NCBI RefSeq assembly: GCF_013167895.1
Contig: NZ_BLWC01000001.1
Coordinates: 3,534,001-3,598,000, forward strand
Source of the DNA: Streptomyces fulvorobeus
GTDB lineage: Bacteria; Actinomycetota; Actinomycetes; Streptomycetales; Streptomycetaceae
Direction of reading: 5' to 3'
DNA length: 64,000 nucleotides
Both the position numbers and the translations under genes were made by a program. Below, one piece after another: positions 1-64,000 of this stretch (the stretch's first letter is position 1; each line of letters starts with the position of its first letter). The notes below the pieces were generated by a model that saw nothing but the letters and a program-made list of their open reading frames with translations, searched no databases and was not told the origin of the DNA.

Positions 1-219
1 GAGGAGGTACGCCCGGTTCACGATCAGCGTGCCGCTGTTCACCAGGGCGCGCCGCAGTTCCGCGGCGGCGGCGGCCACCTCGTCGGGGGTGCGGCCGGGC
101 GGGGCGCCGGCCCGCTGCCGGGCCGGCGCGAGGTCTCCGGGCAGCCACTGGTTGTCCAGGGCCTGCGCCATCACCGGGTACCGGGTGAGGTCCTTGAGAG
201 TCAGCAACTGTCCGGTCAT
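1..219 (-). CDS. hypothetical protein, N-terminal part (runs off the left edge)
   Basis: The reverse strand reads open from an ATG at 219 through the window edge, giving 73 codons of an N-terminus beginning MTGQLLTLKDLTRYP. Codon use is typical for the window. The visible part is mostly helical and polar, with an Ala-rich stretch around residues 45-57, and shows no signal peptide or motif I recognise. The gene is transcribed away from the DoxX-like gene at 380, so the 160 bp between them carries two divergent promoters. Function cannot be assigned from this fragment. Confidence 0.6.
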   Translation of the reverse strand, partial: MTGQLLTLKDLTRYPVMAQALDNQWLPGDLAPARQRAGAPPGRTPDEVAAAAAELRRALVNSGTLIVNRAYLL

Positions 220-327
220 GCATGCCTGCCCGTGTGAGAACTGGACGGTCCACCAGCGCTAGTTGACGTACGGAAGCCGGACGAAGGTTCCCGGGGACCC
301 GAAGTTGGCCGGATCTTGACGGGTCTC

Positions 328-357
328 GGACACTTCGGGCGTGTCAAGGCAGTGTCC
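328..357. promoter_or_regulatory. dyad upstream of the DoxX-like gene
   Basis: GGACACT at 328-334 is the reverse complement of AGTGTCC at 351-357, and a nested GACAC (329-333) / GTGTC (341-345) pair lies inside it. The dyad ends 22 bp before the ATG at 380 in a divergent intergenic region, so it could be an operator or a 5' leader hairpin. No known regulator is recognised. Confidence 0.3.
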
Positions 358-379
358 TAAACAGACATCACTCGGTTAG

Positions 380-2005
380 ATGAGTGTGGACACCAGAACG
401 CCTCGGTTCGACGAACAACCCGCCCTGAGCATGACCAAGGTGGACTGCGACCCCGCCCAGGTCATCGTCAACCACGCCAGCTTCCGGGTGCATCTCGCCC
501 CGGGCCAGCGTGCTCGGCTGCTCGGTGGCGCCGCCGACACGGCCCGGATTCCCGCCATGAGCGGTGCCGCGGGCCGTCGCCGGAGGGCGCCCGTCGTCTG
601 GAGCGGCCGGTCCGAGCCGGGTGACCCCGGCGCCGGCGGCCTCCTCCAGGCCGTACGCAACTCCACCGCGGGCCAGCTGGAGAGAGGGCTCGGCACCGAG
701 CTCCCGGACGGTCGCGCGGCAGGCGCGACGCAGGTCATCCCGCGGCTCGAAGAGACGCAGCCCAATCCCCTGCTCACCGCCCCCCACCAGCAGGAACGGA
801 CCGGCGCCGGCCCCCTGCTGCCCCCGATGCGCAAGGCCGTCGGCGCGTACGACGCGGGCGCGGACGACGCGGATGCGGACGACGGGTCCGACGACGACAC
901 CCTCGCCGCCCGTGAACGGCGCCACGGCAACGACCCCGTACGGCACGCCTACTACCCGGGCCGCCGGATGAACCTCGGGGTCGTCCTGCTCCCGATGCGC
1001 GTCTTCCTCGGCTTCATCACCATCTACGCGGGCATGGGCAAGCTCTCCGACCCCGTCTACTTCGAGGGCGGCGACCGGGGCTCCATGGTCAAGTGGCTCA
1101 CCTCGCTGCACCCGTGGGCCCTCGCCGAACCCCTCCGCGACTTCGCGCTCTCCCACCCGGTCGGAGCCGGCCTCACGGTCGCCTTCCTCCAGGTCGTCGT
1201 CGGGGTACTGACCGTTTTCGGCCTCTGGCAGCGGGTGGCCGCCTCGGTGGGGGCGCTGCTCTCCGCGGCTCTCCTGGTCACGGTCAGCTGGCGCACCGTC
1301 GCCGCCTACGACGCGCCCGACATCATCTACCTGGCCGCCTGGAGCCCGTTGATCATCGCGGGCGCCCCCGTCTACTCCGTCGACGGGCGGCTCGCCGGGG
1401 AGGCGTGGCGCAAGCTCGGCCCGCGGTCCTCGATCTGGGAGCTGCGCGGGCGTGTGCTGCGTCGCGGCACGGTCATCGCCACGGTCGTCGTCGGCCTGAC
1501 CCTGCTGGTCGGCTCCCTGCTGGGCGGCGCGGTCCGCTCCAGCGAGGTGGTGACCGTACCGGGTCCGCACGACCACCCGACGAACCAGCTTCCCGGCTCC
1601 CCGCTTCCCCGGGAGTCCACCGGCAAGCGCCAGGCGTCCCGCACCCCGGAGGAGCGGCAGCCCGCGCCCTCCAGTTCCAGGGCCCCCACGGCGCCCTCGG
1701 CGGAGCGGACCGCGCCGGGTGCGGGGACCGTCCGTGAGACCGGTCGGACCGCGGCCGGTGCCGGGCAGCCCAGCCGGACGCAGGGAGCCACGCAGGAGCA
1801 GCAGCAGGCGCCTCCGCGGCAGACCACCCCGCAGGAGCAGCCCCCGACGACCAGTGCCGGACCGACGTCATCCGGCTCAACCGGTTCGGGGGGCTCGACG
1901 GGCGGTACGGACGGTGGCGGCACCACCGGCGGGACCACCGGCGGAGGCGGAGGCGGTGGCGGTGGCGGCGGCGCCCGCAATCCGATCGGCGGCCTGCTCG
2001 GCTGA
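380..2005 (+). CDS. DoxX-family membrane protein with long disordered tails
   Basis: A 541-residue protein. Residues 1-195 are polar, acidic and probably disordered. About residue 197 begins a DoxX-like membrane core with hydrophobic segments near 197-218, 256-280, 284-301, 312-331 and 363-385. The C-terminal 150 residues are Pro/Ser/Thr/Gln-rich and finish in a poly-Gly run followed by NPIGGLLG. DoxX proteins are small four-helix membrane proteins linked to quinone or redox functions, so this one is several times the usual size because of its tails. The ATG at 380 has no good Shine-Dalgarno sequence and could be a leaderless or late start. The gene ends at a long perfect inverted repeat shared with the convergent gene. 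Confidence 0.75.
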   Translation: MSVDTRTPRFDEQPALSMTKVDCDPAQVIVNHASFRVHLAPGQRARLLGGAADTARIPAMSGAAGRRRRAPVVWSGRSEPGDPGAGGLLQAVRNSTAGQLERGLGTELPDGRAAGATQVIPRLEETQPNPLLTAPHQQERTGAGPLLPPMRKAVGAYDAGADDADADDGSDDDTLAARERRHGNDPVRHAYYPGRRMNLGVVLLPMRVFLGFITIYAGMGKLSDPVYFEGGDRGSMVKWLTSLHPWALAEPLRDFALSHPVGAGLTVAFLQVVVGVLTVFGLWQRVAASVGALLSAALLVTVSWRTVAAYDAPDIIYLAAWSPLIIAGAPVYSVDGRLAGEAWRKLGPRSSIWELRGRVLRRGTVIATVVVGLTLLVGSLLGGAVRSSEVVTVPGPHDHPTNQLPGSPLPRESTGKRQASRTPEERQPAPSSSRAPTAPSAERTAPGAGTVRETGRTAAGAGQPSRTQGATQEQQQAPPRQTTPQEQPPTTSAGPTSSGSTGSGGSTGGTDGGGTTGGTTGGGGGGGGGGGARNPIGGLLG

Positions 2006-2025
2006 GTCGGGCGGCCGGAGACGGA

Positions 2026-2075
2026 CACGTGTGAGGGGCGGTCACCGGACATCCGGTGACCGCCCCTCACACGTG
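2026..2075. terminator. bidirectional terminator, 24-bp perfect inverted repeat
   Basis: The arms at 2026-2049 and 2052-2075 are perfectly complementary over 24 bp and separated by 2 nt. The repeat lies exactly between the convergent stop codons of the DoxX-like gene (2005) and the nucleotidyltransferase (2101). There is no T-run, which is normal for Streptomyces terminators. Confidence 0.85.
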
Positions 2076-2100
2076 CGCGCGTACGCACCCGTGGTGACCG

Positions 2101-2820
2101 CTACGGGCCTGTGTGCGCCCCGAGCTCCCTGGCCGCCTCGGTGAGGTCCTTCGCGGTGTCGATCGCCCGCCAGTAGGCCCCGTGCGGCAGCGGGTACCCG
2201 GCGAGGCGGCGCTCGCGGGCCAGACCGGGGAAGGTCGTCCGCTCGTGATCGCCCCGCTCGGGCAGCAGTGTGGTGAACGTGGGCGAGAAGACGTACACAC
2301 CGGCGTTGATCAGATACGGCGAGGGCGGCGACTCGATGAAGTCGGTGATGTGTCCGAACGCGTCCGTCTCCACGGCGCCCCACGGGATGCGGGGGCGGGC
2401 GAGGGCCAGGGTTGCGGTGGCGTCGCGCTCGGCGTGGAAGGCGGCCATCTCGCGCAGCGAGAAGCGGGTCCAGATGTCGCCGTTGGAGGCGTACCAGGGC
2501 TGGTCCGGCTCGGGCAGCCGGGCGGCGGCGTATCTGAGGCCACCGCCGCGCCCCAGCGGCTCGGGTTCGACGACCGTCGTGACGTTCAGGGGGAGTACGG
2601 CGGAGGCGAGCCAGTCCTGGAGCACCTCGGCGAGATGGCCGCACGAGACCACGGCGTCCGTGACGCCCTCGGCGGCCAGCCAGGACAGCTGATGGCCGAT
2701 GATCGGGGTCCCGGTTCCCGGGATCTCGACCATCGGCTTGGGGCGGTCGTCGGTGTACGGGCGCAGTCGCGTGCCCTGGCCACCTGCCAGGATCACGGCC
2801 TGTGTCGGATAAGTTTGCAT
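2101..2820 (-). CDS. nucleotidyltransferase family protein (sugar-phosphate nucleotidylyltransferase)
   Basis: A 239-residue protein. The N-terminal signature GGQGTRLRPYTDDRPKPM is the nucleotide-binding loop and lysine motif of the NTP_transferase family (glucose- or mannose-1-phosphate nucleotidylyltransferases), which couple a sugar-1-phosphate to an NTP to make a sugar nucleotide. A metal-binding acidic motif is seen in YASNGDIWTRF. The protein is short and has no left-handed beta-helix acyltransferase domain. The substrate cannot be deduced: D-glycero-manno-heptose or mannose guanylyl transfer are possible. I chose the ATG at 2820 because the family consensus starts there; the frame upstream is open but not coding-like. 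Confidence 0.85.
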   Translation of the reverse strand: MQTYPTQAVILAGGQGTRLRPYTDDRPKPMVEIPGTGTPIIGHQLSWLAAEGVTDAVVSCGHLAEVLQDWLASAVLPLNVTTVVEPEPLGRGGGLRYAAARLPEPDQPWYASNGDIWTRFSLREMAAFHAERDATATLALARPRIPWGAVETDAFGHITDFIESPPSPYLINAGVYVFSPTFTTLLPERGDHERTTFPGLARERRLAGYPLPHGAYWRAIDTAKDLTEAARELGAHTGP

Positions 2821-2855
2821 GCGAGGCACGATATGCCGCGCCCGCGTGTCGGCGG

Positions 2856-3272
2856 TCAGCTGAACTGGGCGACGCCCGAGGCGAACGAGGTGTCGCAGAC
2901 CGGGCGGGAGAAGCGGTGGGCGCGCGTCGGGCCGTACTGCTCGACCGCGGCCTTGCCCAGCGCCCTGGCGATGGACATGCAGTGGCGGGCGAGAGAGGGG
3001 CGGGCCTCGACGGTGCGCTGGAGGCTCGTCAACGCCACGGCCGGGTCCTTCTCCTGGAGCTCCAGGAGCAGCTTGTCGCGCAGGATGTCCTGGGGGGTGC
3101 GGGGCTTGGCGGGCTGCTTGGACACGGTCTCCGATGCCGCGGTCAGCAGCTGGGACTCGGGGTTGGCCGCCGCCCACGGCACGCGGGTCACCGCGAGGGT
3201 CCCGGAGAGGACCATGACGACGGGCAGGACGAGAGCGAGAGTTCGGCCGATGCGGCGCGCGGTGTGGTTCAC
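2856..3272 (-). CDS. secreted hypothetical protein
   Basis: 138 residues from a GTG at 3272. Residues 8-30 form a signal peptide or N-terminal anchor with an Arg-rich n-region and a hydrophobic core (LALVLPVVMVLSGTLAV). The mature part is helical and polar, with one Cys pair (Cys98 and the Cys of the PVCDTSF motif near the C-terminus) that could make a disulfide. No known family recognised. It lies 35 bp upstream of the nucleotidyltransferase in the same direction and may be co-transcribed. Confidence 0.7.
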   Translation of the reverse strand: MNHTARRIGRTLALVLPVVMVLSGTLAVTRVPWAAANPESQLLTAASETVSKQPAKPRTPQDILRDKLLLELQEKDPAVALTSLQRTVEARPSLARHCMSIARALGKAAVEQYGPTRAHRFSRPVCDTSFASGVAQFS

Positions 3273-3436
3273 GCAGGCGAGCGTAGCGGTCAGTGATGAT
3301 TTGGAGACATTTCGTCACTCTTGCGGGGGAGGGTTCGAGGAGTCTCTTCGAATTCCAGGTTGACGGCCGCGGGTGAAATGCCGCGTGTGCCGCGGTATTT
3401 GCCGCGGCCGGGAACGAAACCCCAAACCTGGGGTGT

Positions 3437-3489
3437 CACGCGAACGGCCCCGCACCCGGGCGATGCGGGGATGCGGGGCCGTTCGCGTG
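3437..3489. terminator. strong terminator downstream of msiK
   Basis: A perfect 17-bp inverted repeat with arms 3437-3453 and 3473-3489 and a 19-nt loop lies 47 bp past the msiK stop codon on the msiK-coding side. It separates msiK from the secreted-protein gene. Confidence 0.8.
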
Positions 3490-3535
3490 GCACGGCGACG
3501 TCGGTGGTGGCCAGACGTCAGTCGTTCGGGTGATG

Positions 3536-4672
3536 TCAGTCGGTGAGGCGCTCGCCGGTCGAGGTCGCGAAGACGTGCAGCTCCTCCGGGCGCGGCACGA
3601 CGTGCAGCTCGGTGCCCTTCTCCGGGACGGCACGGCCGCCGACGCGGACGACCAGGTCCTTGACCTCGCTGCCGACGCGGGAGGAGCCGTAGACGAAGCC
3701 GTCGGCGCCGAGCTCCTCGACGACGTTGACCGAGACGGCGAGGCCGGCCGGGGCGTCGGACGAGTCCTTGGAGAGCGTCGTCGCGGCGGCGCCGCCGTGC
3801 TCGACGATGTCGAAGTGCTCGGGGCGGATGCCGACCGTGACGGTCGTGTCGCCGCGGTCAGCGGCGGCGGTGAGGGCCGCACGGGAGACCGGGACGACGC
3901 TGTTGCCGAACTTGACGCCGCCGTCGGTGATCGGGACCTCGATCAGGTTCATCGCGGGGGAGCCGATGAAGCCGGCGACGAAGAGGTTCGCCGGGCGGTC
4001 GTACATGTTGCGCGGCGAGTCGACCTGCTGGAGCAGACCGTCCTTGAGGACCGCGACCCGGTCGCCCATGGTGAGGGCCTCGACCTGGTCGTGGGTGACG
4101 TACACCGTGGTGATGCCCAGGCGCCGCTGGAGCGACGCGATCTGCGTACGGGTGGAGACACGGAGCTTGGCGTCGAGGTTCGAGAGCGGCTCGTCCATGA
4201 GGAAGACCTGCGGCTCACGCACGATCGCACGGCCCATCGCCACACGCTGGCGCTGACCACCGGAGAGCGCCTTCGGCTTGCGGTCGAGGTACTCGGAGAG
4301 GTCGAGCATCTTGGCGGCCTCTTCGACCTTCGCCCGGATCTCGGTCTTGTTCACACCGGCGATCTTGAGCGCGAAGCCCATGTTGTCCGCGACGGACATG
4401 TGCGGGTAGAGCGCGTAGTTCTGGAACACCATGGCGATGTCCCGGTCCTTCGGCGGCAGGTGCGTGACGTCGCGGTCACCGATGCGGATCGCGCCGCCGT
4501 TGACGTCCTCAAGACCCGCGAGCATGCGCAGGGAGGTCGACTTGCCGCAACCGGAGGGACCGACGAGGACGAGGAACTCGCCGTCCTCGATGTCGATCTC
4601 GAGCTGGTCCACCGCGGGCTTCGTGGAGCCGGGGTAGACGCGGGACGCCTTGTCGAACGTGACACTGGCCAT
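3536..4672 (-). CDS. msiK: MsiK, shared ATPase of carbohydrate ABC transporters
   Basis: A 378-residue ABC ATPase of the MalK/UgpC type. Walker A GPSGCGKST is at residues 38-46, followed by the Q-loop (MVFQNYALYPHM), signature LSGGQRQRVAMGRA, Walker B FLMDEPLSNLDAKLR, the H-loop (VTHDQ) and a C-terminal TOBE/MalK regulatory domain. In Streptomyces, MsiK is encoded alone and energises many sugar importers (cellobiose, maltose, chitobiose) that lack their own ATPase. No permease genes flank it here, which matches. The ATG at 4672 is preceded by GAGGAG. A DasR-type operator lies about 55 bp upstream. Confidence 0.95.
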   Translation of the reverse strand: MASVTFDKASRVYPGSTKPAVDQLEIDIEDGEFLVLVGPSGCGKSTSLRMLAGLEDVNGGAIRIGDRDVTHLPPKDRDIAMVFQNYALYPHMSVADNMGFALKIAGVNKTEIRAKVEEAAKMLDLSEYLDRKPKALSGGQRQRVAMGRAIVREPQVFLMDEPLSNLDAKLRVSTRTQIASLQRRLGITTVYVTHDQVEALTMGDRVAVLKDGLLQQVDSPRNMYDRPANLFVAGFIGSPAMNLIEVPITDGGVKFGNSVVPVSRAALTAAADRGDTTVTVGIRPEHFDIVEHGGAAATTLSKDSSDAPAGLAVSVNVVEELGADGFVYGSSRVGSEVKDLVVRVGGRAVPEKGTELHVVPRPEELHVFATSTGERLTD

Positions 4673-4724
4673 GGGGGTACTTCTCCTCAACCGGCAGGAA
4701 CGTGCCGGACGATCCGAGTATGGG

Positions 4725-4740
4725 AGTGGTCTGGTCCACC
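4725..4740. promoter_or_regulatory. dre-like DasR operator upstream of msiK
   Basis: AGTGGTCTGGTCCACC contains TGGTCTGGTCCA, a 10/12 match to the DasR responsive element core TGGTCTAGACCA. It lies 55-70 bp upstream of the msiK start. DasR is the GntR-family N-acetylglucosamine repressor of Streptomyces. MsiK serves chitobiose uptake, so control by DasR is consistent. Confidence 0.7.
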
Positions 4741-4873
4741 GGAGTGAACCTGCCGCGACGCTACCTGGCCATCTCGAATCTGTCAGTAGTCCAGAACACT
4801 CGAATATGCCGCGCGGTCCACGCCGGGACGCGCGCGGTCCTCGCCGGGACGTTGGATACACTGCTCCGGCAAT

Positions 4874-4950
4874 GCCTCCTTAGCTCAGCTGGCCAGAGCA
4901 ACGCACTTGTAATGCGTAGGTCGTCGGTTCGAATCCGACAGGGGGCTCCA
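4874..4950 (+). tRNA. tRNA-Thr (anticodon TGT)
   Basis: A full cloverleaf can be folded. The acceptor stem GCCTCCT pairs with AGGGGGC and is followed by discriminator T and an encoded CCA (4948-4950). The anticodon stem ACGCA/TGCGT encloses the loop CTTGTAA with anticodon TGT, reading ACA. The T-arm contains the GGTTCGAATCC consensus. It is transcribed divergently from msiK. Confidence 0.97.
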
Positions 4951-4955
4951 GCCAG

Positions 4956-4986
4956 GTCCCAGCTCAGATGCGCTCTGAGCTGGGAC
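4956..4986 (+). terminator. tRNA-Thr terminator hairpin
   Basis: GTCCCAGCTCAGA (4956-4968) pairs perfectly with TCTGAGCTGGGAC (4974-4986) across a 5-nt loop, starting six bases after the tRNA CCA end. Confidence 0.8.
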
Positions 4987-5022
4987 TTCGTGGTTTCCGG
5001 GATGCCGGAGGGCGTGGCGGTC

Positions 5023-5080
5023 GTCCGGTCCGGTCCTGTCCGACTGTTCCGGTCCGGTCCGGTCCGGTCCGGTCCGGCCG
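5023..5080. repeat. GGTCC simple tandem repeat in a 490-bp intergenic region
   Basis: A run of the pentamer GGTCC, interrupted once, with at least five perfect units around 5049-5077. It lies in the gap 4987-5440, in which I see no credible gene. From about 5190 the gap becomes visibly less GC-rich, and this continues into the following lipoprotein gene. Confidence 0.7.
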
Positions 5081-5440
5081 GGTCGGGGTGCGGGCGTCGG
5101 GTCGGGCGCGGTGTCCGTCGGCGGGGCTTCGACGCGGCCGGCTGTGAGGGTGGCGGGGCGGTGTCGTTCCGGCCGGGAGGTGGCATCTGAATCGGCCTTG
5201 GTCACTCCGCGGTTCGGCGTGCCGGCCGTTGGTGCCTTGCGGGGGCGCGGGGTGGCAAGAGCAGTTTTCAGCCGAATTATCGCTTGGTCTTTGATCATGA
5301 GTCGAAGGCGTGCTTGGATGAAGAGAGAGTTCAGCGGGGCCGGTATTCACGTGTGGTGCGGCGCACATTCTGACGACAATTCAGGGCGATGTCCGTAGAG
5401 GTCGTTCAACCGGTCGTCAAGGCCGTCGGGGGATTGAACA

Positions 5441-6397
5441 GTGGCAGTGAAAAAACGTTTCGCCAAAAGGTTCTGGGGTATGGGCACGGCCGGGTTGGTC
5501 TGTCTCCTCGCCGTGTCGACGACTGGTTGTTCGTCGGCCGATCCGGGCTCGGCGGGAAATGCCGGAGAACGTACTGCCCCCCTGACGAAGAGCGAAGACC
5601 TGCATCTCCCCATAGAGAAATACCTGTTCTCGAATGCGGAGACGGTCCGCCTCGAAAAAGGCCGCTTCGCGCTCATCGGGAAATGCCTGCGGCGCCTGGG
5701 GCTGGGCCACGGCATCGAATCGCCCGGCCCCGCGCCCGGCCCTCGCAATGTCATGGAGCGCCGGTACGGGATATCGGACCTGGGCGAAGCGAAGGTCAAC
5801 GGATACCGGCTCGGCGACACCGGGACCCCGCCTCCGCGCTCCCTCGCGGCTCAGCTGGACTCGCTGAGCGGCGCGGAGAAGACGCAGCTCACGAGCGCCC
5901 TGCATGGGGAAGCCGATCCCGCCTCCGCGGGCCAGGGCGGACTCCGGGTCAACGGTGTGCCGGTTCCGGTGGGTGGCTGCGCCGGTGAGGCGACGGGAAG
6001 AATCGCCGGGGGGACCACCGGCCACACGGGGCCGAGCGAGGTGGCTCGGAGGACCAATTTCGAGAGCTTCGACGCCTCCCGGTCCGACGCGCGCGTCGTG
6101 CGGGCGCTCGGTTCCTGGTCCCGGTGCATGAAGGAGAAGGGGTACGCGTATCCCGACCCGCTGGCCGCGATGAGTGACCCCGCGTTCCAAGGGAAATCAC
6201 CCACCCCGAAAGAACGCGATGTGGCCCAGGCCGATATCCGCTGCAAGCGGAGTACGAACCTCATCGGTATCTGGTTCGATGTCGAGGCCGCCTTGCAGAA
6301 GAGCATGATCGAGAAAAAGGGTCCGGACTTCTCGGCAGCGCTCAAGGCGAAGAATGGCCAACTCGCGAGGGCTGCTTCCGCTCTCGGTGACCGTTGA
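5441..6397 (+). CDS. putative lipoprotein of unknown function
   Basis: About 318 residues from a GTG at 5441; a second GTG at 5447 is equally possible. A GGGGGA ribosome-binding site is 8 nt upstream of the first. The N-terminus has a Lys/Arg-rich n-region, a hydrophobic core and a lipobox ending LLAVSTTGC, so it should be lipid-anchored on the outer face of the membrane. The mature protein has four further cysteines, including SWSRCMKEKGY and ADIRCKRS. The motif CMKEKGY recurs in Streptomyces lipoproteins with internal repeats, but I assign no function. Codon use is less GC-biased than in neighbours. Confidence 0.75.
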   Translation: MAVKKRFAKRFWGMGTAGLVCLLAVSTTGCSSADPGSAGNAGERTAPLTKSEDLHLPIEKYLFSNAETVRLEKGRFALIGKCLRRLGLGHGIESPGPAPGPRNVMERRYGISDLGEAKVNGYRLGDTGTPPPRSLAAQLDSLSGAEKTQLTSALHGEADPASAGQGGLRVNGVPVPVGGCAGEATGRIAGGTTGHTGPSEVARRTNFESFDASRSDARVVRALGSWSRCMKEKGYAYPDPLAAMSDPAFQGKSPTPKERDVAQADIRCKRSTNLIGIWFDVEAALQKSMIEKKGPDFSAALKAKNGQLARAASALGDR

Positions 6398-6611
6398 CGG
6401 GCCGGCGGGCGCCAGGCGCCCTGCCGCGTCGGCGTGTAGCGAAATCCGTGACCGTAGCCCGTACCCGGGAATTTACCTGTCGGGCGGTCAGTGCACCGAC
6501 ACCTGAACTCTCTCACTCAATTCCGTGTGTGGAGAAGAGTGGGAGCACCGGCGCTAAGGGGCACCCTTTGCGCTCAGCCGTTCGTAGTAGCGAGATGACG
6601 GAGTAATTTCT

Positions 6612-7001
6612 GTGAACCGTATTCTTTCTTCGGTCGCCGCGGCGCTCGGAGCCGCACTGCTCGTCCCGGCCCTGGCCACCTCCGCTCAGGCGGCCACCTG
6701 CTCGTCGGGGACCTTCTGCCTCTACTACAACTCGGGCCTCGGCGGCTCGCGCCTCACGCTGAACAACAGTGTCAGTGACCTCGCCGGCTACAAGTTCACG
6801 ACCGACGGGGCGGGGGAGGGTCAGTACGTGAAGAACAACGCCGCCTCCGCGTGGAACAAGACGCTCTGTCCGGTGACGGTGTACTTCCGCTCCAACTACG
6901 GCGGCCCGTGGGACTCCTTCGGCTACAACCAGTCCGGAAACCTGGTGAACACCTACAACGAGAACGCGTCCGTGGAGTTCGCCCGCACCTCCTGCGGCTG
7001 A
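6612..7001 (+). CDS. secreted peptidase inhibitor I36-like protein
   Basis: 129 residues from a GTG at 6612 with GGAG 8 nt upstream. A Sec signal peptide (residues 1-28, cleavage near SAQA-A) precedes a Cys- and aromatic-rich small domain starting CSSGTFCLYYN and ending with SVEFARTSCG. This matches the peptidase inhibitor family I36 (SMPI-like, crystallin-type fold), in which secreted Streptomyces proteins inhibit metallopeptidases. Inhibitory activity itself is inferred from the family only. Confidence 0.8.
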   Translation: MNRILSSVAAALGAALLVPALATSAQAATCSSGTFCLYYNSGLGGSRLTLNNSVSDLAGYKFTTDGAGEGQYVKNNAASAWNKTLCPVTVYFRSNYGGPWDSFGYNQSGNLVNTYNENASVEFARTSCG

Positions 7002-7008
7002 GCTCGCT

Positions 7009-7553
7009 GTGACGGGTCCCTCGGACGATCCGGCCGACTCCCTCACCTACGCCCCGGCCGGTGCGACGCGTCCGGGGGATGCGCGGTGGGTGACGCGGGT
7101 CCCGGGGTACCGGCGGTACGAGCGGTCCGTGGTCATCGGGCGTGGGGACGACGACTGGCGTGCCGCGTCCGATGCCGTGCTGCGCTGGGGATCAAGCGCC
7201 GCAGCGGTTTCCGTGTGACGCCGCTGGGGGACGCCGGGGAGCGGGTCTCGGAAGGGTCCGCTTACCGGATCACCGCGGCGTACGGTCCCCTGGCCGTGCA
7301 CGAGCCGGTGCTGGTCGTCGCCGTCGTCGACACACCTGAGCGGTGCGGGTTCGCGTACGGCACGCTGCCCGGCCACCCGGTCTCCGGCGAGGAGGCGTTC
7401 GTGGTGAGCCGGGCTCCGGACGGCCGGGTCGTCCTGACCCTGCGGTCGTTGACGAACCGGGCGCCCGGGGGTGTGTGGCGGCACCTGTTCCCGCTGCTGC
7501 TGGTGGCCCAGCGCGTCTACCGCGCTCGCTACCGGCGCGCGCTCCGGCGCTGA
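7009..7553 (+). pseudogene. DUF1990 family protein, interrupted by a single-base frameshift
   Basis: The frame opened by GTG at 7009 encodes the DUF1990 N-terminus (LTYAPAGATRPGD, VPGYRRYERSVVIGRG) and hits a stop at about 7216. The rest of the family sequence (GIKRRSGFRVTPLGDAGERV through RVYRARYRRALRR) continues in the -1 frame to a TGA at 7551-7553. Adding one G to GGGG at 7187-7190 gives a continuous reading frame with the junction VLRWGIKRR. The intact product would be 181 residues of unknown cytoplasmic function. A sequencing omission is as likely as a real mutation. Confidence 0.75.
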
Positions 7554-7555
7554 TC

Positions 7556-8956
7556 TCAGTGTCTGCCCGCCAGCCGGTCCGCCGCCTTCGCCAGCGGGTC
7601 CGTGCCGAGGCCGGGGGAGGCCGTCTCGCGGCGGTCCGCCGCGCGGTAGGCCGCGTACATCGCGTGGACGCCGAGCCAGCGGAAGGGTTCCGGCTCCCAG
7701 CGCCTGACCTTGTGGTTCACCCACGGCAGGGCCGTCAGGTCGGTGGGTCCCGCCTGGCCGGAGTCCTGCTGGATCAGGTCGCGCAGGGTGCGGGCGGCGA
7801 GGTTGGCCGTGGCCACGCCCGAGCCGACGTACCCGCCCGCCCAGCCGAGGCCGGTGGTGCGGTCCAGCGTGACCGTGGCGCACCAGTCGCGCGGGACGCC
7901 GAGGACCCCCGACCACGCGTGGTCGATCCGGGAGCCGGCGGTGGTGGGGAAGAAGCGGACGAGCAGATCACGCAGAGCCTCGATGGTGGCCGGCTGGGTG
8001 CGCCCGTCGTTGTCGGTGGCGGAGCCGAAGCGGTACGGGACGCCGCGGCCACCGATGGCGATGCGGTCGTCGGCGGTGCGCTGGGCGTACATGTAGGCGT
8101 GGGCCATGTCCCCGAGGGTCTCGCGGCCTTCCCAGCCGATGGTGTCCCACACCCGCTCGGGGAGCGGTTCCGTGACGATCATGGAGGAGTTCATCGGGAG
8201 CCAGGTGCGCTTCTGGCCCTTGAGGCCGGCGGTGAATCCCTCGGTGCAGCGCAGGACGTAGGGGGCGCGGACCGTGCCGTACGGGGTGACGGCGTGCTTG
8301 GGCCTGATCTCGGTGACCGGGGTCGACTCGTGGATCGTGACGCCGAGGGCCTCCACGGTGTCGGCGAGGCCCTTGACCAGTTTCGCCGGGTGCAGCCGGG
8401 CGCCGTGGGGGGACCAGGACGAGCCGACGGCTCCGGTGATCCTGATGCGCTCGGCCGTCTCGCGGGCACCGCGCAGGACGCGGTCCGTCTCGCCGAAGGC
8501 GGTCTCGACGGAGTGGAACGCCTTCAGCCGGGCCAGTTGGGCGGGGGTGTACGCGACTTCGAGGACACCGCCCCGGTGGATGTCGGCGTCGATGTGCTCC
8601 TCGGCGGCCACCCGGACGACCTCGTCGACGGTGCCGTTCATCGCCTGCTGGAGGCGGACGGCGGCGTCGTGGCCGTGCAGCTCGGCGTAGCGGCCGCGGC
8701 CGGCGATGCCGTTGTAGAGCCAGCCGCCGTTGCGCCCGGAGGCGCCGTAACCGCAGAACTTGGCTTCCAGGACGGTGATGTTGAGGAAGGGGACGGCCTT
8801 CTTCAGGTAGTACGCCGTCCAGAGTCCGGTGTACCCGCCGCCGACGATGCAGACGTCGGCGCTCGCGTCGCCCGGCAGTGGTTCGCGGGGGGCGGGGGTG
8901 CCCTCCTGCGCGTACCAGAACGCTATGCCGCCGTTGACGGTACTGACGGTGCTCAT
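7556..8956 (-). CDS. FAD-dependent amine/glycine oxidoreductase (DAO family)
   Basis: A 466-residue protein with an N-terminal Rossmann motif (VCIVGGGYTGLWTAYYL, residues about 34-50) for FAD, the DAO-family ASGRNGG segment and a C-terminal GYVGSGVATANLAARTLRDL segment contacting the flavin. Proteins of this shape (DadA/PuuB/gamma-glutamylputrescine oxidase-like) oxidise primary or secondary amines or D-amino acids. The substrate is unknown because no polyamine or amino-acid catabolic gene is adjacent. The stop lies 3 bp from the convergent DUF1990 gene. Confidence 0.88.
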   Translation of the reverse strand: MSTVSTVNGGIAFWYAQEGTPAPREPLPGDASADVCIVGGGYTGLWTAYYLKKAVPFLNITVLEAKFCGYGASGRNGGWLYNGIAGRGRYAELHGHDAAVRLQQAMNGTVDEVVRVAAEEHIDADIHRGGVLEVAYTPAQLARLKAFHSVETAFGETDRVLRGARETAERIRITGAVGSSWSPHGARLHPAKLVKGLADTVEALGVTIHESTPVTEIRPKHAVTPYGTVRAPYVLRCTEGFTAGLKGQKRTWLPMNSSMIVTEPLPERVWDTIGWEGRETLGDMAHAYMYAQRTADDRIAIGGRGVPYRFGSATDNDGRTQPATIEALRDLLVRFFPTTAGSRIDHAWSGVLGVPRDWCATVTLDRTTGLGWAGGYVGSGVATANLAARTLRDLIQQDSGQAGPTDLTALPWVNHKVRRWEPEPFRWLGVHAMYAAYRAADRRETASPGLGTDPLAKAADRLAGRH

Positions 8957-9019
8957 GTCTCCCCTGCTTGTCCGGTTGTCCGGTTGTCCGGTGTTCGGCC
9001 GAGCTTCTGTGGCGGGACG

Positions 9020-9154
9020 TTACTGCGCCGGGGCCCGTTCCGTCCCGGCCCTGAGGAGACCTCGTACCAGGAGGTAGCAGGTGAGGCCGGTCAGTACGGC
9101 GGTGAAGAGCCCCAGCTCGGCGTGAGGGCGCGCGGCCGGATGGTCTCGGTGCAC
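9020..9154 (-). CDS. possible small membrane protein (44 aa)
   Basis: A 45-codon frame on the reverse strand from GTG at 9154 to TAA, with one clear transmembrane helix (LGLFTAVLTGLTCYLLVRGLL) flanked by Arg. It precedes the oxidoreductase by 63 bp in the same direction and underlies the promoter of the divergent kinase. The start has no good ribosome-binding site, so this is only a candidate. Confidence 0.35.
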   Translation of the reverse strand: MHRDHPAARPHAELGLFTAVLTGLTCYLLVRGLLRAGTERAPAQ

Positions 9155-9187
9155 CGGGGAGTGACGCACGGTCCTAGGATCGACGGC

Positions 9188-10114
9188 GTGATCGACGTCC
9201 CGGATGAGCTGATCGCCACTCTGTCCGCGCACGGGGGTGCGCCCGGGCGTGCGTTCGCCGCCGCGCTGCCCGGGCTCGCCGGGCGGTTCCTCGACACCTG
9301 GGAGCTGCGCCGGGACGGCGACGTCATGTACGGGGTGTGCGCACTGGTGCTCCCGGTGGTGCGGGAGGCGGACGGGCGGCGGGCCGCGCTGAAGCTCCAG
9401 GCGCGGGACGAGGAGACGGCCGGGGAACCGGTGGCGCTGCGGGCGTGGGCCGCGGCGGGTGCGGGGGCCGTGGTGCTGCTGGACCACGACGCGGAGACCG
9501 GCACCATGCTGCTGGAACGGCTGGACGAGCGGCGGCCGTTGTCTGCGATGGCCGACGAGCGGGAGGCGGTGCGGGTCCTCGCGGCACTGCTGGCGCGGCT
9601 GACGGCCGTACCGGCCCCTGCGGACATGCGCGGACTGGGCGACGCGGCGTCCCGGATGCTCGGCGAGGCACCCGGGGCGGTGGCGGCACTGGCGGACGAG
9701 GGGGAGCGGCGGCTGCTGGAGGACTGCGCGGCCGCGGTACGGGAGGTGGCGGGCGAACCGGGGGACCGGCTGCTCCACTGGGACCTGCACTTCGACAACG
9801 TCCTGGCGGGCCGAGCGGAGGAGGGCCGGGCGGGGGAGTGGTTCGCCCTGGACCCGAAGCCCCTGGCCGGGGACCCGGGGTTCGACCTCCTTCCCGCGCT
9901 GGTCAACCGGTTCGACGCCGGAGAGGTGCGGTGGCGCTTCGACGTGCTGACGGAGGCGCTGGGCATGGCGCGCGACCGCGACCGGGCGCGGGCCTGGACC
10001 TTGGGGCGCATCCTGCAGAACGCCCTGTGGGGCGTGCGGGAGGGCGGGTCGCGGATGGCACCCCAGCAGGTCGTCATCGGCTGCCTGCTCCTCGGCCGCG
10101 ACGCGGGCGTGTGA
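9188..10114 (+). CDS. aminoglycoside/hydroxyurea phosphotransferase-like kinase
   Basis: A 308-residue protein of the APH(6)/hydroxyurea phosphotransferase-like fold. The Brenner motif LHWDLHFDNVL (about residue 195) supplies the catalytic Asp and metal-binding Asn, and FALDPKPLAGDPGFDLL carries the second metal-binding Asp. These kinases phosphorylate small molecules, including streptomycin in some members; the true substrate here is unknown and resistance is not implied. I prefer the GTG at 9188 (VIDVPDELIATL). Upstream in-frame starts exist, but the family begins here. Confidence 0.8.
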   Translation: MIDVPDELIATLSAHGGAPGRAFAAALPGLAGRFLDTWELRRDGDVMYGVCALVLPVVREADGRRAALKLQARDEETAGEPVALRAWAAAGAGAVVLLDHDAETGTMLLERLDERRPLSAMADEREAVRVLAALLARLTAVPAPADMRGLGDAASRMLGEAPGAVAALADEGERRLLEDCAAAVREVAGEPGDRLLHWDLHFDNVLAGRAEEGRAGEWFALDPKPLAGDPGFDLLPALVNRFDAGEVRWRFDVLTEALGMARDRDRARAWTLGRILQNALWGVREGGSRMAPQQVVIGCLLLGRDAGV

Positions 10115-10189
10115 GTCCCGTGACGCGTGCGGAGGAGTTCCGCGACGCGTGCGTATGGGTGTTCGGAGGCGAGTGTCTACGCTGCCCCC

Positions 10190-10666
10190 ATGATTCGTAC
10201 CGCGACTCCCGCCGATGTCCCCGCCATCCACGCCATGGTCCGTGAGCTGGCCGACTACGAGAAGGCCCTCGACGAGGCCAACGCCACCGAGGAGCAGCTG
10301 CGCGAGGCACTGTTCGGTGAGCGGCCCGCCGCCTACGCGCACATCGCCGTGTCCGACGAGGACGGCGAGGTCGTCGGCTTCGCCCTGTGGTTCCTCAACT
10401 TCTCGACCTGGCGGGGCGTGCACGGTATCTACCTGGAGGACCTCTACGTACGCCCGGAGCGGCGCGGGGGCGGCCACGGGAAGGCGCTGCTCACGGAGTT
10501 GGCGCGGATCTGTACGGAGCGCGGTTACGGGCGGCTGGAGTGGTCGGTCCTCGACTGGAACGCACCGTCCATCGCCTTCTACGAGTCCCTGGGCGCCCGG
10601 CCGCAGGAGGAGTGGACGGTGTACCGGCTGACGGACGGCGCGCTGGAGGAGCTCGCCGGGAAGTGA
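10190..10666 (+). CDS. GNAT-family N-acetyltransferase
   Basis: A 158-residue single-domain GNAT protein. The acetyl-CoA pyrophosphate loop is RRGGGHGKALL (about residue 90), preceded by the beta4 strand YLEDLYVRPE and followed by WNAPSIAFYESLGA, which is typical of the spermidine/spermine-type (SSAT-like) branch. That similarity suggests polyamine or amino-acid side-chain acetylation, as an inference only. It follows the kinase gene by 75 bp on the same strand. Confidence 0.88.
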   Translation: MIRTATPADVPAIHAMVRELADYEKALDEANATEEQLREALFGERPAAYAHIAVSDEDGEVVGFALWFLNFSTWRGVHGIYLEDLYVRPERRGGGHGKALLTELARICTERGYGRLEWSVLDWNAPSIAFYESLGARPQEEWTVYRLTDGALEELAGK

Positions 10667-10838
10667 TGGGGTGGGCCGGGCCGGTTCCGGGCGGGATGGG
10701 GTGACCACCTCGCGGCCCGGGACCGTCGGGTTCTCGGCTGCCGCGCCCCGGTCTCCGACCTCATGGGCACTTGAGGTCAACCCCTCGCTGCGGCGCCTGC
10801 GCCGGGGCGTTGTCAGTGGGGCACGTCACGATGGGGGC

Positions 10839-11557
10839 ATGGCAGGAACCACCAGCAGGGGCGGCAGGGGCAGTAGCAGAGGCGGCAGGGACACGGGCGG
10901 CAAGGACACCGTCGCGGTTGCGCGGCGCGCGGAGGTCCGGCTGCCACCCCTCGTCGCGTACGACGGGGAGGGGCTGGAGCCGGACGGGGACTACGACAGC
11001 GTGCGCTTCGAGGCGGTGGACCTCGCCGACCAGTCGGGTCCCGGCGCCCGCTTCATGGACTGCGCGCTGGACGGCTGCGCCCTGGACCGTACGGAGCTCA
11101 CGAGAGCGCGGTTCATCGACTCGGTGCTGACGGGGGTACGGGGCGTGGGCACCGGCCTCGCGGGGCGTCGCTGCGCGATGTGGAGATCGTGGACGCCCGG
11201 CTGGGCGGCGTGCAGTTGCACGGTGCGGTGCTGGAGCGGGTGCTGGTGCGCGGCGGGAAGGTCGACTACCTCAATCTGCGGAAGGCGCGGCTCAAGGACG
11301 TGGTGTTCGAGGGCTGTGTGCTGTCCGAGCCGGACTTCGGGGGCGCCCATCTGGTGCGGGTGGAGTTCCGGGACTGCGTGCTGAGGCGGGCCGACTTCAG
11401 TGCCGTACGGATGGAGTCGGTGGACCTGCGGACGGTCGCCGAGCTGGACATCGCGCGGGGCGTGGAGCGGTTGGCGGGGGCGGTGATCAGTCCGTCGCAG
11501 CTGATGGAGCTGGCCCCGGCGTTCGCGGCGCAGATCGGGGTGCGGGTGGAGGCGTGA
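10839..11557 (+). pseudogene. pentapeptide-repeat protein, interrupted by a single-base frameshift
   Basis: The frame from ATG at 10839 gives a Gly/Arg-rich start and the beginning of a pentapeptide repeat (ARFMDCALDGCALDRTELTRARF). The repeat resumes in the -1 frame as DVEIVDARLGGVQLHGAVLERV and runs to a TGA at 11557. Adding one G to GGGG at 11162-11165 restores a 239-residue protein through GLAGASLRDVEIV. Pentapeptide-repeat proteins form a right-handed quadrilateral beta-helix; some mimic DNA and protect gyrase, but nothing in this one identifies a target. Confidence 0.8.
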
Positions 11558-11650
11558 CGGGGTGTGCGGGGCCGCCGGGTTCGCCACCGGGGTCAAGACC
11601 GGTTCGCGACCGGGGGTTGACACCGAGGTCCGCCACCGGGGCCGCATCGG

Positions 11651-12151
11651 CTATCGCAGGCGGGGGAAGCGGGCCTGGAGGTCCCAGATGATCGGGTTGT
11701 CGGCGAGGCCCTCGTGCATGTCGGCCAGGTCGGCGATCAGGTCGTGCAGGAAGTCGCGGGCCTCGCGGCGCAGAAGCGAGTGGCCGAAGGTCAGGGGCGG
11801 CTCGTCACCGGGCATCCAGTCGGCATCGACGTCCACCCAGCCGAAGCGGCGCTCGAACATCATCCGGTCCGAGGACTCGGTGAAGTCCAGCTCGGCGTAC
11901 TGCTGGCGGTGCGAGCGGTTGCCCCGGGGGTCCTGGTCGATCTGCTCGACGATGTCGCACAGCGCCCACGCGAAGTCGAGGACCGGAACCCATCCCCAGG
12001 CTGTGGACAACTCGCGGTCCGCCTTGGTGTCCGCGAGGTAGACGTCTCCGGAGAACAGGTCGTGCCGCAGCGCGCGGACGTCCGCGCGGCGGTAGTCGGT
12101 CTGGGGAGGATCAGGGAAGCGCCGGGAGAGGGAGTAACCGATGTCGAGCAC
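11651..12151 (-). CDS. conserved hypothetical protein
   Basis: 166 residues from a GTG at 12151. It is a soluble acidic protein rich in Asp, Trp and Arg, with no signal peptide or membrane segment. Phrases such as AWALCDIVEQIDQD and DFLHDLIADLADMHEGL suggest an all-helical C-terminal half. No family or function is recognised. It is convergent with the pentapeptide-repeat gene. Confidence 0.7.
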   Translation of the reverse strand: MLDIGYSLSRRFPDPPQTDYRRADVRALRHDLFSGDVYLADTKADRELSTAWGWVPVLDFAWALCDIVEQIDQDPRGNRSHRQQYAELDFTESSDRMMFERRFGWVDVDADWMPGDEPPLTFGHSLLRREARDFLHDLIADLADMHEGLADNPIIWDLQARFPRLR

Positions 12152-12195
12152 ATGACGATGGTGTCATGCCCGGCGCGGTGGGCCGGGCCACGAGC

Positions 12196-12209
12196 GGGAC
12201 GGCCGTCCC
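12196..12209. terminator. perfect 14-bp palindrome downstream of senR
   Basis: GGGACGGCCGTCCC is self-complementary and lies between senR and the upstream hypothetical gene. It could be part of a terminator structure or a protein-binding site; the evidence is limited to symmetry and position. Confidence 0.3.
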
Positions 12210-12228
12210 GGATCGCCGGACGGGCCTG

Positions 12229-12340
12229 CTCCTGTCCAGCCCGCTCCTGCATGGCCCGCCCGCTCCTGTACGGCGGCCCCCTTCTGTACGGCCCTCTTCC
12301 GTCCGGCCCGCTCACGCATGGCCCGCTCCTGTACGCCCCG
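12229..12340. repeat. imperfect repeats of a CCCGCTCCTGTACGG-like unit
   Basis: About six diverged copies of a 15-18 bp unit (variants of GCCCGCTCCTGTACGGC) occupy the gap between senR and the hypothetical gene at 11651. The copies are close but not identical, unlike a CRISPR array, and no coding function is evident. Confidence 0.5.
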
Positions 12341-12356
12341 ATCCGGCACGGCTCAT

Positions 12357-12995
12357 CTACGGCAGCAGGCGTTGTTCCTTCGCCACGGAGACCGCGCCCG
12401 CGCGGGTGTCGACGCCGAGCTTGTCGTAGATGCGGCCCAGATGCGTCTTGACCGTCGCCTCGCTGATGAACAGCGCGCGGGCGATGTCCCGGTTGCCGAG
12501 CCCCTGCGAGAGCTGGCCCAGGATGTCGAGCTCCCGCTCGGTGAGGGTCGGCAGCGGCTTCCGCATGCGGGCCATGACCCGGCTGGCGACCGGTGGCGAG
12601 AGCGTCGTGCGGCCCAGCGCCGCCGAGCGGATCGCGGCGAACAGCTCCTCGGGCCGTTCGGCCTTGAGCAGGTAGCCGGTGGCACCGGCCTCGATCGCCC
12701 GGGTGATGTCGGCGTCCGTGTCGTACGTGGTGAGGACCAGGACGTGGACGCCGCCGGTGTCCGCGATGCGGCGGGTGGCCTCGACGCCGTCGATCCCCGC
12801 GCCCAGTTGCAGGTCCATCAGCACGACGTCCGGGGTGAGCTTGGCGGCCAGCGCGACGGCCTCCTCGCCGCTGCCCGCCTCGCCGACGACCTCGATGTCC
12901 GGTTCGCTGCCGAGCAGGGCGAGCAGCCCCGCCCGTACGACGGCGTGGTCGTCGCAGAGCAGGATGCGCACCGCTCCGGGGGCGTTCGCGGTCAT
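12357..12995 (-). CDS. senR: SenR, NarL/LuxR-type response regulator
   Basis: 212 residues. The N-terminal receiver domain has the acidic pair in LLCDDHAVVRAG, the phospho-acceptor Asp in DVVLMDLQLG and the switch Lys in GYLLKAE. The C-terminal LuxR-type HTH is LTERELDILGQLSQGLGNRDIARALFIS followed by EATVKTHLGRIYDKLGV. The ATG overlaps the senS stop (ATGA), so the pair is translationally coupled. In Streptomyces reticuli and S. coelicolor SenR acts with SenS and the extracellular haem sensor HbpS in the oxidative-stress response. The identity rests on that three-gene context. Confidence 0.88.
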   Translation of the reverse strand: MTANAPGAVRILLCDDHAVVRAGLLALLGSEPDIEVVGEAGSGEEAVALAAKLTPDVVLMDLQLGAGIDGVEATRRIADTGGVHVLVLTTYDTDADITRAIEAGATGYLLKAERPEELFAAIRSAALGRTTLSPPVASRVMARMRKPLPTLTERELDILGQLSQGLGNRDIARALFISEATVKTHLGRIYDKLGVDTRAGAVSVAKEQRLLP

Positions 12996-14314
12996 ACGGG
13001 TTCCTCCGGTGACGTGGGCGGTGGCATCGGTCTGGGCGGTGGCTCGGGCAGTGGCTCGGGCGGCGGTATCGGCTCGGGCGGTGGCGGCGGAGTCGTCGGG
13101 TACAGGGGGATCGCCGCCGTCAGTACCGTGCCCTCGCCCGGTGCGGACTCGATCGTCAGGGTCCCCCCGAGCTGCTGGACGCGCGCACGCACCGCGGGCA
13201 GCCCGTGTCCGCGCACTCCGCCGGGCGGCCGGACCACCGGCGCGGAGGGGAGGAAACCGCGGCCGTTGTCGGCGATGTCGAGGACGACCCGGTCGTCGAG
13301 GTGGGTCAGGGTCACGGCCGCCGCCGACGCCTCCGCGTGCTCGCGGACGTTGGCGAGAGCCCCCTGCGCGATCCGCAGCAGCGCGGACTGGACCCGGTCG
13401 GGCAGCGCTGTGTGCGGGGTGCCCTCCACATGGCAGCGGACGGTGATCCGGCCCGGGACGCTCTCGCGGGCGGCGAGGGCCCGCAGTGCCTCCTCCAGGC
13501 CGCCGCCCTCCGCCAGATCGGCCGGGGCCAGATCGTGGACGAAGCGGCGGGCCTCGGCGAGATTGCGCTCCGCGATGCCCGTCGCCGTGAGGACGTGGCG
13601 GCGGGCGGCGGACGGGTCGGCCTCCCAGGTGCGGTCGGCGGCCTGGAGCAGCATCTGCTGGCTCGACAGGCCCTGTGCCAGGGTGTCGTGGATCTCCATG
13701 GACAGCCGCTGGCGTTCGGCGAGGGTCCCTTCGCGCCGCTCGGTGGCGGCCAGTTCGCGCCGCGTGCGCAGCAGGGCGTCGATCAGCTCGCGCTGGCGCA
13801 CTGCCAGCTCCCGCTGGCGGGCCGCCTGGCGCTGCATCTGCACGAAGACGGCGGTGGCCACGGCCGCCACGGCGGGCGGGGCCAGTACGAGATTGGGGTC
13901 GAACCCGTTGGCCAGGCTCAGCTGCGCCACGACGACGAACACGGTCAGCAGGGCGACGAGGGCGTACGCGGCTCGCGGCGGCAGGATGCGCAGCCCGGTG
14001 TAGAAGAGCGGCACCGCGCACCACGCGTAACTCGGCGCGAGGAGAACCAGGACCATCCAGACGACGACCAGGCCGCTCAGCCAGACCAGGCGGCGGGGGG
14101 TGGGCCGGGAGCCGAGCACCGGGCCCAGGAGGTAGAGCGCGGCGAGACCCACCGACAGGGCGATGATCCACGGGGTGCGGGCCTCGCCGGGATGGCGCAG
14201 CAGGAAGCGGGCGAGCGAGGCGCCCAGCAGCAGGAAGAACGCGGCGTGCATCAGGAGCGCGAGCCACCGGGCGTCGGGGTCGGTGCTCAGGCCGGGTTCG
14301 CTTCCGTGCCGCAC
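12992..14314 (-). CDS. senS: SenS, redox-responsive sensor histidine kinase
   Basis: A 440-residue kinase of the HPK7 (NarX/DegS) type. The N-terminal 180 residues carry about five hydrophobic segments, matching the five-helix sensor of SenS. The dimerisation box RLSMEIHDTLAQGLSS contains the phospho-accepting His, and the HATPase_c domain shows DNGRGF (G1) and GHGLPAVRARV (G2). A Pro-rich tail of about 30 residues (PPPPPEPIPPPEPLPEPPP) follows the ATPase domain and is unusual. The start is GTG at 14314. It is divergent from hbpS, the gene for its accessory sensor. Confidence 0.88.
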   Translation of the reverse strand: MRHGSEPGLSTDPDARWLALLMHAAFFLLLGASLARFLLRHPGEARTPWIIALSVGLAALYLLGPVLGSRPTPRRLVWLSGLVVVWMVLVLLAPSYAWCAVPLFYTGLRILPPRAAYALVALLTVFVVVAQLSLANGFDPNLVLAPPAVAAVATAVFVQMQRQAARQRELAVRQRELIDALLRTRRELAATERREGTLAERQRLSMEIHDTLAQGLSSQQMLLQAADRTWEADPSAARRHVLTATGIAERNLAEARRFVHDLAPADLAEGGGLEEALRALAARESVPGRITVRCHVEGTPHTALPDRVQSALLRIAQGALANVREHAEASAAAVTLTHLDDRVVLDIADNGRGFLPSAPVVRPPGGVRGHGLPAVRARVQQLGGTLTIESAPGEGTVLTAAIPLYPTTPPPPPEPIPPPEPLPEPPPRPMPPPTSPEEPV

Positions 14315-14534
14315 CTCGTCCCCCGTCCTGCCGATCTGCCGTTCCCGCGCCGACCTGCGCGGACACTCCCATGGTGGCCCCTGGGGAGGACCGCCGCATC
14401 AACCGATCGGCCGATGGGGCCGTCAACCGTCACGGGCGCTTCGTCGAGCCGGTACGCCGACGGTACGGGGCCGGTTCCGGCCGGAGGATCGATAGCAGAG
14501 CGAAACACCGAACCACTGATCCGAGGAGCCCGCC
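14315..14534. promoter_or_regulatory. senS-hbpS divergent promoter region
   Basis: A 220-bp intergenic region that must carry both the senS-senR and hbpS promoters. I see no perfect long palindrome. SenR is known to bind upstream of hbpS in related species, but its site cannot be placed here from sequence alone. Confidence 0.5.
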
Positions 14535-15092
14535 ATGAAGAAGTCGTCGATGCGTACCCGAGTCCTCACCGGAGCCGTCGCTGCCGCCGCCCTGGGCGCC
14601 GGCACGTTCGGTGCGGTGTCCGCGAACGCCTCCGCCCCGGCCGCCGCCCCCGCCGCCGCCGTGAGGGCCGACGCCGCCGACAAGAACCTCCAGCAGACCA
14701 CGCACCTCACCGTGGCCGCCGCGACCGAGGCCGCGCAGGCGACGCTGGACGCCGCGAAGAAGGAGAACCAGCGTGTCTCGGTCGCCGTGGTCGACCGCAA
14801 CGGCAACACCCTGGTGACGCTGCGCGGAGACGGTGCGGGCCCGCAGTCCTACGAGGCGGCGGAGAAGAAGGCGTTCACCGCCGTCTCCTGGAACGCCCCC
14901 ACCTCCGAGCTGGTCAAGCGCCTGGAGCAGGCCCCGACGCTCAAGGACATTCCCGGCACCCTGTTCCTCGGCGGCGGCGCACCCGTCCAGGTCAAGGGTG
15001 CCCCCGTCGCGGGCATCGGTGTCGCGGGCGCCCCGAGCGGCGACCTCGACGAGAAGTTCGCACGGGCCGGCGTCGCCTCGCTCACCAAGTAG
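14535..15092 (+). CDS. hbpS: HbpS, secreted haem-binding accessory sensor
   Basis: 185 residues with a signal peptide (residues 1-33, Ala-rich cleavage zone) and one GlcG/HbpS domain. Recognisable family segments are THLTVAAATEAAQATLDAAKKE, VSVAVVDRNGNTLVTLRGDGAG, YEAAEKKAFTAVSWN and GTLFLGGGAPV. HbpS binds haem, assembles as an octamer outside the cell and modulates autophosphorylation of SenS according to redox state. The adjacent divergent senS-senR pair makes the assignment strong. Confidence 0.9.
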   Translation: MKKSSMRTRVLTGAVAAAALGAGTFGAVSANASAPAAAPAAAVRADAADKNLQQTTHLTVAAATEAAQATLDAAKKENQRVSVAVVDRNGNTLVTLRGDGAGPQSYEAAEKKAFTAVSWNAPTSELVKRLEQAPTLKDIPGTLFLGGGAPVQVKGAPVAGIGVAGAPSGDLDEKFARAGVASLTK

Positions 15093-15138
15093 CGGACACG
15101 AGGACCGGCCCTCCGGCCTCCCGGCGAGTAGCGCGTAC

Positions 15139-15203
15139 GCCCTCGATCACGACCCGCTCGAAGCCGCCCGCACCGGAGGCAGCGCGAGGGCGTGATCGAG
15201 GGC
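15139..15203. terminator. long-loop hairpin downstream of hbpS
   Basis: GCCCTCGATCACG (15139-15151) is complementary to CGTGATCGAGGGC (15191-15203) over 13 bp with a 39-nt loop. It lies in the 306-bp gap between hbpS and the M1 peptidase, in which I see no gene. Confidence 0.5.
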
Positions 15204-15398
15204 GACGGCGGGACGGACCCCGCCGCGCAGGACCGGCGGGAGAAGAGCCCCGCTCACCGGCGGCGTGGCCATCGGCGGCGGGCGCCTCCCCCCCTCGCCG
15301 TCCCCCGACGTCGAAGGTCCCGCCACCCGGCGCGGCCTCGGCTCCGGGCGGCATCCCGGACGCGCTCAATCCGACATTCCGCACATAGGATCACCGGT

Positions 15399-16838
15399 GT
15401 GGATCAGCGAACTCCGATGCGGCGCGCGGCGCCCGCCGCCGCCCTGCTGTTCGCCCTGACCACCGGCACCACCGCCTGCACGGCCGTCGCCGGAGGGGTG
15501 GAGGGCGAGCCCGGCGCGGCCGGGCTGCGCGATCCGTACTTCCCCCGGCTCGGCAACGGCGGCTACGAGGTCACGCACTACGACCTGGCCCTGGACGTGG
15601 ACGTCCGCCCCGGCCGGGACGAGTTGCGCGGCACGGCGACGATCACCGCCCGCACCACCCAGGACCTCAGCTCCTTCAACCTCGACCTCGCCGGGCTCGA
15701 CGTCACGGGCGCCACCGTCGAGGGGCGCCCCGCCGCGGTCAACCGCGCGGGCAGCGAACTGACCCTGCGTCCGGACGCCGGCGTGGAGAGCCGGCTGCGC
15801 GAGGGCCGGACGTTCCGTACGGTCGTCCGTTACGCGGGCGCCCCGCGGACCGTCACCGACCGGGACCGGTCCCAGGAGGGCTGGCTGAAGACCGCCGACG
15901 GGTCCCTCGCGCTCGGCCAGCCGACCGGGTCCATGGCCTGGTTCCCCGGCAACCACCACCCGAGCGACAAGGCGACGTACACCGTCGCCGTCACCGTCCC
16001 GGAGAAGCTGACGGCCGTCTCCAACGGTGAACCGGTCTCCCGGCGGACGTCCGGAGGCCGTACCACCTACCGCTGGCGCACACCCGAACCGATGGCGAGT
16101 TATCTGGCGACGGTCGCGATCGGCCGTTACGCGACGAAGAGCTCCCGGACCCGCGAGGGCGTCGAGGTGTTCACCGCCGTGGACCCGGAAGTGGCGCGGG
16201 CGAGCGCGTCCGCCCTGGACCGCATCCCGGAGGTGCTGACGTGGGCGGCCCGGAGGTTCGGCCCGTACCCCTTCTCCTCCACCGGCGCGGTCATCGACCG
16301 GCGGGACGACGCCGGATACGCCCTGGAGACCCAGAACCGGCCGGTCTTCCCCGGCCCGCCCAGTACCGGGCTCCTGGTCCACGAGCTGGCGCACCAGTGG
16401 TTCGGCGATTCGGTCACCCCCGCGACCTGGCGGGACATGTGGCTCAACGAGGGCTTCGCCACGTACGCGGAGTGGCTCTGGGCCGAGGACACCGAGGGCG
16501 TCCCCACCCGGCAGAGCTTCGACGCCGCCTTCCTTCAGGACGTCAACTGGGCCTTTCCGCCGGGGGACCCGCCGGGCGCCGCGGATCTGTCGGCCGCGCC
16601 GGTGTACGGGCGCGGGGCCATGGTGCTCGAGAAGCTCCGCCAGGCGGTGGACGACGACAAGGTGTTCTTCGCCCTGCTCAAGGGCTGGGCGACGGCCCAC
16701 CGGCACGGCAACGCGTCGACGGACGACTTCACCGCCTACGCGGAGAAGCGGACCGGCCTGGAGCTGGACGCGCTGTGGGACACCTGGCTGTACGGCGACG
16801 GGCGCCCCGACGACCCGGACGCACCGGTCACGCCCTGA
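15399..16838 (+). CDS. M1-family zinc metallopeptidase, probable lipoprotein
   Basis: About 479 residues. The zinc-binding signature HELAHQWFGDSVTPATWRDM followed by WLNEGFATYAEW gives the complete HExxH-x18-E site of gluzincin M1 aminopeptidases. The exopeptidase GAMEN loop is represented by a diverged AlETQNRP segment. The N-terminus ([20 protein letters not shown]) looks like a lipoprotein signal, placing the enzyme outside the membrane. GTG at 15399 has AGGA 8 nt upstream; ATG at 15417 is the alternative. The protein is shorter than full PepN because it lacks the large C-terminal helical domain, as in many secreted Streptomyces M1 peptidases. Confidence 0.87.
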   Translation: MDQRTPMRRAAPAAALLFALTTGTTACTAVAGGVEGEPGAAGLRDPYFPRLGNGGYEVTHYDLALDVDVRPGRDELRGTATITARTTQDLSSFNLDLAGLDVTGATVEGRPAAVNRAGSELTLRPDAGVESRLREGRTFRTVVRYAGAPRTVTDRDRSQEGWLKTADGSLALGQPTGSMAWFPGNHHPSDKATYTVAVTVPEKLTAVSNGEPVSRRTSGGRTTYRWRTPEPMASYLATVAIGRYATKSSRTREGVEVFTAVDPEVARASASALDRIPEVLTWAARRFGPYPFSSTGAVIDRRDDAGYALETQNRPVFPGPPSTGLLVHELAHQWFGDSVTPATWRDMWLNEGFATYAEWLWAEDTEGVPTRQSFDAAFLQDVNWAFPPGDPPGAADLSAAPVYGRGAMVLEKLRQAVDDDKVFFALLKGWATAHRHGNASTDDFTAYAEKRTGLELDALWDTWLYGDGRPDDPDAPVTP

Positions 16839-16919
16839 CGACCCCCGGGGCCGGTCACGCCCTGACCACCCCCGAGCCGGTCACGCCCTGACCACCCCCG
16901 AGCCGGTCACACCCTGACC
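16824..16919. repeat. 26-27 bp tandem repeat containing the M1 peptidase stop codon
   Basis: Three and a half copies of a unit beginning CCGGTCACGCCCTGAC start at 16824, 16851, 16877 and 16903. The first copy encodes the last codons and TGA of the peptidase gene, so the repeat appears to have expanded outward from the gene end. Copies differ by one or two bases. Confidence 0.85.
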
Positions 16920-16963
16920 CACCCCGCACGCGCACGGGCGGCGCACCCCACGTGCCCGGCGCA

Positions 16964-17003
16964 CGGGAGCCCCCGGCCGACAGGACGCGGCCGGGGGCTC
17001 CCG
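16964..17003. terminator. bidirectional terminator between M1 peptidase and terD
   Basis: Sixteen-bp perfect arms (16964-16979 and 16988-17003) with an 8-nt loop lie between convergent genes. Confidence 0.85.
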
Positions 17004-17055
17004 GAGCACTTGGACGGACCCGGCGCCCTGGCGCCGGACACCCCGAGCGGTGGGA

Positions 17056-17631
17056 TCAGAGGTTGACGCCGAAGTCCTGGGCGATGCCGCGCAGACCCGA
17101 CGCGTAACCCTGGCCGACCGCGCGGAACTTCCACTCGGCGCCGTTGCGGTAGAGCTCGCCGAAGACCATGGCGGTCTCGGTGGCGGCGTCCTCGCTCAGG
17201 TCGTAGCGCGCGAGCTCCGTGCCACCGGCCTGGTTGATGATGCGGATGAAGGCGTTGCGGACCTGGCCGAAGTTCTGGCTGCGGTTCTCGGCGTCGTAGA
17301 TCGAGACCGGGAAGACGATCTTGTCGATGTCGGCCGGCAGGCCCGCCAGGTTCACGTTGATCTGCTCGTCGTCGCCCTCGCCCTGGCCCGTGACGTTGTC
17401 ACCGGTGTGGACGATGGTCTGGTCCGGCGTCGCCTTGTTGTTGAAGAAGACGAAGTGGCCGTCGGAGAAGACCTTGCCGGCCGTGTTGACCGCGATCGCC
17501 GAGGCGTCGAGGTCGAAGTCGGTACCGGTGGTGGTGCGGACGTCCCAGCCGAGGCCGACCGTGACGGCGGTAAGGCCCGGTGCCTCCTTGGTGAGCGAGA
17601 CGTTGCCGCCCTTGGACAGGCTTACTGCCAT
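17056..17631 (-). CDS. terD: TerD-family calcium-binding stress protein
   Basis: 191 residues that align along their whole length with TerD/Ter[31 protein letters not shown], the acidic calcium-binding segments [13 protein letters not shown] and [13 protein letters not shown], and FVFFNN. Family members are cytoplasmic, bind Ca2+ and are linked to tellurite and phage resistance and, in Streptomyces, to development. The gene stands alone here with no terB, terC or terF. A purine-rich ribosome-binding site (GGAAAGGGA) precedes the ATG at 17631. Confidence 0.93.
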
Positions 17632-17815
17632 GGGAAGTCCCTTTCCTCGTCGTGTACGGGCTTCGTGCCATCACGAAAGCTACCGTCACCCGTCCTAACG
17701 CAGACGACTGACCACGAGGTTCCTGTTCCCTTTACTTTCTTTGCCGAACTTCTGGCCCAACCGGGGTGGCGGACCCGGCAAAAGAAGGTGACGAACAGGC
17801 TCCGGGGCGGGGAAC

Positions 17816-18250
17816 ATGGGTGCCATGTCCGGGCCCTATGTCATCCGCGGTGCGGTCTCCCTGCCGGAGGCCGAGCTCATGTGGCGTTTCTCGCGGTCCT
17901 CCGGGCCCGGCGGGCAGCACGTCAACACCAGCGACACCCAGGTGGAGCTGCGCTTCGACCTCGCGGCGACCGAGTCGCTCCCCGAGGTGTGGAAGGCGCG
18001 CGCGCTGGAACGGCTGGCGGGCAGGCTGGCCGACGGGGTGGTGGCGGTCCGGGCGTCCGAGCACCGCTCCCAGTGGCGCAACCGCGAGACGGCCGCCGTC
18101 CGGCTCGCCGCCCTGCTCGCGGAGGCCACGGCGCCGCCCCCCAAGGCGCGCGTCAAGCGCCGCGTTCCACGCGGGATCAACGAGCGCAGGCTGCGGGAGA
18201 AGAAGCAGCGCGGCGACACCAAGCGCGGACGCTCCGGCCGCGACTGGTGA
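17816..18250 (+). CDS. arfB: ArfB-type peptidyl-tRNA hydrolase (ribosome rescue)
   Basis: 144 residues with the release-factor catalytic GGQ motif in SSGPGGQHVNTSDTQVELRFD and the basic C-terminal tail KKQRGDTKRGRSGRDW that enters the empty mRNA channel. The domain order and size match ArfB/YaeJ, which frees peptides from ribosomes stalled on non-stop mRNA. ATG at 17816 and at 17825 are both possible starts; the first is closer to the GGGGCGGGGA ribosome-binding site. Confidence 0.92.
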   Translation: MGAMSGPYVIRGAVSLPEAELMWRFSRSSGPGGQHVNTSDTQVELRFDLAATESLPEVWKARALERLAGRLADGVVAVRASEHRSQWRNRETAAVRLAALLAEATAPPPKARVKRRVPRGINERRLREKKQRGDTKRGRSGRDW

Positions 18251-18317
18251 GGACGGGCGGGCGCGGAGGCGGAAGGCGGGGCGCACCGGCCGGGGAGCGG
18301 GGCGAGCCGGCGCCCGC

Positions 18318-18890
18318 TCAGCCCAGCTGCCGGTAGCGGCCCTTGAAGTACGTCAGCGGCTCGCCGTCCGCGCTCGGCGCTTCCGCCGTCAGCACCCGCC
18401 CGATCACCAGGGTGTGGTCACCCGCCGGGACCCGCTGCTCCGTCCGGCACTCCAGCGTCGCGAGCGCTCCGCCGACCAGGGGGGCCCGGCTCACCTCGCC
18501 CCGTACGCAGGGGACGTCCGCGAACAGCAGCCGGTCGCTGATCCGGCCCTTCATCGCGAACCGGCTCGCGACCTGGCGCTGGCTCTCCGCGAGGACCGAG
18601 ACCGCCCACAGGGGCTGCTCGGCCAGCAGGTCGTCCATCCGGGAGTCGTTGCGCAGGCTCACCAGGACCAGCGGAGGGTCCAGGGAGACCGACATGAAGG
18701 CGGTCGCCGTCATCCCGACGTCCTCGCCTCTGCCGTGCTCGTCCAGGGGCGGCTCCTGGGCGGTGACCAGCACGACACCCGCGGCCAGCCGGGCGAGTGC
18801 GGCGCGGAACTCGTCGTTGCTCACCCCCTCAGCATGGGGGATCGGCTCAGGGCGCGGGGTGGGTGGCGTCGTCTGCAGCACACCGGGCAC
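18318..18890 (-). CDS. flavin reductase-like domain protein
   Basis: 190 residues from GTG at 18890. It has a flavin_reduct domain: RLAAGVVLVTAQE, GMTATAFMSVSLDPPLVLVSLRNDSR (FMN contacts) and a terminal PLTYFKGRYRQLG. Members bind FMN and either supply reduced flavin to a monooxygenase or act as small oxidoreductases. No partner monooxygenase is nearby. An internal GTG near 18828 could be the true start because the first 20 residues are Pro-rich and not conserved in type. Confidence 0.87.
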   Translation of the reverse strand: MPGVLQTTPPTPRPEPIPHAEGVSNDEFRAALARLAAGVVLVTAQEPPLDEHGRGEDVGMTATAFMSVSLDPPLVLVSLRNDSRMDDLLAEQPLWAVSVLAESQRQVASRFAMKGRISDRLLFADVPCVRGEVSRAPLVGGALATLECRTEQRVPAGDHTLVIGRVLTAEAPSADGEPLTYFKGRYRQLG

Positions 18891-19083
18891 GCTAGTCGCG
18901 TGCGGCGCCAGGGCGCATCGGACCAGGGGACCAGCCAGGTCCTAGGACCCCGGCAGCAGGCGCCCGCCGCGGTGGCCCGCACGGGACGGATGTGTGTGTT
19001 CAAGAAAACGACGGACAGGCCCGGTGACGATCGGAGTCTCCTTCACGATCTGTTGTGACTTGGCTCACAGAGGGCAATATTTG

Positions 19084-19098
19084 TTGACCCTGTGTACC
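19084..19098. promoter_or_regulatory. candidate BldD box upstream of cdgB
   Basis: TTGACCCTGTGTACC matches the BldD consensus NTNACNC(A/T)GNGTNAN at all fixed positions except one (C for A at position 14). It lies about 100 bp before the cdgB start, in a notably AT-richer 306-bp intergenic region. BldD, activated by cyclic di-GMP, is reported to control cdgB in S. coelicolor. Confidence 0.55.
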
Positions 19099-19196
19099 GG
19101 GTGCGCAGCTCACTGTGATTCAGTGACCGTGACACTGCAACAAGTACGTCGATATGAAACCTGGAGTTGCTGCCGAGGTCTCGGGGAGTGCGAGCG

Positions 19197-20849
19197 ATGG
19201 AGGCCGAGTCGGAACCCTACGTCCGCCTTGCGACCATGCGGCAGCTGCACCAGGCCGTCGCTGATCTCAACACGGCGCGGAGTCTGGCGGACACCTTGCA
19301 AACCGTGGCCGACGGCACCGTCTCCGGTCTCGGCTACGGACTGGGCTGCGTGAATCTCGTACGGCCCGACGGTGACCTCGTCGTCGCCGCGTTCGCGGGC
19401 AACTCCGCCGCCGAGGCGCTGATCACCGGCCGCGTGGGCTCCCGCGAGTCGTGGGAGCGCAGGCTGTCCATGGGTGAGGCGTGGGACGGGCTGCGCTTCA
19501 TACCCCACACCGAGGGGTGGGTCCTCCTGGAGGACGACGTGCCCCAGTGGCACACCGAGGGCCCCGAGCCCCGCTTCGAGGACGAGTGGCACCCCCTGGA
19601 CCGCCTCTACGCCCCCATGTACGCGTCGGGCGGCGGACAGGATCTCCTGGGCGTCATATCCGTCGACCGGCCGCGCAACATGCGCCGGCCCGGCGCGTGG
19701 GGGCGCGAGGCGCTCCAGATGTACGCCTCCCAGGCCGCGATCGCGATCAGCAACGCCCGGCTCCGGGCGAACATGCAACGAGCCCTGGTCAGGCTCGAAC
19801 GCGAACAGCAGGCCCTGCGCGCCAGCGAGGAGTCCTTCCGCCAGGCGTTCGAGTACGCGCCCAGCGGCATGGCCATCGCCGAGATGGGCGGCGACCAGCA
19901 CGGCAGGCTCCTGCGCACCAACGACGCCCTGTGCCGGCTCCTCGGCCGCCCCGCCTCCGCGCTGCGCCGCTACTCCTTCGCCGACCTCGTCCACCCCGAG
20001 GACATCGGCACCCTGCTGCGTACGTCGGCCGAGGGCGGCCGTGCCGAGCTGCGGCTCGGGCGCCGCGACGGCACGTACCTCTGGGTCTCGCTGCGCAACT
20101 CCGTCGTCGCCGACACCGCGGACGGCCCCCGCTTCCTCCTCACCCACGTCGAGGACATCGAGGAGCGCAAGCGCCACGAGCTCCAGCTCGCGCACCGCGC
20201 CTCGCACGACGCGCTCACCGGCCTGCCCAACAGCGCGGAGCTGCGGGCCAGGCTCGGTGCCCGGCTCTGTGAGCGGCCCCACTCGGTGGCGACCACCGCG
20301 ATCGAGGCGCTGGACGCGGCGTACGGCGACGCCGACGCCTCCCGCGTGCACGGCTACCAGGCGGACGGTTACGACGCGGACCCGGTGCCCGGCGGCCCGT
20401 ACGACCACCACGTGCACACGACGGCGCCGGACAGCGAGCGCGACGACGGTGCCAAGGGCCTCGCGGTCCTCTTCTGCGACCTCGACGGCTTCAAGTCCAT
20501 CAACGACCGTTTCGGACATCACACCGGGGACGCCGTCCTCATCGAGGTGGCCAGGCGGCTCAGCACGTGTGTGCGGGACGGGGACACGGTCGCGCGGCTC
20601 GGGGGTGACGAATTCGTCGTCCTCGCGGACGGTCTCGGGGCGGCGGATGCCGCGGATCTGGCCGTACGCTTGCGTAATGCCATCATTCCGCCCATCCGGG
20701 TGGATGGCAGGGCGGTCAGGGTAGGTGCCAGTTTCGGCATCGGCTGGGCCGAGTGCGGCATGACCGCGGAAGAGGTCCTGCGCTCCGCCGACCAGCGGAT
20801 GTACGTCGAGAAGCGCTCCCGGTCGAAGGTTCACCGCAGAGCCGGCTGA
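19197..20849 (+). CDS. cdgB: CdgB, GAF-PAS-GGDEF diguanylate cyclase
   Basis: About 550 residues. A GAF-like domain (residues about 10-190) is followed by a short coiled coil (RANMQRALVRLEREQQALRASEES), a PAS domain (about 205-325) and a GGDEF domain. The active-site GGDEF is intact at residues 469-473, with an RDGD inhibitory I-site at 460-463. The order matches CdgB, a cytoplasmic cyclic di-GMP synthase controlling Streptomyces development. The GGDEF domain has an insertion of about 55 residues rich in Asp, His, Tyr and Ala between LGARLCERPHS and LAVLFCDLDGF, a region usually only about 15 residues long. The ATG at 19197 follows a GGGGAG sequence. Confidence 0.9.
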   Translation: MEAESEPYVRLATMRQLHQAVADLNTARSLADTLQTVADGTVSGLGYGLGCVNLVRPDGDLVVAAFAGNSAAEALITGRVGSRESWERRLSMGEAWDGLRFIPHTEGWVLLEDDVPQWHTEGPEPRFEDEWHPLDRLYAPMYASGGGQDLLGVISVDRPRNMRRPGAWGREALQMYASQAAIAISNARLRANMQRALVRLEREQQALRASEESFRQAFEYAPSGMAIAEMGGDQHGRLLRTNDALCRLLGRPASALRRYSFADLVHPEDIGTLLRTSAEGGRAELRLGRRDGTYLWVSLRNSVVADTADGPRFLLTHVEDIEERKRHELQLAHRASHDALTGLPNSAELRARLGARLCERPHSVATTAIEALDAAYGDADASRVHGYQADGYDADPVPGGPYDHHVHTTAPDSERDDGAKGLAVLFCDLDGFKSINDRFGHHTGDAVLIEVARRLSTCVRDGDTVARLGGDEFVVLADGLGAADAADLAVRLRNAIIPPIRVDGRAVRVGASFGIGWAECGMTAEEVLRSADQRMYVEKRSRSKVHRRAG

Positions 20850-20992
20850 GGTTCACGGCACGGCCATCCCCCTACCCCGCCCCGGTTTCCGACGCTGTCC
20901 CGCGGTGGCAGCGGCAATGAGAGGCGTACTCCGTTCGGGGTAGGCTCGGCCGGTCGGCGACGGCTGGCGACATGGTGAGGAGTGACCCAGGG

Positions 20993-21960
20993 ATGACGGC
21001 CGGAAACAACGGCGCGAGCAAGCCCGAGGACGACGATCCGTTCGGCTACCTGTACGAGGACGGACAGGCGGCAGGCGCCCACGCGCGCGGCCAGGGAGGC
21101 TACGGCTACCCCGGACCGGCCGCTCAGCCCGGCGTGCCCAGAACCTCGTATCACCAGGTGCGGACCGTCGGCGAGCGCCAGTACGGGCAGCACGTCCCGC
21201 ACCAGCAGACCTACGGCCAGCCGCCCCAGGCGCCGTACGGCCGGCCGCATCCGCAGCACGCGGCCCCGAGACGCATCCGGGTAACGGCGGCGCGCAGGGT
21301 CACCAGCAGGGCGGCCGGGGCGCCGGCCCGGGCCGCGGCGGTCCCAACACCAAGGCGCTGCTGATCGCGGCGGTCGCCGTGGTCGCGGTGGTGCTCATCG
21401 GGATCGGCGTCGCCCTCCTCTCGGACGAGGGCGACGCGGACAAGAAGAAGGACCAGGCCGGTTCGTCGGCGGGGCCCGCCGGTGAGGTCGAGGAGTCCCC
21501 GAAGGCGCAGGAGTCCAAGAAGCCGCGGGAGAAGCCGGTCGAGCTCCCCGAGCAGGACGCGGCGACGCTGACGCTCGGTGGCACGGCTTCCCTGGAGAAC
21601 ACGGTCAAGGGCGCCAAGAGCGCCAACGGCCAGTACATAAGCCTCAACGAGGTCGGCCGCTCGGCCACCTGGACGGTCGAAGTGCCGGAGGCCGGTCCGT
21701 ACACGCTGTACGTGACCTACGGCGTGCCGGGCAAGGACGCCAAGACGACCCTCACGGTCAACGGCGAGGCGCCCCGCTCCATCAACATGAAGAACTTCGC
21801 GAACGCCCCGGAGGGCGATCTGGCGAAGGGGTGGACCAACACGTACGCCTACGTGAACCTCACCAAGGGCACGAACACGCTGGGGCTCTCCTGTCAGACG
21901 GGCGACCAGTGCGACGCCAATCTCGACCAGCTCTCGCTGAAGGCGGGCCACGTCAAGTAG
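20993..21960 (+). pseudogene. CBM35-like carbohydrate-binding membrane protein, single-base frameshift
   Basis: From ATG at 20993 (after GGTGAGGAG) the frame encodes a Gly/Gln/Tyr-rich cytoplasmic region (DDPFGYLYEDGQAAG, YGQPPQAPYGRPHPQHAAP). One base added to CCCC at 21264-21267 joins it to the -1 frame: a Gly-rich linker, a transmembrane helix (LLIAAVAVVAVVLIGIGVALL), a charged linker and a C-terminal CBM6/35-type beta-sandwich (SLENTVKGAKSANGQYISLNE, GPYTLYVTYGVPG, NLDQLSLKAGHVK). The intact product of about 322 residues would display a sugar-binding domain outside the cell. The neighbouring nagKA cluster suggests chitin or amino-sugar recognition, as inference. Confidence 0.78.
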
Positions 21961-22033
21961 TCCCGCCCCGCCCTTCGGGGCCGCCGCCGTCCCGGTCCTC
22001 GCCTCGCGCGGGCCGGGACGCGGCGTTCCCGGG

Positions 22034-22071
22034 GGACGGGCCGCCCGCTGCCCGATGCCGGCGGCCCGTCC
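22034..22071. terminator. terminator between the CBM35-like gene and nagA
   Basis: GGACGGGCCGCC (22034-22045) and GGCGGCCCGTCC (22060-22071) form a perfect 12-bp stem just past the nagA stop. A second weaker repeat (CGTCCCGG/CCGGGACG) lies about 20 bp further toward the other gene. Confidence 0.75.
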
Positions 22072-22077
22072 GTGAGG

Positions 22078-23232
22078 TCATCCGATGCCGGGCTCGATGA
22101 TCCACTCGCCCTTGCGCATGACGCCCCGCAGGACGAACTCCTCGTCCAGGACCACCAGGTCCGCGTCCTTGCCCGGCTCCAGCGAGCCGACCTCGTCGTA
22201 CACGCCGAGCAGCCGCGCCGGGTTGGCGGAGATGGACCGGACGACGTCGTCCACGGGAATCCGGTCGATGGTCACGGCCCGGCGGAACGCGGTGTCCAGG
22301 GTGAGCGTGGAGCCGGCGATCGAGCCGCCCTCCACCAGACGGGCGACACCGTCCTTCACCTCGACCGCGAGCGGCCCCAGCTGGTACCGGCCGTCGCCGA
22401 AACCGGCCGCGTCCATCGCGTCGGTGATCAGCGCGACGCGGGCGGCGCCCGCGTGGTGGTAGGCCAGCTCCAGGGCGGCGGGGTGCAGATGCGTGCCGTC
22501 GTTGATCAGCTCGACGGTGACCCGCTCGTCCTCGAGCAGGGCGGCGATCGGGCCGGGGGCGCGGTGGCCGAGGCCCGGCATCGCGTTGAAGAGGTGCGTG
22601 GCGACGGTGGCGCCCGCTTCGATCGCCTCGACGGTCTGCTCGTACGTCGCGTCGGTGTGCCCGATGGCCGCGATCACCCCGTGCTCGGCGAGCAGGTGTA
22701 CGGATTCGATGCCCCCGGGCAGTTCGGTGGCGAGGGTGAACATCTTGGCCGTGCCGTGTGCCGCGTCCATCAGCTTGCGGACCTCGGCCGGGTCCGGGTC
22801 GCGCAGCAGGCTCTCGCTGTGGGCGCCCTTGCGGCACGGGGAGATGAACGGGCCCTCGAAGTGGATGCCCGCCAGGTCGCCCTGCTGGACCAGCTCGGAG
22901 AGGATGCCGGCGCGCTCGATGAGGAAGTCCATCTCACCGGTGACGGTGGAGGCCACCAGAGTGGTGGTGCCGTGCTCGCGGTGCGTACGGACGCCGGTCA
23001 GGACCTCCTCCACGGTGCCGGAGGTGAAGGACGCGCCGCCGCCGCCGTGGTTGTGCATGTCGACGAAGCCGGGCACGACCCAGTGGCCGGTGAGGTCGAC
23101 GGTACGGGCGTCCCGCGTCGCGCTGCCGGCGATCCGGCCGCCCTCGACGATCACCCGGCCGTTGTCGACCGTCCCGGTCGGCAGTACCACCCGGGCCCCT
23201 GCGAGAACTGTGCTGTCTGCGCGTCCGGCCAT
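22078..23232 (-). CDS. nagA: NagA, N-acetylglucosamine-6-phosphate deacetylase
   Basis: 384 residues of the amidohydrolase superfamily. Metal-binding and catalytic motifs are seen: GFVDMHNHG, HFEGPFISP (Glu ligand), AAIGHTDATYEQ (His), ATHLFNAMPGLGHR (His and GlcNAc contact) and the catalytic Asp in LITDAMDAAG. It converts GlcNAc-6-P to glucosamine-6-P and acetate in the cytoplasm. Its ATG overlaps the nagK stop by one base, so the two are one coupled operon. Confidence 0.95.
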   Translation of the reverse strand: MAGRADSTVLAGARVVLPTGTVDNGRVIVEGGRIAGSATRDARTVDLTGHWVVPGFVDMHNHGGGGASFTSGTVEEVLTGVRTHREHGTTTLVASTVTGEMDFLIERAGILSELVQQGDLAGIHFEGPFISPCRKGAHSESLLRDPDPAEVRKLMDAAHGTAKMFTLATELPGGIESVHLLAEHGVIAAIGHTDATYEQTVEAIEAGATVATHLFNAMPGLGHRAPGPIAALLEDERVTVELINDGTHLHPAALELAYHHAGAARVALITDAMDAAGFGDGRYQLGPLAVEVKDGVARLVEGGSIAGSTLTLDTAFRRAVTIDRIPVDDVVRSISANPARLLGVYDEVGSLEPGKDADLVVLDEEFVLRGVMRKGEWIIEPGIG

Positions 23233-24164
23233 CAGGCGGATACCTCCGTGGAGAGAAGATCCCAGGCGAGCAGCCCTGCGCCCAGGCATCCGGCGGTGTC
23301 CCCGAGGGCCGCCGGAACGATGTGAGGCAGCTTCTGGAACGTGACGCGTTCCTCGACAGCCGCACGCAGTGGTGTGAACAAGGTTTCCCCGGCCTCGGCG
23401 AGACCGCCACCGATGATGAGGGTGCGCGGGTCGAGCAGTGTGAGCGCGGTGACCAGTCCGGCGGCGAGCGCGTCGACCGCGTTCCGCCATACCCGTACGG
23501 CGGCCGGATCGCCGGACTCGACGGCCTTCGCGCAGTCCGCCGCGTCCGCGTCGGGGTCGCCCGACGCGGCGGCCCAGGCCCGGGTCACCGCGGACGCGGA
23601 GGCCAGGGTCTCCAGGCAGCCGCGCTGGCCGCAGCCGCAGTCCGGGCCGTCCGGCCGGACGACGATGTGGCCGATCTCGCCCGCGTAGCCGTGGGCGCCC
23701 GCCTCGATGGTGCCCGCGATGCCGATGGCGCCGGCGATCCCGGTGCCCAGCGGTACGAAGAGGAAGCGGTCGGCGCCCCTGCCCGCGCCGATCCGGCCCT
23801 CGGCGAGGCCGCCCGTCCTGACGTCGTGGCCGAGCGCGACGGGCAGGCCGCCGAGCCGTTCGGCGAGCAGGGCGCGCATGGGGACGTCGCGCCAGCCGAG
23901 GTTGGCGGCGTAGATCGCGATGCCGTTCGTGGCGTCGACGATGCCGGGCACGGCGACGCCCGCGGCGACCGCGCCGGTGCCGAAGTGCTCCACGCCGTAC
24001 GCGTGCAGCTCGGCGGCGAACGCGAGAATCGTCTCCACGACGGCGTCGGGACCGCGCTCCCTGCCGGTGGCCCGCCGCGCCTCGTGGAGGAGCGTGCCGT
24101 CGGCCCCGACCAGGGCGGCCTTCATTCCTGTGCCGCCCACATCGAGGGCGATGACATGTCTCAC
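23232..24164 (-). CDS. nagK: NagK, ROK-family N-acetylglucosamine kinase
   Basis: 310 residues. The ATP phosphate loop is ALDVGGTGMKAALV at the N-terminus. The ROK zinc motif is CGCGQRGCLE, preceded by the sugar-binding GEIGHIVV with the catalytic-site Glu and His, and a second phosphate motif is LIIGGGLAEAG. It has no N-terminal winged-helix domain, so it is a kinase and not a NagC/XylR repressor. It phosphorylates free GlcNAc for NagA downstream. A dre-like operator lies 28-43 bp upstream of its start, implying DasR control. Confidence 0.92.
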   Translation of the reverse strand: MRHVIALDVGGTGMKAALVGADGTLLHEARRATGRERGPDAVVETILAFAAELHAYGVEHFGTGAVAAGVAVPGIVDATNGIAIYAANLGWRDVPMRALLAERLGGLPVALGHDVRTGGLAEGRIGAGRGADRFLFVPLGTGIAGAIGIAGTIEAGAHGYAGEIGHIVVRPDGPDCGCGQRGCLETLASASAVTRAWAAASGDPDADAADCAKAVESGDPAAVRVWRNAVDALAAGLVTALTLLDPRTLIIGGGLAEAGETLFTPLRAAVEERVTFQKLPHIVPAALGDTAGCLGAGLLAWDLLSTEVSA

Positions 24165-24191
24165 GGGAGACAGTTTCGCCGGTCGGCCGCA

Positions 24192-24207
24192 AAAGGTCTA
24201 GTCCACT
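24192..24207. promoter_or_regulatory. dre-like DasR operator of nagKA
   Basis: Read on the reverse strand this is AGTGGACTAGACCTTT, with core TGGACTAGACCT matching TGGTCTAGACCA at 10 of 12 positions. It sits immediately upstream of nagK, where a DasR site is expected. Confidence 0.75.
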
Positions 24208-24273
24208 ATCCCGGTTTGTTGCGCCTGCATACAAAACAGCCGGACCCGATACGTTGCCGAAGCGAGACTGGTG

Positions 24274-24285
24274 TGGTGTAGACCT
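24274..24285. promoter_or_regulatory. second dre-like operator, upstream of the orphan sugar-binding protein
   Basis: TGGTGTAGACCT matches the dre core at 10 of 12 positions on the forward strand, 46-57 bp upstream of the binding-protein start. With the site at 24192 it gives one operator for each divergent promoter. Confidence 0.65.
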
Positions 24286-24330
24286 CTGGGTGAACGTGGG
24301 GGAAAATCGCCCTTCGGCGGGGGCTGGTAA

Positions 24331-25626
24331 GTGATGTATTCGATGAGGATGGGCGAGGCCGTGCAGCGGCGCTTTCTGGGTGTGACCGCGGCGCTGGCCG
24401 CACTGGGTATGACGGCAACGTTGTCGGGCTGCGCGAGCGGCAGCGGCTCCGGTGACGTCACTCTGAAGTTCGTGGCGGCCGACTACGGCACCAGCGCGGC
24501 GAACACCTCGGAGACGTACTGGAACAACCTCGCCAGGAAGTTCGAGGAGGCGCACCCCGGCATCAAGGTCGACGTGCACGTGTACGCGTGGAAGGACGTC
24601 GACCGCGAGGTCTCCGAGATGGTGGCGCGCAACGAGGCCCCGGACATCGCGCAGATCGGCGCGTACGCCGACTACGCGAAGAAGGACAAGCTCTACTCGG
24701 CCGACCAGATGCTCGCCATCCGTACGCAGGCCAACTTCCTGCCTTCGCTGAGCGACGCGGGCAAGGTCAACGGCGAGCAGTTCGGACTGCCGTTCATCGC
24801 GAGCACCCGGCTGCTCTTCTACAACAAGAAGCTCTTCAGTGAGGCCGGGCTCGACGCGCCCGAAACCTGGTCCGACATCAAGCGCGACGCGGCCCGGCTG
24901 AAGGAGCGCGGCGTCCGCTACCCCTTCGCGCTGCCGCTCGGCCCGGAGGAGTCCCAGGCGGAGACCCTGATGTGGCTGCTCAGCGGCGGCGGGGGCTACA
25001 CGGACGACGTCGGCGGGTACGACATCGACTCCCCGCGCAACATCGCCACGCTCACCTGGCTGAGGGACGACCTCGTCGGCAGCGGGCTCACCGGGCCCGT
25101 CGCCCCGGGCAAGCTGGACCGGGCCAAGGCGTTCGACGCGTTCACGCGCGGCCAGGTGGGGATGCTCAACGGGCACCCCACGCTGATGGAGGACGCCGAG
25201 AAGGAGGGCGTCGAGGTCGGCATGGTGCCGCTGCCCGGCGTCGACGGGCCGAGCAGGGGCTCGATGGGCGTGGCCGACTGGATGATGGGCTTCAAGCAGA
25301 ACGAGCACCGGGCGGAGATCGGCAAGTTCTTCGACTTCGCGTACGAGGACGAGAACGTGCTCGCGTTCGCCGACGAGTACGACATGCTGCCCGTCACGGA
25401 CAGCGCCTCCGCGCAGATGGAGACGGACGCCCGGCACAAGCCGCTGCGGGAGTTCCTGGCGGCGCTGCCGAACTCGCAGTTCTACCCGTACGCCAAGACG
25501 TCCTGGGCGCAGGCCAGCGAGGCACTCAAGGAGAGCATCGGCACCGCTGTGGAGCCGGGAGGCGACCCGGCGGGCGTGCTCGCGGAGATAGCGCGGAAGG
25601 CGACGCAGGCGGAGCAGGCCGAGTAG
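24331..25626 (+). CDS. orphan sugar ABC transporter substrate-binding lipoprotein
   Basis: About 431 residues of the bacterial extracellular solute-binding family 1. A lipoprotein signal peptide ends in the lipobox TLSGC. The mature part has typical SBP segments: KFEEAHPGIKVDVHVYAWKD, APDIAQIGAYADYAK, FGLPFIASTRLLFYNKKLF and GQVGMLNGHPTLM. No permease or ATPase genes are adjacent, so it must work with permeases encoded elsewhere and MsiK. Four in-frame starts (24331, 24334, 24343, 24349) are possible. Divergence from nagKA and a dre-like site suggest an amino-sugar ligand, as inference. Confidence 0.87.
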   Translation: MMYSMRMGEAVQRRFLGVTAALAALGMTATLSGCASGSGSGDVTLKFVAADYGTSAANTSETYWNNLARKFEEAHPGIKVDVHVYAWKDVDREVSEMVARNEAPDIAQIGAYADYAKKDKLYSADQMLAIRTQANFLPSLSDAGKVNGEQFGLPFIASTRLLFYNKKLFSEAGLDAPETWSDIKRDAARLKERGVRYPFALPLGPEESQAETLMWLLSGGGGYTDDVGGYDIDSPRNIATLTWLRDDLVGSGLTGPVAPGKLDRAKAFDAFTRGQVGMLNGHPTLMEDAEKEGVEVGMVPLPGVDGPSRGSMGVADWMMGFKQNEHRAEIGKFFDFAYEDENVLAFADEYDMLPVTDSASAQMETDARHKPLREFLAALPNSQFYPYAKTSWAQASEALKESIGTAVEPGGDPAGVLAEIARKATQAEQAE

Positions 25627-25667
25627 GCGGGGGCGCGGTTGTCCGTGCGGCCGATTAGGTTGTTCAT

Positions 25668-25904
25668 ATGACCGACCACCCCCCACTCTCCGACCGGGAC
25701 CGGGCCCTGCTCGCCCTGGAGCGGCGGTCCTGGGCGGGACCGGGCGCGAAGGAGCGGGCGATCCGCGAGGAGCTCGGGATGTCGCCGGTCCGCTACTACC
25801 AGCTGCTGAACGCGCTGATCGAAGATGTGCGGGCGCTGGAGGAGGACCCGGTGACGGTGAACCGCCTGCGAGCGGTGAGAGCCGCCCGCCGCGCCCGCCG
25901 CTGA
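25668..25904 (+). CDS. DUF3263 small helix-turn-helix protein
   Basis: 78 residues: LSDRDRALLALERRSWAGPGAKERAIREELGMSPVRYYQLLNALIEDVRALEEDP, then a basic tail. This is the actinobacterial DUF3263 family, which looks like a minimal HTH (REELGMSPVRYYQLLNAL) and is probably a DNA-binding accessory. It follows the binding protein by 41 bp and precedes otsB by 76 bp on the same strand. Confidence 0.85.
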   Translation: MTDHPPLSDRDRALLALERRSWAGPGAKERAIREELGMSPVRYYQLLNALIEDVRALEEDPVTVNRLRAVRAARRARR

Positions 25905-25980
25905 CTCCGCCCCGCACCCCGGTGGTCAACCGCCCCGGGGTGCTGCCCCGGGGCAGCGGCCGCCGCTATAAGGTCGGAGC

Positions 25981-26832
25981 ATGGGCAGTCACCCCGATCA
26001 CCTGCCGACCCCGACCACCCCGGCCGGCCTCGAAGGTCTCGCCGCCATCCTGGCCCGGCCGGACCGAGCCGTGGTCGCCCTCGATTTCGACGGCACACTC
26101 GCCGACATCGTCCCCGACCCCGAACAGGCCCGCGCCCACCCCGGCGCCGTCGCCGCGCTCGCCGCACTCGCGCCACGCGTCGCGTCCGTCGCCGTGATCA
26201 CCGGCCGCCCGGCCGATGTCGCCGTGCGGTACGGCGGTTTCGCGGGGGTGCCGGGCCTCGACCGCCTCGTCGTGCTCGGCCACTACGGCGCCGAACGCTG
26301 GGACGCCGTCTCCGGCACCGTGCACGCCCCCGCCCCGCACCCCGGCGTCGCCGCCGTGCGCGCCGCACTCCCTGGTGTGCTGCACGGGTTGGACGCGTGG
26401 CACGGCAGCTGGGTGGAGGAGAAGGGGCAGGCCGTCGCCGTACACACCCGGCGGGCCGACGACCCGCAGGCCGTCTTCGACGCGCTCCGCGCTCCCCTCG
26501 GACGGCTCGCCGCCGAACACGGGCTGATCGTCGAACCGGGCCGCCTGGTCCTGGAGCTGCGCCCGCCCGGCATGGACAAGGGGGTCGCGCTCGCCGAGTA
26601 CGTACGGGAGACGGACGCCGAGTCCGTCCTGTACGCGGGGGACGACCTCGGCGACCTCGCCGCCTTCGCCGCCGTGGAGAAGCTGCGCACCGAGGGCCCG
26701 GACGGCATCCCCGGGCTGCTGGTCTGCAGCGGCGGCGCCGAGGTCCCCGAACTCGCCGAAAGGGCCGACCTGCTGGTGCCCGGCCCCTCCGACGTCGTCG
26801 CTTTCCTGTCAGCCCTCGCGCAGCGCCTCTAG
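25981..26832 (+). CDS. otsB: OtsB, trehalose-6-phosphate phosphatase
   Basis: 283 residues of the HAD superfamily, class IIB. Motif I is VVALDFDGTLADI (nucleophile and acid Asp), motif II contains VITGRP, and motif IV is SVLYAGDDLGDLAAF. A cap-domain segment has LDAWHGSWVEEKGQAVAVHTR and LELRPPGMDKGVAL. It removes phosphate from trehalose-6-P made by OtsA. Its last 24 bp overlap the end of the convergent otsA gene, so the two genes of one pathway are read toward each other. Confidence 0.94.
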   Translation: MGSHPDHLPTPTTPAGLEGLAAILARPDRAVVALDFDGTLADIVPDPEQARAHPGAVAALAALAPRVASVAVITGRPADVAVRYGGFAGVPGLDRLVVLGHYGAERWDAVSGTVHAPAPHPGVAAVRAALPGVLHGLDAWHGSWVEEKGQAVAVHTRRADDPQAVFDALRAPLGRLAAEHGLIVEPGRLVLELRPPGMDKGVALAEYVRETDAESVLYAGDDLGDLAAFAAVEKLRTEGPDGIPGLLVCSGGAEVPELAERADLLVPGPSDVVAFLSALAQRL

Positions 26833-28188
26833 CTGGTCGAGGAACCACTGCTGCGGCGGCAGCGCCGTCGCGGCAGCGGCCAGGGCCTTCGTGCGGTCCG
26901 CCCGCTCCTCGTACGGCATCGACAGGGCCTGGTGCAGGGCCTCGGCCGTGCCCGTCACGTCGTACGGGTTGACCACGATCGAGGCGTCGCCCAGCTCCTC
27001 GTACGCCCCCGCCTCCCGCGACAGCACCAGGACGCAGCCGTCGTCGGAGACCACGGGGACCTCCTTGGCTACCAGGTTCATCCCGTCCCGGATCGGGTTC
27101 ACCAGGGCCACGTCGGCCAGCCGGTACGCCGCGAGGGAGCGCGCGAAGTCGTCCTTGACGTGCAGGATCACGGGCGTCCAGCCGGGCGTCCCGAACTCCG
27201 CGTTGATCTCGTCGGCAAGCGTCTGCACCGCCGCGGTGTACTCCCGGTACACCGCGAGGTCCTGCCGCGAGGGGTAGGCGAACGCGATGTGGGAGACCTG
27301 CTCGCGCCACTCGGGGTGCTCCTCCAGCAGCGCGCGGTAGGCGAGCAGCCCGCGCACGATGTTCTTGGAGAGCTCCGTCCGGTCCACCCGCACGATCGTC
27401 CGCCGGCCGGCGCCCACCTGTTCCCGCAGGGCCGCCATCCGCTCGTCGACATCGGCCTCGTGGGCGCGGCGGCGCAGGAACTCCGCGTCCGCCCCGAGCC
27501 CGTGCACCCCGATCCGGGTGCCTCCGGTGCCGCCCAGGATCTCCGTGCAGCAGCCGATGAAGGCGTCGGCCCACCGCCGGGTGAGGAACGCCGCACGGTC
27601 GGCACCGAGGATGCCCCGCAGCAGCTTCTCGCCGATGTCGTCGGGCAGCAGGCGGAAGTAGTCCACGGGCGCCCACGGGGTGTGCGAGAAGTGCCCGATC
27701 CGCAGATCGGCGCGGAGCTCACTGAGCATGCCCGGCACCAGCGCCAGGTGGTAGTCCTGTACGAGGACCGTCGCGCCCTCGCCCGCCTCCTCGGCGAGCG
27801 CCTCGGCGAAAGCACGGTTGTACGCCTCGTACGAAGCCCACTGCCGCCGGAACCCGGCGTCGAACGCGGGCTCCAGCGGGGTCTGGTACAGCATGTGGTG
27901 GACGAACCAGAGCACCGAGTTGGCGATGCCGTTGTACGCGTCGGCGTGGAGCCCGGCGTCGATGTCGAGCATCCGTACGCCCGGTTCGGCGACGCCCTGC
28001 CTGACCGCCTCGCGGTCGCCCTCGCTCAGGGCCGCGCACACCCACAGCTTGTCGTCGACGGCGCTGAGGCCGGAGACGAGACCGCCTCCGCCCCGTTTGG
28101 AGGTGAGTGATCCGTCCTCGCCCCGGGTGTAGGACACCGGGCCGCGGTTGGACGCGACGAGAATCTGGGCAGCGTGCTCGGAGACCAT
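26809..28188 (-). CDS. otsA: OtsA, trehalose-6-phosphate synthase
   Basis: 459 residues of glycosyltransferase family 20. Donor and acceptor motifs are present: VASNRGPVSYTRGEDGSLTSKRGGGGLVSGL (UDP/G6P loop), WFVHHMLYQTPLEP, VQDYHLALVPGML, IGHFSHTPW, RVDRTELSKNIVRGL and the terminal DGMNLVAKE motif. It makes trehalose-6-phosphate from a nucleoside-diphosphate glucose and glucose-6-P. The ATG at 28188 matches the family start. It is the first step before OtsB. Confidence 0.95.
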   Translation of the reverse strand: MVSEHAAQILVASNRGPVSYTRGEDGSLTSKRGGGGLVSGLSAVDDKLWVCAALSEGDREAVRQGVAEPGVRMLDIDAGLHADAYNGIANSVLWFVHHMLYQTPLEPAFDAGFRRQWASYEAYNRAFAEALAEEAGEGATVLVQDYHLALVPGMLSELRADLRIGHFSHTPWAPVDYFRLLPDDIGEKLLRGILGADRAAFLTRRWADAFIGCCTEILGGTGGTRIGVHGLGADAEFLRRRAHEADVDERMAALREQVGAGRRTIVRVDRTELSKNIVRGLLAYRALLEEHPEWREQVSHIAFAYPSRQDLAVYREYTAAVQTLADEINAEFGTPGWTPVILHVKDDFARSLAAYRLADVALVNPIRDGMNLVAKEVPVVSDDGCVLVLSREAGAYEELGDASIVVNPYDVTGTAEALHQALSMPYEERADRTKALAAAATALPPQQWFLDQLEALREG

Positions 28189-28244
28189 GTACCGGAACCT
28201 AGCCCGTTCCGTAACCCTGCAAACGTCCGTGCGGCCTCCGGCCG

Positions 28245-28459
28245 TCAGCCGTGGCCGCGTCCGCGGCCTCTGCCGCGCGCCGCCGCCCGCGCGACCGCCC
28301 CCGCCCCGGCCAGGGCGAACGCGAGGCCCCGAGCAGCCACAGCCGCTCATCGGTGCCTCCGGCGTCGGCCAGGGCCGGCAGGGCGGGCAGGGCGGGCAGG
28401 GCGGCGGCGTGGACGGGCAGTCGGCGCGGGCGCGGGGCGCTCAGTCGAGGAAAAGCCAT
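28245..28459 (-). pseudogene. small membrane protein between otsA and gpgS, single-base frameshift
   Basis: ATG at 28459 opens a frame (MAFPRLSAPRPRRLPV) through an LPA repeat to TDERLWLLG. Beyond that the -1 frame carries a convincing transmembrane C-terminus, GLAFALAGAGAVARAAARG, with a TGA at 28245. Adding one C to CCCC at 28327-28330 (a G on the coding strand) fuses both into a 71-residue protein with one membrane helix and a basic end. A GGCAGGGCG triplet repeat (28375-28405) encodes the LPA repeat. Function unknown. Confidence 0.5.
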
Positions 28460-28496
28460 AAAAGTGAAATGTAGGGGACTTTTATGACTTTACCGA

Positions 28497-29447
28497 CTAC
28501 GCCGCGCGACGGACCTGGTACTCCTCGATGTCCCGCATCGGAGGCCGCTCCTCCGTGTCGACCGGGTGAGTGCACGGCACGAAACCGTTCTCGCCCCGCT
28601 CGAACTGGGTGAGGACCGGCCGTACGAGGTGGCTCCGGGAGAGCCGCGCCTGGGCGGTGCGGTAGATCGTGGCGGCCATCCTGCCCAGCGCCTGGCTGTC
28701 CTGGTTGCGGTGTCTGCGCACGCCGACGTCGACCTGGGCCAGCGCGTCCAGCCCCACCAGGTGCAGAGAGTCGATGAGCAGGCCCAGCTCCACCCCGTAA
28801 CCGACCGGGAACGGCAGCTGCTCCAGCAGGGAGCGCCGCACGGCGTACTCACCGCCGAGCGGCTGGACGAAACCGGCCAGCTGGGGCCAGTGCAGGTTGA
28901 GCAGCGGCCGTGCGACCAGTTCAGTGACCCGGCCGCCCTGACCGGCGGTGTTGTGCAGCGGCCGGTCGTACATCGCCTTGACGAACTGCACCGGGGGATC
29001 GGTGAGCAGCGGCCCCACGGTCCCGGACACGAAGTCCGCGGAGAAGTCCTTGAGGTCCGCGTCGATGAAGCAGACGATCTCGCCGCTGGTGACCAGCAGC
29101 GACCGCCACAGGACCTCCCCCTTGCCGGGGAGGGCGGGTATCCGGGGCAGGATCGCGTCCCGGTGGACCACCCGGGCGCCCGCCTCCGTGGCGACCCGCG
29201 AGGTGGCGTCCGTCGATCCGGAGTCGATGACCACCAGCTCGTCGATGAGCGGCACGCGCTCCATCAGCTCGCGCCGGATCGTCGTGACGATGTCGCCGAC
29301 CGTCGCCTCCTCGTTGAGGGCGGGCAGGACGACGCTGATGCTGCCGCGGTGCGGGTCCCTGGCCCTGGCGGCCACGAGACGATCCAGCGGACGATCGGCG
29401 GCCGACCAGGAACGCCTGGTCAGCCAACGTTCCACCTCTTCGATCAC
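28497..29447 (-). CDS. gpgS: GpgS, glucosyl-3-phosphoglycerate synthase
   Basis: 316 residues from GTG at 29447 with GGGAGA upstream. It is a GT-A fold glycosyltransferase family 81 enzyme: VVLPALNEEATVGDIV, DELVVIDSGSTDAT, LPGKGEVLWRSL, the metal-binding ICFIDADLKDF-type motif, and GGEYAVRR. It transfers glucose from an NDP-glucose to 3-phosphoglycerate, the first step to the compatible solute glucosylglycerate or to methylglucose polysaccharides in actinobacteria. Proximity to otsA and otsB makes this a compatible-solute region. No gpgP phosphatase gene is seen nearby. Confidence 0.9.
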   Translation of the reverse strand: MIEEVERWLTRRSWSAADRPLDRLVAARARDPHRGSISVVLPALNEEATVGDIVTTIRRELMERVPLIDELVVIDSGSTDATSRVATEAGARVVHRDAILPRIPALPGKGEVLWRSLLVTSGEIVCFIDADLKDFSADFVSGTVGPLLTDPPVQFVKAMYDRPLHNTAGQGGRVTELVARPLLNLHWPQLAGFVQPLGGEYAVRRSLLEQLPFPVGYGVELGLLIDSLHLVGLDALAQVDVGVRRHRNQDSQALGRMAATIYRTAQARLSRSHLVRPVLTQFERGENGFVPCTHPVDTEERPPMRDIEEYQVRRAA

Positions 29448-29599
29448 GTCGAATCTCCCTGCGTGTGATCCATCTCGCGGTTCGGACGACTGGTTCAACC
29501 GTCCGGGGCTTCGGATACAGTCTTGAACAACGCGGACGACCCTCGCATCTCGGGGGTCCGCCCGTGACAAACGCCTGGATCGGTGATCCAGCGCCATAG

Positions 29600-29728
29600 C
29601 GCTCATCCAGAGGGACTGAGGGAACGGCCCGTTGAAGTCCCGGCAACCCCCCCACCGACCGCGAGGTCACGGTGGGGAAGGTGCCAAATCCGTCTTATGG
29701 CGAAATGCGCCATGAGGAAGATGAGGAG
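29600..29728 (+). promoter_or_regulatory. SAM riboswitch (S-box type) in the thrC leader
   Basis: The S-box core is readable. P1 is CTCATC (29602-29607) with GATGAG (29720-29725). P2 is GGGACT...AGTCCC with a kink-turn-like GAGGGA and the GGCCCGTTGAAG segment. GGCAACC leads into P3 (CCCCACCG/CGGTGGGG), then GGTGCCAAATCC, and P4 is ATGGCG/CGCCAT. The P1 3' strand runs into GAGGAG (29723-29728), the best Shine-Dalgarno candidate before thrC, so SAM binding would be expected to block translation. Whether it is SAM-I or the actinobacterial SAM-IV variant needs a covariance search. Confidence 0.88.
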
Positions 29729-29745
29729 AAAGGGCCTCCGCCAGC

Positions 29746-31038
29746 ATGGCTGTGCAGACTGAACTGACGAACAACCCCTCCACCGTGGACCTCGGTCCCG
29801 CCGCGGCGCTCTCCTGCCGCGAGTGCGGCGAGCGTTTCGAGCTCGGTCCGCTCTTCGCCTGCGCCTCCTGTTTCGGGCCGCTCGAAGTGGCGTACGACCT
29901 GCCGAGCGGCTCTCCCGACGAGCTCAGGAAGCGCATCGAGGCCGGACCCGACAACATCTGGCGCTATGCGCCGCTGCTGCCGGTCCCCTCCGACGTGGCG
30001 GACAAGCCCAACCTCAACCCCGGCTTCACCAAGCTGGTCAAGGCCGACAACCTCGCCCGTGAGCTGGGCGTCACCGGCGGCCTGTTCGTCAAGGACGACT
30101 CGGGGAACCCGACGCACTCCTTCAAGGACCGCGTCGTCGCGATCGCCGTCGAGGCCGCCCGTGCCTTCGGCTTCACCACCCTCTCCTGCTCCTCCACCGG
30201 CAACCTCGCCGGTGCGGTGGGCGCCGCCGCCGCCCGTGCCGGTCTGCGCTCCTGCGTCTTCATCCCGCACGACCTGGAGCAGGGCAAGGTCGTCATGGCC
30301 GCGGTGTACGGCGGTGAGCTGGTCGGTATCGAGGGCAACTACGACGACGTCAACCGCTTCTGCTCCGAGCTCATCGGCGACCCGCTCGGCGAGGGCTGGG
30401 GGTTCGTCAACGTCAATCTGCGCCCCTACTACGGCGAGGGCTCCAAGACCCTCGCGTACGAGATCTGCGAGCAGCTCGGCTGGCGGCTGCCCGACCAGCT
30501 CGTCATCCCGATCGCCTCCGGTTCGCAGCTCACGAAGATCGACAAGGGGCTCCAGGAGCTCATCAAACTGGGCCTCGTCGAGGACAGGCCGTACAAGATC
30601 TTCGGCGCCCAGGCCGAGGGCTGCTCCCCGGTGTCGGCGGCCTTCAAGGCCGGTCACGACGTCGTGCGCCCCCAGAAGCCGAACACGATCGCCAAGTCGC
30701 TCGCCATCGGCAACCCGGCCGACGGCCCGTACGTCCTGGACATCGCCCGCCGTACCGGTGGGGCCGTGGAGGACGTGGACGACGAGCAGATCGTCGACGC
30801 GATCAAGCTGCTGGCCCGTACCGAGGGCATCTTCGCCGAGACCGCGGGCGGGGTGACGGTCGGTGTGACGAAGAAGCTGATCGAGGCGGGTCTGCTGGAC
30901 CCGACGCTGACCACCGTCGTGCTGAACACCGGTGACGGTCTCAAGACGCTCGACGCGGTGGCCGCGACCTCGCAGGCGACCGCGACGATCCGGCCCAGCC
31001 TGGACGCGTTCCGCGCCGCCGGCCTTGCCACCAGCTGA
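29746..31038 (+). CDS. thrC: ThrC, threonine synthase
   Basis: 430 residues of fold-type II PLP enzymes. An N-terminal Cys4 motif (LSCRECGERF and FACASCFGPLE) is followed by the PLP-lysine motif HSFKDR with Lys127, the SSTGNLAGAVGAAAARAG phosphate loop and the IASGSQLTKI motif. It converts O-phosphohomoserine to threonine in the cytoplasm, at the branch with methionine synthesis. The SAM riboswitch in its leader therefore links threonine output to methionine status. The ATG at 29746 is an unusually long 17 nt from GAGGAG. Confidence 0.95.
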   Translation: MAVQTELTNNPSTVDLGPAAALSCRECGERFELGPLFACASCFGPLEVAYDLPSGSPDELRKRIEAGPDNIWRYAPLLPVPSDVADKPNLNPGFTKLVKADNLARELGVTGGLFVKDDSGNPTHSFKDRVVAIAVEAARAFGFTTLSCSSTGNLAGAVGAAAARAGLRSCVFIPHDLEQGKVVMAAVYGGELVGIEGNYDDVNRFCSELIGDPLGEGWGFVNVNLRPYYGEGSKTLAYEICEQLGWRLPDQLVIPIASGSQLTKIDKGLQELIKLGLVEDRPYKIFGAQAEGCSPVSAAFKAGHDVVRPQKPNTIAKSLAIGNPADGPYVLDIARRTGGAVEDVDDEQIVDAIKLLARTEGIFAETAGGVTVGVTKKLIEAGLLDPTLTTVVLNTGDGLKTLDAVAATSQATATIRPSLDAFRAAGLATS

Positions 31039-31069
31039 CCACCCGAGACCGAAGGAAGGCACCCACCCC

Positions 31070-31345
31070 ATGAGCGTCAAGGTCCGCATCCCCACCATCC
31101 TCCGCACCTACACGGGCGGCGAGGCCGAGGTCTCGGCGGAGGGCGCGAACCTCTCCGAGGTCATCGCCTCCCTGGAGCAGAGCCACCCGGGCATCGCCGC
31201 CCGCGTCCTGGACGACCAGGGCAAGCTCCGCCGCTTCGTGAACGTCTACGTCAACGACGACGACGTGCGCTTCGAGGGCGGCCTCGAAGCGGCCACCCCG
31301 GACGGTGCCGGTGTCTCGATCATCCCGGCCGTCGCCGGAGGCTGA
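31070..31345 (+). CDS. MoaD/ThiS-family sulfur carrier protein
   Basis: 91 residues with a beta-grasp ubiquitin-like sequence ending in the required C-terminal Gly-Gly (IIPAVAGG). Segments VKVRIPTILRTYTGGEAEV, LSEVIASLEQSHPGIAARVLDD and VNVYVNDDDVRFEGGL match the CysO/MoaD-like branch. After adenylation and thiocarboxylation these carriers donate sulfur; mycobacterial CysO serves cysteine synthesis. It follows thrC by 31 bp with GAAGGAAGG as ribosome-binding site and is probably co-transcribed under the same riboswitch. Confidence 0.9.
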   Translation: MSVKVRIPTILRTYTGGEAEVSAEGANLSEVIASLEQSHPGIAARVLDDQGKLRRFVNVYVNDDDVRFEGGLEAATPDGAGVSIIPAVAGG

Positions 31346-31410
31346 CCGGACCGCAGGCCCCCCGGGGCCGGCGCGCACGGCCGCCGACTTCGCAGTGTGA
31401 CCCCTGTTGC

Positions 31411-31435
31411 CCCCTCCGCGAGAGAAGCGGAGGGG
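31411..31435 (+). terminator. terminator after thrC and the MoaD-like gene
   Basis: CCCCTCCGC (31411-31419) pairs perfectly with GCGGAGGGG (31427-31435) across a 7-nt loop. The flanking TTGC and CAA extend the stem with one bulge, and AATTCT follows, so this resembles a classical intrinsic terminator. Confidence 0.85.
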
Positions 31436-31439
31436 CAAT

Positions 31440-31795
31440 TCTGCATGGTTAGGCGCGGTAGAGTTGGGAAGTCCCCTCCGCTGCCTGTGCCACCCGCATA
31501 TGAGAATGCGCCTGGCCCCGATAAGAAGCAGCCAAAGTGTGCGACCCCCTTGAGTCATAAGTGACCTTTGTCGGGCCCGACTTGCCCAGGAACCTCATGG
31601 ATTTCTCCTAAAGGGGCGATCCGTCGTGCCCGGATTTCTCGTCCGACTGACCTGTTGCAGAGGGCAGTTGGGCAGATACATTCGGCCGCGGTCGACGCGT
31701 TCCGGCGCACGCACCCTCTCCTGTCGGAGGGTGAGTTCTGACCCGGGCCCGCGAAGTGCGGTCCTGTGCAAGGGCCAGTAATAGGGGAGTTAGGC
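31440..31795 (+). other. long AT-richer leader of the cold-shock gene
   Basis: About 350 bp with no credible gene and lower GC than the surroundings. It contains a small hairpin (CACCCTC ... GAGGGTG, about 31709-31733), and the ribosome-binding site GGGGAG is close to the csp ATG. Long structured leaders are common for cold-shock genes and may act as RNA thermosensors; that role is inference. Confidence 0.4.
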
Positions 31796-32002
31796 ATGGC
31801 TCAGGGCACCGTCAAGTGGTTCAACGCGGAGAAGGGGTACGGCTTCATCGCGGTCGACGGTGGTGCGGATGTTTTCGTCCACTACAGCGCGATCCAGATG
31901 GACGGGTACCGCACCCTCGAAGAGGGTCAGCGAGTTGACTTCGAGATCTCGCAAGGCCAGAAGGGGCCGCAGGCGGACATGGTCAAGCTCGCCGTCGGCT
32001 GA
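31796..32002 (+). CDS. cold-shock protein (CspA family)
   Basis: 68 residues. Both RNA-binding motifs are intact: [14 protein letters not shown] (RNP1-like KGYGFI) and DVFVHYSAI (RNP2-like VFVHY). These OB-fold proteins bind single-stranded RNA/DNA and act as RNA chaperones. In the second motif [13 protein letters not shown] and the following [15 protein letters not shown] are as in Streptomyces constitutive Csp proteins. Confidence 0.96.
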
Positions 32003-32040
32003 GCTCGGCACGGTCGGCCAACGACACCACTCACGCGCGC

Positions 32041-32070
32041 AGGGTCCGTACCCCCAGGGGTGCGGGCCCT
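32041..32070. terminator. terminator downstream of the cold-shock gene
   Basis: AGGGTCCGTACCCC (32041-32054) pairs with GGGGTGCGGGCCCT (32057-32070) over 14 positions, two of them G-U in the RNA, leaving only two central bases unpaired. Confidence 0.7.
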
Positions 32071-32176
32071 TCGTGCGTCCTCGTGCGTCCGGGACGCGCC
32101 TGGGACGCGACGGGGCGTGCGCCGGGCGTGTCGGGTGCGGGACACGCCCCCTCTTTGTCCACATCCCGAGGGGGCG

Positions 32177-32239
32177 CTTGCACTCGCAGGGGTCGAGTGC
32201 TAATCATTGGCATTAGCACTCTCCAGGTGAGAGTGACAG
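32177..32239 (+). promoter_or_regulatory. tandem CIRCE elements (HrcA operator) of groEL2
   Basis: CIRCE consensus is TTAGCACTC-N9-GAGTGCTAA. Element 1 is CTTGCACTC (32177-32185)-N9-GAGTGCTAA (32195-32203), with a perfect right half. Element 2 is TTAGCACTC (32213-32221)-N9-GAGTGACAG (32231-32239), with a perfect left half. The two perfect halves also face each other across exactly 9 nt (32204-32212). HrcA would repress groEL2 through these sites. Confidence 0.9.
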
Positions 32240-32260
32240 AAACTTGGACCGGGCCGGTGA

Positions 32261-33988
<1,728 letters not shown>

Positions 33989-33999
33989 TCCCTCCCGGA

Positions 34000-35295
34000 T
34001 CAGTGGTGCAGTCGCGGTAGCGCAGTCGCAGCCGTAGCAGTAGGTTGCCGGCCCCGGCCCCTGGGATTCGTCCCGGGGGCCGGGGCCGTTTCGTCAGGGG
34101 ACCCGCTCCCGATGCGTGGCGTCAGGAGCTGGGGGATCGCCAGGACCGGGAGGAACCAGACCAGGACGATGAGGCGCTGCCCGGCCAGCATGTCGAGGTT
34201 GGGGTGCCCCGCCTGGTTGAGTACGCCCCCGGCCGCCGTGGCGGCGGCGAGCAGTCCGAGGCAGGTGGGCCGCCGGAGTGTCGCGCAGGCGGCCAGGGTG
34301 AGGGTGATCAGGAGTAACGGTTCCCTGAGCTGGTGGTCAACCCAGGCGGACCAGAAGACCCGCTCCGCCGTCAGGAACGCGGGCCAGGGATCGGGCACGT
34401 CGGGGTGCTGGTAGTGGTGGGTCAGGAGGTCCTGGGCGCTGTCGTGTCCCGAGGGCCAGCCCAGTACGTACGTGGTCAGCTGCATGGCGGCGGCCAGACC
34501 GCCGCACAGGACGAAGAGGCCGAGCGCGGGCCGGTGCGGGCGGCCCCGGCGCTTGCGGTGGCAGGCGAGTCCGGCGAACGCCGCCGCGAGGGCGCCTGCC
34601 AGCAGGAGTGCTTGCGAGTAGCGCGCCAGGAAGGCGACGGAGAGACCGCAGGTGACGAGGAGGGCCCCGGCCGTCCGGCGCTTCCCGTCCAGGACCAGTG
34701 TGCAGCCGAGCGCCACCGCCGACGTGCAGGCCAGGGTGAGGCCGTCCGCCATGGGGAGCATGGCGACCGTGCCGGTGGGCAGCGTCAGGTAGAGGACCTG
34801 CCCGCAGAGGGCCGCCGCCCCGCCGGCCCCGGCGGCGCGCAGGGTGGCCAGGACGAACAGGCTGCCCGCCAGCGCGACGGCCACCCCGGCCAGCCACACG
34901 CCCAGGACGAGACCGAACACGGCGATGAACGGCACCAGCAGCAGCGGATAGCCGGGGCGCGCTTCGTAGATCGACATGAAGCGGGTGTTGAGGAACGGCC
35001 CGGTCATGCCGGAGGTGTTGCCGTGCCGCGTCCAGTACGCGGCCGAGGCCGTCAGCTTCCGCACGCACTCCCGGGCCGACCGCTGCGCGGCCTCGTCCAC
35101 GCAGGTGTAGTCGATGGCGCGGGCGGTGGCCGACGCGCGGCTCTCGCCGCTCAGCCGGAGGGCGTAGGAGAGGTAGTTCTTCGTATCGGGGGAGTCCCGG
35201 CCGGTCAGCGACGTCAGCTGGCATCCGACGAACGTGGCCATGACGAGCACCGAGCAGAGGATTCCGGCACGGGTCCCGGTGATGCGTCGGCGCAT
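34000..35295 (-). CDS. polytopic membrane protein, probable glycosyltransferase-like
   Basis: 431 residues from ATG at 35295, chosen because GAGGACG lies 9 nt upstream; the frame is open further upstream but has no such signal. There is a first hydrophobic segment (residues 8-25), a long extracytoplasmic loop with a Cys pair (YTCVDEAAQRSARECV), then about nine transmembrane segments. The pattern and RPGYPLLLVPFIAVFG resemble GT-C/ArnT-type lipid-linked sugar transferases or their inactive relatives, but no catalytic motif is certain. Its stop lies 12 bp from the groEL2 stop. Confidence 0.75.
   Translation of the reverse strand: MRRRITGTRAGILCSVLVMATFVGCQLTSLTGRDSPDTKNYLSYALRLSGESRASATARAIDYTCVDEAAQRSARECVRKLTASAAYWTRHGNTSGMTGPFLNTRFMSIYEARPGYPLLLVPFIAVFGLVLGVWLAGVAVALAGSLFVLATLRAAGAGGAAALCGQVLYLTLPTGTVAMLPMADGLTLACTSAVALGCTLVLDGKRRTAGALLVTCGLSVAFLARYSQALLLAGALAAAFAGLACHRKRRGRPHRPALGLFVLCGGLAAAMQLTTYVLGWPSGHDSAQDLLTHHYQHPDVPDPWPAFLTAERVFWSAWVDHQLREPLLLITLTLAACATLRRPTCLGLLAAATAAGGVLNQAGHPNLDMLAGQRLIVLVWFLPVLAIPQLLTPRIGSGSPDETAPAPGTNPRGRGRQPTATAATALPRLHH
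34049..34088. terminator. GC-rich hairpin with TTCG loop inside the 3' end of the membrane-protein gene
   Basis: Eighteen-bp arms (34049-34066 and 34071-34088) with one G-U pair and a TTCG tetraloop lie 60 bp past the groEL2 stop. It is probably the groEL2 terminator, although it overlaps the convergent gene's last codons. Confidence 0.7.
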
Positions 35296-35543
35296 GGGCG
35301 TCCTCAGAAAGGCGGCGTTCGTCGACACGGCCAACGACGCGGGCGTGGGCAGGTTCTGGGCCTGGGGCATTGTCCGCTGCCCGGCGGTCCGCGCTGCTCG
35401 CGCAGACCGGCCGCCTCGGTTCGGCTGCGGGCCATTTCGCCTGGTCGGAGGTTTCGTGATCACCGTTCGGACTAGCGTGCCGCGCCGTGCGGCACGCTCT
35501 CTCCTAGGTTCAGGTCGAGGCCATCGCTACCAGGAGGCTCCCC

Positions 35544-35990
35544 ATGAACCGTCGTACCGCTGTGGCGGGCATAGCGCTCGCCGTCTCGTCCGTCGTCCCT
35601 CTCTCAGGCGTCGCTTCCGCCCAGGATCTCGACTGCCGGGACTTCGTCTTCCAGGAGGACGCGCAGGCCGAGTTCGACAGAGATCCGAGTGACCCGAACC
35701 GCCTCGACGAGGACCGGGGCGCGGACGACGGCATCGCCTGCGAGGCCCTGCCCAGGCGGGGCAGGGTCCCCACGCCCCAGCCCGTGGTCCCCACCGCCAC
35801 CCCCCGGCCGGTGACCCCCACCCCCCGGCCGACCACCCCCACCACGATGCCGACGCGCGGAGCCCAGGGCGGCCTCGGTGGCGCGTCGGGTCCGAGCGAC
35901 GGGGAGACCGGTATCGGTCTGGCCCTCGCGGTCGGCGCGACAGCCGGGGCCCTCGGCTACACGGTCACCCGGCGCCGGCGGCGTGGCTGA
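35544..35990 (+). CDS. Excalibur-domain secreted, membrane-anchored protein
   Basis: 148 residues with a signal peptide (cleavage near ASAQ). The excalibur calcium-binding motif is DLDCRDF-VFQEDAQAEFDRDPSDPNRLDEDRGADDGIACE, with the paired Cys and the DxDxDG-like acidic loop. A Pro/Thr spacer (TPQPVVPTATPRPVTP) and a C-terminal transmembrane helix plus RRRRRG follow, so the domain is displayed on the surface. GGAGGC precedes the ATG. In Streptomyces such proteins are small surface Ca2+ binders of unknown role. Confidence 0.87.
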   Translation: MNRRTAVAGIALAVSSVVPLSGVASAQDLDCRDFVFQEDAQAEFDRDPSDPNRLDEDRGADDGIACEALPRRGRVPTPQPVVPTATPRPVTPTPRPTTPTTMPTRGAQGGLGGASGPSDGETGIGLALAVGATAGALGYTVTRRRRRG

Positions 35991-36013
35991 CACGATCCGG
36001 ACGTGCCGCACGG

Positions 36014-36898
36014 TCACCGGAACGTCCGCTCCGAGCGGGGGACCACTGCCGCCCGGACGCTGTTCACGCGGGCTCTCACCTCGGGGGCCTGTACGGCACC
36101 GGGTGGACCGAAGTGGGTGTCGCGGGCGGCGCCCCGGCAGGGGGCACAGCGGCCACCGAGCAGGGCTTCCGGGCGGCCCGGGGCCTGGCACTCGCTGCAC
36201 TCCAGAGTGCGCAGGACGGTCCGGTGGGCCGGAGCGACTCGTTCGGGTGGCAACTTGTCCCGCAGGCGCCTGCGGACGAGTGACGCGGCGTGGTGGACCG
36301 GGGTGGGGAGCCCCGCGGTCAGGGCGTGGAGGAGCTCGGCTTCGGTGGCACCGCGCTCGAACCATTCGCTGACCTGCGGTTCCAGGTTCACGCAGTCCGC
36401 CGAGGAGAGCGTCAGGGTGGGTGCGGCCCGGCCGAGCGAGGCCAGCAGGATGAACGCCCGTGAGCGGGTGGGCCGTTGTTGTTCCTTCGGTACGTCGCCC
36501 CGGGCGAACGCGGCCCACCAGGCGTCGTCGCGGGCGGTGCGGGAGAAGAACGTCCGGGTCACCCAGAGCAGGACCTCCTCCGTGGCGACGCACTCGCTGC
36601 CCCGGCGCAGATGCCCGGCGTCCTGGAGCCGGTTGAGCGAGGTCCGCACGGCGCACTGCCCGTACGGCAGGGCCTTGGCCAGCGTCTTCACGGAGATGTC
36701 GGAGCCCTCGGGAAGCCGGTCGATGAACGCGGCGATGGAGGCGTCCCGGGGGAGCAGGTGCCCGAAGTCGTTTTCGGTACGGGGGCGTTCGTACGGCGCC
36801 GAGCGCTTGCCGTAACCCGGGTTGGTCATCGGGTGCGGTGCTGCGGGCGGGGATACGTGCGGGGCGCGGGGGGCGGCACTAAGCTGAGCGTCAGCCAT
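36014..36898 (-). CDS. helix-turn-helix regulator with a C-terminal CxxC pair
   Basis: 294 residues from ATG at 36898. The N-terminal 30 residues are Pro-rich. A winged-HTH-like domain follows (DISVKTLAKALPYGQCAVRTSLNRLQDAGHLRR). The C-terminal third has CSECQAPGRPEALLGGRCAPCRG, a CxxC...CxxC zinc-ribbon-like motif. This resembles Streptomyces MarR-like HTH proteins of unknown target. An imperfect dyad (CACGCTAGAGCGTG) lies about 90 bp upstream. Confidence 0.75.
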   Translation of the reverse strand: MADAQLSAAPRAPHVSPPAAPHPMTNPGYGKRSAPYERPRTENDFGHLLPRDASIAAFIDRLPEGSDISVKTLAKALPYGQCAVRTSLNRLQDAGHLRRGSECVATEEVLLWVTRTFFSRTARDDAWWAAFARGDVPKEQQRPTRSRAFILLASLGRAAPTLTLSSADCVNLEPQVSEWFERGATEAELLHALTAGLPTPVHHAASLVRRRLRDKLPPERVAPAHRTVLRTLECSECQAPGRPEALLGGRCAPCRGAARDTHFGPPGAVQAPEVRARVNSVRAAVVPRSERTFR

Positions 36899-37271
36899 GG
36901 GGTCAACCGTTCTGATCCTGGTGGTCAGACCCCTGTCAGGTGTTCCAGCACCGGCGGGGGTCGTCTTTTTGTCGTTTCGACGCACGCTAGAGCGTGATGA
37001 CCTTCCGTGGCAAGTCGGTCACAAAGAGTCAAGGCGCCGCTCAGGGCGGGCGGGTGGGACAACTGACCCATCCACCCAATCCTTGTAAAGAAGGCTCGGA
37101 ACTCGCCCCTTGAGCCGGGAGGATCTCCGTCTAGCGCGGTCGGCCGGGCCCCGGCCGGCCATGGGCGTTGGGAGCGGGGACCACATCGTGCGGCGGCCCG
37201 GTTCCAGGCGGCTCGGCCTCGTGGCGGCTGGGCCTCGTGGCCCCGGGCGAGGGCCCCGGTGGTGGGGGTGC
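36899..37271. promoter_or_regulatory. 373-bp gap holding the HTH regulator's promoter
   Basis: No credible gene is seen. The part nearest the HTH gene is AT-richer and contains the dyad CACGCTAGAGCGTG (36983-36996; 6-bp arms). The part near the EamA gene contains GC palindromes (GGCCGGGCCCCGGCCGGCC, about 37143-37161) that could end the EamA transcript. Confidence 0.4.
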
Positions 37272-38249
37272 TCAGGGGGTCCGGGGCGTGCGCCTGCGGG
37301 GGGACCGGCGGAGGTTCTGGCCGAGCGCGACGCTCCCGATCACCAGGGCCAGGCCGCCGATCTGCCAGGCGGTGAGGGTCTGCCCCAGGAACAGCAGGCC
37401 GGCGAGGGTGGCGACGACCGGGTTCGTCAGCCCGAGGAAGGAGACGGAGGAGGCCGGGAGGCGCTCGATGCCGTGGAACCACAGGGCGTACGCCACCGCC
37501 GTGCCGATCACGCCGAGATAGGTGTACCCGGCGATGTTCGCGCCGGTCAGGTGGTCGGGCAGCCCCTCGCCCAGGAGGGCGACGGGCGCCAGCGCCAGGC
37601 CGCCCACGGTCAGCTGCCAGCCGGTCAGGGCGAGCAGCGAGACGCCCTCGGGGCGCCCCCACCGCTTGCTCAGGACGACGGCGAGCGCCATCAGTACGGT
37701 GGCCGCCAGCATGGCCGCGATCCCGGCGGGGTCGACCTCGGCGTTCCCGCGCAGGACGAGCAGTGCGACGCCCGCGACTCCGACGAGCCCGGCGGTCAGC
37801 GTGCGGCGGGTGGGCCGGATCTTGAGGACTCCGGCTCCGAAGCCCGCCACGAGCAGCGGCGTGACCGCGCTGACCGTCGAGGCGACCCCACCGGGCAGGT
37901 GGTACGCGCCGAAGAACAGCAGCGGGAAGAAGGCGCCGAAGTTGAGCATCCCCAGCACGGTCGCCTTCCACCACCAGTCGCCGCGCGGCAGGCGCCGGGT
38001 GAGGGCGAGCAGGATGAGTCCGGCGGGCAGCGCGCGCAGGGCGGCGGCGAGGAGGGGGCGGTCGGCGGGCAGGAGCTCGGTGGTCGTGACGTAAGTGGTG
38101 CCCCAGGTGGCGGGCCCGATGGCGGCGAGCGCGGCGATGCCGATGGCTGCCCGGGCGGAGGCGCGGGGAGGGCGAGGGGCGCCGGGGGCCTGGGAGGCCG
38201 GGCGCCGGGTGCCGGGGATCGAGGGTGCTGCGGGTGTGGTGGTGGGCAT
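37272..38249 (-). CDS. EamA/DMT-family transporter
   Basis: 325 residues with ten hydrophobic segments in two EamA repeats, e.g. GPATWGTTYVTTTELLPADRPLLAAALRALPAG in the first and VIGTAVAYALWFHGIERLPASSVSFLGLTNPVVATLAGLLFLGQTL in the second. Drug/metabolite transporters of this type export amino acids, metabolites or drugs. The divergent MarR gene suggests it exports an effector sensed by that regulator. Confidence 0.9.
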   Translation of the reverse strand: MPTTTPAAPSIPGTRRPASQAPGAPRPPRASARAAIGIAALAAIGPATWGTTYVTTTELLPADRPLLAAALRALPAGLILLALTRRLPRGDWWWKATVLGMLNFGAFFPLLFFGAYHLPGGVASTVSAVTPLLVAGFGAGVLKIRPTRRTLTAGLVGVAGVALLVLRGNAEVDPAGIAAMLAATVLMALAVVLSKRWGRPEGVSLLALTGWQLTVGGLALAPVALLGEGLPDHLTGANIAGYTYLGVIGTAVAYALWFHGIERLPASSVSFLGLTNPVVATLAGLLFLGQTLTAWQIGGLALVIGSVALGQNLRRSPRRRTPRTP

Positions 38250-38269
38250 GGCGCTTCCCCTCGGTTCTC

Positions 38270-38348
38270 CTCAACGCTGTTATTCTCAACGTTGAGATAA
38301 GTGTGAGCCAAGGGTCTGCGAACGTCAAGTATCTGAACGTTGAGGTAT
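38270..38348. promoter_or_regulatory. MarR-type operators in the EamA-MarR divergent promoter
   Basis: A perfect 12-bp palindrome CTCAACGTTGAG (38285-38296) sits in TTAT...ATAA. A related copy, TATCTGAACGTTGAGGTAT, lies at 38330-38348, and a half-site CTCAACGCTG at 38270-38279. The three copies of the AACGTTGAG-type unit near both starts are a good candidate for the adjacent MarR protein's sites. Confidence 0.75.
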
Positions 38349-38375
38349 TCGGCTGAGCTGAGGGAGGAGCGCGGA

Positions 38376-38921
38376 ATGAGTGAGCGTGAGGAGGCCCCGC
38401 AGCCGGGGGCCGAGGTCGACGCCATCGACGAACTGCGCGCCCAGTGGCGCCGCGAACGCCCGGACATGAGCCCGGCCGGGCTGGACGCCATGGCCCTGGT
38501 GGGTCGCATCAAGCGGGCCGAACAGCTGTTGAGCAAGGGCATGAAGCCGGTCTTCACCGAACACGGCCTGGAGTTCGCGGAGTTCGACGTACTCGCCACG
38601 CTGCGCAGGGTCGGGGCCCCGCACGAGCTCACCGCGGGCGGCCTCCTGAAGTCCGCGATGGTGACCTCCGGCGCGATCACCAACCGCCTCGACAGGCTGG
38701 AACGCAAGGGCCTGATCGAGCGTCACCCCGACCCCGCCGACCGCCGGGCCATCCGCGTACGGCTGACCGGCGCGGGGCTGGAGGTCGTCGACCGGGCCGT
38801 GGTCGATCACGTGGCGAACGAGGAACGGATGCTGGAGGGGCTGACGGCGCAGGACCGCCGGGCGCTCGACGGGGCGCTGCGGCGGCTGCTGATGTCACTG
38901 GGGGACACCCGTCTGGGCTGA
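38376..38921 (+). CDS. MarR-family transcriptional regulator
   Basis: 181 residues with a winged-helix domain: LEFAEFDVLATLRRVGAPHELTAGGLLKSAMVTSGAITNRLDRLERKGLIERHPDPADRRAIRVRLTGAG, including the recognition helix (VTSGAITNRLDRL) and the wing DPADRRAIRV. N- and C-terminal helices form the dimer interface. GGGAGGAG precedes the ATG. It is divergent from the EamA transporter and probably represses both genes. Confidence 0.92.
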   Translation: MSEREEAPQPGAEVDAIDELRAQWRRERPDMSPAGLDAMALVGRIKRAEQLLSKGMKPVFTEHGLEFAEFDVLATLRRVGAPHELTAGGLLKSAMVTSGAITNRLDRLERKGLIERHPDPADRRAIRVRLTGAGLEVVDRAVVDHVANEERMLEGLTAQDRRALDGALRRLLMSLGDTRLG

Positions 38922-38933
38922 GCGCCTCCTGGC

Positions 38934-39383
38934 TCAGGCGGCGGGCGGGGTGAGGGTCCAGGTCTGTGACGGGTCGGAACCGCATGCCGAGGAGGAGACG
39001 GCCTGGTCCCGCGCGGTGAGGCAGAAGCCGGTACCGGCGTTGACGACCCGGTCGTGGGTGTGCGGCGTCCACGTCAGGATCGGGATGTCCAGGCACGGGC
39101 CCACGGAGAGCGCCCCGGCCTCGTCGCTGTGCAGGCAGACTCCCGTACCGACGTTCTCGAACTGGCCGTCGTCGTTCGCCATCCACACCTGGCCGGGGGA
39201 GCCGTCGCAGCCGGTCATGGCCAGCGCCGAGCCGTCCGTTCCGAGGCAGCGGTCGCTCTGGTTGCTCCGGAGTGTGAAGCGCGGGTCCTCCTGGGGGGTG
39301 GGGGCGGCGAAAGCGTGGGCCGCGGGCAGCAGCAGCGCGAGGGTCAGGGTGGCGACGGCGGTGCGGAACGGGGCTCCGGTCAC
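38934..39383 (-). CDS. secreted ricin-type beta-trefoil lectin
   Basis: 149 residues from GTG at 39383 with AGGAAG upstream. A signal peptide (residues 1-27) precedes one beta-trefoil with QxW-type repeats and disulfide-spaced cysteines: RCLGTDGSALAMTGCDGSPGQVWM, GVCLHSDEAGALSVGPCLD..LTWT and GFCLTARDQAVSSSACGSDPSQTWTL. Ricin domains bind galactose- or xylose-type sugars; there is no catalytic domain here. Confidence 0.85.
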   Translation of the reverse strand: MTGAPFRTAVATLTLALLLPAAHAFAAPTPQEDPRFTLRSNQSDRCLGTDGSALAMTGCDGSPGQVWMANDDGQFENVGTGVCLHSDEAGALSVGPCLDIPILTWTPHTHDRVVNAGTGFCLTARDQAVSSSACGSDPSQTWTLTPPAA

Positions 39384-39737
39384 GGGGACTTCCTGTTCTG
39401 TCGGTGACGTACGCGGGGCGGGTGCGCCGCCTCGTACCCCTGAGGCTTCCGCAGCGTAGCCATCCGTACACCGTGCGCTACCTCGCGCGCCCCGGTTCGT
39501 GCTCCGTAAGACCTTTCGCGCCGGGCGCGGGGCTGGTGGGACCTCCCCGCGTGCCAGGAGAGCGCACCCCCGCGCTCGCGGCATGCCGGGGGTGACATCA
39601 TCAGGGTCGAGGGTGTACCCGACGGGTACGACGTGCGAGTGGCCGCGATGGCGGTGCGAGACGTCCTGTCCGCGGACCGGGGCGAGGGGAAGAGGGAGAT
39701 ACTCACCTCTTTCCACTCTCAACTTATAGCGCACAGG

Positions 39738-39756
39738 GGGGCTTGCGGCAAGGCCC
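39738..39756 (+). promoter_or_regulatory. rifamycin-associated element (RAE) upstream of helR
   Basis: GGGGCTTGCGGCAAGGCCC is a 19-bp near-palindrome which, as I remember it, is identical to the published RAE consensus placed upstream of rifamycin-inducible resistance genes. It lies 61 bp before the helR GTG. An AT-rich TTATAG (39724-39729) just upstream is a possible -10 element. The 433-bp gap 39384-39816 holds no gene. Confidence 0.9.
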
Positions 39757-39816
39757 GGGTCATGCCTCACAATCGCTCGCTGAGGCCGGAACCTGCGGAA
39801 ATGGGAGTTTTACTCA

Positions 39817-41961
39817 GTGCGTACTTCGAACACCAGCGCCTTCGACCTTCCCGATCGTCTGGCCGCCAAGGCCGACCCGGCGCTCATCTCCGGCGACGAG
39901 CAGCACTTCGCGGCCATCGCGGAGAGCCTGGAGGAGTCGATCGCCGAACTCTCCGACCGCCTCGCCGTCGTCCGCAGGTCACCCGGCGGCGCGGGCCAGC
40001 AGGCGATGGACCGGGACCTGGAGGTCCACCGGCTGACCGCCCGCCTGCGCGCACTGCGCCGCTTCGGCCTCGACCTGTGCCTCGGGCACATGGTCGGCGA
40101 GGACGACTCCGAGCCCGTGTACGTCGGACGGCTCGGCCTCACGGACAGCGAGGGCCGCCGGCTGCTGCTCGACTGGCGTTCTCCCGCCGCCGAGCCGTTC
40201 TTCGGCGCCACCCACGCCAACCCGATGGGTCTGGCCAGCCGCCGCAGGTACCGCTGGACACGCGGCCGGATCAGCGACTACTGGGACGAGGTCTTCACCC
40301 CGGACGGTATGGCGGGGCGGGCCGCGCTCGACGACCAGTCCGCCTTCATCGCCAGCCTGGGCACCAACCGGTCCGAGCGGATGCGTGACGTGCTCGGCAC
40401 CATCCAGGCCGATCAGGACGCCATCATCCGCGCGAGCTCGCGCGGCGCTCTCGTCGTCGACGGCGGCCCGGGTACGGGGAAGACCGTCGTCGCCCTGCAC
40501 CGCTCCGCCTACCTCCTCTACTCCGACCCGCGCCTGGGTCACCGCAGGGGCGGCGTGCTGTTCGTCGGCCCCCACCAGCCGTACCTGGGATACGTCGCCG
40601 ACGTCCTGCCGAGCCTCGGCGAAGAGGGCGTGCAGACCTGCACGCTGCGCGACCTCGTCCCCGAGGGGGCGGAGGCGGCGGCCGAGACCGACCCGGACGT
40701 GGCCCGCCTGAAGTCGTCCGCCGACCTCGTGAAGGCGGTCGAGGCGGCCGTCAGGTTCTACGAGGAGCCGCCCACCACGGGCATGACCGTCACGACCCAC
40801 TGGTCCGACATCCGGCTGACCGCCGGGGACTGGGCCGTCGCGTTCGACGCGGCACCGGGCATCCCGCACAACGAGGCGCGCGACCAGATCTGGGAGGAAC
40901 TGCTCACGATCCTGGTCGACAAGCACGACGACGAGGACACGGCCGAGCCGCTGCGCAAGTCGCTCCACCAGAACAGGCAGCTGCTCGCGGTCTTCGACAA
41001 CGCGTGGCCGCTGCTCGAAGCGACCGACCTGGTCGGGGACCTGTGGACCGTACCCGCCTATCTGCGCAAGTGCGCCCCCTGGCTGAGCCGCGAGGACGTG
41101 ACGCGGCTCCAGCGGGAGGACGCCCACGCCTGGACGGTCTCCGACCTGCCGATCCTGGACGCGGCACGGCAGCGGCTCGGCGACCCGGCCGCGTCACGGC
41201 GTACGCGCAGGCACAAGGCGTCGGTCGCCGCCGAACGCGAGCAGATGACCAAGGTCATCGACGGCCTGATCGAAACCGACCAGGACGGTGAGGGCGCGCT
41301 GACGATGCTGCGCGGCCAGGACCTCAAAGAGACCCTGTTCGACGGGGCGGCCACCCTCGACATCGAACGGGACCTCCTCGCAGGACCGTTCGCGCACGTC
41401 GTCGTCGACGAGGCACAGGAACTGACCGACGCGGAGTGGCAGATGCTGCTGATCCGCTGCCCTTCGCGCAGTTTCACCATCGTCGGGGACCGTGCGCAGG
41501 CCCGGCACGGGTTCACCGAGTCGTGGCAGGAACGGCTGGAGCGGGTCGGGCTCGACCGGGTCAAGCTGGCCTCCCTGAGCATCAACTACCGGACGCCGGC
41601 CGAGATCATGGCGGAGGCGGAGCCGGTCATCCGGGCCGTGCTCCCGGACGCCAACGTGCCGACCTCCATCCGCAGCGGCGACCTCGCCGTCGTCCACGGT
41701 TCCGCCGCGGATCTGCCCGAGATCCTCGACACGTGGCTCGACGCCCACGCGGAGGGGGTCGCCTGCGTGATCGGCGATCCCACCTTCCGGCCGACGTCCC
41801 GCGTCCGCTCGCTGACGCCGTCCCTGTCGAAGGGCCTGGAGTTCGACCTCGTCGTCCTGGTCGACCCGGAGTCGTTCGGCGCGGGCATCGAGGGAGCGGT
41901 CGACCGCTATGTGGCGATGACCCGGGCGACCCAGCGACTCGTGATCCTCACGAGCTCCTGA
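39817..41961 (+). CDS. helR: HelR, RNA polymerase recycling ATPase (rifamycin resistance)
   Basis: 714 residues of a UvrD-like superfamily-1 motor of the HelD type. An N-terminal coiled-coil arm (EESIAELSDRLAVV, MDRDLEVHRLTARLRALRRF) precedes Walker A GGPGTGKT (216-223), motif II VVDEAQELTD, motif III IVGDRAQARHG and motif VI-like VAMTRATQRLVIL. HelR is reported to displace rifamycins from RNA polymerase and to be induced through the RAE. The RAE immediately upstream distinguishes it from the second HelD gene in this window. The start is GTG at 39817 after GGGAG. Confidence 0.92.
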   Translation: MRTSNTSAFDLPDRLAAKADPALISGDEQHFAAIAESLEESIAELSDRLAVVRRSPGGAGQQAMDRDLEVHRLTARLRALRRFGLDLCLGHMVGEDDSEPVYVGRLGLTDSEGRRLLLDWRSPAAEPFFGATHANPMGLASRRRYRWTRGRISDYWDEVFTPDGMAGRAALDDQSAFIASLGTNRSERMRDVLGTIQADQDAIIRASSRGALVVDGGPGTGKTVVALHRSAYLLYSDPRLGHRRGGVLFVGPHQPYLGYVADVLPSLGEEGVQTCTLRDLVPEGAEAAAETDPDVARLKSSADLVKAVEAAVRFYEEPPTTGMTVTTHWSDIRLTAGDWAVAFDAAPGIPHNEARDQIWEELLTILVDKHDDEDTAEPLRKSLHQNRQLLAVFDNAWPLLEATDLVGDLWTVPAYLRKCAPWLSREDVTRLQREDAHAWTVSDLPILDAARQRLGDPAASRRTRRHKASVAAEREQMTKVIDGLIETDQDGEGALTMLRGQDLKETLFDGAATLDIERDLLAGPFAHVVVDEAQELTDAEWQMLLIRCPSRSFTIVGDRAQARHGFTESWQERLERVGLDRVKLASLSINYRTPAEIMAEAEPVIRAVLPDANVPTSIRSGDLAVVHGSAADLPEILDTWLDAHAEGVACVIGDPTFRPTSRVRSLTPSLSKGLEFDLVVLVDPESFGAGIEGAVDRYVAMTRATQRLVILTSS

Positions 41962-41980
41962 CAGCCCGCCGCTCGAAAGG

Positions 41981-42023
41981 GAGGGGGTGAGGGTCTTGCC
42001 GACGGCAGGACCCTCACCCCCTC
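41981..42023. terminator. bidirectional terminator after helR
   Basis: Twenty-bp arms (41981-42000 and 42004-42023) with one G-U pair and a 3-nt loop separate helR from the convergent M15-like gene. Confidence 0.85.
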
Positions 42024-42048
42024 ACCGGCGGTGCGAAGCGCGGATGAG

Positions 42049-42732
42049 CTAGGCCACCCGGCGTGCGAACGCCTGGGACCTGCTGCGGCGCTTCGGGTCG
42101 AAGGCATCGACAGTGCCCGCCCCCGCACTGCCGGGACCCGCCTGCCACCCGCGGATCTTCCGGGCCACGCCCTTCACCCTCGGGTGGCCCGGCCGGTACG
42201 CGATCTCGAAGTGGGATTCCTTGGGAGTGGCGAGGTCGCCGCCCCACCTGACCACGCCGTCCAGCTCGGCGAGGATGTCACGCACCACGACGAGCTCGTT
42301 CGGGTACAGGCCGCCCTTGACGCCGACCGGGTACGCGAGCGGCCGGATGGCCAGCGCGGTTCCCGAAAGGTAGTTGGACTCGTAGTCCTCGACGACCTCG
42401 CGCGTCGTGGAGTGGCCGGTGACGTCGCCGGTGCGCAGTTGGTCGATCTCGTAATGGAACCGGCGGGCCACGTGCAGCAGGATCACCGCGGCGTCACCGT
42501 CGGCGAGACGCACCGACTGGCCCGAGCCCTCGATGTGAAGGAGTTCCGCCGCCTCCAGGACGGGCCAGCCGTTCGCCGACTTCGCGCCCGGCCAGGCTCG
42601 CCCCCGGGCACCGTCGGCCGACGGAACACCTGGGGCGGCGTGTGCGGTGCCAGGGAGGGTGGCCAGGGCCGTGACGGCCCCGAATGCGGCGCCCGCCATC
42701 AGGACACCGCGCCGGTCAATCTTGCTTCTCAC
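42049..42732 (-). CDS. M15 (DD-peptidase)-like exported protein with a degenerate metal site
   Basis: 227 residues from GTG at 42732. The N-terminus KIDRRGVLMAGAAFGAVTALATLPGTAHA is a Tat-type signal (RR followed by a hydrophobic core). The mature domain aligns with M15 peptidases: SNYLSGTALAIRP corresponds to the metal motif SxHxxGxAxD, and WGGD...ESHFEI to the third ligand region. The first His is Tyr121 and the Asp is Ala128, while His174 of the last motif remains, so zinc binding and catalysis are probably lost. It may bind cell-wall peptides. Its start overlaps the next gene's stop by 17 bp, indicating one operon. Confidence 0.72.
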   Translation of the reverse strand: MRSKIDRRGVLMAGAAFGAVTALATLPGTAHAAPGVPSADGARGRAWPGAKSANGWPVLEAAELLHIEGSGQSVRLADGDAAVILLHVARRFHYEIDQLRTGDVTGHSTTREVVEDYESNYLSGTALAIRPLAYPVGVKGGLYPNELVVVRDILAELDGVVRWGGDLATPKESHFEIAYRPGHPRVKGVARKIRGWQAGPGSAGAGTVDAFDPKRRSRSQAFARRVA

Positions 42733-43153
42733 TTCTCTTCCTTCCGATGATCGCCGTCGCAACGGCACCCGCGGCACAGCCGACGAGCATCACGGCGATG
42801 GCCACGAGAGAGGGGTTGACGAAGGCGGGGACCAGGTCATGATCGGCGTCACACCTGTTGTGCAACGGAAACCACTGCGAGGGTTCGCGCCAGTTCTCCG
42901 TCCGGTAGGCGTCGTCGTACGGGACACCGCGCGCCGCGCATGCCTCCCGCACGTCGAAACCGCCGGAGAACGCCCCGACGAACCACACGACACAGCCGAT
43001 GCCGATCAGTACGACGGCTGGGAACACCCACCATCCGGGGTGTCGCCACCGGCGGGCAGGCAGTCCTCGTGCGGTCTTCCAGACGCTCAACACAAAGACG
43101 GCCAGGACGAGCGGGGGTAGTGCGATGGCGGCCAGTGCCGAGACGGCGTTCAC
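42716..43153 (-). CDS. membrane protein of unknown function
   Basis: 145 residues from GTG at 43153. Three transmembrane segments are visible: residues about 5-24, 43-64 and 112-135. A 45-residue extracytoplasmic loop between the second and third contains two Cys residues (REACAARG and HNRCDAD), suggesting a disulfide. It lies between the DUF1906 protein (20 bp upstream) and the M15-like gene (overlapping), so all three probably form one transcript. No family recognised. Confidence 0.7.
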   Translation of the reverse strand: MNAVSALAAIALPPLVLAVFVLSVWKTARGLPARRWRHPGWWVFPAVVLIGIGCVVWFVGAFSGGFDVREACAARGVPYDDAYRTENWREPSQWFPLHNRCDADHDLVPAFVNPSLVAIAVMLVGCAAGAVATAIIGRKRSEKQD

Positions 43154-43185
43154 TTACGGGGTGGTCCCTTCGTTCACTTACGGGC
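43148..43185 (-). repeat. 14-bp direct repeat at a stop/start junction
   Basis: CCCGTAAGTGAACG occurs at 43172-43185 and again at 43148-43161 (reverse strand). The first copy carries the TGA stop of the DUF1906 gene and the second carries the GTG start of the membrane-protein gene, so a small duplication created the junction. Confidence 0.8.
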
Positions 43186-45588
43186 CGCGCGGCTCTTTGC
43201 GGCCTTGAGGTACTTCGCGTGGTTCGTCTCGTAGGTGGCGCGCAGCCTCTGCTCGGTGCCGGTGCGAGCCAGCAGTACATCGACGAAACCCTGTTCGAAA
43301 GGCTCCAGTTCGTCGTATCCGAGCATGGCCGGGAGCGTCTTGATCCCGCCCCGGACCGTCACCAGGCCGACCTGCGCGGCCAGGACTTCCTTGTCGTCAG
43401 CCGCGGTGAGAATATTGTGTGCCAGGAACTTGGCGTCCGTGGCATTGCCGCTGAAGCGCCCGTTCCAGTAACGGCTGAATCGCGTCAGACCGCCGCCTCC
43501 GTTGTAGAGGTCGCGGACGGCCTGGACGATCGTCTTGCCGTCGCGTACTGCCTTGGCCAGCAGCCACGCGTCGGCATCCTCGATCAGGTCGTTGTACCCG
43601 AAGCTCGACGCGACTCCGACCTTGGCCATCTTCAGCTGTACGAAGTTGCGGCCGTCGGGGTACTGGTCGTCGGCGTGGCGCCAGTCGGCATAGAGGGTGA
43701 GCAGGTCACCGCCCCAGCCGGCGACGTCGCCCTCGTTCACCGAACGCGGGTTGCTCGGCATCCAGGCGACGAAGTGCCCGTTGGCGGAAGCCATCAGGTG
43801 CTCGGCGCTCAGCTCGTAGGCGGTGTACGGGTCGACGAAGTCGGCCATGACCGACATGCCTTGCCGGTTGGCGTAGTCGACGAACGCCGCGTCGTACGAG
43901 CCGATCAGGAAGTCCCAGTCGCCGCCGCCGTACGCCTTGTGCCGGATGTACTCCATCACCAGCTGGTTCGGGTTGCGGTCGCCGGTATAGGCGACCGCGA
44001 TGTCGTACAGGCGCTGGACGTAGTCGATGAAGGCGTCCGCCGGACCGGATGGCTTGTTCACACTGCTCTGGCCGAGGTCGACTCCCGAGATCACGTCGCG
44101 ATCGAGATCGAAGACGTCCGACCCGTTGGTGACCTTGAATTCCTTGATCTGGTTGAACGACCAGTTGGCCGGGATCGGGAAGCCCAGGTTGCCGGAGAAA
44201 CCCCAGGACATACCCGAGACGAACGAGAAGCGGGCTCCGGTCTGCCGGCTGACCACGGTGCAGACGTTCCGCGAACCGTAGACACCGTGCACATAGCGCT
44301 TGCCGTTGTACGCGAGCCCAGCGGCCACACCGTGGAAGTACGGCACGATCGCCGCGTCGATCTCCTCGCGGGTGGCGTCGTAGTCCACCGCGAAGTAGAT
44401 GACGGTGCCACGGTTGAATCCATAGCCCGCGGCCAGCTTGTGGGCGTTGAGAGCGTGCTGATAGCCCTGGCTGTAAGTGAAGTCGGCAAGCTCGCGGGCG
44501 TTGTCCTGGTAGATCGGGAACACCTTCAGCCCGTTGCTGAAGATCGTGTTCAGCTCGCCCGGCTTGATCTCCTTGTCCAGGGTGGAGCCCGGCGGGTCGA
44601 AGATGTAACGGCCCACGATCTCGTACTTGTTGTTCCGCAGCCACTGCGCCCGGGACGCGGTGATCTCGAACCGGGTGTCGGAGCCCGTGGCGGGACGGTC
44701 CGGGTCACCCATCGAGACCAGGAGCTGCGCCCACGTCTGGTAGTCGGAGCGACCGGTGACCGTGAGCTTGGAGAACGCCTGGAAGATCTCGACCCACTCG
44801 CGCAGCTTGGAGTCGTAGCTGCTGCGCCAGGTGGTGGGCGTGCCGCCCTCGCTGGTGCCGCTCGGGACCGGGGAGTTGAACACGCACGCGGCGGAGAAGA
44901 GTTCGACCCAGAGGCCGGAGCTTCCCTCACCGAAGTTCTTGCCCTGCAGCCCGGTCTGGGTAGCAGGTCCGAAGTTGCCGGTGGGGGAGGCGATGCCGAG
45001 TTCGTACTGAATGGCGATCATCAGCGCCTTCTGCACGTCACGGGAGTAGATCCCGTCGCAGGGGCCGATGCTGTAGGCCGACTTGGTCCAGTAACGACTG
45101 TTCAGCCAACGCTGGATCGAACGGACCTCGTCCGTGCCGCCGGGGACCTTGATGTAGGCGTCCATGTTCAGGATGCACTTGAAGATCTTCGGCGTGGTGA
45201 CGCCGCCGGCGGTGCCGGTGCCGCCGTCGGGCAGACCCATGTCGATGAGGAGGGCCTTGACCGCCTCGGTGGTCACGGCGCCGTAGCCGCCGTAGTCGTT
45301 GGCTCCCCAGTAGCCCTTGCAGAACAGGCCGTGCTGGATGATGCGGACGATGTTCGCGTTCTTGTTCCAGCCGAAGCCGATGTCGCCCAGGGCCTGGAGC
45401 TTCGTCATGGTGGTGGGACCGAAGCTGGCCACCACCGGGCTGATGCCCAGTTCGTGCTGAAGGCCCATGACAAGGGCGTTCATGGTGGACCAACTGGTGC
45501 GGCCGTCCTCGGAACAGCGTGTGTAACCGGAGACGCCGCCGTAGGTTGCGTTGACCCACTTCTGAGCGTCGAGGACCTTGTCGTCCAA
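43174..45588 (-). CDS. 804-residue DUF1906 (GH25-like) protein with peptidoglycan-binding-like repeats
   Basis: The start is TTG at 45588, set by GGAAAGG 8 nt upstream. The N-terminal 260 residues contain two PGB-like units (VLDAQKWVNATYGGVSGYTRC and VRSIQRWLNSRYWTKSAYSIGPCDGIYSRDVQKALMIAIQYELGI). The middle holds a DUF1906/Rv2525c glycoside-hydrolase-like barrel (IVGRYIFDPPG, IYFAVDYDATREEIDAAI, WSFNQIKEF, DLDRDVISG). The last 280 residues begin PADAFIDYVQRLYDIAV and look like a further globular domain of unknown type. No signal peptide is visible although such domains act on cell wall; this is odd. Confidence 0.82.
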   Translation of the reverse strand: MDDKVLDAQKWVNATYGGVSGYTRCSEDGRTSWSTMNALVMGLQHELGISPVVASFGPTTMTKLQALGDIGFGWNKNANIVRIIQHGLFCKGYWGANDYGGYGAVTTEAVKALLIDMGLPDGGTGTAGGVTTPKIFKCILNMDAYIKVPGGTDEVRSIQRWLNSRYWTKSAYSIGPCDGIYSRDVQKALMIAIQYELGIASPTGNFGPATQTGLQGKNFGEGSSGLWVELFSAACVFNSPVPSGTSEGGTPTTWRSSYDSKLREWVEIFQAFSKLTVTGRSDYQTWAQLLVSMGDPDRPATGSDTRFEITASRAQWLRNNKYEIVGRYIFDPPGSTLDKEIKPGELNTIFSNGLKVFPIYQDNARELADFTYSQGYQHALNAHKLAAGYGFNRGTVIYFAVDYDATREEIDAAIVPYFHGVAAGLAYNGKRYVHGVYGSRNVCTVVSRQTGARFSFVSGMSWGFSGNLGFPIPANWSFNQIKEFKVTNGSDVFDLDRDVISGVDLGQSSVNKPSGPADAFIDYVQRLYDIAVAYTGDRNPNQLVMEYIRHKAYGGGDWDFLIGSYDAAFVDYANRQGMSVMADFVDPYTAYELSAEHLMASANGHFVAWMPSNPRSVNEGDVAGWGGDLLTLYADWRHADDQYPDGRNFVQLKMAKVGVASSFGYNDLIEDADAWLLAKAVRDGKTIVQAVRDLYNGGGGLTRFSRYWNGRFSGNATDAKFLAHNILTAADDKEVLAAQVGLVTVRGGIKTLPAMLGYDELEPFEQGFVDVLLARTGTEQRLRATYETNHAKYLKAAKSRAARK

Positions 45589-45689
45589 CGTCCGACCTTT
45601 CCGTACGGGAGTGGCACCGAGCCTCGGTGCTGCGTCGCGATCGCGGCACGCCGAAGGCGTGGTGCTGTGACGTCGACGGTACGTCCCGG

Positions 45690-45925
45690 AACTCTTCGCT
45701 CGCTCTTGGCTGGTAGGCACGGCAGACGGCTCGCGCGGACGTCTCCGTCTGCAACAGGCCGGGGATGAGTAGAGCGGTGCGTACTCCTTGATGAACGAGC
45801 CGCTGACGAACAGCGGGGCACCGAGCTCGTCCTGCGAGAGGCCCGCCTGCTCGCGGCTGTGACGGAGCTCTGCGCCGAGGAGCGCGCGGGGTGAGGAGGG
45901 GGGCGAGCTTCCGGGGACCTGGCAT
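45690..45925 (-). pseudogene. decayed XRE/DUF5753-type regulator
   Basis: The reverse strand holds the N-terminal HTH of a Scr1/DUF5753-type regulator (SPRALLGAELRHSREQAGLSQDELG, then PLFVSGSFI). It jumps directly to the start of the DUF5753 domain, KEYAPL, and after a frame change to LLIPGLLQTETSARAVCRAYQPRASEE, where it stops resembling the family. The recognition part of the HTH domain and most of DUF5753 (normally about 280 residues in total) are missing. This is an internal deletion plus frame shift in a real gene, unlike the single-base frameshifts elsewhere in the window. Confidence 0.78.
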
Positions 45926-46039
45926 GGCAACTCCCTGTGACACACGTGCGGTTGTCGGGACAGCGCCTCTTCCAGGCCAGCCGCGCGTTGGACACTCCGG
46001 GTAGGCATTCTCATCACTCAGGGTGGAAGGTGGAACGGC

Positions 46040-46282
46040 ATGTCAGCGACGGAGCGGCGCCGGGCGGCGGCGGGCAGGGTGCGGATGGCGGAGGATGCCG
46101 TGCGGCGGTTGAGGGAAGGGCTCGCCGACGTGGGCGTGAAGCTGCCCTCGCTGCGGATCGATCCCGTGTCGTGCGCGGGGAACGAGCCGTCGCCGCTGGT
46201 CGACCTCGGCTGCTGCAACCTCGATACGGCCCGGCGGCTGAGCGAGGTCCTGGAGGAGAAGGCGGTCGGCCATGAGCGGTGA
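46040..46282 (+). CDS. small conserved hypothetical protein
   Basis: 80 residues from ATG at 46040 with GGTGGAACGG upstream. A basic helical N-terminus (MSATERRRAAAGRVRMAEDAVRRLREGLADVGVKLPSLR) is followed by a second part with Cys residues (SCAGNEP, LGCCNLDTARRLSEVLEE). The shape recalls short proteins paired with XRE/DUF397-type genes in Streptomyces. It overlaps the following gene by 11 bp. Confidence 0.65.
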   Translation: MSATERRRAAAGRVRMAEDAVRRLREGLADVGVKLPSLRIDPVSCAGNEPSPLVDLGCCNLDTARRLSEVLEEKAVGHER

Positions 46283-46505
46283 GGTGCTCGAACCGTGTAC
46301 GCCGGAGCTGGGGTCGTACGCCGTGGACACCCGGGACGGGCGGGTGGGACGGGTGTTGGGGCGCGTCGGACCGTACGTACAACTGCGCCCCCCGGGCGGC
46401 GGCGCCGAGTGGGACTGTGCGCCGGATCTCCTCCGGCCCGCGCCGCCGGGGCTGGTGCTGAGAGCCCGGGTGACGGAGATCAACCGGGAAGGGCGACTGC
46501 CGTGA
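46272..46505 (+). CDS. small conserved hypothetical protein
   Basis: 77 residues from ATG at 46272, overlapping the preceding gene. It is a beta-rich small protein (SYAVDTRDGRVGRVLGRVGPYVQLRPPGG). The VDTRDGRVGRV segment resembles the start of a PRC-barrel-like or KOW-like strand pair, but the full domain is not present. Translational coupling with the 46040 gene indicates joint function, which is unknown. Confidence 0.65.
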   Translation: MSGEVLEPCTPELGSYAVDTRDGRVGRVLGRVGPYVQLRPPGGGAEWDCAPDLLRPAPPGLVLRARVTEINREGRLP

Positions 46506-46634
46506 GTGACCCGGACTCCGCACCGGACCAGCGAACGTCTCCGCGTCGGGGCCGGCGGTCGAGGGGCCAGGGACGACCGGCCCCGGTGGAGGGCCGGAGC
46601 CGCTCGGCCCGGTGGCCTGAGGGCTCACACGAAC

Positions 46635-46669
46635 GGCGGGGCCGGACCCTCTTCAGGGCCGGCCCCGCC
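46635..46669. terminator. bidirectional terminator before the PRC-barrel gene
   Basis: GGCGGGGCCGGACCCT (46635-46650) pairs with AGGGCCGGCCCCGCC (46655-46669) with one bulged A and a CTTC loop between convergent genes. Confidence 0.75.
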
Positions 46670-46691
46670 GGGTGGCGTCGTGCGCGCCAGG

Positions 46692-47045
46692 TCACACCGC
46701 GCCGGGGCTCCCGTAGTAGCCGCCGAGCTGCTCGCGGTAACCCGGGTCGTCCGTGTGCTTGTTCTTGTCGAACTCCGGCGAGTCCTTGATCTGGTCCTTG
46801 GTCAGGCTCACGTAGACCTTCCGGTCCTCGGTGTCCACGTGCTTGACCGTGCCCGCGGGCAGCAGGACTTCCTTGCCGAAGATCCACACTCCGGTGTCGA
46901 CGACCAGGTAGGCCGAGCCGACCTCGTCGGAGTGCTTGTCGACCTTGCCGATGCTTCCGTCAGTCGCCTCGACCGCGTATCCGGTCAAGTCGGCGCCGGC
47001 GGTGTACCCGCTCGAAGGCTGGTAACCCCACAGGTTGTCGCTCAT
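46692..47045 (-). CDS. PRC-barrel domain protein
   Basis: 117 residues. The PRC-barrel core is GADLTGYAVEATDGSIGKVDKHSDEVGSAYLVVDTGVWIFGKEVLLPAGTVKHVDTEDRKVYVSLTKDQIKDSPE. PRC barrels are small beta-barrels found in RNA-processing (RimM) and photosynthetic proteins; stand-alone versions in Streptomyces are often stress-linked. It is cytoplasmic, with no signal. GGAAGGAG precedes the ATG. Confidence 0.88.
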   Translation of the reverse strand: MSDNLWGYQPSSGYTAGADLTGYAVEATDGSIGKVDKHSDEVGSAYLVVDTGVWIFGKEVLLPAGTVKHVDTEDRKVYVSLTKDQIKDSPEFDKNKHTDDPGYREQLGGYYGSPGAV

Positions 47046-47173
47046 ATTCGGCTCCTTCCTAGACGGTTCAATTCGGCGTGCCGGCCCCCACCGAGATGGT
47101 GGTGGGTGCCGCTCGGAATATCGCCTGCCCGGATGCGAGGGCCTCACACCTGCCCGTCGCGGGGCGGCGGCGT

Positions 47174-48688
47174 TCAGACCCCCGCGGGTTCCTTCGCCGG
47201 GGAGCCCGGGCCCGTACCGGCCGGGTCGGCCGGGCCGCCGGCCGCGATCTTCGACGGAGCCGGTTCCTGGGAGACGTCGAACTCCGTCAGGAGGTCCTGG
47301 CTGAAGCCGAAGAAGTAGGTGGCGACGAAGCCGGCGACGTAACCGGCCACCAGACCGCCCGCGTAGACCGCGATCGTGGAGCCCAGGCCGTGGTTGCCGT
47401 CCAGGAGGGGGAACAGCGCCCAGCCGGACGGTCCGATGGCCGTGGAGCCGACCGTGTCGCCGAGCTGGTTGAAGAGGCCGACGAAGCCGCCGCCGAACGC
47501 CCCGCCGACGCACGCCGTGATGAACGGGCGGCCCAGCGGGAGCGAGACGCCGTAGATCAGCGGCTCACCGACGCCGAGCAGCCCCGCCGGGAGTGCCGAC
47601 CTGACGGTGCGGCGGATCGACTCGTTGCGGGGGAGGCGGAAGTAGACGGCCACGGCCGCACCGACCTGGCCGGCGCCGGCCATCGCGAGGATCGGGAGGA
47701 GGACCGTGTAGCCCTGCTGCTCGATGAGTGTCGTGTGGATGGGGATGAGGGCCTGGTGCAGGCCCAGCATCACCAGCGGGAGGAAGAAACCGCCCAGGAC
47801 GAAGCCCGCGCCCGCGCCGCCGTTGGACAGCAGCCAGTCGGCGAACGTACCGATCGCGGAGGAGACCTCGCCCGCCACGTACATCAGCCCGAAGATCGTC
47901 ACCAGGCCGGAGACCAGCACCGTGAGCGTCGGGGTGACCAGGACGTCCAGGGCCTCGGGCACCCAGCGGCGGCACCACTTCTCCACGTACACCGCCAGGA
48001 CCGCCGCGCCCAGCGCGCCGAGCACACCGCCCTGGCCGGGGGAGAGCTGCTGGCCGAACGCGTCGACCCTGGCGACGCCCGGGAAGACGATGATCGCCGC
48101 GACCGCGCCGCCCAGGATCGGCGTACCGCCGAACTCCTTCGCCGTGTTGAAGCCGACGAAGACCGCGATCAGCGCCATGAAGCCGGAGGCCATCGCGGCG
48201 AGGGCGGGGGTGACGGCGGGCAGCCACTCCAGGTTGACCAGCAGGCCGTTGAGGCCGGCGATGATGCCGCAGCCGATGAGGGCCGGGATCAGCGGGACGA
48301 AGATGTTGGCGATCCTGCGCAGGAAGAGCTTGAACGGGGTGGCGTTCCTCGCCTTCTGCCGCGCCCTGATCGCCGCGCCCTGGGCGGCCAGCTCCTCGGA
48401 GGTGTGGACGACGGGGGCGGCCGCCCGCTCCTCCTCGACCAGGCGCTCGAACTCCGGAGTGACCCGGGCGACCGTGCCGGGCCCGAGGACGATCTGGTAC
48501 GTCTCGTCCTCGACCACGCCCAGCACGGCGGGGATCGCCTTGAGCGCCTCGTCGTCGACCAGCGAGCGGTCGTGCAGGCCGAGGCGGAGCCGGGTCATGC
48601 AGTGGGCGATGGAGCTGACGTTCGCGGCGCCGCCGACGAGCGGGAGGATCGCGGCGGCGGTGGCGCGGTTCTTGTCTTCAGTAGCCAT
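47174..48688 (-). CDS. murP: MurP-like PTS EIIBC for N-acetylmuramic acid
   Basis: 504 residues. The N-terminal EIIB domain has the phosphocysteine motif SIAHCMTRLRL. After a linker (residues about 90-125), an EIIC domain with about ten transmembrane segments includes the substrate motif LPAGLLGVGEPLIYGVSLPLGRPF. A C-terminal Pro/Ala tail of about 35 residues follows. There is no EIIA domain, as in E. coli MurP, which borrows the EIIA of the glucose system. MurQ immediately upstream makes MurNAc the likely substrate. It would import MurNAc as the 6-phosphate. Confidence 0.87.
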   Translation of the reverse strand: MATEDKNRATAAAILPLVGGAANVSSIAHCMTRLRLGLHDRSLVDDEALKAIPAVLGVVEDETYQIVLGPGTVARVTPEFERLVEEERAAAPVVHTSEELAAQGAAIRARQKARNATPFKLFLRRIANIFVPLIPALIGCGIIAGLNGLLVNLEWLPAVTPALAAMASGFMALIAVFVGFNTAKEFGGTPILGGAVAAIIVFPGVARVDAFGQQLSPGQGGVLGALGAAVLAVYVEKWCRRWVPEALDVLVTPTLTVLVSGLVTIFGLMYVAGEVSSAIGTFADWLLSNGGAGAGFVLGGFFLPLVMLGLHQALIPIHTTLIEQQGYTVLLPILAMAGAGQVGAAVAVYFRLPRNESIRRTVRSALPAGLLGVGEPLIYGVSLPLGRPFITACVGGAFGGGFVGLFNQLGDTVGSTAIGPSGWALFPLLDGNHGLGSTIAVYAGGLVAGYVAGFVATYFFGFSQDLLTEFDVSQEPAPSKIAAGGPADPAGTGPGSPAKEPAGV

Positions 48689-48737
48689 GGGGCGTGGTGC
48701 CTTGCTGTGCGGGGGTACGGGAGCGGTGCCGGGTGGG

Positions 48738-49715
48738 TCAGGTGGTGTGTACGGCCGCGAGGGCGGCGCGGAGGTGGCCGTCCGACTCGCTGAGGAGTGT
48801 GGCGGCGGTGGGGCCGTCGACCTGGCCGAGGATGGTCAGGATGGCGTTCTTCACCTCGCCGTCCGTGGCGGCGAGCGCCGCCTCGATCTCCTGGTCGGAC
48901 GCGCCGGTGGCCAGCGAGACGATGCGGCGGGAGCGGGCCCGCAGCTTCTCGTTGGAGGCACGGACGTCGACCATCAGATTCCCGTACGTCTTGCCGAGCC
49001 GGATCATCGTGATCGTCGAGATCATGTTGAGGACGAGCTTCTGCGCCGTACCGGCCTTGAGGCGGGTGGAGCCGGTGAGCAGCTCGGGGCCGACGACCAC
49101 TTCGAGGCCGTGCTCGGCGGCGGCGGCGAGCGCCGAGTCCGCGTTGCAGGACAGGCCGATGGTCAGCGCGCCCAGGGCGCGGGCGTGCTCGACGGCGCCG
49201 ATCGCGTACGGAGTGCGGCCGGAGGCGGAGATGCCGACGACGGTGTCGTTCTCCGTGAGGGCGAGTGCGTCGAGGTCGGCGGCGGCCAGTTCCCTGCTGT
49301 CCTCGGCGCCCTCGACCGCCTTGACCATGGCGCCCGGGCCGCCCGCGATGAGGCCGACGACCTCGGACGGGTCGGTGTTGAAGGTGGGAGGGCACTCGCT
49401 GGCGTCGAGGACGCCGAGGCGGCCCGCCGTACCGGCGCCCGCGTAGACCAGCCGGCCGCCGCGCGCCATGCGGGCGGCGGTGGCGTCGATCGCGGCGGAG
49501 ATCTGCGGGAGCTTGTCGGCGACGGCGGCGGGGACGGTGCTGTCCTCGCCGTTCATGATCCGGGCGATCTCCCGCGTCGGCAGCCGGTCGATGTCGGCGA
49601 GCTCCGGGCGGAACGCCTCGGTGGTGAGCGTGGCGAGCTCGGCGCGCAGCTCCCCGTATCCGGCGGAGACGGCGGGGGAGGCGGTGTCGGCGTCGGTGTC
49701 AGTGGATGAGGTCAT
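48738..49715 (-). CDS. murQ: MurQ, N-acetylmuramic acid 6-phosphate etherase
   Basis: 325 residues. The SIS fold carries family motifs: LVYAGAGTAGRLGVLDASECPPTF, VGISASGRTPYAIGAVEHA, LLTGSTRLKAGTAQKLVLNMIST and YGNLMVDVRASNEKL. MurQ removes the lactyl ether from MurNAc-6-P, producing GlcNAc-6-P, which the NagA encoded at 22 kb can deacetylate. It lies 49 bp upstream of murP and 93 bp downstream of the regulator. Confidence 0.95.
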   Translation of the reverse strand: MTSSTDTDADTASPAVSAGYGELRAELATLTTEAFRPELADIDRLPTREIARIMNGEDSTVPAAVADKLPQISAAIDATAARMARGGRLVYAGAGTAGRLGVLDASECPPTFNTDPSEVVGLIAGGPGAMVKAVEGAEDSRELAAADLDALALTENDTVVGISASGRTPYAIGAVEHARALGALTIGLSCNADSALAAAAEHGLEVVVGPELLTGSTRLKAGTAQKLVLNMISTITMIRLGKTYGNLMVDVRASNEKLRARSRRIVSLATGASDQEIEAALAATDGEVKNAILTILGQVDGPTAATLLSESDGHLRAALAAVHTT

Positions 49716-49808
49716 GGAGAGCGGCTCTGCTTTCTCGATCTCGTACGTTCGGTGGATCGGTGGTGCGGTAGCCCGGGGGCCGGGGCGCGCGGTCGCCGGA
49801 CGGCGTGG

Positions 49809-50726
49809 TCAGCGCGTGCGCGGGCTGTGGCGGTGCGCGAGCGCTTCGTACGACGCGGCGAGCGCGGGGGCCGCCGTCTCGTACGTACGCTGCGCGATGC
49901 CTATGAACAGGCAGTCCACCACCAGGAGCTGGCTCGTGCGACTCGACATGGCGGCGGGCCGCAGCTCGCTCTCGCGGGCCGTGGACGTCGTCAGGACGTG
50001 ATCCGCGTACTGCGAGACCGGGCCGTCGGGGCGGCCGGTGATCGCGACGGTCGTCGCCCCGTGGTCGAAGGCGACCCGCAGCGGCTCGATGACGTCGCTC
50101 GTGGAGCCCGAGTGGGTGATCGCGATCGCCACGTCACCGGAGCGGAGCTGTACGGCGTTGGTGACCGCGAGGTGGGGGTCGGCGTGGGCGTGGGCTATCA
50201 GGCCGATGCGCAGGAGCTTCTGCGCGAGGTCCTGGCCGACGAGCGAGGAGGCGCCCGCGCCGTAGATGTCGATGCGGCGCGCGGTCGACGCGGCGGCGAC
50301 GGCGGCGCCGAGCTGCACGGTGTCCAGGCCGGACGCGGTGTCGGCGAGGGTCTGCTGCTCGTCGTAGGCGAGCTTGGCGACCACTTCGGCGATCGGGTCG
50401 TCCACCGTGATGTCGGCCGTGACGGCCGGGGCGCGGCCGGACAGCTGGTGGGCGGCGAGGCCGGCGAGCGCGAGGCGCAGGTCGCGGTAGCCGGGGTAGC
50501 CGAGGAGGCGGGCGGTGCGGACCACGGTGGCCTCGCTGGTGCCGGTGAGCTCGGCGAGACCGGTGACGGTGAGGGCGGCGCACCCGGCAGGGTCCCCCGC
50601 GACGGCTTCGGCGACCCGCTGCATGGAGCGGGTCATGGACGGTGCGAGGGTCCGGACCTTGGCCGCCAGAGCGGCAGGGGCGGGCGGCGAATCGCCCTTG
50701 AAACTTTCCTTCACTTCATTGGTCAC
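49809..50726 (-). CDS. murR: MurR/RpiR-family transcriptional regulator
   Basis: 305 residues from GTG at 50726. The N-terminal HTH_6 domain is RTLAPSMTRSMQRVAEAVAGDPAGCAALTVTGLAELTGTSEATVVRTARLLGYPGYRDLRLAL. The C-terminal SIS domain (RIDIYGAGASSLVGQDLAQKLLRIG, AITHSGSTSDVIEP) would bind MurNAc-6-P. Divergence from the gene at 50801 and position ahead of murQ-murP support local control. A palindrome directly upstream of its start is the likely autoregulatory site. Confidence 0.9.
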   Translation of the reverse strand: MTNEVKESFKGDSPPAPAALAAKVRTLAPSMTRSMQRVAEAVAGDPAGCAALTVTGLAELTGTSEATVVRTARLLGYPGYRDLRLALAGLAAHQLSGRAPAVTADITVDDPIAEVVAKLAYDEQQTLADTASGLDTVQLGAAVAAASTARRIDIYGAGASSLVGQDLAQKLLRIGLIAHAHADPHLAVTNAVQLRSGDVAIAITHSGSTSDVIEPLRVAFDHGATTVAITGRPDGPVSQYADHVLTTSTARESELRPAAMSSRTSQLLVVDCLFIGIAQRTYETAAPALAASYEALAHRHSPRTR

Positions 50727-50728
50727 AT

Positions 50729-50745
50729 TTGAAAGATATTTTCAA
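50729..50745. promoter_or_regulatory. MurR/RpiR candidate operator
   Basis: TTGAAA-GATAT-TTTCAA is a perfect 6-bp inverted repeat, strikingly AT-rich for this genome. It begins 3 bp upstream of the murR GTG and lies between divergent genes. A related TTGAAACTTTC occurs at about 50698-50709 inside the murR start. Confidence 0.7.
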
Positions 50746-50800
50746 TGGGTGGGGTCGTCAAGCCCCTCTGGCGCCTCTTCCTTCGAGGGACAATGGCCGC

Positions 50801-51166
50801 ATGGAGATGAACCCCCTGGAACAGGCGCTGCACTCGGCCCGGGCCCTTGTCATGGCCGATCTCGTCGCGGGCGACGTCGCCGATGCCGAGATCGTCTCGC
50901 TGGTCGAGGACGCCGTGACGCACCGGCGCTGGTGGGTCGAGCAGTGGCCCGACGGCGCGGGTTTCGTCGCCGGGCTGATCGCCCAGGACGTGCAGGACGC
51001 CCTGCTGGAGAGGTACGGGCGCTGGCCCCTGTGCCCGGTCTGCGAGGACGGCCCGCACGCGCTCGACGTCGAACCCGAACTCGGCCCCGATCCGCAGTGG
51101 GTCTGCACGAAGGCCGCCGTGCGGGTCGCCCCCGTGGGCGGCCTCGGCGGGGTGCTGCGACGTTGA
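50801..51166 (+). CDS. conserved hypothetical protein with a zinc-ribbon-like CxxC
   Basis: 121 residues from ATG at 50801 after GAGGGA. It is an acidic, helical small protein: LEQALHSARALVMADLVAGDVADAEIVSLVEDAVTHRRWWVEQW, then LCPVCEDGPHALDVEPELGPDPQWVCTKAAV, whose CPVC and later VC could hold a metal. Function unknown. It overlaps the DUF4031 gene by 4 bp. Confidence 0.78.
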   Translation: MEMNPLEQALHSARALVMADLVAGDVADAEIVSLVEDAVTHRRWWVEQWPDGAGFVAGLIAQDVQDALLERYGRWPLCPVCEDGPHALDVEPELGPDPQWVCTKAAVRVAPVGGLGGVLRR

Positions 51167-51435
51167 CGCTCTACATCGACCCGCCGGACTGGCCGGGGCA
51201 CGGGCTGCTCTGGTCGCACCTGGTCAGTGACGTCTCGTTCGACGAGCTGCACGCGTTCGCGGCCTCGATCGGCTGCCCGCCGCGCGCCTTCGACCGCGAC
51301 CACTACGACGTACCGGCGGAGCGGTACGCCAGGGCCGTGCGGGGCGGCGCGTGCGAGGTCGGGTCGAAGGAGCTGGTGCGCCGCCTGACGGCGGCGGGTC
51401 TGCGCAGACCGAAGGGGCGCCCCGCGCCGGGATAG
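51163..51435 (+). CDS. DUF4031 domain protein
   Basis: 90 residues starting TTG at 51163, overlapping the preceding stop. It matches DUF4031: TLYIDPPDWPGHGLLWSHLVSDVSFDELHAFAASIGCPPRAFDRDHYDVPAERY, ending with a basic RLTAAGLRRPKGRP tail. Typical length is about 90 residues. No biochemical role is known to me. The TTG start is the only one giving the conserved N-terminus. Confidence 0.85.
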   Translation: MTLYIDPPDWPGHGLLWSHLVSDVSFDELHAFAASIGCPPRAFDRDHYDVPAERYARAVRGGACEVGSKELVRRLTAAGLRRPKGRPAPG

Positions 51436-51504
51436 CGGCAGGGGCGCGGCGCTCCGCCGGCACGGGCGCCGAGCGTTCAGCCGTAAGTCCTCAGCCGTGT
51501 GTTC

Positions 51505-52788
51505 CTACCCGGGTGTCTTCACCCACGGGTCGTCATCCGCTGTGTCCGCTGTGTCCGCGCCCGCCGGGGACTTCGCCGAGGCGACCAGGCGGGCCGGGGT
51601 GCCCGCTCCCCGGTGCAGCCGCAGCGAGAAGAGCACCGTCACCAGCGCCAGCACCGTCATCGCGGCCCCCGCCCAAGCCGTCGCCGCGAAACCGAGGCCC
51701 GCGTCGATCACCGTGCCGCCCAGCCACGGCCCGCTGGTGTTGCCGAGGTTGAACGCGGCCGTCGTCGTCGCACCGGCCAGGGTCGGGGCCGCGCCCGCCA
51801 CGTTGAACATGCGGGCGTTGAGCGCGGGCGCCGTGAAGAACGCCGAGAGTCCCAGCAGGAAGGCCAGCGCGACGACGACGGCCGGGCTGGAGGCGAACAG
51901 GGCCAGCGCCACCAGACAGACCATGGACGCCGTGATCCCGCTCAGCAGCACCCCGAACAGGTGCGCGTCCGCGAGCCGGCCGCCGATCGTCGTACCGATC
52001 AGCGCGCCGGCACCGAACAGCCCCAGCACCCACGGCACCCAGCCCGATCCCAGCCCCGCCACATCCGTGAGCAGCGGCGAGAGGTAGCTGAACGCGCAGA
52101 AGACACCACCGGCCGCGAGCGCCGTGATGACGACGGAGAGCTGGACCTGCCGGTCCCGGTAGATCGAGATCTCCCGCTTGAGCTGCGGCTTCTCGGCCGG
52201 GAGCGGGATACGGGGGATGAGCGTCGCCACCCCGGCCAGCGCCACGGCGGACGCCGCGCCCACCGCCCAGAACGCCGAACGCCAGCCCAGGTGCTCACCG
52301 AGGAACGCCCCGAGCGGCACGCCCAGCACGTTGGCGATCGACAGCCCGCCGATCATCACGGCCATGGCCCTCGCCCGCGCGTTCACCGGCACCATCGCGA
52401 TGGCGACGGCCGCCCCGACGGCCCAGAAACCCGCGCAGGCGAAGGCGCTCACCACACGCGACACGAAGAGCACCTCGTACGTCGGAGCCAGCGCGCCCGC
52501 GATCTGACCGAGGCCGAAGACCGAGATCAGCGCGATGAGGGTGGTGCGGCGCGGCAGCCGCAGCGTGGCCACGGCGAGCAGCGGGGCGCCGACCACCATG
52601 CCGATCGCGAAGGCCGATATGAGGAGGCCGGCCTGCGGAATGGAGACGTCCATGTCGTCGGCGATCGGTGGCAGCAGCCCGGACAGCATGAACTCGCTGG
52701 TACCGAGGGCGAAGACCGAGAGCCCCAGGATGTAGACGGCCAAGGGCATGGGGGCGCGACGGGAGGGGCGGGAGACGGAGTCGGGCAT
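51505..52788 (-). CDS. Cmx/CmrA-like MFS efflux transporter
   Basis: 427 residues with twelve predicted transmembrane segments. The N-terminus PLAVYILGLSVFALGTSEFMLSGLLPPIADDMDVSIPQAGLLISAFAIGMVVGAPLLA is close to Streptomyces chloramphenicol-efflux (Cmx/CmlR) proteins of the DHA1 group. Motif A is partly replaced (GAPLLAVATLRLPRRTT). Proton-driven export of a drug or metabolite is expected; the actual substrate cannot be read from sequence. The HD-protein gene is 27 bp upstream in the same direction. Confidence 0.85.
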   Translation of the reverse strand: MPDSVSRPSRRAPMPLAVYILGLSVFALGTSEFMLSGLLPPIADDMDVSIPQAGLLISAFAIGMVVGAPLLAVATLRLPRRTTLIALISVFGLGQIAGALAPTYEVLFVSRVVSAFACAGFWAVGAAVAIAMVPVNARARAMAVMIGGLSIANVLGVPLGAFLGEHLGWRSAFWAVGAASAVALAGVATLIPRIPLPAEKPQLKREISIYRDRQVQLSVVITALAAGGVFCAFSYLSPLLTDVAGLGSGWVPWVLGLFGAGALIGTTIGGRLADAHLFGVLLSGITASMVCLVALALFASSPAVVVALAFLLGLSAFFTAPALNARMFNVAGAAPTLAGATTTAAFNLGNTSGPWLGGTVIDAGLGFAATAWAGAAMTVLALVTVLFSLRLHRGAGTPARLVASAKSPAGADTADTADDDPWVKTPG

Positions 52789-52815
52789 GACATGCGGTAA
52801 CGCCCCCTCCGGCGC

Positions 52816-53496
52816 TCACATTCCCGACAGCAGTTCCAGCTCGGTCGTGAGGTTCTGCCGCGCCCTCGGCTCCCACACCTCGCTCCCGTGCGGGGTGCGG
52901 AACAGGCAGGGCAGCCCGAGGAGCCGGCGCAGCACCGCCGCCCGGCCCTCGCGGAACGCCTCGTCGGGTACGAAGGCGTACTCCTCGCGCACCTGGGCCG
53001 CGTACTCCGCGTACTCCCTGGGGCCGGACGCCAGGACCGCCAGGTCCGCGTCGCACAGCACCTCCCCGTCGCTGTCGCCGTCCGCCGGGTCGTGGGTGAC
53101 GGTGAGCCGTACGAGCCGGGCCACCTCGGCGACGGCGTCGGCGGGCACGCCCGCCTCGGACAGGGCGCGCTCGGCCAGTACGGCGCTGCGTTCCTCGTTC
53201 TCGGAGCGGTCCGGGCGGTAGACGGCGTCGTGGAACCAGGCGGCGAGGCGCACCACGTCCGGGTCCGCCGCATGGCGGGCCAGCGTGTCGATCCGGTCCA
53301 GGACCGCGGCCAGGTGGGCGGTGGTGTGGTAGCGCCGCTGGGGTTCGGCCCAGCGGGCCAGCAGGTTGTCGGCGTACGGCAGCGGGTCGGGGTCCTCGGC
53401 GCCGTCCCGGACGGCGAGAAGGGTCTCGCGCCAGCGGGTACGGAGGCGGGCCCCGGCGCTGTCGCCCGGGTCGCTGTGGTCGCTGCTGTCGGTCAT
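52816..53496 (-). CDS. HD-domain protein (predicted metal-dependent phosphohydrolase)
   Basis: 226 residues. The HD signature is RYHTTAHLAAVLDRIDTLA and AAWFHDAVYRPDRSENEERSAVLAERAL, with a later LCDADLAVLASGP giving the final Asp, so the HxHD-D metal site is complete. Such proteins resemble HD hydrolases acting on nucleotides. It precedes the MFS gene by 27 bp; cotranscription is likely but a joint function is not obvious. Confidence 0.82.
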   Translation of the reverse strand: MTDSSDHSDPGDSAGARLRTRWRETLLAVRDGAEDPDPLPYADNLLARWAEPQRRYHTTAHLAAVLDRIDTLARHAADPDVVRLAAWFHDAVYRPDRSENEERSAVLAERALSEAGVPADAVAEVARLVRLTVTHDPADGDSDGEVLCDADLAVLASGPREYAEYAAQVREEYAFVPDEAFREGRAAVLRRLLGLPCLFRTPHGSEVWEPRARQNLTTELELLSGM

Positions 53497-53558
53497 GGGG
53501 CGACTCTAGAGCGGGAGTCGCGCTTGTCGGACGGTCGGACACTCGCTAGCTTGCGGCT

Positions 53559-54388
53559 GTGGCAGACCTCGGCACGGATGCGGATACGGATACCGGTACA
53601 GGTACGGATACGGGCACGGACATCGGCGGGGGGCCCGGCATCGATCTCAACGCGGACCTCGGCGAGGGCTTCGGGCAGTGGACGCTCACCGACGACGACG
53701 CGTTGCTCGCCACGGTCACCAGCGCCAACGTGGCCTGCGGATTCCACGCGGGCGACCCCTCCGTCATGCGGCGCGTCTGCGAGGTGGCGGCGGAGCGGGG
53801 CGTACGGATCGGAGCCCAGGTCTCGTACCGCGATCTCGCCGGGTTCGGGCGCCGCGGATGGACGTGCCCGCCGCCGAGCTGACCGCCGAGGTCGCCTACC
53901 AGATCGGGGCCCTGCGGGTCTTCGCGGAGGCCGCCGGATCGGCGGTCTCGTACGTGAAGCCCCACGGCGCGCTCTACAACCGGGTCGTCCGGGACGACGA
54001 GCAGGCCGCCGCCGTCGTCGCGGGCGTGGTGCTGGCGGGCGGGCGGCTCGCGGTCCTCGGCCTGCCCGGCTCCCGGCTGCTCGCCCGGGCCGGGGCCGCC
54101 GGGCTCACCCCGGTCGAGGAAGCCTTCGCCGACCGCGCGTACACCCCGCAGGGCACGCTCGTGCCGCGCGGAGAGCCCGGGGCGGTCGTGCACGACCCGG
54201 ACGAGGTCGTGGCCCGCAGCCTCGGGATGGCCCTCGACCGGAGCGTCACGGCACGCGACGGCACGCGCGTACCGGTCGCCGCCCGCTCCCTGTGCGTCCA
54301 CGGCGACACCCCGGGCGCGGCGGCGCTCGCCCGCCGGGTCAGGGCCGCGCTGGAGGACGCGGGCGTCGGCGTGCGGTCCTTCGTATGA
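53559..54388 (+). pseudogene. pxpA: PxpA, 5-oxoprolinase subunit A, interrupted by a single-base frameshift
   Basis: The LamB/YcsF family sequence starts in the GTG-53559 frame ([53 protein letters not shown]). It continues in the -1 frame as [23 protein letters not shown] to the TGA at 54388. One G added near 53856-53857 joins them as [11 protein letters not shown]. An Asp/Thr/Gly-rich extension of about 25 residues encoded by a GATACGG-like repeat precedes the conserved start IDLNADLG. PxpA opens 5-oxoproline together with PxpB and PxpC. The stop overlaps pxpB. Confidence 0.85.
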
Positions 54389-55068
54389 GTACGCCGGCCT
54401 TCTCCGTCCTGCGCATGCTGCCCGTCGGGACGGACGCCCTGCTGGTCGAGTGCGCGTCGGGGGAGCAGGCGGAAGCCCTCTACGCGGAGCTGCTGCGGCG
54501 GCGCGCGGACGGGGAGCTGCCCGCCGTGCGCGACATGGTCCCCGCGGCGCGGACCGTACTCCTGGACGGCATCACGTACCCCGGCGGCGGTCCGGGGCCG
54601 CAACGGTTCGCGGCGGACATCGCGTCCTGGCGCGTTCCCGAGCTGCGCCGGGCGCCGGGGGACGAGGTCGAGATCCCCGTCGTCTACGACGGCCCGGACC
54701 TGGCGGACGTCGCCGAGGCGTGGGGTGTGGAGGTCGCCGAGGTGGCGAGGACGCACGCGGAGACCGCGTTCCGGGTGGCGTTCTGCGGGTTCGCGCCCGG
54801 ATTCGGCTATCTGACGGGGCTGCCGGAGCATCTGCGGGTGCCGCGGCGGGCGACGCCCCGTACCCGGGTCGGGGCGGGGGCGGTGGCCCTCGCGGGGCCG
54901 TACACCGGTGTGTATCCGCGTGACTCGCCGGGCGGCTGGCAGCTCATCGGGCGGATGCCGGAGCCGGGCACGCTCTGGGACCCGGCCCGCGAACCGGCCG
55001 CGCTGCTGGTTCCCGGTACGCGGGTGCGGTTCGTGCCGGTGCCCGTGCCTCCGGGGGCGCGGAGGTGA
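54385..55068 (+). CDS. pxpB: PxpB, 5-oxoprolinase subunit B (allophanate hydrolase subunit 1 family)
   Basis: 227 residues: LPVGTDALLVECASGEQAEALYAEL, then the family motif FCGFAPGFGYLTGLPEHLRVPRRATPRTRVGAGAVALAGPYTGVYPRDSPGGWQLIGRMP. With PxpC it forms the ATP-dependent ring-opening complex that converts 5-oxoproline to glutamate. Its ATG overlaps the pxpA stop (ATGA), and its stop overlaps the pxpC start (GTGA). Confidence 0.92.
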   Translation: MSTPAFSVLRMLPVGTDALLVECASGEQAEALYAELLRRRADGELPAVRDMVPAARTVLLDGITYPGGGPGPQRFAADIASWRVPELRRAPGDEVEIPVVYDGPDLADVAEAWGVEVAEVARTHAETAFRVAFCGFAPGFGYLTGLPEHLRVPRRATPRTRVGAGAVALAGPYTGVYPRDSPGGWQLIGRMPEPGTLWDPAREPAALLVPGTRVRFVPVPVPPGARR

Positions 55069-55937
55069 CCGGGGGGCTGGAGGTGGTGCGGGCCGGGGCG
55101 CTGACCACCGTGCAGGACCAGGGCCGTGGCGGCTGGGCCCACCTGGGCGTGGGGCGGGCCGGGGCCCTGGACGCTCCGGCGTACCGCCTCGCCAACCGGC
55201 TCGTCGGCAACGCGGAGTCCGCGGCGGCGCTGGAGACGACGGTCACCGGGTGCGCGGTACGGGCGGTGGCGACGGGCGGGTTCGTGGTCGCCGTCGTGGG
55301 CGGTGCGGTGTGCCGGGTGACGGTGGACGGCCGGGCGGCGGCGTGGGGCGCGCCCGTCCGCGTACCGGAAGGCGCGGTCCTGGAGGCGGGGCCCGCGGTG
55401 AGCGGACTGCGGAGTTATCTGGCGTTCGCGGGAGGAGTGGCGGTCGATCCGGTGCTGGGCAGCCGTTCCGCCGACCTGCTCTCGGGGCTGGGGCCCGCGC
55501 CTCTGCGCGAGGGGGACGTGCTGCCGCTGGGGCGGCCGGGGCGCTCCTGTCCGCCGGTCCCGGACGCGGTGCCCTGGCCGGGGGCGGCGCCCGCCGGGCT
55601 CGTACTCCCGGTGCGTCCGGGGCCCCGGCACACGTGGTTCACGCAGACCGCGCTGCGGACGCTGACCACGGCGGTGTACCGGGTCTCGGACCGCAGCAAC
55701 CGCATCGGGCTGCGCTTGGACGGGCCCGCGCTGGAGCGGGCCCGGGGCGATGAGCTGCCGAGCGAGGGCGTGGTCCTGGGGGCGGTCCAGGTGCCGGCGG
55801 ACGGGCGGCCTGTGGTGTTCCTCAACGACCATCCCACGACGGGCGGTTACCCGGTGATCGGGGTCGTACCGGAGCGGGCGCTCGCGGGGGCGGCGCGGGT
55901 GGGGCCGGGGGCGGATGTGCGGTTCGTCCTGGGGTGA
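55065..55937 (+). CDS. pxpC: PxpC, 5-oxoprolinase subunit C (biotin-dependent carboxyltransferase family)
   Basis: 290 residues: LTTVQDQGRGGWAHLGVGRAGALD, AYRLANRLVGNAESAAALETTVTG and RVSDRSNRIGLRLDGPALE, matching the AHS2/KipA family. It contributes the second half of the PxpBC complex. GTG at 55065 overlaps pxpB, so the three genes are a coupled operon. Confidence 0.92.
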   Translation: MTGGLEVVRAGALTTVQDQGRGGWAHLGVGRAGALDAPAYRLANRLVGNAESAAALETTVTGCAVRAVATGGFVVAVVGGAVCRVTVDGRAAAWGAPVRVPEGAVLEAGPAVSGLRSYLAFAGGVAVDPVLGSRSADLLSGLGPAPLREGDVLPLGRPGRSCPPVPDAVPWPGAAPAGLVLPVRPGPRHTWFTQTALRTLTTAVYRVSDRSNRIGLRLDGPALERARGDELPSEGVVLGAVQVPADGRPVVFLNDHPTTGGYPVIGVVPERALAGAARVGPGADVRFVLG

Positions 55938-55996
55938 GGGGGACGCCCGCGGCGGGGCCCGTCCCTCCACCCGCCCCCGACCGTTCCCCGACCGGC

Positions 55997-58272
55997 CTAC
56001 ACCGCCGCCTTGAAGCCCCGCAGCCTCAGTGAGTTGCCGACCACGAAGACCGAGGAGAAGGCCATCGCGGCCCCCGCGATCATCGGGTTGAGCAGTCCCG
56101 CGGCGGCGAGCGGCAGCGCGGCCACGTTGTAGGCGAAGGCCCAGAACAGGTTCGTGCGGATCGTGCCGAGCGTCCGGCGCGACAGCCGGATGGCGTCCGC
56201 CGCGGCCCGCAGGTCTCCGCGTACGAGTGTCAGATCGCTCGCCTCGATCGCGGCGTCCGTCCCCGTGCCCATCGCCAGGCCCAGGTCGGCCTGGGCGAGG
56301 GCGGCGGCGTCGTTGACGCCGTCGCCGACCATGGCGACCGAACGGCCCTCGGCCTGGAGGCGCTTGACCAGGCCGCCCTTGTCCTCCGGCATGACCTGCG
56401 CGTACACCTCGTCTATCCCGACCTCGGCCGCCACCGCCCGTGCGACGGCCTCGTTGTCGCCGGTGAGCAGGATCGGGGTCAGCCCGAGGGCCCGCAGCCG
56501 GCGGATCGCCTCGGCGCTGGTGTCCTTCACCGCGTCGGCGACTTCGAGCACCGCCCGTGCCTCCCCGTCCCAGGCCACCGTGATCGCCGTACGCCCGGCG
56601 GCCTCGGCCGCGGCCTTGGCGCGGGCCAGTTCGACCGGCAGGTGGATCTCCCGCTGGGCGAGGAGTCGTTCCCGGCCGACGAGCACGGCGTGTCCCTCGA
56701 CGGTTCCGTGGACGCCGAGGCCGGGGAGGCTGGTGAAGTTCTGGGGGGTGGGGAGGGTGCCCAGGTGGGTGGTGGCGTGGGTGGTGATGGCCTGGGCGAT
56801 GGGGTGCTCGGAGTGGTGTTCGAGGGCTCCGGCGAGGCGGAGTGCGTCGTTCTGGGTGGTGGCCGGGGTGGTGTGGATGTGCAGGAGGGTCATGTGGCCG
56901 GTGGTGATGGTGCCGGTCTTGTCCAGGGCGATGGTGTCGATGCGGCGGGTGGTTTCGAGGACCTGGGGTCCTTTGATGAGGATGCCGAGCTGGGCGCCGC
57001 GTCCTGTGCCGGCCATGAGGGCGGTGGGGGTGGCGAGGCCCAGGGCGCAGGGGCAGGCGATGATGAGTACGGCGACGGCGGCGGTGAACGCGGCCGTGAG
57101 TCCGGCGCCGTTGCCGAGCCAGAAGCCGAGCGTGCCGAGTGCGAGGGCGATCACGGCGGGGACGAAGACGGCGGAGATCCGGTCGGCGAGGCGCTGGGCG
57201 GCGGCTTTGCCGTTCTGGGCGTCCTCGACGAGCCTGGCCATCCGGGCGAGCTGGGTGTCGGCGCCGACCCGGGTGGCTTCGACGACGAGCCGGCCGCCCG
57301 CGTTGAGGGTGGCGCCGGTGACGGGGTCTCCGGGGGTGACGTCGACGGGCAGGGACTCGCCGGTGAGCATGGAGGCGTCGACCGCCGATGAGCCGTCGAC
57401 GACGGTGCCGTCGGTGGCGATCTTCTCGCCCGGCCGGACCACGAAACGGTCCCCGACCCGGAGATCGGCGGCCGGGACGGTCACTTCCGCGCCGTCGCGC
57501 GCGAGGGTGACCTCCTTGGCGCCGAGCTCCAGGAGTGCCTTGAGCGCGGCTCCCGCCTTCCGCTTGGAGCGGACCTCGAAGTACCGCCCGGCCAGGATGA
57601 ACGCGGTGACTCCCGCGGCGGCTTCGAGGTAGATGTTCCCGGCGCCGTCGCTGCGGCCGATGGTCAGCTCGAAGGGATGGGTCATCCCCACCATGCCCGC
57701 GGTGCCGAAGAAGAGCGCCCACACCGACCACAGGAACGCGGCCGAGGTGCCGACCGAGATCAGCGTGTCCATCGTGGCGGCGCCGTGCCGGGCGTTGGTC
57801 CAGGCGGCGCGGTGGAAGGGCCAGGCCGCGTAGGTGACGACGGGGGCGGCGAGGGTGAGGGAGAGCCACTGCCAGTAGTCGAACTGGAGCGCCGGGATCA
57901 TCGCCATCGCGATGACGGGCACGGCGAGCGCGACGGCCGTCAGCAGCCGCTGCCGCAGCGGGCGCAGCTCGTCGGCCTCGGGCTCGCGGGGGCGGCGTCC
58001 CCGGCGGGTGCCGGGGGAGCGGGCTCCAGCGCGGTGTACCCGGTGGCCTCGACGGTGGCGATCAGGTCCCGTACGGAGATGTCCGCGCCCCGGTAGCTGA
58101 CCTTGGCCTTCTCGGTGGCGTAGTTGACGGTCGCCTCGACGCCGTCCATCCGGTTCAGCTTCTTCTCGATCCGGGCCGCGCACGAGGCGCAGGTCATGCC
58201 GCCGATGGCGAGCTCGACCTCGGCGGCGGCGCCGGCCTCGGCGGAGTCGGGTGTGGCGGTGTGCGCGGACAC
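55997..58272 (-). pseudogene. copA: CopA-type copper-exporting P1B ATPase, interrupted by a single-base frameshift
   Basis: The start at 58272 gives an HMA metal-binding domain ([27 protein letters not shown] with CxxC) and a Pro/Ala linker, then hits a stop at 57940. The transporter continues in the -1 frame: the CPC membrane motif ([13 protein letters not shown]), the aspartyl-phosphate motif [29 protein letters not shown] and [12 protein letters not shown], ending at 55997. Adding one base to GGGGG at 57988-57992 (forward strand) joins [15 protein letters not shown]. The repaired protein of about 758 residues would export Cu(I). A CsoR-like operator lies about 40 bp upstream. Confidence 0.88.
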
Positions 58273-58313
58273 GGGTTCCTCCCGGATGTTTCTTCCACTG
58301 ATACCAGATCACT

Positions 58314-58330
58314 ATACCCCCTAGGGGTAT
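58314..58330. promoter_or_regulatory. CsoR-type copper operator of copA
   Basis: ATACCCCCTAGGGGTAT is a perfect inverted repeat (ATACCCC/GGGGTAT, 3-nt centre) typical of actinobacterial CsoR sites, 42 bp upstream of the copA start. A degenerate copy (TATACCCCCGGCCCCTAT) lies at 58345-58362. Confidence 0.85.
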
Positions 58331-58471
58331 CTGCTCCCCCTATGTATACCCCCGGCCCCTATCGAAGGCAAGCGGTGCGCGCGCCCTCGGCGGTGCGGTC
58401 TCGCGGATCACCTTCTCCGCACGTTTACATGGGGAGCCGCACCTTCCGGCGTGCGACCCGTAGGCTGGCAT

Positions 58472-58483
58472 TGGACTAGACCT
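58472..58483. promoter_or_regulatory. dre-like DasR operator upstream of cutC
   Basis: TGGACTAGACCT is the same 12-mer as the nagK dre core (24194-24205, opposite strand) and matches TGGTCTAGACCA at 10 of 12 positions. Flanking bases (ATTGGACTAGACCTAT) also fit the 16-bp consensus. It lies 30-41 bp before the cutC start. Confidence 0.6.
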
Positions 58484-58512
58484 ATGGCTGTTATCTGGAG
58501 GAATGGGGACCT

Positions 58513-59202
58513 ATGAGCAACCGTGCAGTCCTGGAGGTGATCGCGCTCGACGCGGCGGACGCGATCGCTGCCCGGGCGGGTGGTGCGGACCGCCTCGAAC
58601 TGGTCGCCGACATGGCAGCGGACGGCCTGACACCGTCCCGCGAGACCTTCGCCGAGATCCGGTCCGCGGTGGACCTTCCCCTGCGCGTCATGCTCAGGGT
58701 CGCGGACGGATTCGCCGCCGGCGACATGGACGTACTGGTGGAGAAGGCCCGCGAGATGCGGGCCGAGGGGGCGGAGGAGTTCGTCCTCGGCTTCCTCGAC
58801 CGGGACGGTCACGCCGACCTGGTCGCCGTGGAACGGCTCGTCGCCGAGCTGAACGGCTGCCGGTGGACCTTCCACCGGGCGATCGACCGCGCGGCCGACC
58901 GCGACGCCCTGCGCAAGACCCTCGCCGACCTCCCCGGTCTGGACACCTACCTCACGGCGGGCGCGGCGAGCGGCGTCGATGAAGGCGTCCCGACCCTGCT
59001 GGCCGAGGCGTCCCGCTCGGGTACACCCGGCTACGAGCCGCAGATCCTCGTCGGCGGCGGCCTCCGTCTCGACCACCTCCCGCGCCTGCTCGCCGGCGGT
59101 GTCGACGCCGTCCACATCGGCGGGGCGGCCCGTCCCGGCGGCTGGTCGTCACCGGTCGACACGGCGGCGGTACGGAAGTGGCGAGCGGCCCTGGACGGGT
59201 GA
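58513..59202 (+). CDS. cutC: CutC-family TIM-barrel protein
   Basis: 229 residues of the CutC family: LEVIALDAADAIAARAGGADRLELVADMAADGLTPS, LRVMLRVADGFAAG, FVLGFLDRDGHAD, WTFHRAIDRAAD and ILVGGGLRLDHLPRLLAGGVDAVHIGGAAR. The family is named for copper homeostasis, but its enzymatic role is unsettled. Divergence from copA fits the name, whereas a dre-like site in its own promoter suggests amino-sugar control. GGAG precedes the ATG by about 12 bp. Confidence 0.9.
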   Translation: MSNRAVLEVIALDAADAIAARAGGADRLELVADMAADGLTPSRETFAEIRSAVDLPLRVMLRVADGFAAGDMDVLVEKAREMRAEGAEEFVLGFLDRDGHADLVAVERLVAELNGCRWTFHRAIDRAADRDALRKTLADLPGLDTYLTAGAASGVDEGVPTLLAEASRSGTPGYEPQILVGGGLRLDHLPRLLAGGVDAVHIGGAARPGGWSSPVDTAAVRKWRAALDG

Positions 59203-59222
59203 GGGCCGGGAGGGAGGGAAGC

Positions 59223-59378
59223 GTGCGCGCCCACGGCTACGGAAGCCACCGGAGTACCTTCTTCTGGCTCCACCCGCTCGGGGGCGAGGTGCTCATCGCG
59301 TACCTGCCCGACGGGAATGTGACGGTCGCGGCCGTCCCCGCGCCCCGGCCGGACGGATCACGGCCGGGGACGGCGTAG
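59223..59378 (+). CDS. small conserved hypothetical protein
   Basis: 51 residues from GTG at 59223, after GGGAGGGAAGC. Sequence VRAHGYGSHRSTFFWLHPLGGEVLIAYLPDGNVTVAAVP is a plausible small beta protein. It follows cutC by 20 bp on the same strand. No family or function recognised. Confidence 0.5.
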   Translation: MRAHGYGSHRSTFFWLHPLGGEVLIAYLPDGNVTVAAVPAPRPDGSRPGTA

Positions 59379-59425
59379 GGCGGGGTCGGCGCAGGGCGGG
59401 ACGGCCGGGGCTCACACCGGCGGCG

Positions 59426-61519
59426 TCACGCCAGAGCCTCCGGCAGCGGGGCCGCGTGCAGCACGATCAGACCGGAGACCGCCCGGGTCAGCGCCACGTA
59501 CAGGCGGCGCAGGCCCGTGCGTTCGTCCGGTTCGCCGTCGACCACGGCCGCCGGGTCGTCCAGCACCACGTAGTCGTACTCCAGACCCTTCGCCAGCGAG
59601 GCCGGGACCAGCGTCAGACGGGACTCGGCGGTCGTCTCGTCACCGGGTGAGAGGTACGCGTGGCCCGCCGCCTCCAGGGCCGCGGCGAGCGCCGGGACCC
59701 GGGCGTCGGCGGCGATCAGGCCGATCGACCCCTCGTGGGCCAGCGACTCCTCGCAGGCCGCGACCACCGCGGCGGCCAGCCCGGCCGGGTCCGCCACCTG
59801 CCGTACCGCCATGGAGCCCGGCGACTCACGCACCGACTCCACCGGGGCCAGGCCCGGCGAGATCGCGGGCAGCAGCCGCGAGGCGTACGCGATCACCTCG
59901 CGGGGCACACGGAAGCCCGCGGTCAACTCCTCGACCAGGGCGTCCGGCTTGCCCAGGTGGAACAGCGCCTGCTCCCAGCTCTCCGTCGACCACGGTGTCG
60001 TGCCCTGCGCGAGGTCGCCGAGCACCGTAGCCGAACCGGTCGAGCAGCGGCGGCCCACCGCCCGGTACTGCATCGGTGACAGATCCTGCGCCTCGTCGAT
60101 GACGACATGGCCGAGCGAGTGCGTACGGGCCACCAGGTCACTCGCCTCGTCGATAAGCACCGCGTCCGCCGGCGACCACTTCGCCGACTTCACGCCGCGC
60201 GGCGGCCTGGACCAGACAATCCTCTTCTGCTCCTCGTCGGTGAGGAGGCCGTCCGCGTGCGCGGCGAGGAACTCCGGGTCGGAGAGGAGCCGCAGCACCA
60301 GTCTCGCGGGGTCGACGGCGGGCCAGCACGCCTTGACGGCCGCCTTCACCGCGGGGGTGCGGGCCACCGCGTTCTGCACCCGGTCGTCGGGAGCCTCGCC
60401 CGCCTCCTCCATCCGGGTCAGGACGCAGTGTGCGATGCGCTGCGGGAGTGCCTCGTGGGCGGCGCCGTAGCGGATGTCGCGGGCCAGCAACTCGTCGACG
60501 ATCTCCGTCAGTTCGTGCACGGGCACCCGCCAGCGGCGCGAACCGCGCACCACCATGACCGGCTCGGCCGGCGGCGACACGTGCGAACGGATCGCCCGTC
60601 GCAGGACCTCCGCCATCCTGGCGTCGCCCTTGACCACGGCGGCCGGGGCGTCGTCCGTGCCACGCACCTCGACGTGCGCCGTCACCAGGTCGTCGACGGT
60701 GGCCTGCTTCACCTCCAGCTCACCCAGGGCGGGCAGCACCTGCTCGATGTAGTGGAGGAAGGACCGGTTCGGCCCGATCACCAGGGTCCCGGTGCGGGCC
60801 AGCCGCTCGCGGTGCGCGTACAGCAGGTAGGCGACCCGGTGCAGGCCGACCGCGGTCTTCCCGGTGCCGGGCCCTCCCTGCACACACACCGTCCCGCCGA
60901 GCCCGCCGCGTACGATCTCGTCCTGCTCGGGCTGGATCGTGGCCACGATGTCGCGCATCGGGCCGACGCGGGGCCGCTCGATCTCCGCCTGGAGGAGCCT
61001 GCTGGTCCGCGCGGGCTCGGCCGGGCCGGTGAGGTGTTCGTCCTCGTACGCGGTCAGCTCGCCGCCCGTGTAACCGAACCGTCGCCGCCGGCCCACGTCC
61101 TGCGGGTCCTTCCTGGACGCCCGGTAGAACGGCTGGGAGACGGGCGCGCGCCAGTCGATGACCATCGGATCGCCGTGGGCGTCATGGACGTGGCGGCGCC
61201 CGATGTAGAACCGCTCGCCCCCGGCACCCTCCGCCCGCTCCGCACCGACCGGGTGCAGATAGTCGAGGCGTCCGAAGAACAGCGGGGTGTGGGAGAGGTC
61301 TGCGAGTGCCTTGACGCGGTCGTCCATCTGCGCCTGGAGCACGACGGAGTTGACCCAGTTCGCGGTGACGTCGCGGAGGTCGAGGGCCTGCACGTCCTCA
61401 CGCATCGCGCGGAGCGCGGCACGGGAGGCGGTCAGACGGGCGCGTTCGCGTGTCAGGGGGTCCGGGGAGCCGATCGGCCCGGTGGTGGGGGTGTCGCTCT
61501 CTGCTTCGTGCGCGGGCAC
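59426..61519 (-). CDS. helD: HelD-family RNA polymerase-recycling ATPase (second copy)
   Basis: 697 residues. The start is GTG at 61519 because GGAGG lies 7 nt upstream. An N-terminal arm precedes Walker A GGPGTGKT (215-222). Motif II is VVIDEAQDLSPMQYRAVGRR, motif III LGDLAQGTTPW, and the C-terminal helicase motifs are PASLAKGLEYDYVVLDDP and RRLYVALTRAVSGLIVLH. Unlike HelR it has no RAE upstream. HelD proteins remove stalled RNA polymerase from DNA and recycle it. It resembles general HelD more than HelR. Confidence 0.9.
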   Translation of the reverse strand: MPAHEAESDTPTTGPIGSPDPLTRERARLTASRAALRAMREDVQALDLRDVTANWVNSVVLQAQMDDRVKALADLSHTPLFFGRLDYLHPVGAERAEGAGGERFYIGRRHVHDAHGDPMVIDWRAPVSQPFYRASRKDPQDVGRRRRFGYTGGELTAYEDEHLTGPAEPARTSRLLQAEIERPRVGPMRDIVATIQPEQDEIVRGGLGGTVCVQGGPGTGKTAVGLHRVAYLLYAHRERLARTGTLVIGPNRSFLHYIEQVLPALGELEVKQATVDDLVTAHVEVRGTDDAPAAVVKGDARMAEVLRRAIRSHVSPPAEPVMVVRGSRRWRVPVHELTEIVDELLARDIRYGAAHEALPQRIAHCVLTRMEEAGEAPDDRVQNAVARTPAVKAAVKACWPAVDPARLVLRLLSDPEFLAAHADGLLTDEEQKRIVWSRPPRGVKSAKWSPADAVLIDEASDLVARTHSLGHVVIDEAQDLSPMQYRAVGRRCSTGSATVLGDLAQGTTPWSTESWEQALFHLGKPDALVEELTAGFRVPREVIAYASRLLPAISPGLAPVESVRESPGSMAVRQVADPAGLAAAVVAACEESLAHEGSIGLIAADARVPALAAALEAAGHAYLSPGDETTAESRLTLVPASLAKGLEYDYVVLDDPAAVVDGEPDERTGLRRLYVALTRAVSGLIVLHAAPLPEALA

Positions 61520-61811
61520 GGTGTCGCCTCCGACTTTCAACGCGTGGAAGGCGGACCACGGCCTCCGGTACGACGGGAGGGCGACGTGATCCGCTCAGGG
61601 ACGTTCGCGCGGGTGCGGGCCGGTTTCCGTCCGGCCGGCGGCGCTCCCCCGGCTGCCGGCGGAGGGCCGGTACCACGGTGCGGGAGGCGGGCAGACCGGC
61701 GATTGTATCCACGGCGGCCCGCCCGGTCGAACGGGAAAGGGCGCGCCCCGCCGCGCCGGAACGGCGGTCACGCCCGCGGCCCGGTGCCCCACCGGGCCGG
61801 ACAGGAGCACC

Positions 61812-62008
61812 ATGGAACACATGAGCACAGTGGTTCCGCACCCCCGGAGACCCGGGCCCGCGCACGGCGCGAGCGCGGTCACCGGTCAGCACCGCCCCCA
61901 CCGCGCCGGGGACGCACTGCGCGCCGCCGGGGTCTTTCTCCCACCGCGTTCCGCGTGGCCGTCCTCGGCGAGTACGCGCAGGAGGCGGGCGCCCGCCGCC
62001 ACCGCTGA
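61812..62008 (+). pseudogene. small conserved protein, single-base frameshift
   Basis: ATG at 61812 with AGGAG 6 nt upstream starts MEHMSTVVPHPRRPGPAHG and reaches RAAGVF. The conserved end TAFRVAVLGEYAQEAGARRHR lies in the -1 frame, ending at 62008. One base added near CCC at 61940-61942 yields a 65-residue protein with a continuous hydrophobic helix near the end. The same -1 pattern is seen in six other genes. Function unknown. Confidence 0.55.
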
Positions 62009-62046
62009 ACCGCACGGCGGGCGGCGAGCCGGCGGGCGGCGGCCGG

Positions 62047-63690
62047 TCAGCTCTCCGTCAGCAGCTCGTCCGCGTCCACGATCCGGTACGCGTAACCCTG
62101 CTCGGCCAGGAACCGCTGGCGGTGCGCCGCGAAGTCCTGGTCGATCGTGTCGCGCGCCACCACCGAGTAGAACCGGGCCTCGTGCCCGTCCGCCTTCGGC
62201 CGCAGCACCCGCCCGAGCCGCTGCGCCTCCTCCTGACGCGAGCCGAACGTCCCCGACACCTGGATGGCGACGGTGGCCTCCGGGAGGTCGATCGAGAAGT
62301 TGGCGACCTTCGACACCACCAGGACACTGATCTCGCCCTGCCGGAAGGCGTCGAAGAGGATCTCGCGCTGGGCGTTGCTCGTCTCGCCCTTGATCACCGG
62401 GGCGTTCAGATGCTCACCCAGCTCGTCGAGCTGGTCGATGTACTGGCCGATCACCAAGGTCTGCTCGCCCTTGTGCTTGGCGACCAGGGCCTCCGTGACC
62501 TTCCGCTTCGTCGCCGTGGTGGCGCAGAACCGGTACTTCTCCTCGGCCTCCGCCGTCGCGTAGGCGAGGCGCTCGGTGTCGGTCAGATTGACCCGTACCT
62601 CGACGCAGTCGGCGGGCGCGATGTAGCCCTGCGCCTCGATCTCCTTCCACGGGGCGTCGAACCTCTTCGGCCCGATGAGCGAGAAGACGTCCGACTCGCG
62701 CCCGTCCTCCCGCACCAGGGTCGCCGTGAGGCCGAGCCGCCGCCGCGCCTGGAGGTCGGCGGTGAACTTGAAGACGGGAGCGGGCAGCAGGTGCACCTCG
62801 TCGTAGATCACCAGGCCCCAGTCACGGGAGTCGAACAGCTCCAGGTGCGGGTAGACGCCCTTGCGGCGGGTCGTCAGCACTTGGTACGTGGCGATGGTGA
62901 CCGGCCGGATCTCCTTGCGCGTACCGCTGTACTCGCCGATCTCCTCCTCGGTCAGCGAGGTCCGCTTCACCAGCTCGCTCTTCCACTGCCTGGCCGAGAC
63001 GGTGTTGGTGACCAGGATCAGCGTGGTCGCCTTCGCCTCGGCCATCGCACCGGCTCCGACCAGTGTCTTTCCCGCGCCACAGGGCAGGACGACGACTCCG
63101 GAGCCACCGTGCCAGAAGCCCTCGACCGCCTGCTTCTGGTACGGGCGCAGCGCCCAGCCGTTCTCGGCCAGCTCGATCGGGTGCGCCTCCCCGTCGACGT
63201 AACCCGCGAGGTCCTCGGCGGGCCAGCCGAGCCTGAGCAGCGTCTGCTTGATCTGCCCGCGCTCGGAGGGGTGCACGGCGACGGTGTCCGGGTCGATGCG
63301 CTCTCCGACGAGCGGCGCGACCTTCTTGGACCGGAGGATCTCCTCCAGTACCGGACGGTCGGTGGTGGTCAGGACGAGGCCGTGCACCGGGTGCTTGGAG
63401 AGGGTGAGGCGGCCGTACCGCGCCATCGTCTCGGCGATGTCGACCAGGAGCGCGTGCGGCACGGGGTAGCGGGAGTACTCCACCAGCGCGTCGACGACCT
63501 GCTCGGCGTCGTGCCCGGCGGCGCGGGCGTTCCACAGGCCGAGCGGGGTCACCCGGTAGGTGTGGATGTGCTCGGGCGCACGCTCCAGCTCCGCGAAGGG
63601 GGCGATCACGCGACGGCAGGCGTCCGCCAGCTCGTGGTCGACTTCGAGGAGCAGCGTCTTGTCGCTCTGGACGATGAGAGGTCCGGTCAC
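62047..63690 (-). CDS. xpb: XPB-like superfamily-2 DNA repair helicase
   Basis: 547 residues from GTG at 63690. An N-terminal XPB-specific domain (residues about 60-160) is followed by LRPYQKQAVEGFWHGGSGVVVLPCGAGKTLVGAGAM (Q-motif and Walker A), VIYDEVHLLPA (DEVH box), LGLTATLVREDGRE (motif III), and the C-terminal half with ETSNAQREILFDAFRQGEISVLVVSKVANFSIDLPEATVAIQVSG and RLGRVLRPK. This is the bacterial XPB found in actinobacteria, a 3'-5' ATP-dependent helicase. The gap upstream to the window end holds no clear gene. Confidence 0.93.
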   Translation of the reverse strand: MTGPLIVQSDKTLLLEVDHELADACRRVIAPFAELERAPEHIHTYRVTPLGLWNARAAGHDAEQVVDALVEYSRYPVPHALLVDIAETMARYGRLTLSKHPVHGLVLTTTDRPVLEEILRSKKVAPLVGERIDPDTVAVHPSERGQIKQTLLRLGWPAEDLAGYVDGEAHPIELAENGWALRPYQKQAVEGFWHGGSGVVVLPCGAGKTLVGAGAMAEAKATTLILVTNTVSARQWKSELVKRTSLTEEEIGEYSGTRKEIRPVTIATYQVLTTRRKGVYPHLELFDSRDWGLVIYDEVHLLPAPVFKFTADLQARRRLGLTATLVREDGRESDVFSLIGPKRFDAPWKEIEAQGYIAPADCVEVRVNLTDTERLAYATAEAEEKYRFCATTATKRKVTEALVAKHKGEQTLVIGQYIDQLDELGEHLNAPVIKGETSNAQREILFDAFRQGEISVLVVSKVANFSIDLPEATVAIQVSGTFGSRQEEAQRLGRVLRPKADGHEARFYSVVARDTIDQDFAAHRQRFLAEQGYAYRIVDADELLTES

Positions 63691-64000
63691 GCGCCTCGGC
63701 CCTTTCTGCGGGGGTGCGGCCACGGATGCGGCCAAACGTCCAGTGTGCCGCATGCGGGGCCATCGGTGCGTGGCTCGGAGGCGCGGGCTGCGGACGGCTC
63801 CGTCACACCGCCGCCGCCCGGAGCCGGGAGACCTCCGGTCCGTCCGGCCGCCCGGGACCGAGGCGAGCGGCGGCCGCCCGGCCCGGTGGAGGGCCTTCTG
63901 CCGGTCGGGGCGCGGCGGGCACGGACCCGCCGGGCACGGCGAGGGGCAGGCTTTAGCGTCAGGCCCCCAAGTCATGCCCCCGAGTCAGGCCCCCGTGTCG
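63691..64000. other. right edge: no gene seen, 13-bp tandem repeat at the end
   Basis: No credible coding frame is visible in this 310-bp stretch. From about 63959 to the end there are three units of a 13-bp repeat (TCAGGCCCCCAAG, TCATGCCCCCGAG, TCAGGCCCCCGTG) followed by TCG; the repeat may continue beyond the window. Confidence 0.6.

Follow-up and report, generated by a model that had tools for sequence, protein, structure and literature searches.

Predicted two-way promoter anatomy around the rifamycin-associated element ahead of helR in Streptomyces fulvorobeus

Many actinobacteria, mycobacteria included, carry the rifamycin-associated element (RAE) ahead of genes for rifamycin resistance, and in January 2026 its mechanism and regulator were described as still to be elucidated (PMC12802891). 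How a palindrome of 19 bp could couple the arrival of the drug to the expression of a resistance gene is the question raised by the locus studied here, a RAE followed by helR in Streptomyces fulvorobeus. The window, i.e., the whole 64,000-nucleotide stretch that was analysed (G000:C1:3534001-3598000), belongs to a genome of 6.63 Mb (G000), and the coordinates of its relevant features are given in Table 1.

The original prediction placed a RAE 61 bp directly before an intact helR. The exact 19-mer is the only place in the 64-kb window matching GGGGCTTGCGGCAAGGCCC at up to 3 mismatches, its own reverse strand aside, while 100 dinucleotide shuffles of the window gave a mean of 0.03 matches at this tolerance. 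The gap to the GTG start at 39817 is 60 nt, which corrects the predicted distance by one, and the frame is open to 41961. The intactness of helR was borne out by a full-length profile match, as its protein scored 1278.8 bits with the NCBIfam motor_HelR model (cut-off 750) and covered positions 1-706 of the 706 in the profile. Its homology with M. smegmatis HelD (6yxu_H) extends over query residues 28-711 (phmmer, E 9.4e-104), including the expected PCh-loop region, but the HelR model fits it far better than the M. smegmatis HelD model, against which it scored 404.5 bits, below the cut-off of 1051. The protein aligns through M. smegmatis HelD 448-517, where we take the PCh loop to lie (residues ~449-517), so that the loop segment is probably present, as in class II HelD/HelR proteins. 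The PCh loop has been described as the part displacing rifampicin (PMC8655204, PMC11464796).

Table 1. Positions in the window of the RAE, the predicted promoter elements around it and the two HelD-type genes
Feature	Position	Strand	Basis
Predicted start (GG 39714/39713) and hairpin of the putative antisense RNA	39687..39714	-	fold, alignment
Antisense -10-like hexamer TAAGTT	39721..39726	-	TANNNT at offset 11, 168/172 sites
RAE 19-mer	39738..39756	+	exact match to GGGGCTTGCGGCAAGGCCC
Sense -35-like hexamer TTGCGG, inside the RAE	39743..39748	+	sequence; 19 nt to the sense -10-like hexamer
Antisense -35-like hexamer TTGCCG, overlaps the sense -35-like hexamer	39746..39751	-	sequence; 19 nt to the antisense -10-like hexamer
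Sense -10-like hexamer CACAAT, gene-directed	39768..39773	+	NANNNT at offset 11, 168/172 sites
Leader stretch AACCTGCGGAAATGGGAG, ending in a possible ribosome-binding site	39790..39807	+	alignment profiles, sequence
helR, 714 aa, GTG start	39817..41961	+	NCBIfam NF041254 (motor_HelR)
helR segment opposite M. smegmatis HelD ~449-507, expected site of the PCh loop	41161..41337 (approximate)	+	alignment
Second HelD-type gene, no RAE, without the PCh-loop segment	59426..61540	-	profile, RAE scan, alignment

The genome contains two exact RAEs, one before helR and one at C1:6090605-6090623 on the minus strand, ahead of a rox frame (L006:2522-3994, ~6.09 Mb) that scored 855.7 bits against rif_monoox (cut-off 800). 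A search for the RAE before rifamycin-resistance genes elsewhere in the genome had been proposed as a check, and it was answered by this one exact site ahead of rox, the gene for rifampin monooxygenase. Three extra places in the genome at 3 mismatches were discarded as chance level, the reversed control pattern giving 26 matches. Because the only exact RAEs of the genome precede helR and rox, the pair also reported for Streptomyces venezuelae (PMC10719064), the RAE regulon of the strain most likely comprises two genes, one to destroy the drug and one to clear the blocked polymerase. The second RAE strengthens the prediction of a RAE-controlled helR with rifamycin-inducible tolerance, which is supported at the level of sequence, and the locus can soundly be taken as an intact rifamycin-response cassette, an ordinary member of the known RAE regulon. 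The two leaders are alike as well, AACCTGCGGAAATGGGAG being nearly identical in the rox leader of the same genome (L002); in the alignment profiles this conserved stretch is strongest in the rph group. Stretches like ACCTGCGGAAATGG recur in the leaders of many sites before helR, rox, rph and rgt, and show a likeness to the RAE core (TGCGG.AA).

The original prediction further assigned the window one dedicated and one general RNA polymerase motor, the latter encoded by a second HelD-type gene without a RAE. No second RAE for the gene at 59426-61540 was found anywhere in the window at up to 3 mismatches, in agreement with that prediction. Its protein is HelD-like and falls under the cut-off of all four HelD/HelR models that it matched, with 302.0 bits against HelR (NF041254, cut-off 750). 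Its alignment ends at M. smegmatis HelD 448 and restarts at 518; since residues 449-517 are skipped, ejection of rifampicin by a PCh loop is unlikely for this protein as far as its sequence tells. The role of a general recycling motor found no support, and a further long frame of HelD-like type, if not several, is present in the genome (G000:C1:359516-361615, 414.3 bits). HelR homologues also occur on 30 plasmid records (e.g. NZ_CP108509.1 and NZ_CP108139.1), 22 of them from Streptomyces, and in 29 the match extends over at least 80% of the query. Near helR, a frame of 947 aa on the minus strand (43174-46017) combines a peptidoglycan-binding domain with a glycoside-hydrolase-like domain that is Rv2525c-like.

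Among 396 genomes sampled across the phylum, 41 carry the RAE at up to 1 mismatch, in 58 places versus 6 for the reversed pattern, and a scan of titled genomes added at least 119 RAE stretches. From both sets 179 sites among the matches listed were examined, and 173 of them precede helR (70), rox (51), rph (19), rgt (18), arr (14) or a gene for an MFS transporter (1). Gene labels were given by tblastn with one or two references per family and a projected start between -60 and 700 nt from the RAE, and were checked against profiles for one or a few representatives per family, of which the Rgt representative (465.6 bits, cut-off 800) and a truncated Rph representative (820.7, cut-off 999) stayed below. 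Only four of the eight titled arr sites are mycobacterial. The top rifampicin-induced genes of M. smegmatis include those for a Rox homologue, a HelD helicase and Arr (PMC6529629), and these functions occur behind the RAE in our survey too. At L194 and L197 one RAE is followed by rgt and then helR, which apparently form an operon. That the palindrome arose by chance, or that the gene is not HelR, is contradicted by these 173 sites and the 58 places versus 6, as well as by the 0.03 matches expected and the 1278.8 bits reached in the window, and its probability is negligible.

A gap-free alignment of the 173 sites anchored on the RAE revealed conservation reaching well past 19 bp, the modules before different genes being similar over ~100 bp. 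Site L117, which is cut by a contig edge, was left out of the promoter counts. A -10-like hexamer lies exactly 11 bp outside each RAE edge, one per strand, at 167 of the 172 listed sites (sense NANNNT at 168, antisense TANNNT at 168). At the other offsets between 0 and 29, NANNNT occurs in 0-9% of sites, with the exception of 16% and 25% at sense offsets 13 and 14 and 59% at antisense offset 17, and TANNNT in at most 1% on either strand. The antisense hexamer has T1 in 98%, A2 in 98% and T6 in 99%, with base 3 nearly free. The sense hexamer has A at base 2 (99%) and T at base 6 (98%), and is the weaker -10 by sigma-A rules because its base 1 is C in 90% and T in 1%. The RAE core CTTGCSGCAAG offers TTGCSG to each strand with a spacer of 19 nt both ways. 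This anatomy suggests that the RAE serves two promoters, arranged back to back, as a common -35 core, although a spacer of 19 nt is long for sigma-A. The original prediction took the RAE as a 19-bp element, but the conserved unit spans at least 53 bp and includes a promoter-like element on each strand.

Five sites deviate from the -10 pair: L036 has a mismatch in the RAE core, L070 and L122 look like one-base shifts, and L146 and L159 are the two Alphaproteobacteria of the 172-site set. Four RAE 19-mers (L059, L088, L114, L119) were taken as chance occurrences, having neither a resistance gene downstream nor, in all four cases, the -10 pair; one lone NANNNT is present at L119. L088 adjoins an rph-like frame and L119 lies within a weak MFS match, neither gene being downstream of the motif. 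Two edge-of-locus sites outside the gene classes, L099 and L164, have the full module. P1 of M. smegmatis, a sense promoter mapped upstream of the RAE, has no conserved counterpart in the RAE-site alignment and so speaks against the two-way reading. TATAGC (39725-39730) was rejected as a -10 of a sense promoter, as its base 6 (antisense offset 8) is C rather than T in 97% of sites and the 99% fixed base at offset 17 would go unexplained. We do not favour an origin of the palindrome in RNA pairing either, because the two commonest RAE forms (47 and 45 matches) mispair between positions 4 and 16.

A composite pattern requiring both -10s and the 11-bp core, with the RAE arms left free, matched in 188 of 393 genomes of the class (54 of 122 genera), a set that partly overlaps the 396-genome sample and in which some matches are not RAEs (G555:C758 lacks both arms), while the control columns were 0 throughout. 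The window contains one match (39721-39773). Selection by protein family alone yielded the best 30 of 41 HelR loci over the cut-off in 118 genomes, the window and some already sampled genomes among them. A RAE at up to 2 mismatches lies within 700 bp upstream in 25 of the 30, all 25 with both -10s, and two more have rgt between RAE and helR; no RAE was found in reach of helR at L195, L196 and L200. Each of the arms GGG and CCC is perfect in 23 of these 25 loci. The 19-bp dyad, with arms conserved even where they were not selected for, speaks for another explanation, in which the RAE is the operator of a dimeric regulator that senses rifamycin or the stalled polymerase, sits over both -35s and activates or frees the gene promoter, the antisense promoter being secondary or serving the geometry of the regulator. 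An unknown factor is assumed, or at least allowed for, in both texts on the mechanism (PMC12802891, PMC10719064). Such an operator does not explain why 168 of 172 sites keep a canonical antisense -10 at constant spacing.

The predicted antisense RNA bears on this choice. If transcription starts 7 nt past the antisense -10, the RNA would begin with GG, at offset 24 (96%) and offset 25 (94%), across the 172 listed sites. A 5' stem of at least 7 pairs is predicted for this RNA at 75 of 172 sites, whereas 20 shuffles gave a mean of 13 and a maximum of 19; as pair counts from folded structures lean towards pairing, it is this shuffle control that carries the hairpin claim. The same test succeeded at 2 of 173 sites on the sense side, which folds no better than shuffles. 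A hairpin with U-tract follows at 58 of 172 listed sites compared with 0-3 in ten shuffles, and under a strict terminator test the antisense RNA qualifies at 19 of the 50 rox sites, 16 of the 70 helR sites, 13 of the 19 rph sites, 8 of the 18 rgt sites, a single arr site among 14 and the sole MFS site. We do not favour the hairpin as a terminator of the upstream gene, the U-rich tract being on the antisense strand. The two copies of this genome differ: the one before rox passed the strict test (z -4.41) and has a clean antisense hairpin with a U-rich tail, whereas the one before helR (-12.3 kcal/mol, z -1.47) has an imperfect stem without U-tract and failed. Since the window copy fails the terminator test, as do most helR sites, we give slightly less weight to the two-promoter reading. 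The self-terminating antisense RNA at 58 sites is likewise left unexplained by an operator.

A simpler alternative would have a single gene promoter over the RAE, the antisense -10 and the hairpin being kept for insulation or through shared descent of the cassette. The likeness of the modules over ~100 bp before different genes makes common descent likely in part, and the 172 sites, being related by descent, are not 172 independent tests. However, the constraint is position-specific, with antisense bases 1, 2 and 6 fixed at 98-99% next to a nearly free base 3, and the U-tract is on the antisense side while the sense side folds like shuffles. We consider this alternative improbable.

RAE 19-mers also stand before arr, rox-like or rph genes outside Actinobacteria at L182 and L220 (Alphaproteobacteria), L183 and L184 (Xanthomonadaceae MAG), L185-L187 (Chloroflexi MAGs) and L188 (Mesorhizobium); the hosts are named as in the record titles, the taxonomy of the MAGs being checked by one neighbour gene of L184, and the Mesorhizobium locus is a 7-kb contig. 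In the class of the alphaproteobacterium Aerophototrophica crusticola, 2 of 289 genomes have the RAE, its own included, both before arr. The Xanthomonadaceae 'rox' is closer to PRK06834 than to rif_monoox. Both -10s are kept at L184 (arr) and the three Chloroflexi loci (rph, rox), and the arr site of the Xanthomonadaceae-titled MAG continues with a hairpin and UUUUUU (z -1.66); L182, L220, L183 and L188 are without the exact pair. If the RAE were an operator, an actinobacterial regulator would have had to travel into the Xanthomonadaceae- and Chloroflexi-titled genomes together with the RAE and both -10s, an objection eased by L183 from a Xanthomonadaceae MAG and the alphaproteobacterial L146 and L159, where the exact -10 pair is missing. 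On balance, we regard the operator as a possible but tentative explanation. Within the actinobacteria, Actinoplanes aureus (L080) has a full RAE module (116-134) 94 bp ahead of a gene for an MFS transporter (229-1794), possibly a further kind of RAE-controlled defence; the label is a self-match, the transporter being confirmed as MFS yet under every NCBIfam cut-off, and its cluster partner at L130 adjoins a site labelled helR.

The sequences show the motif, the genes behind it, the two -10-like elements at their constant spacing, and the hairpin with its U-tract; from these we infer that both promoters are active and in competition, and that polymerase with bound drug triggers the switch. We hypothesize, with confidence close to evenly balanced, that the RAE is the shared -35 of two mutually exclusive sigma-A-type promoters and that the drug-disabled polymerase flips initiation to the gene. 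The RAE promoter would drive helR from a gene-directed start with a poor -10 (CACAAT), and the promoter with the canonical TANNNT would read away from the gene into an RNA that is predicted to be its own terminator at about one third of sites. Overlapping on one -35, the divergent promoters could not be occupied together, and in the absence of the drug the antisense promoter would take most polymerases and keep the gene quiet. For a better promoter that makes a self-terminating RNA, the simplest use would be to hold polymerase off the gene promoter. Rifamycin would disable the polymerase at the busier promoter, initiation would shift to the gene, and the HelR made could then clear drug-bound polymerase.

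Since steric overlap abolished induction in B. subtilis, a drug-arrested polymerase would have to quit the antisense promoter quickly. Actinobacterial open complexes are unstable, and our guess is that this instability would allow it. The conserved palindrome arms, which two -35s do not need, leave room for a RAE-reading protein, so a mixed mechanism that combines such a protein with the promoters is possible. It seems rather doubtful that the RAE has no separate regulator at all, with RNA polymerase as the sensor and the antisense promoter as a decoy, yielding a self-terminating RNA of ~35 nt at many sites, until rifamycin flips initiation.

The predicted two-way anatomy around the RAE is what our sequence comparison appears to add, the motif and the pairing of helR with rox being already known. 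In the literature searched, which included few subscription papers and neither preprints nor the founding RAE/HelR papers, no description of an antisense or divergent RAE promoter was found. A conserved antisense promoter on a shared -35, often with a self-terminating RNA, would make RAE sensing directly testable and would join the RAE to the interfering-promoter sensors of Bacillus helD and mycobacterial rpoBC.

The RAE system of S. venezuelae shares with this genome the 19-bp motif and both genes, helR and rox, and the P2 promoter of M. smegmatis is directed to the gene with a -35 overlapping the RAE (PMC10719064), as in the window. The RAE systems described in S. venezuelae, M. abscessus and M. 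smegmatis have been presented as a 19-bp palindrome with two sense promoters, whereas an antisense promoter is predicted here too; an antisense promoter sharing the -35 and a self-terminating antisense RNA are unmentioned in the RAE passages of PMC10719064. In rpoBC of M. smegmatis, low rifampicin shifts the balance of an interfering promoter pair (Zhu et al. 2018, via PMC10719064); in that account both promoters read towards the genes and no RAE is mentioned, while the RAE pair is divergent. The closest likeness in kind is with B. subtilis helD and pps, where opposing promoters sense rifampicin: low drug arrests polymerase at the busier antisense promoter, dominant there without the drug, and the sense promoter in front of HelD or the rifampicin-modifying enzyme fires (PMC12802891). 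The B. subtilis promoters are convergent and 39 bp apart, whereas those predicted for the window have paired -10s pointing apart, unlike the two spaced convergent promoters of that alarm, share a -35 and are accompanied by a terminator at many RAE sites. Because moving the B. subtilis promoters into steric conflict abolished induction (PMC12802891), the exact mechanism is not transferable to the RAE. If RNA polymerase itself is the sensor, Actinobacteria and Bacillus would each have arrived independently at the same kind of alarm for the same functions, HelD and an enzyme that modifies rifampicin, using opposing promoters in different arrangements.
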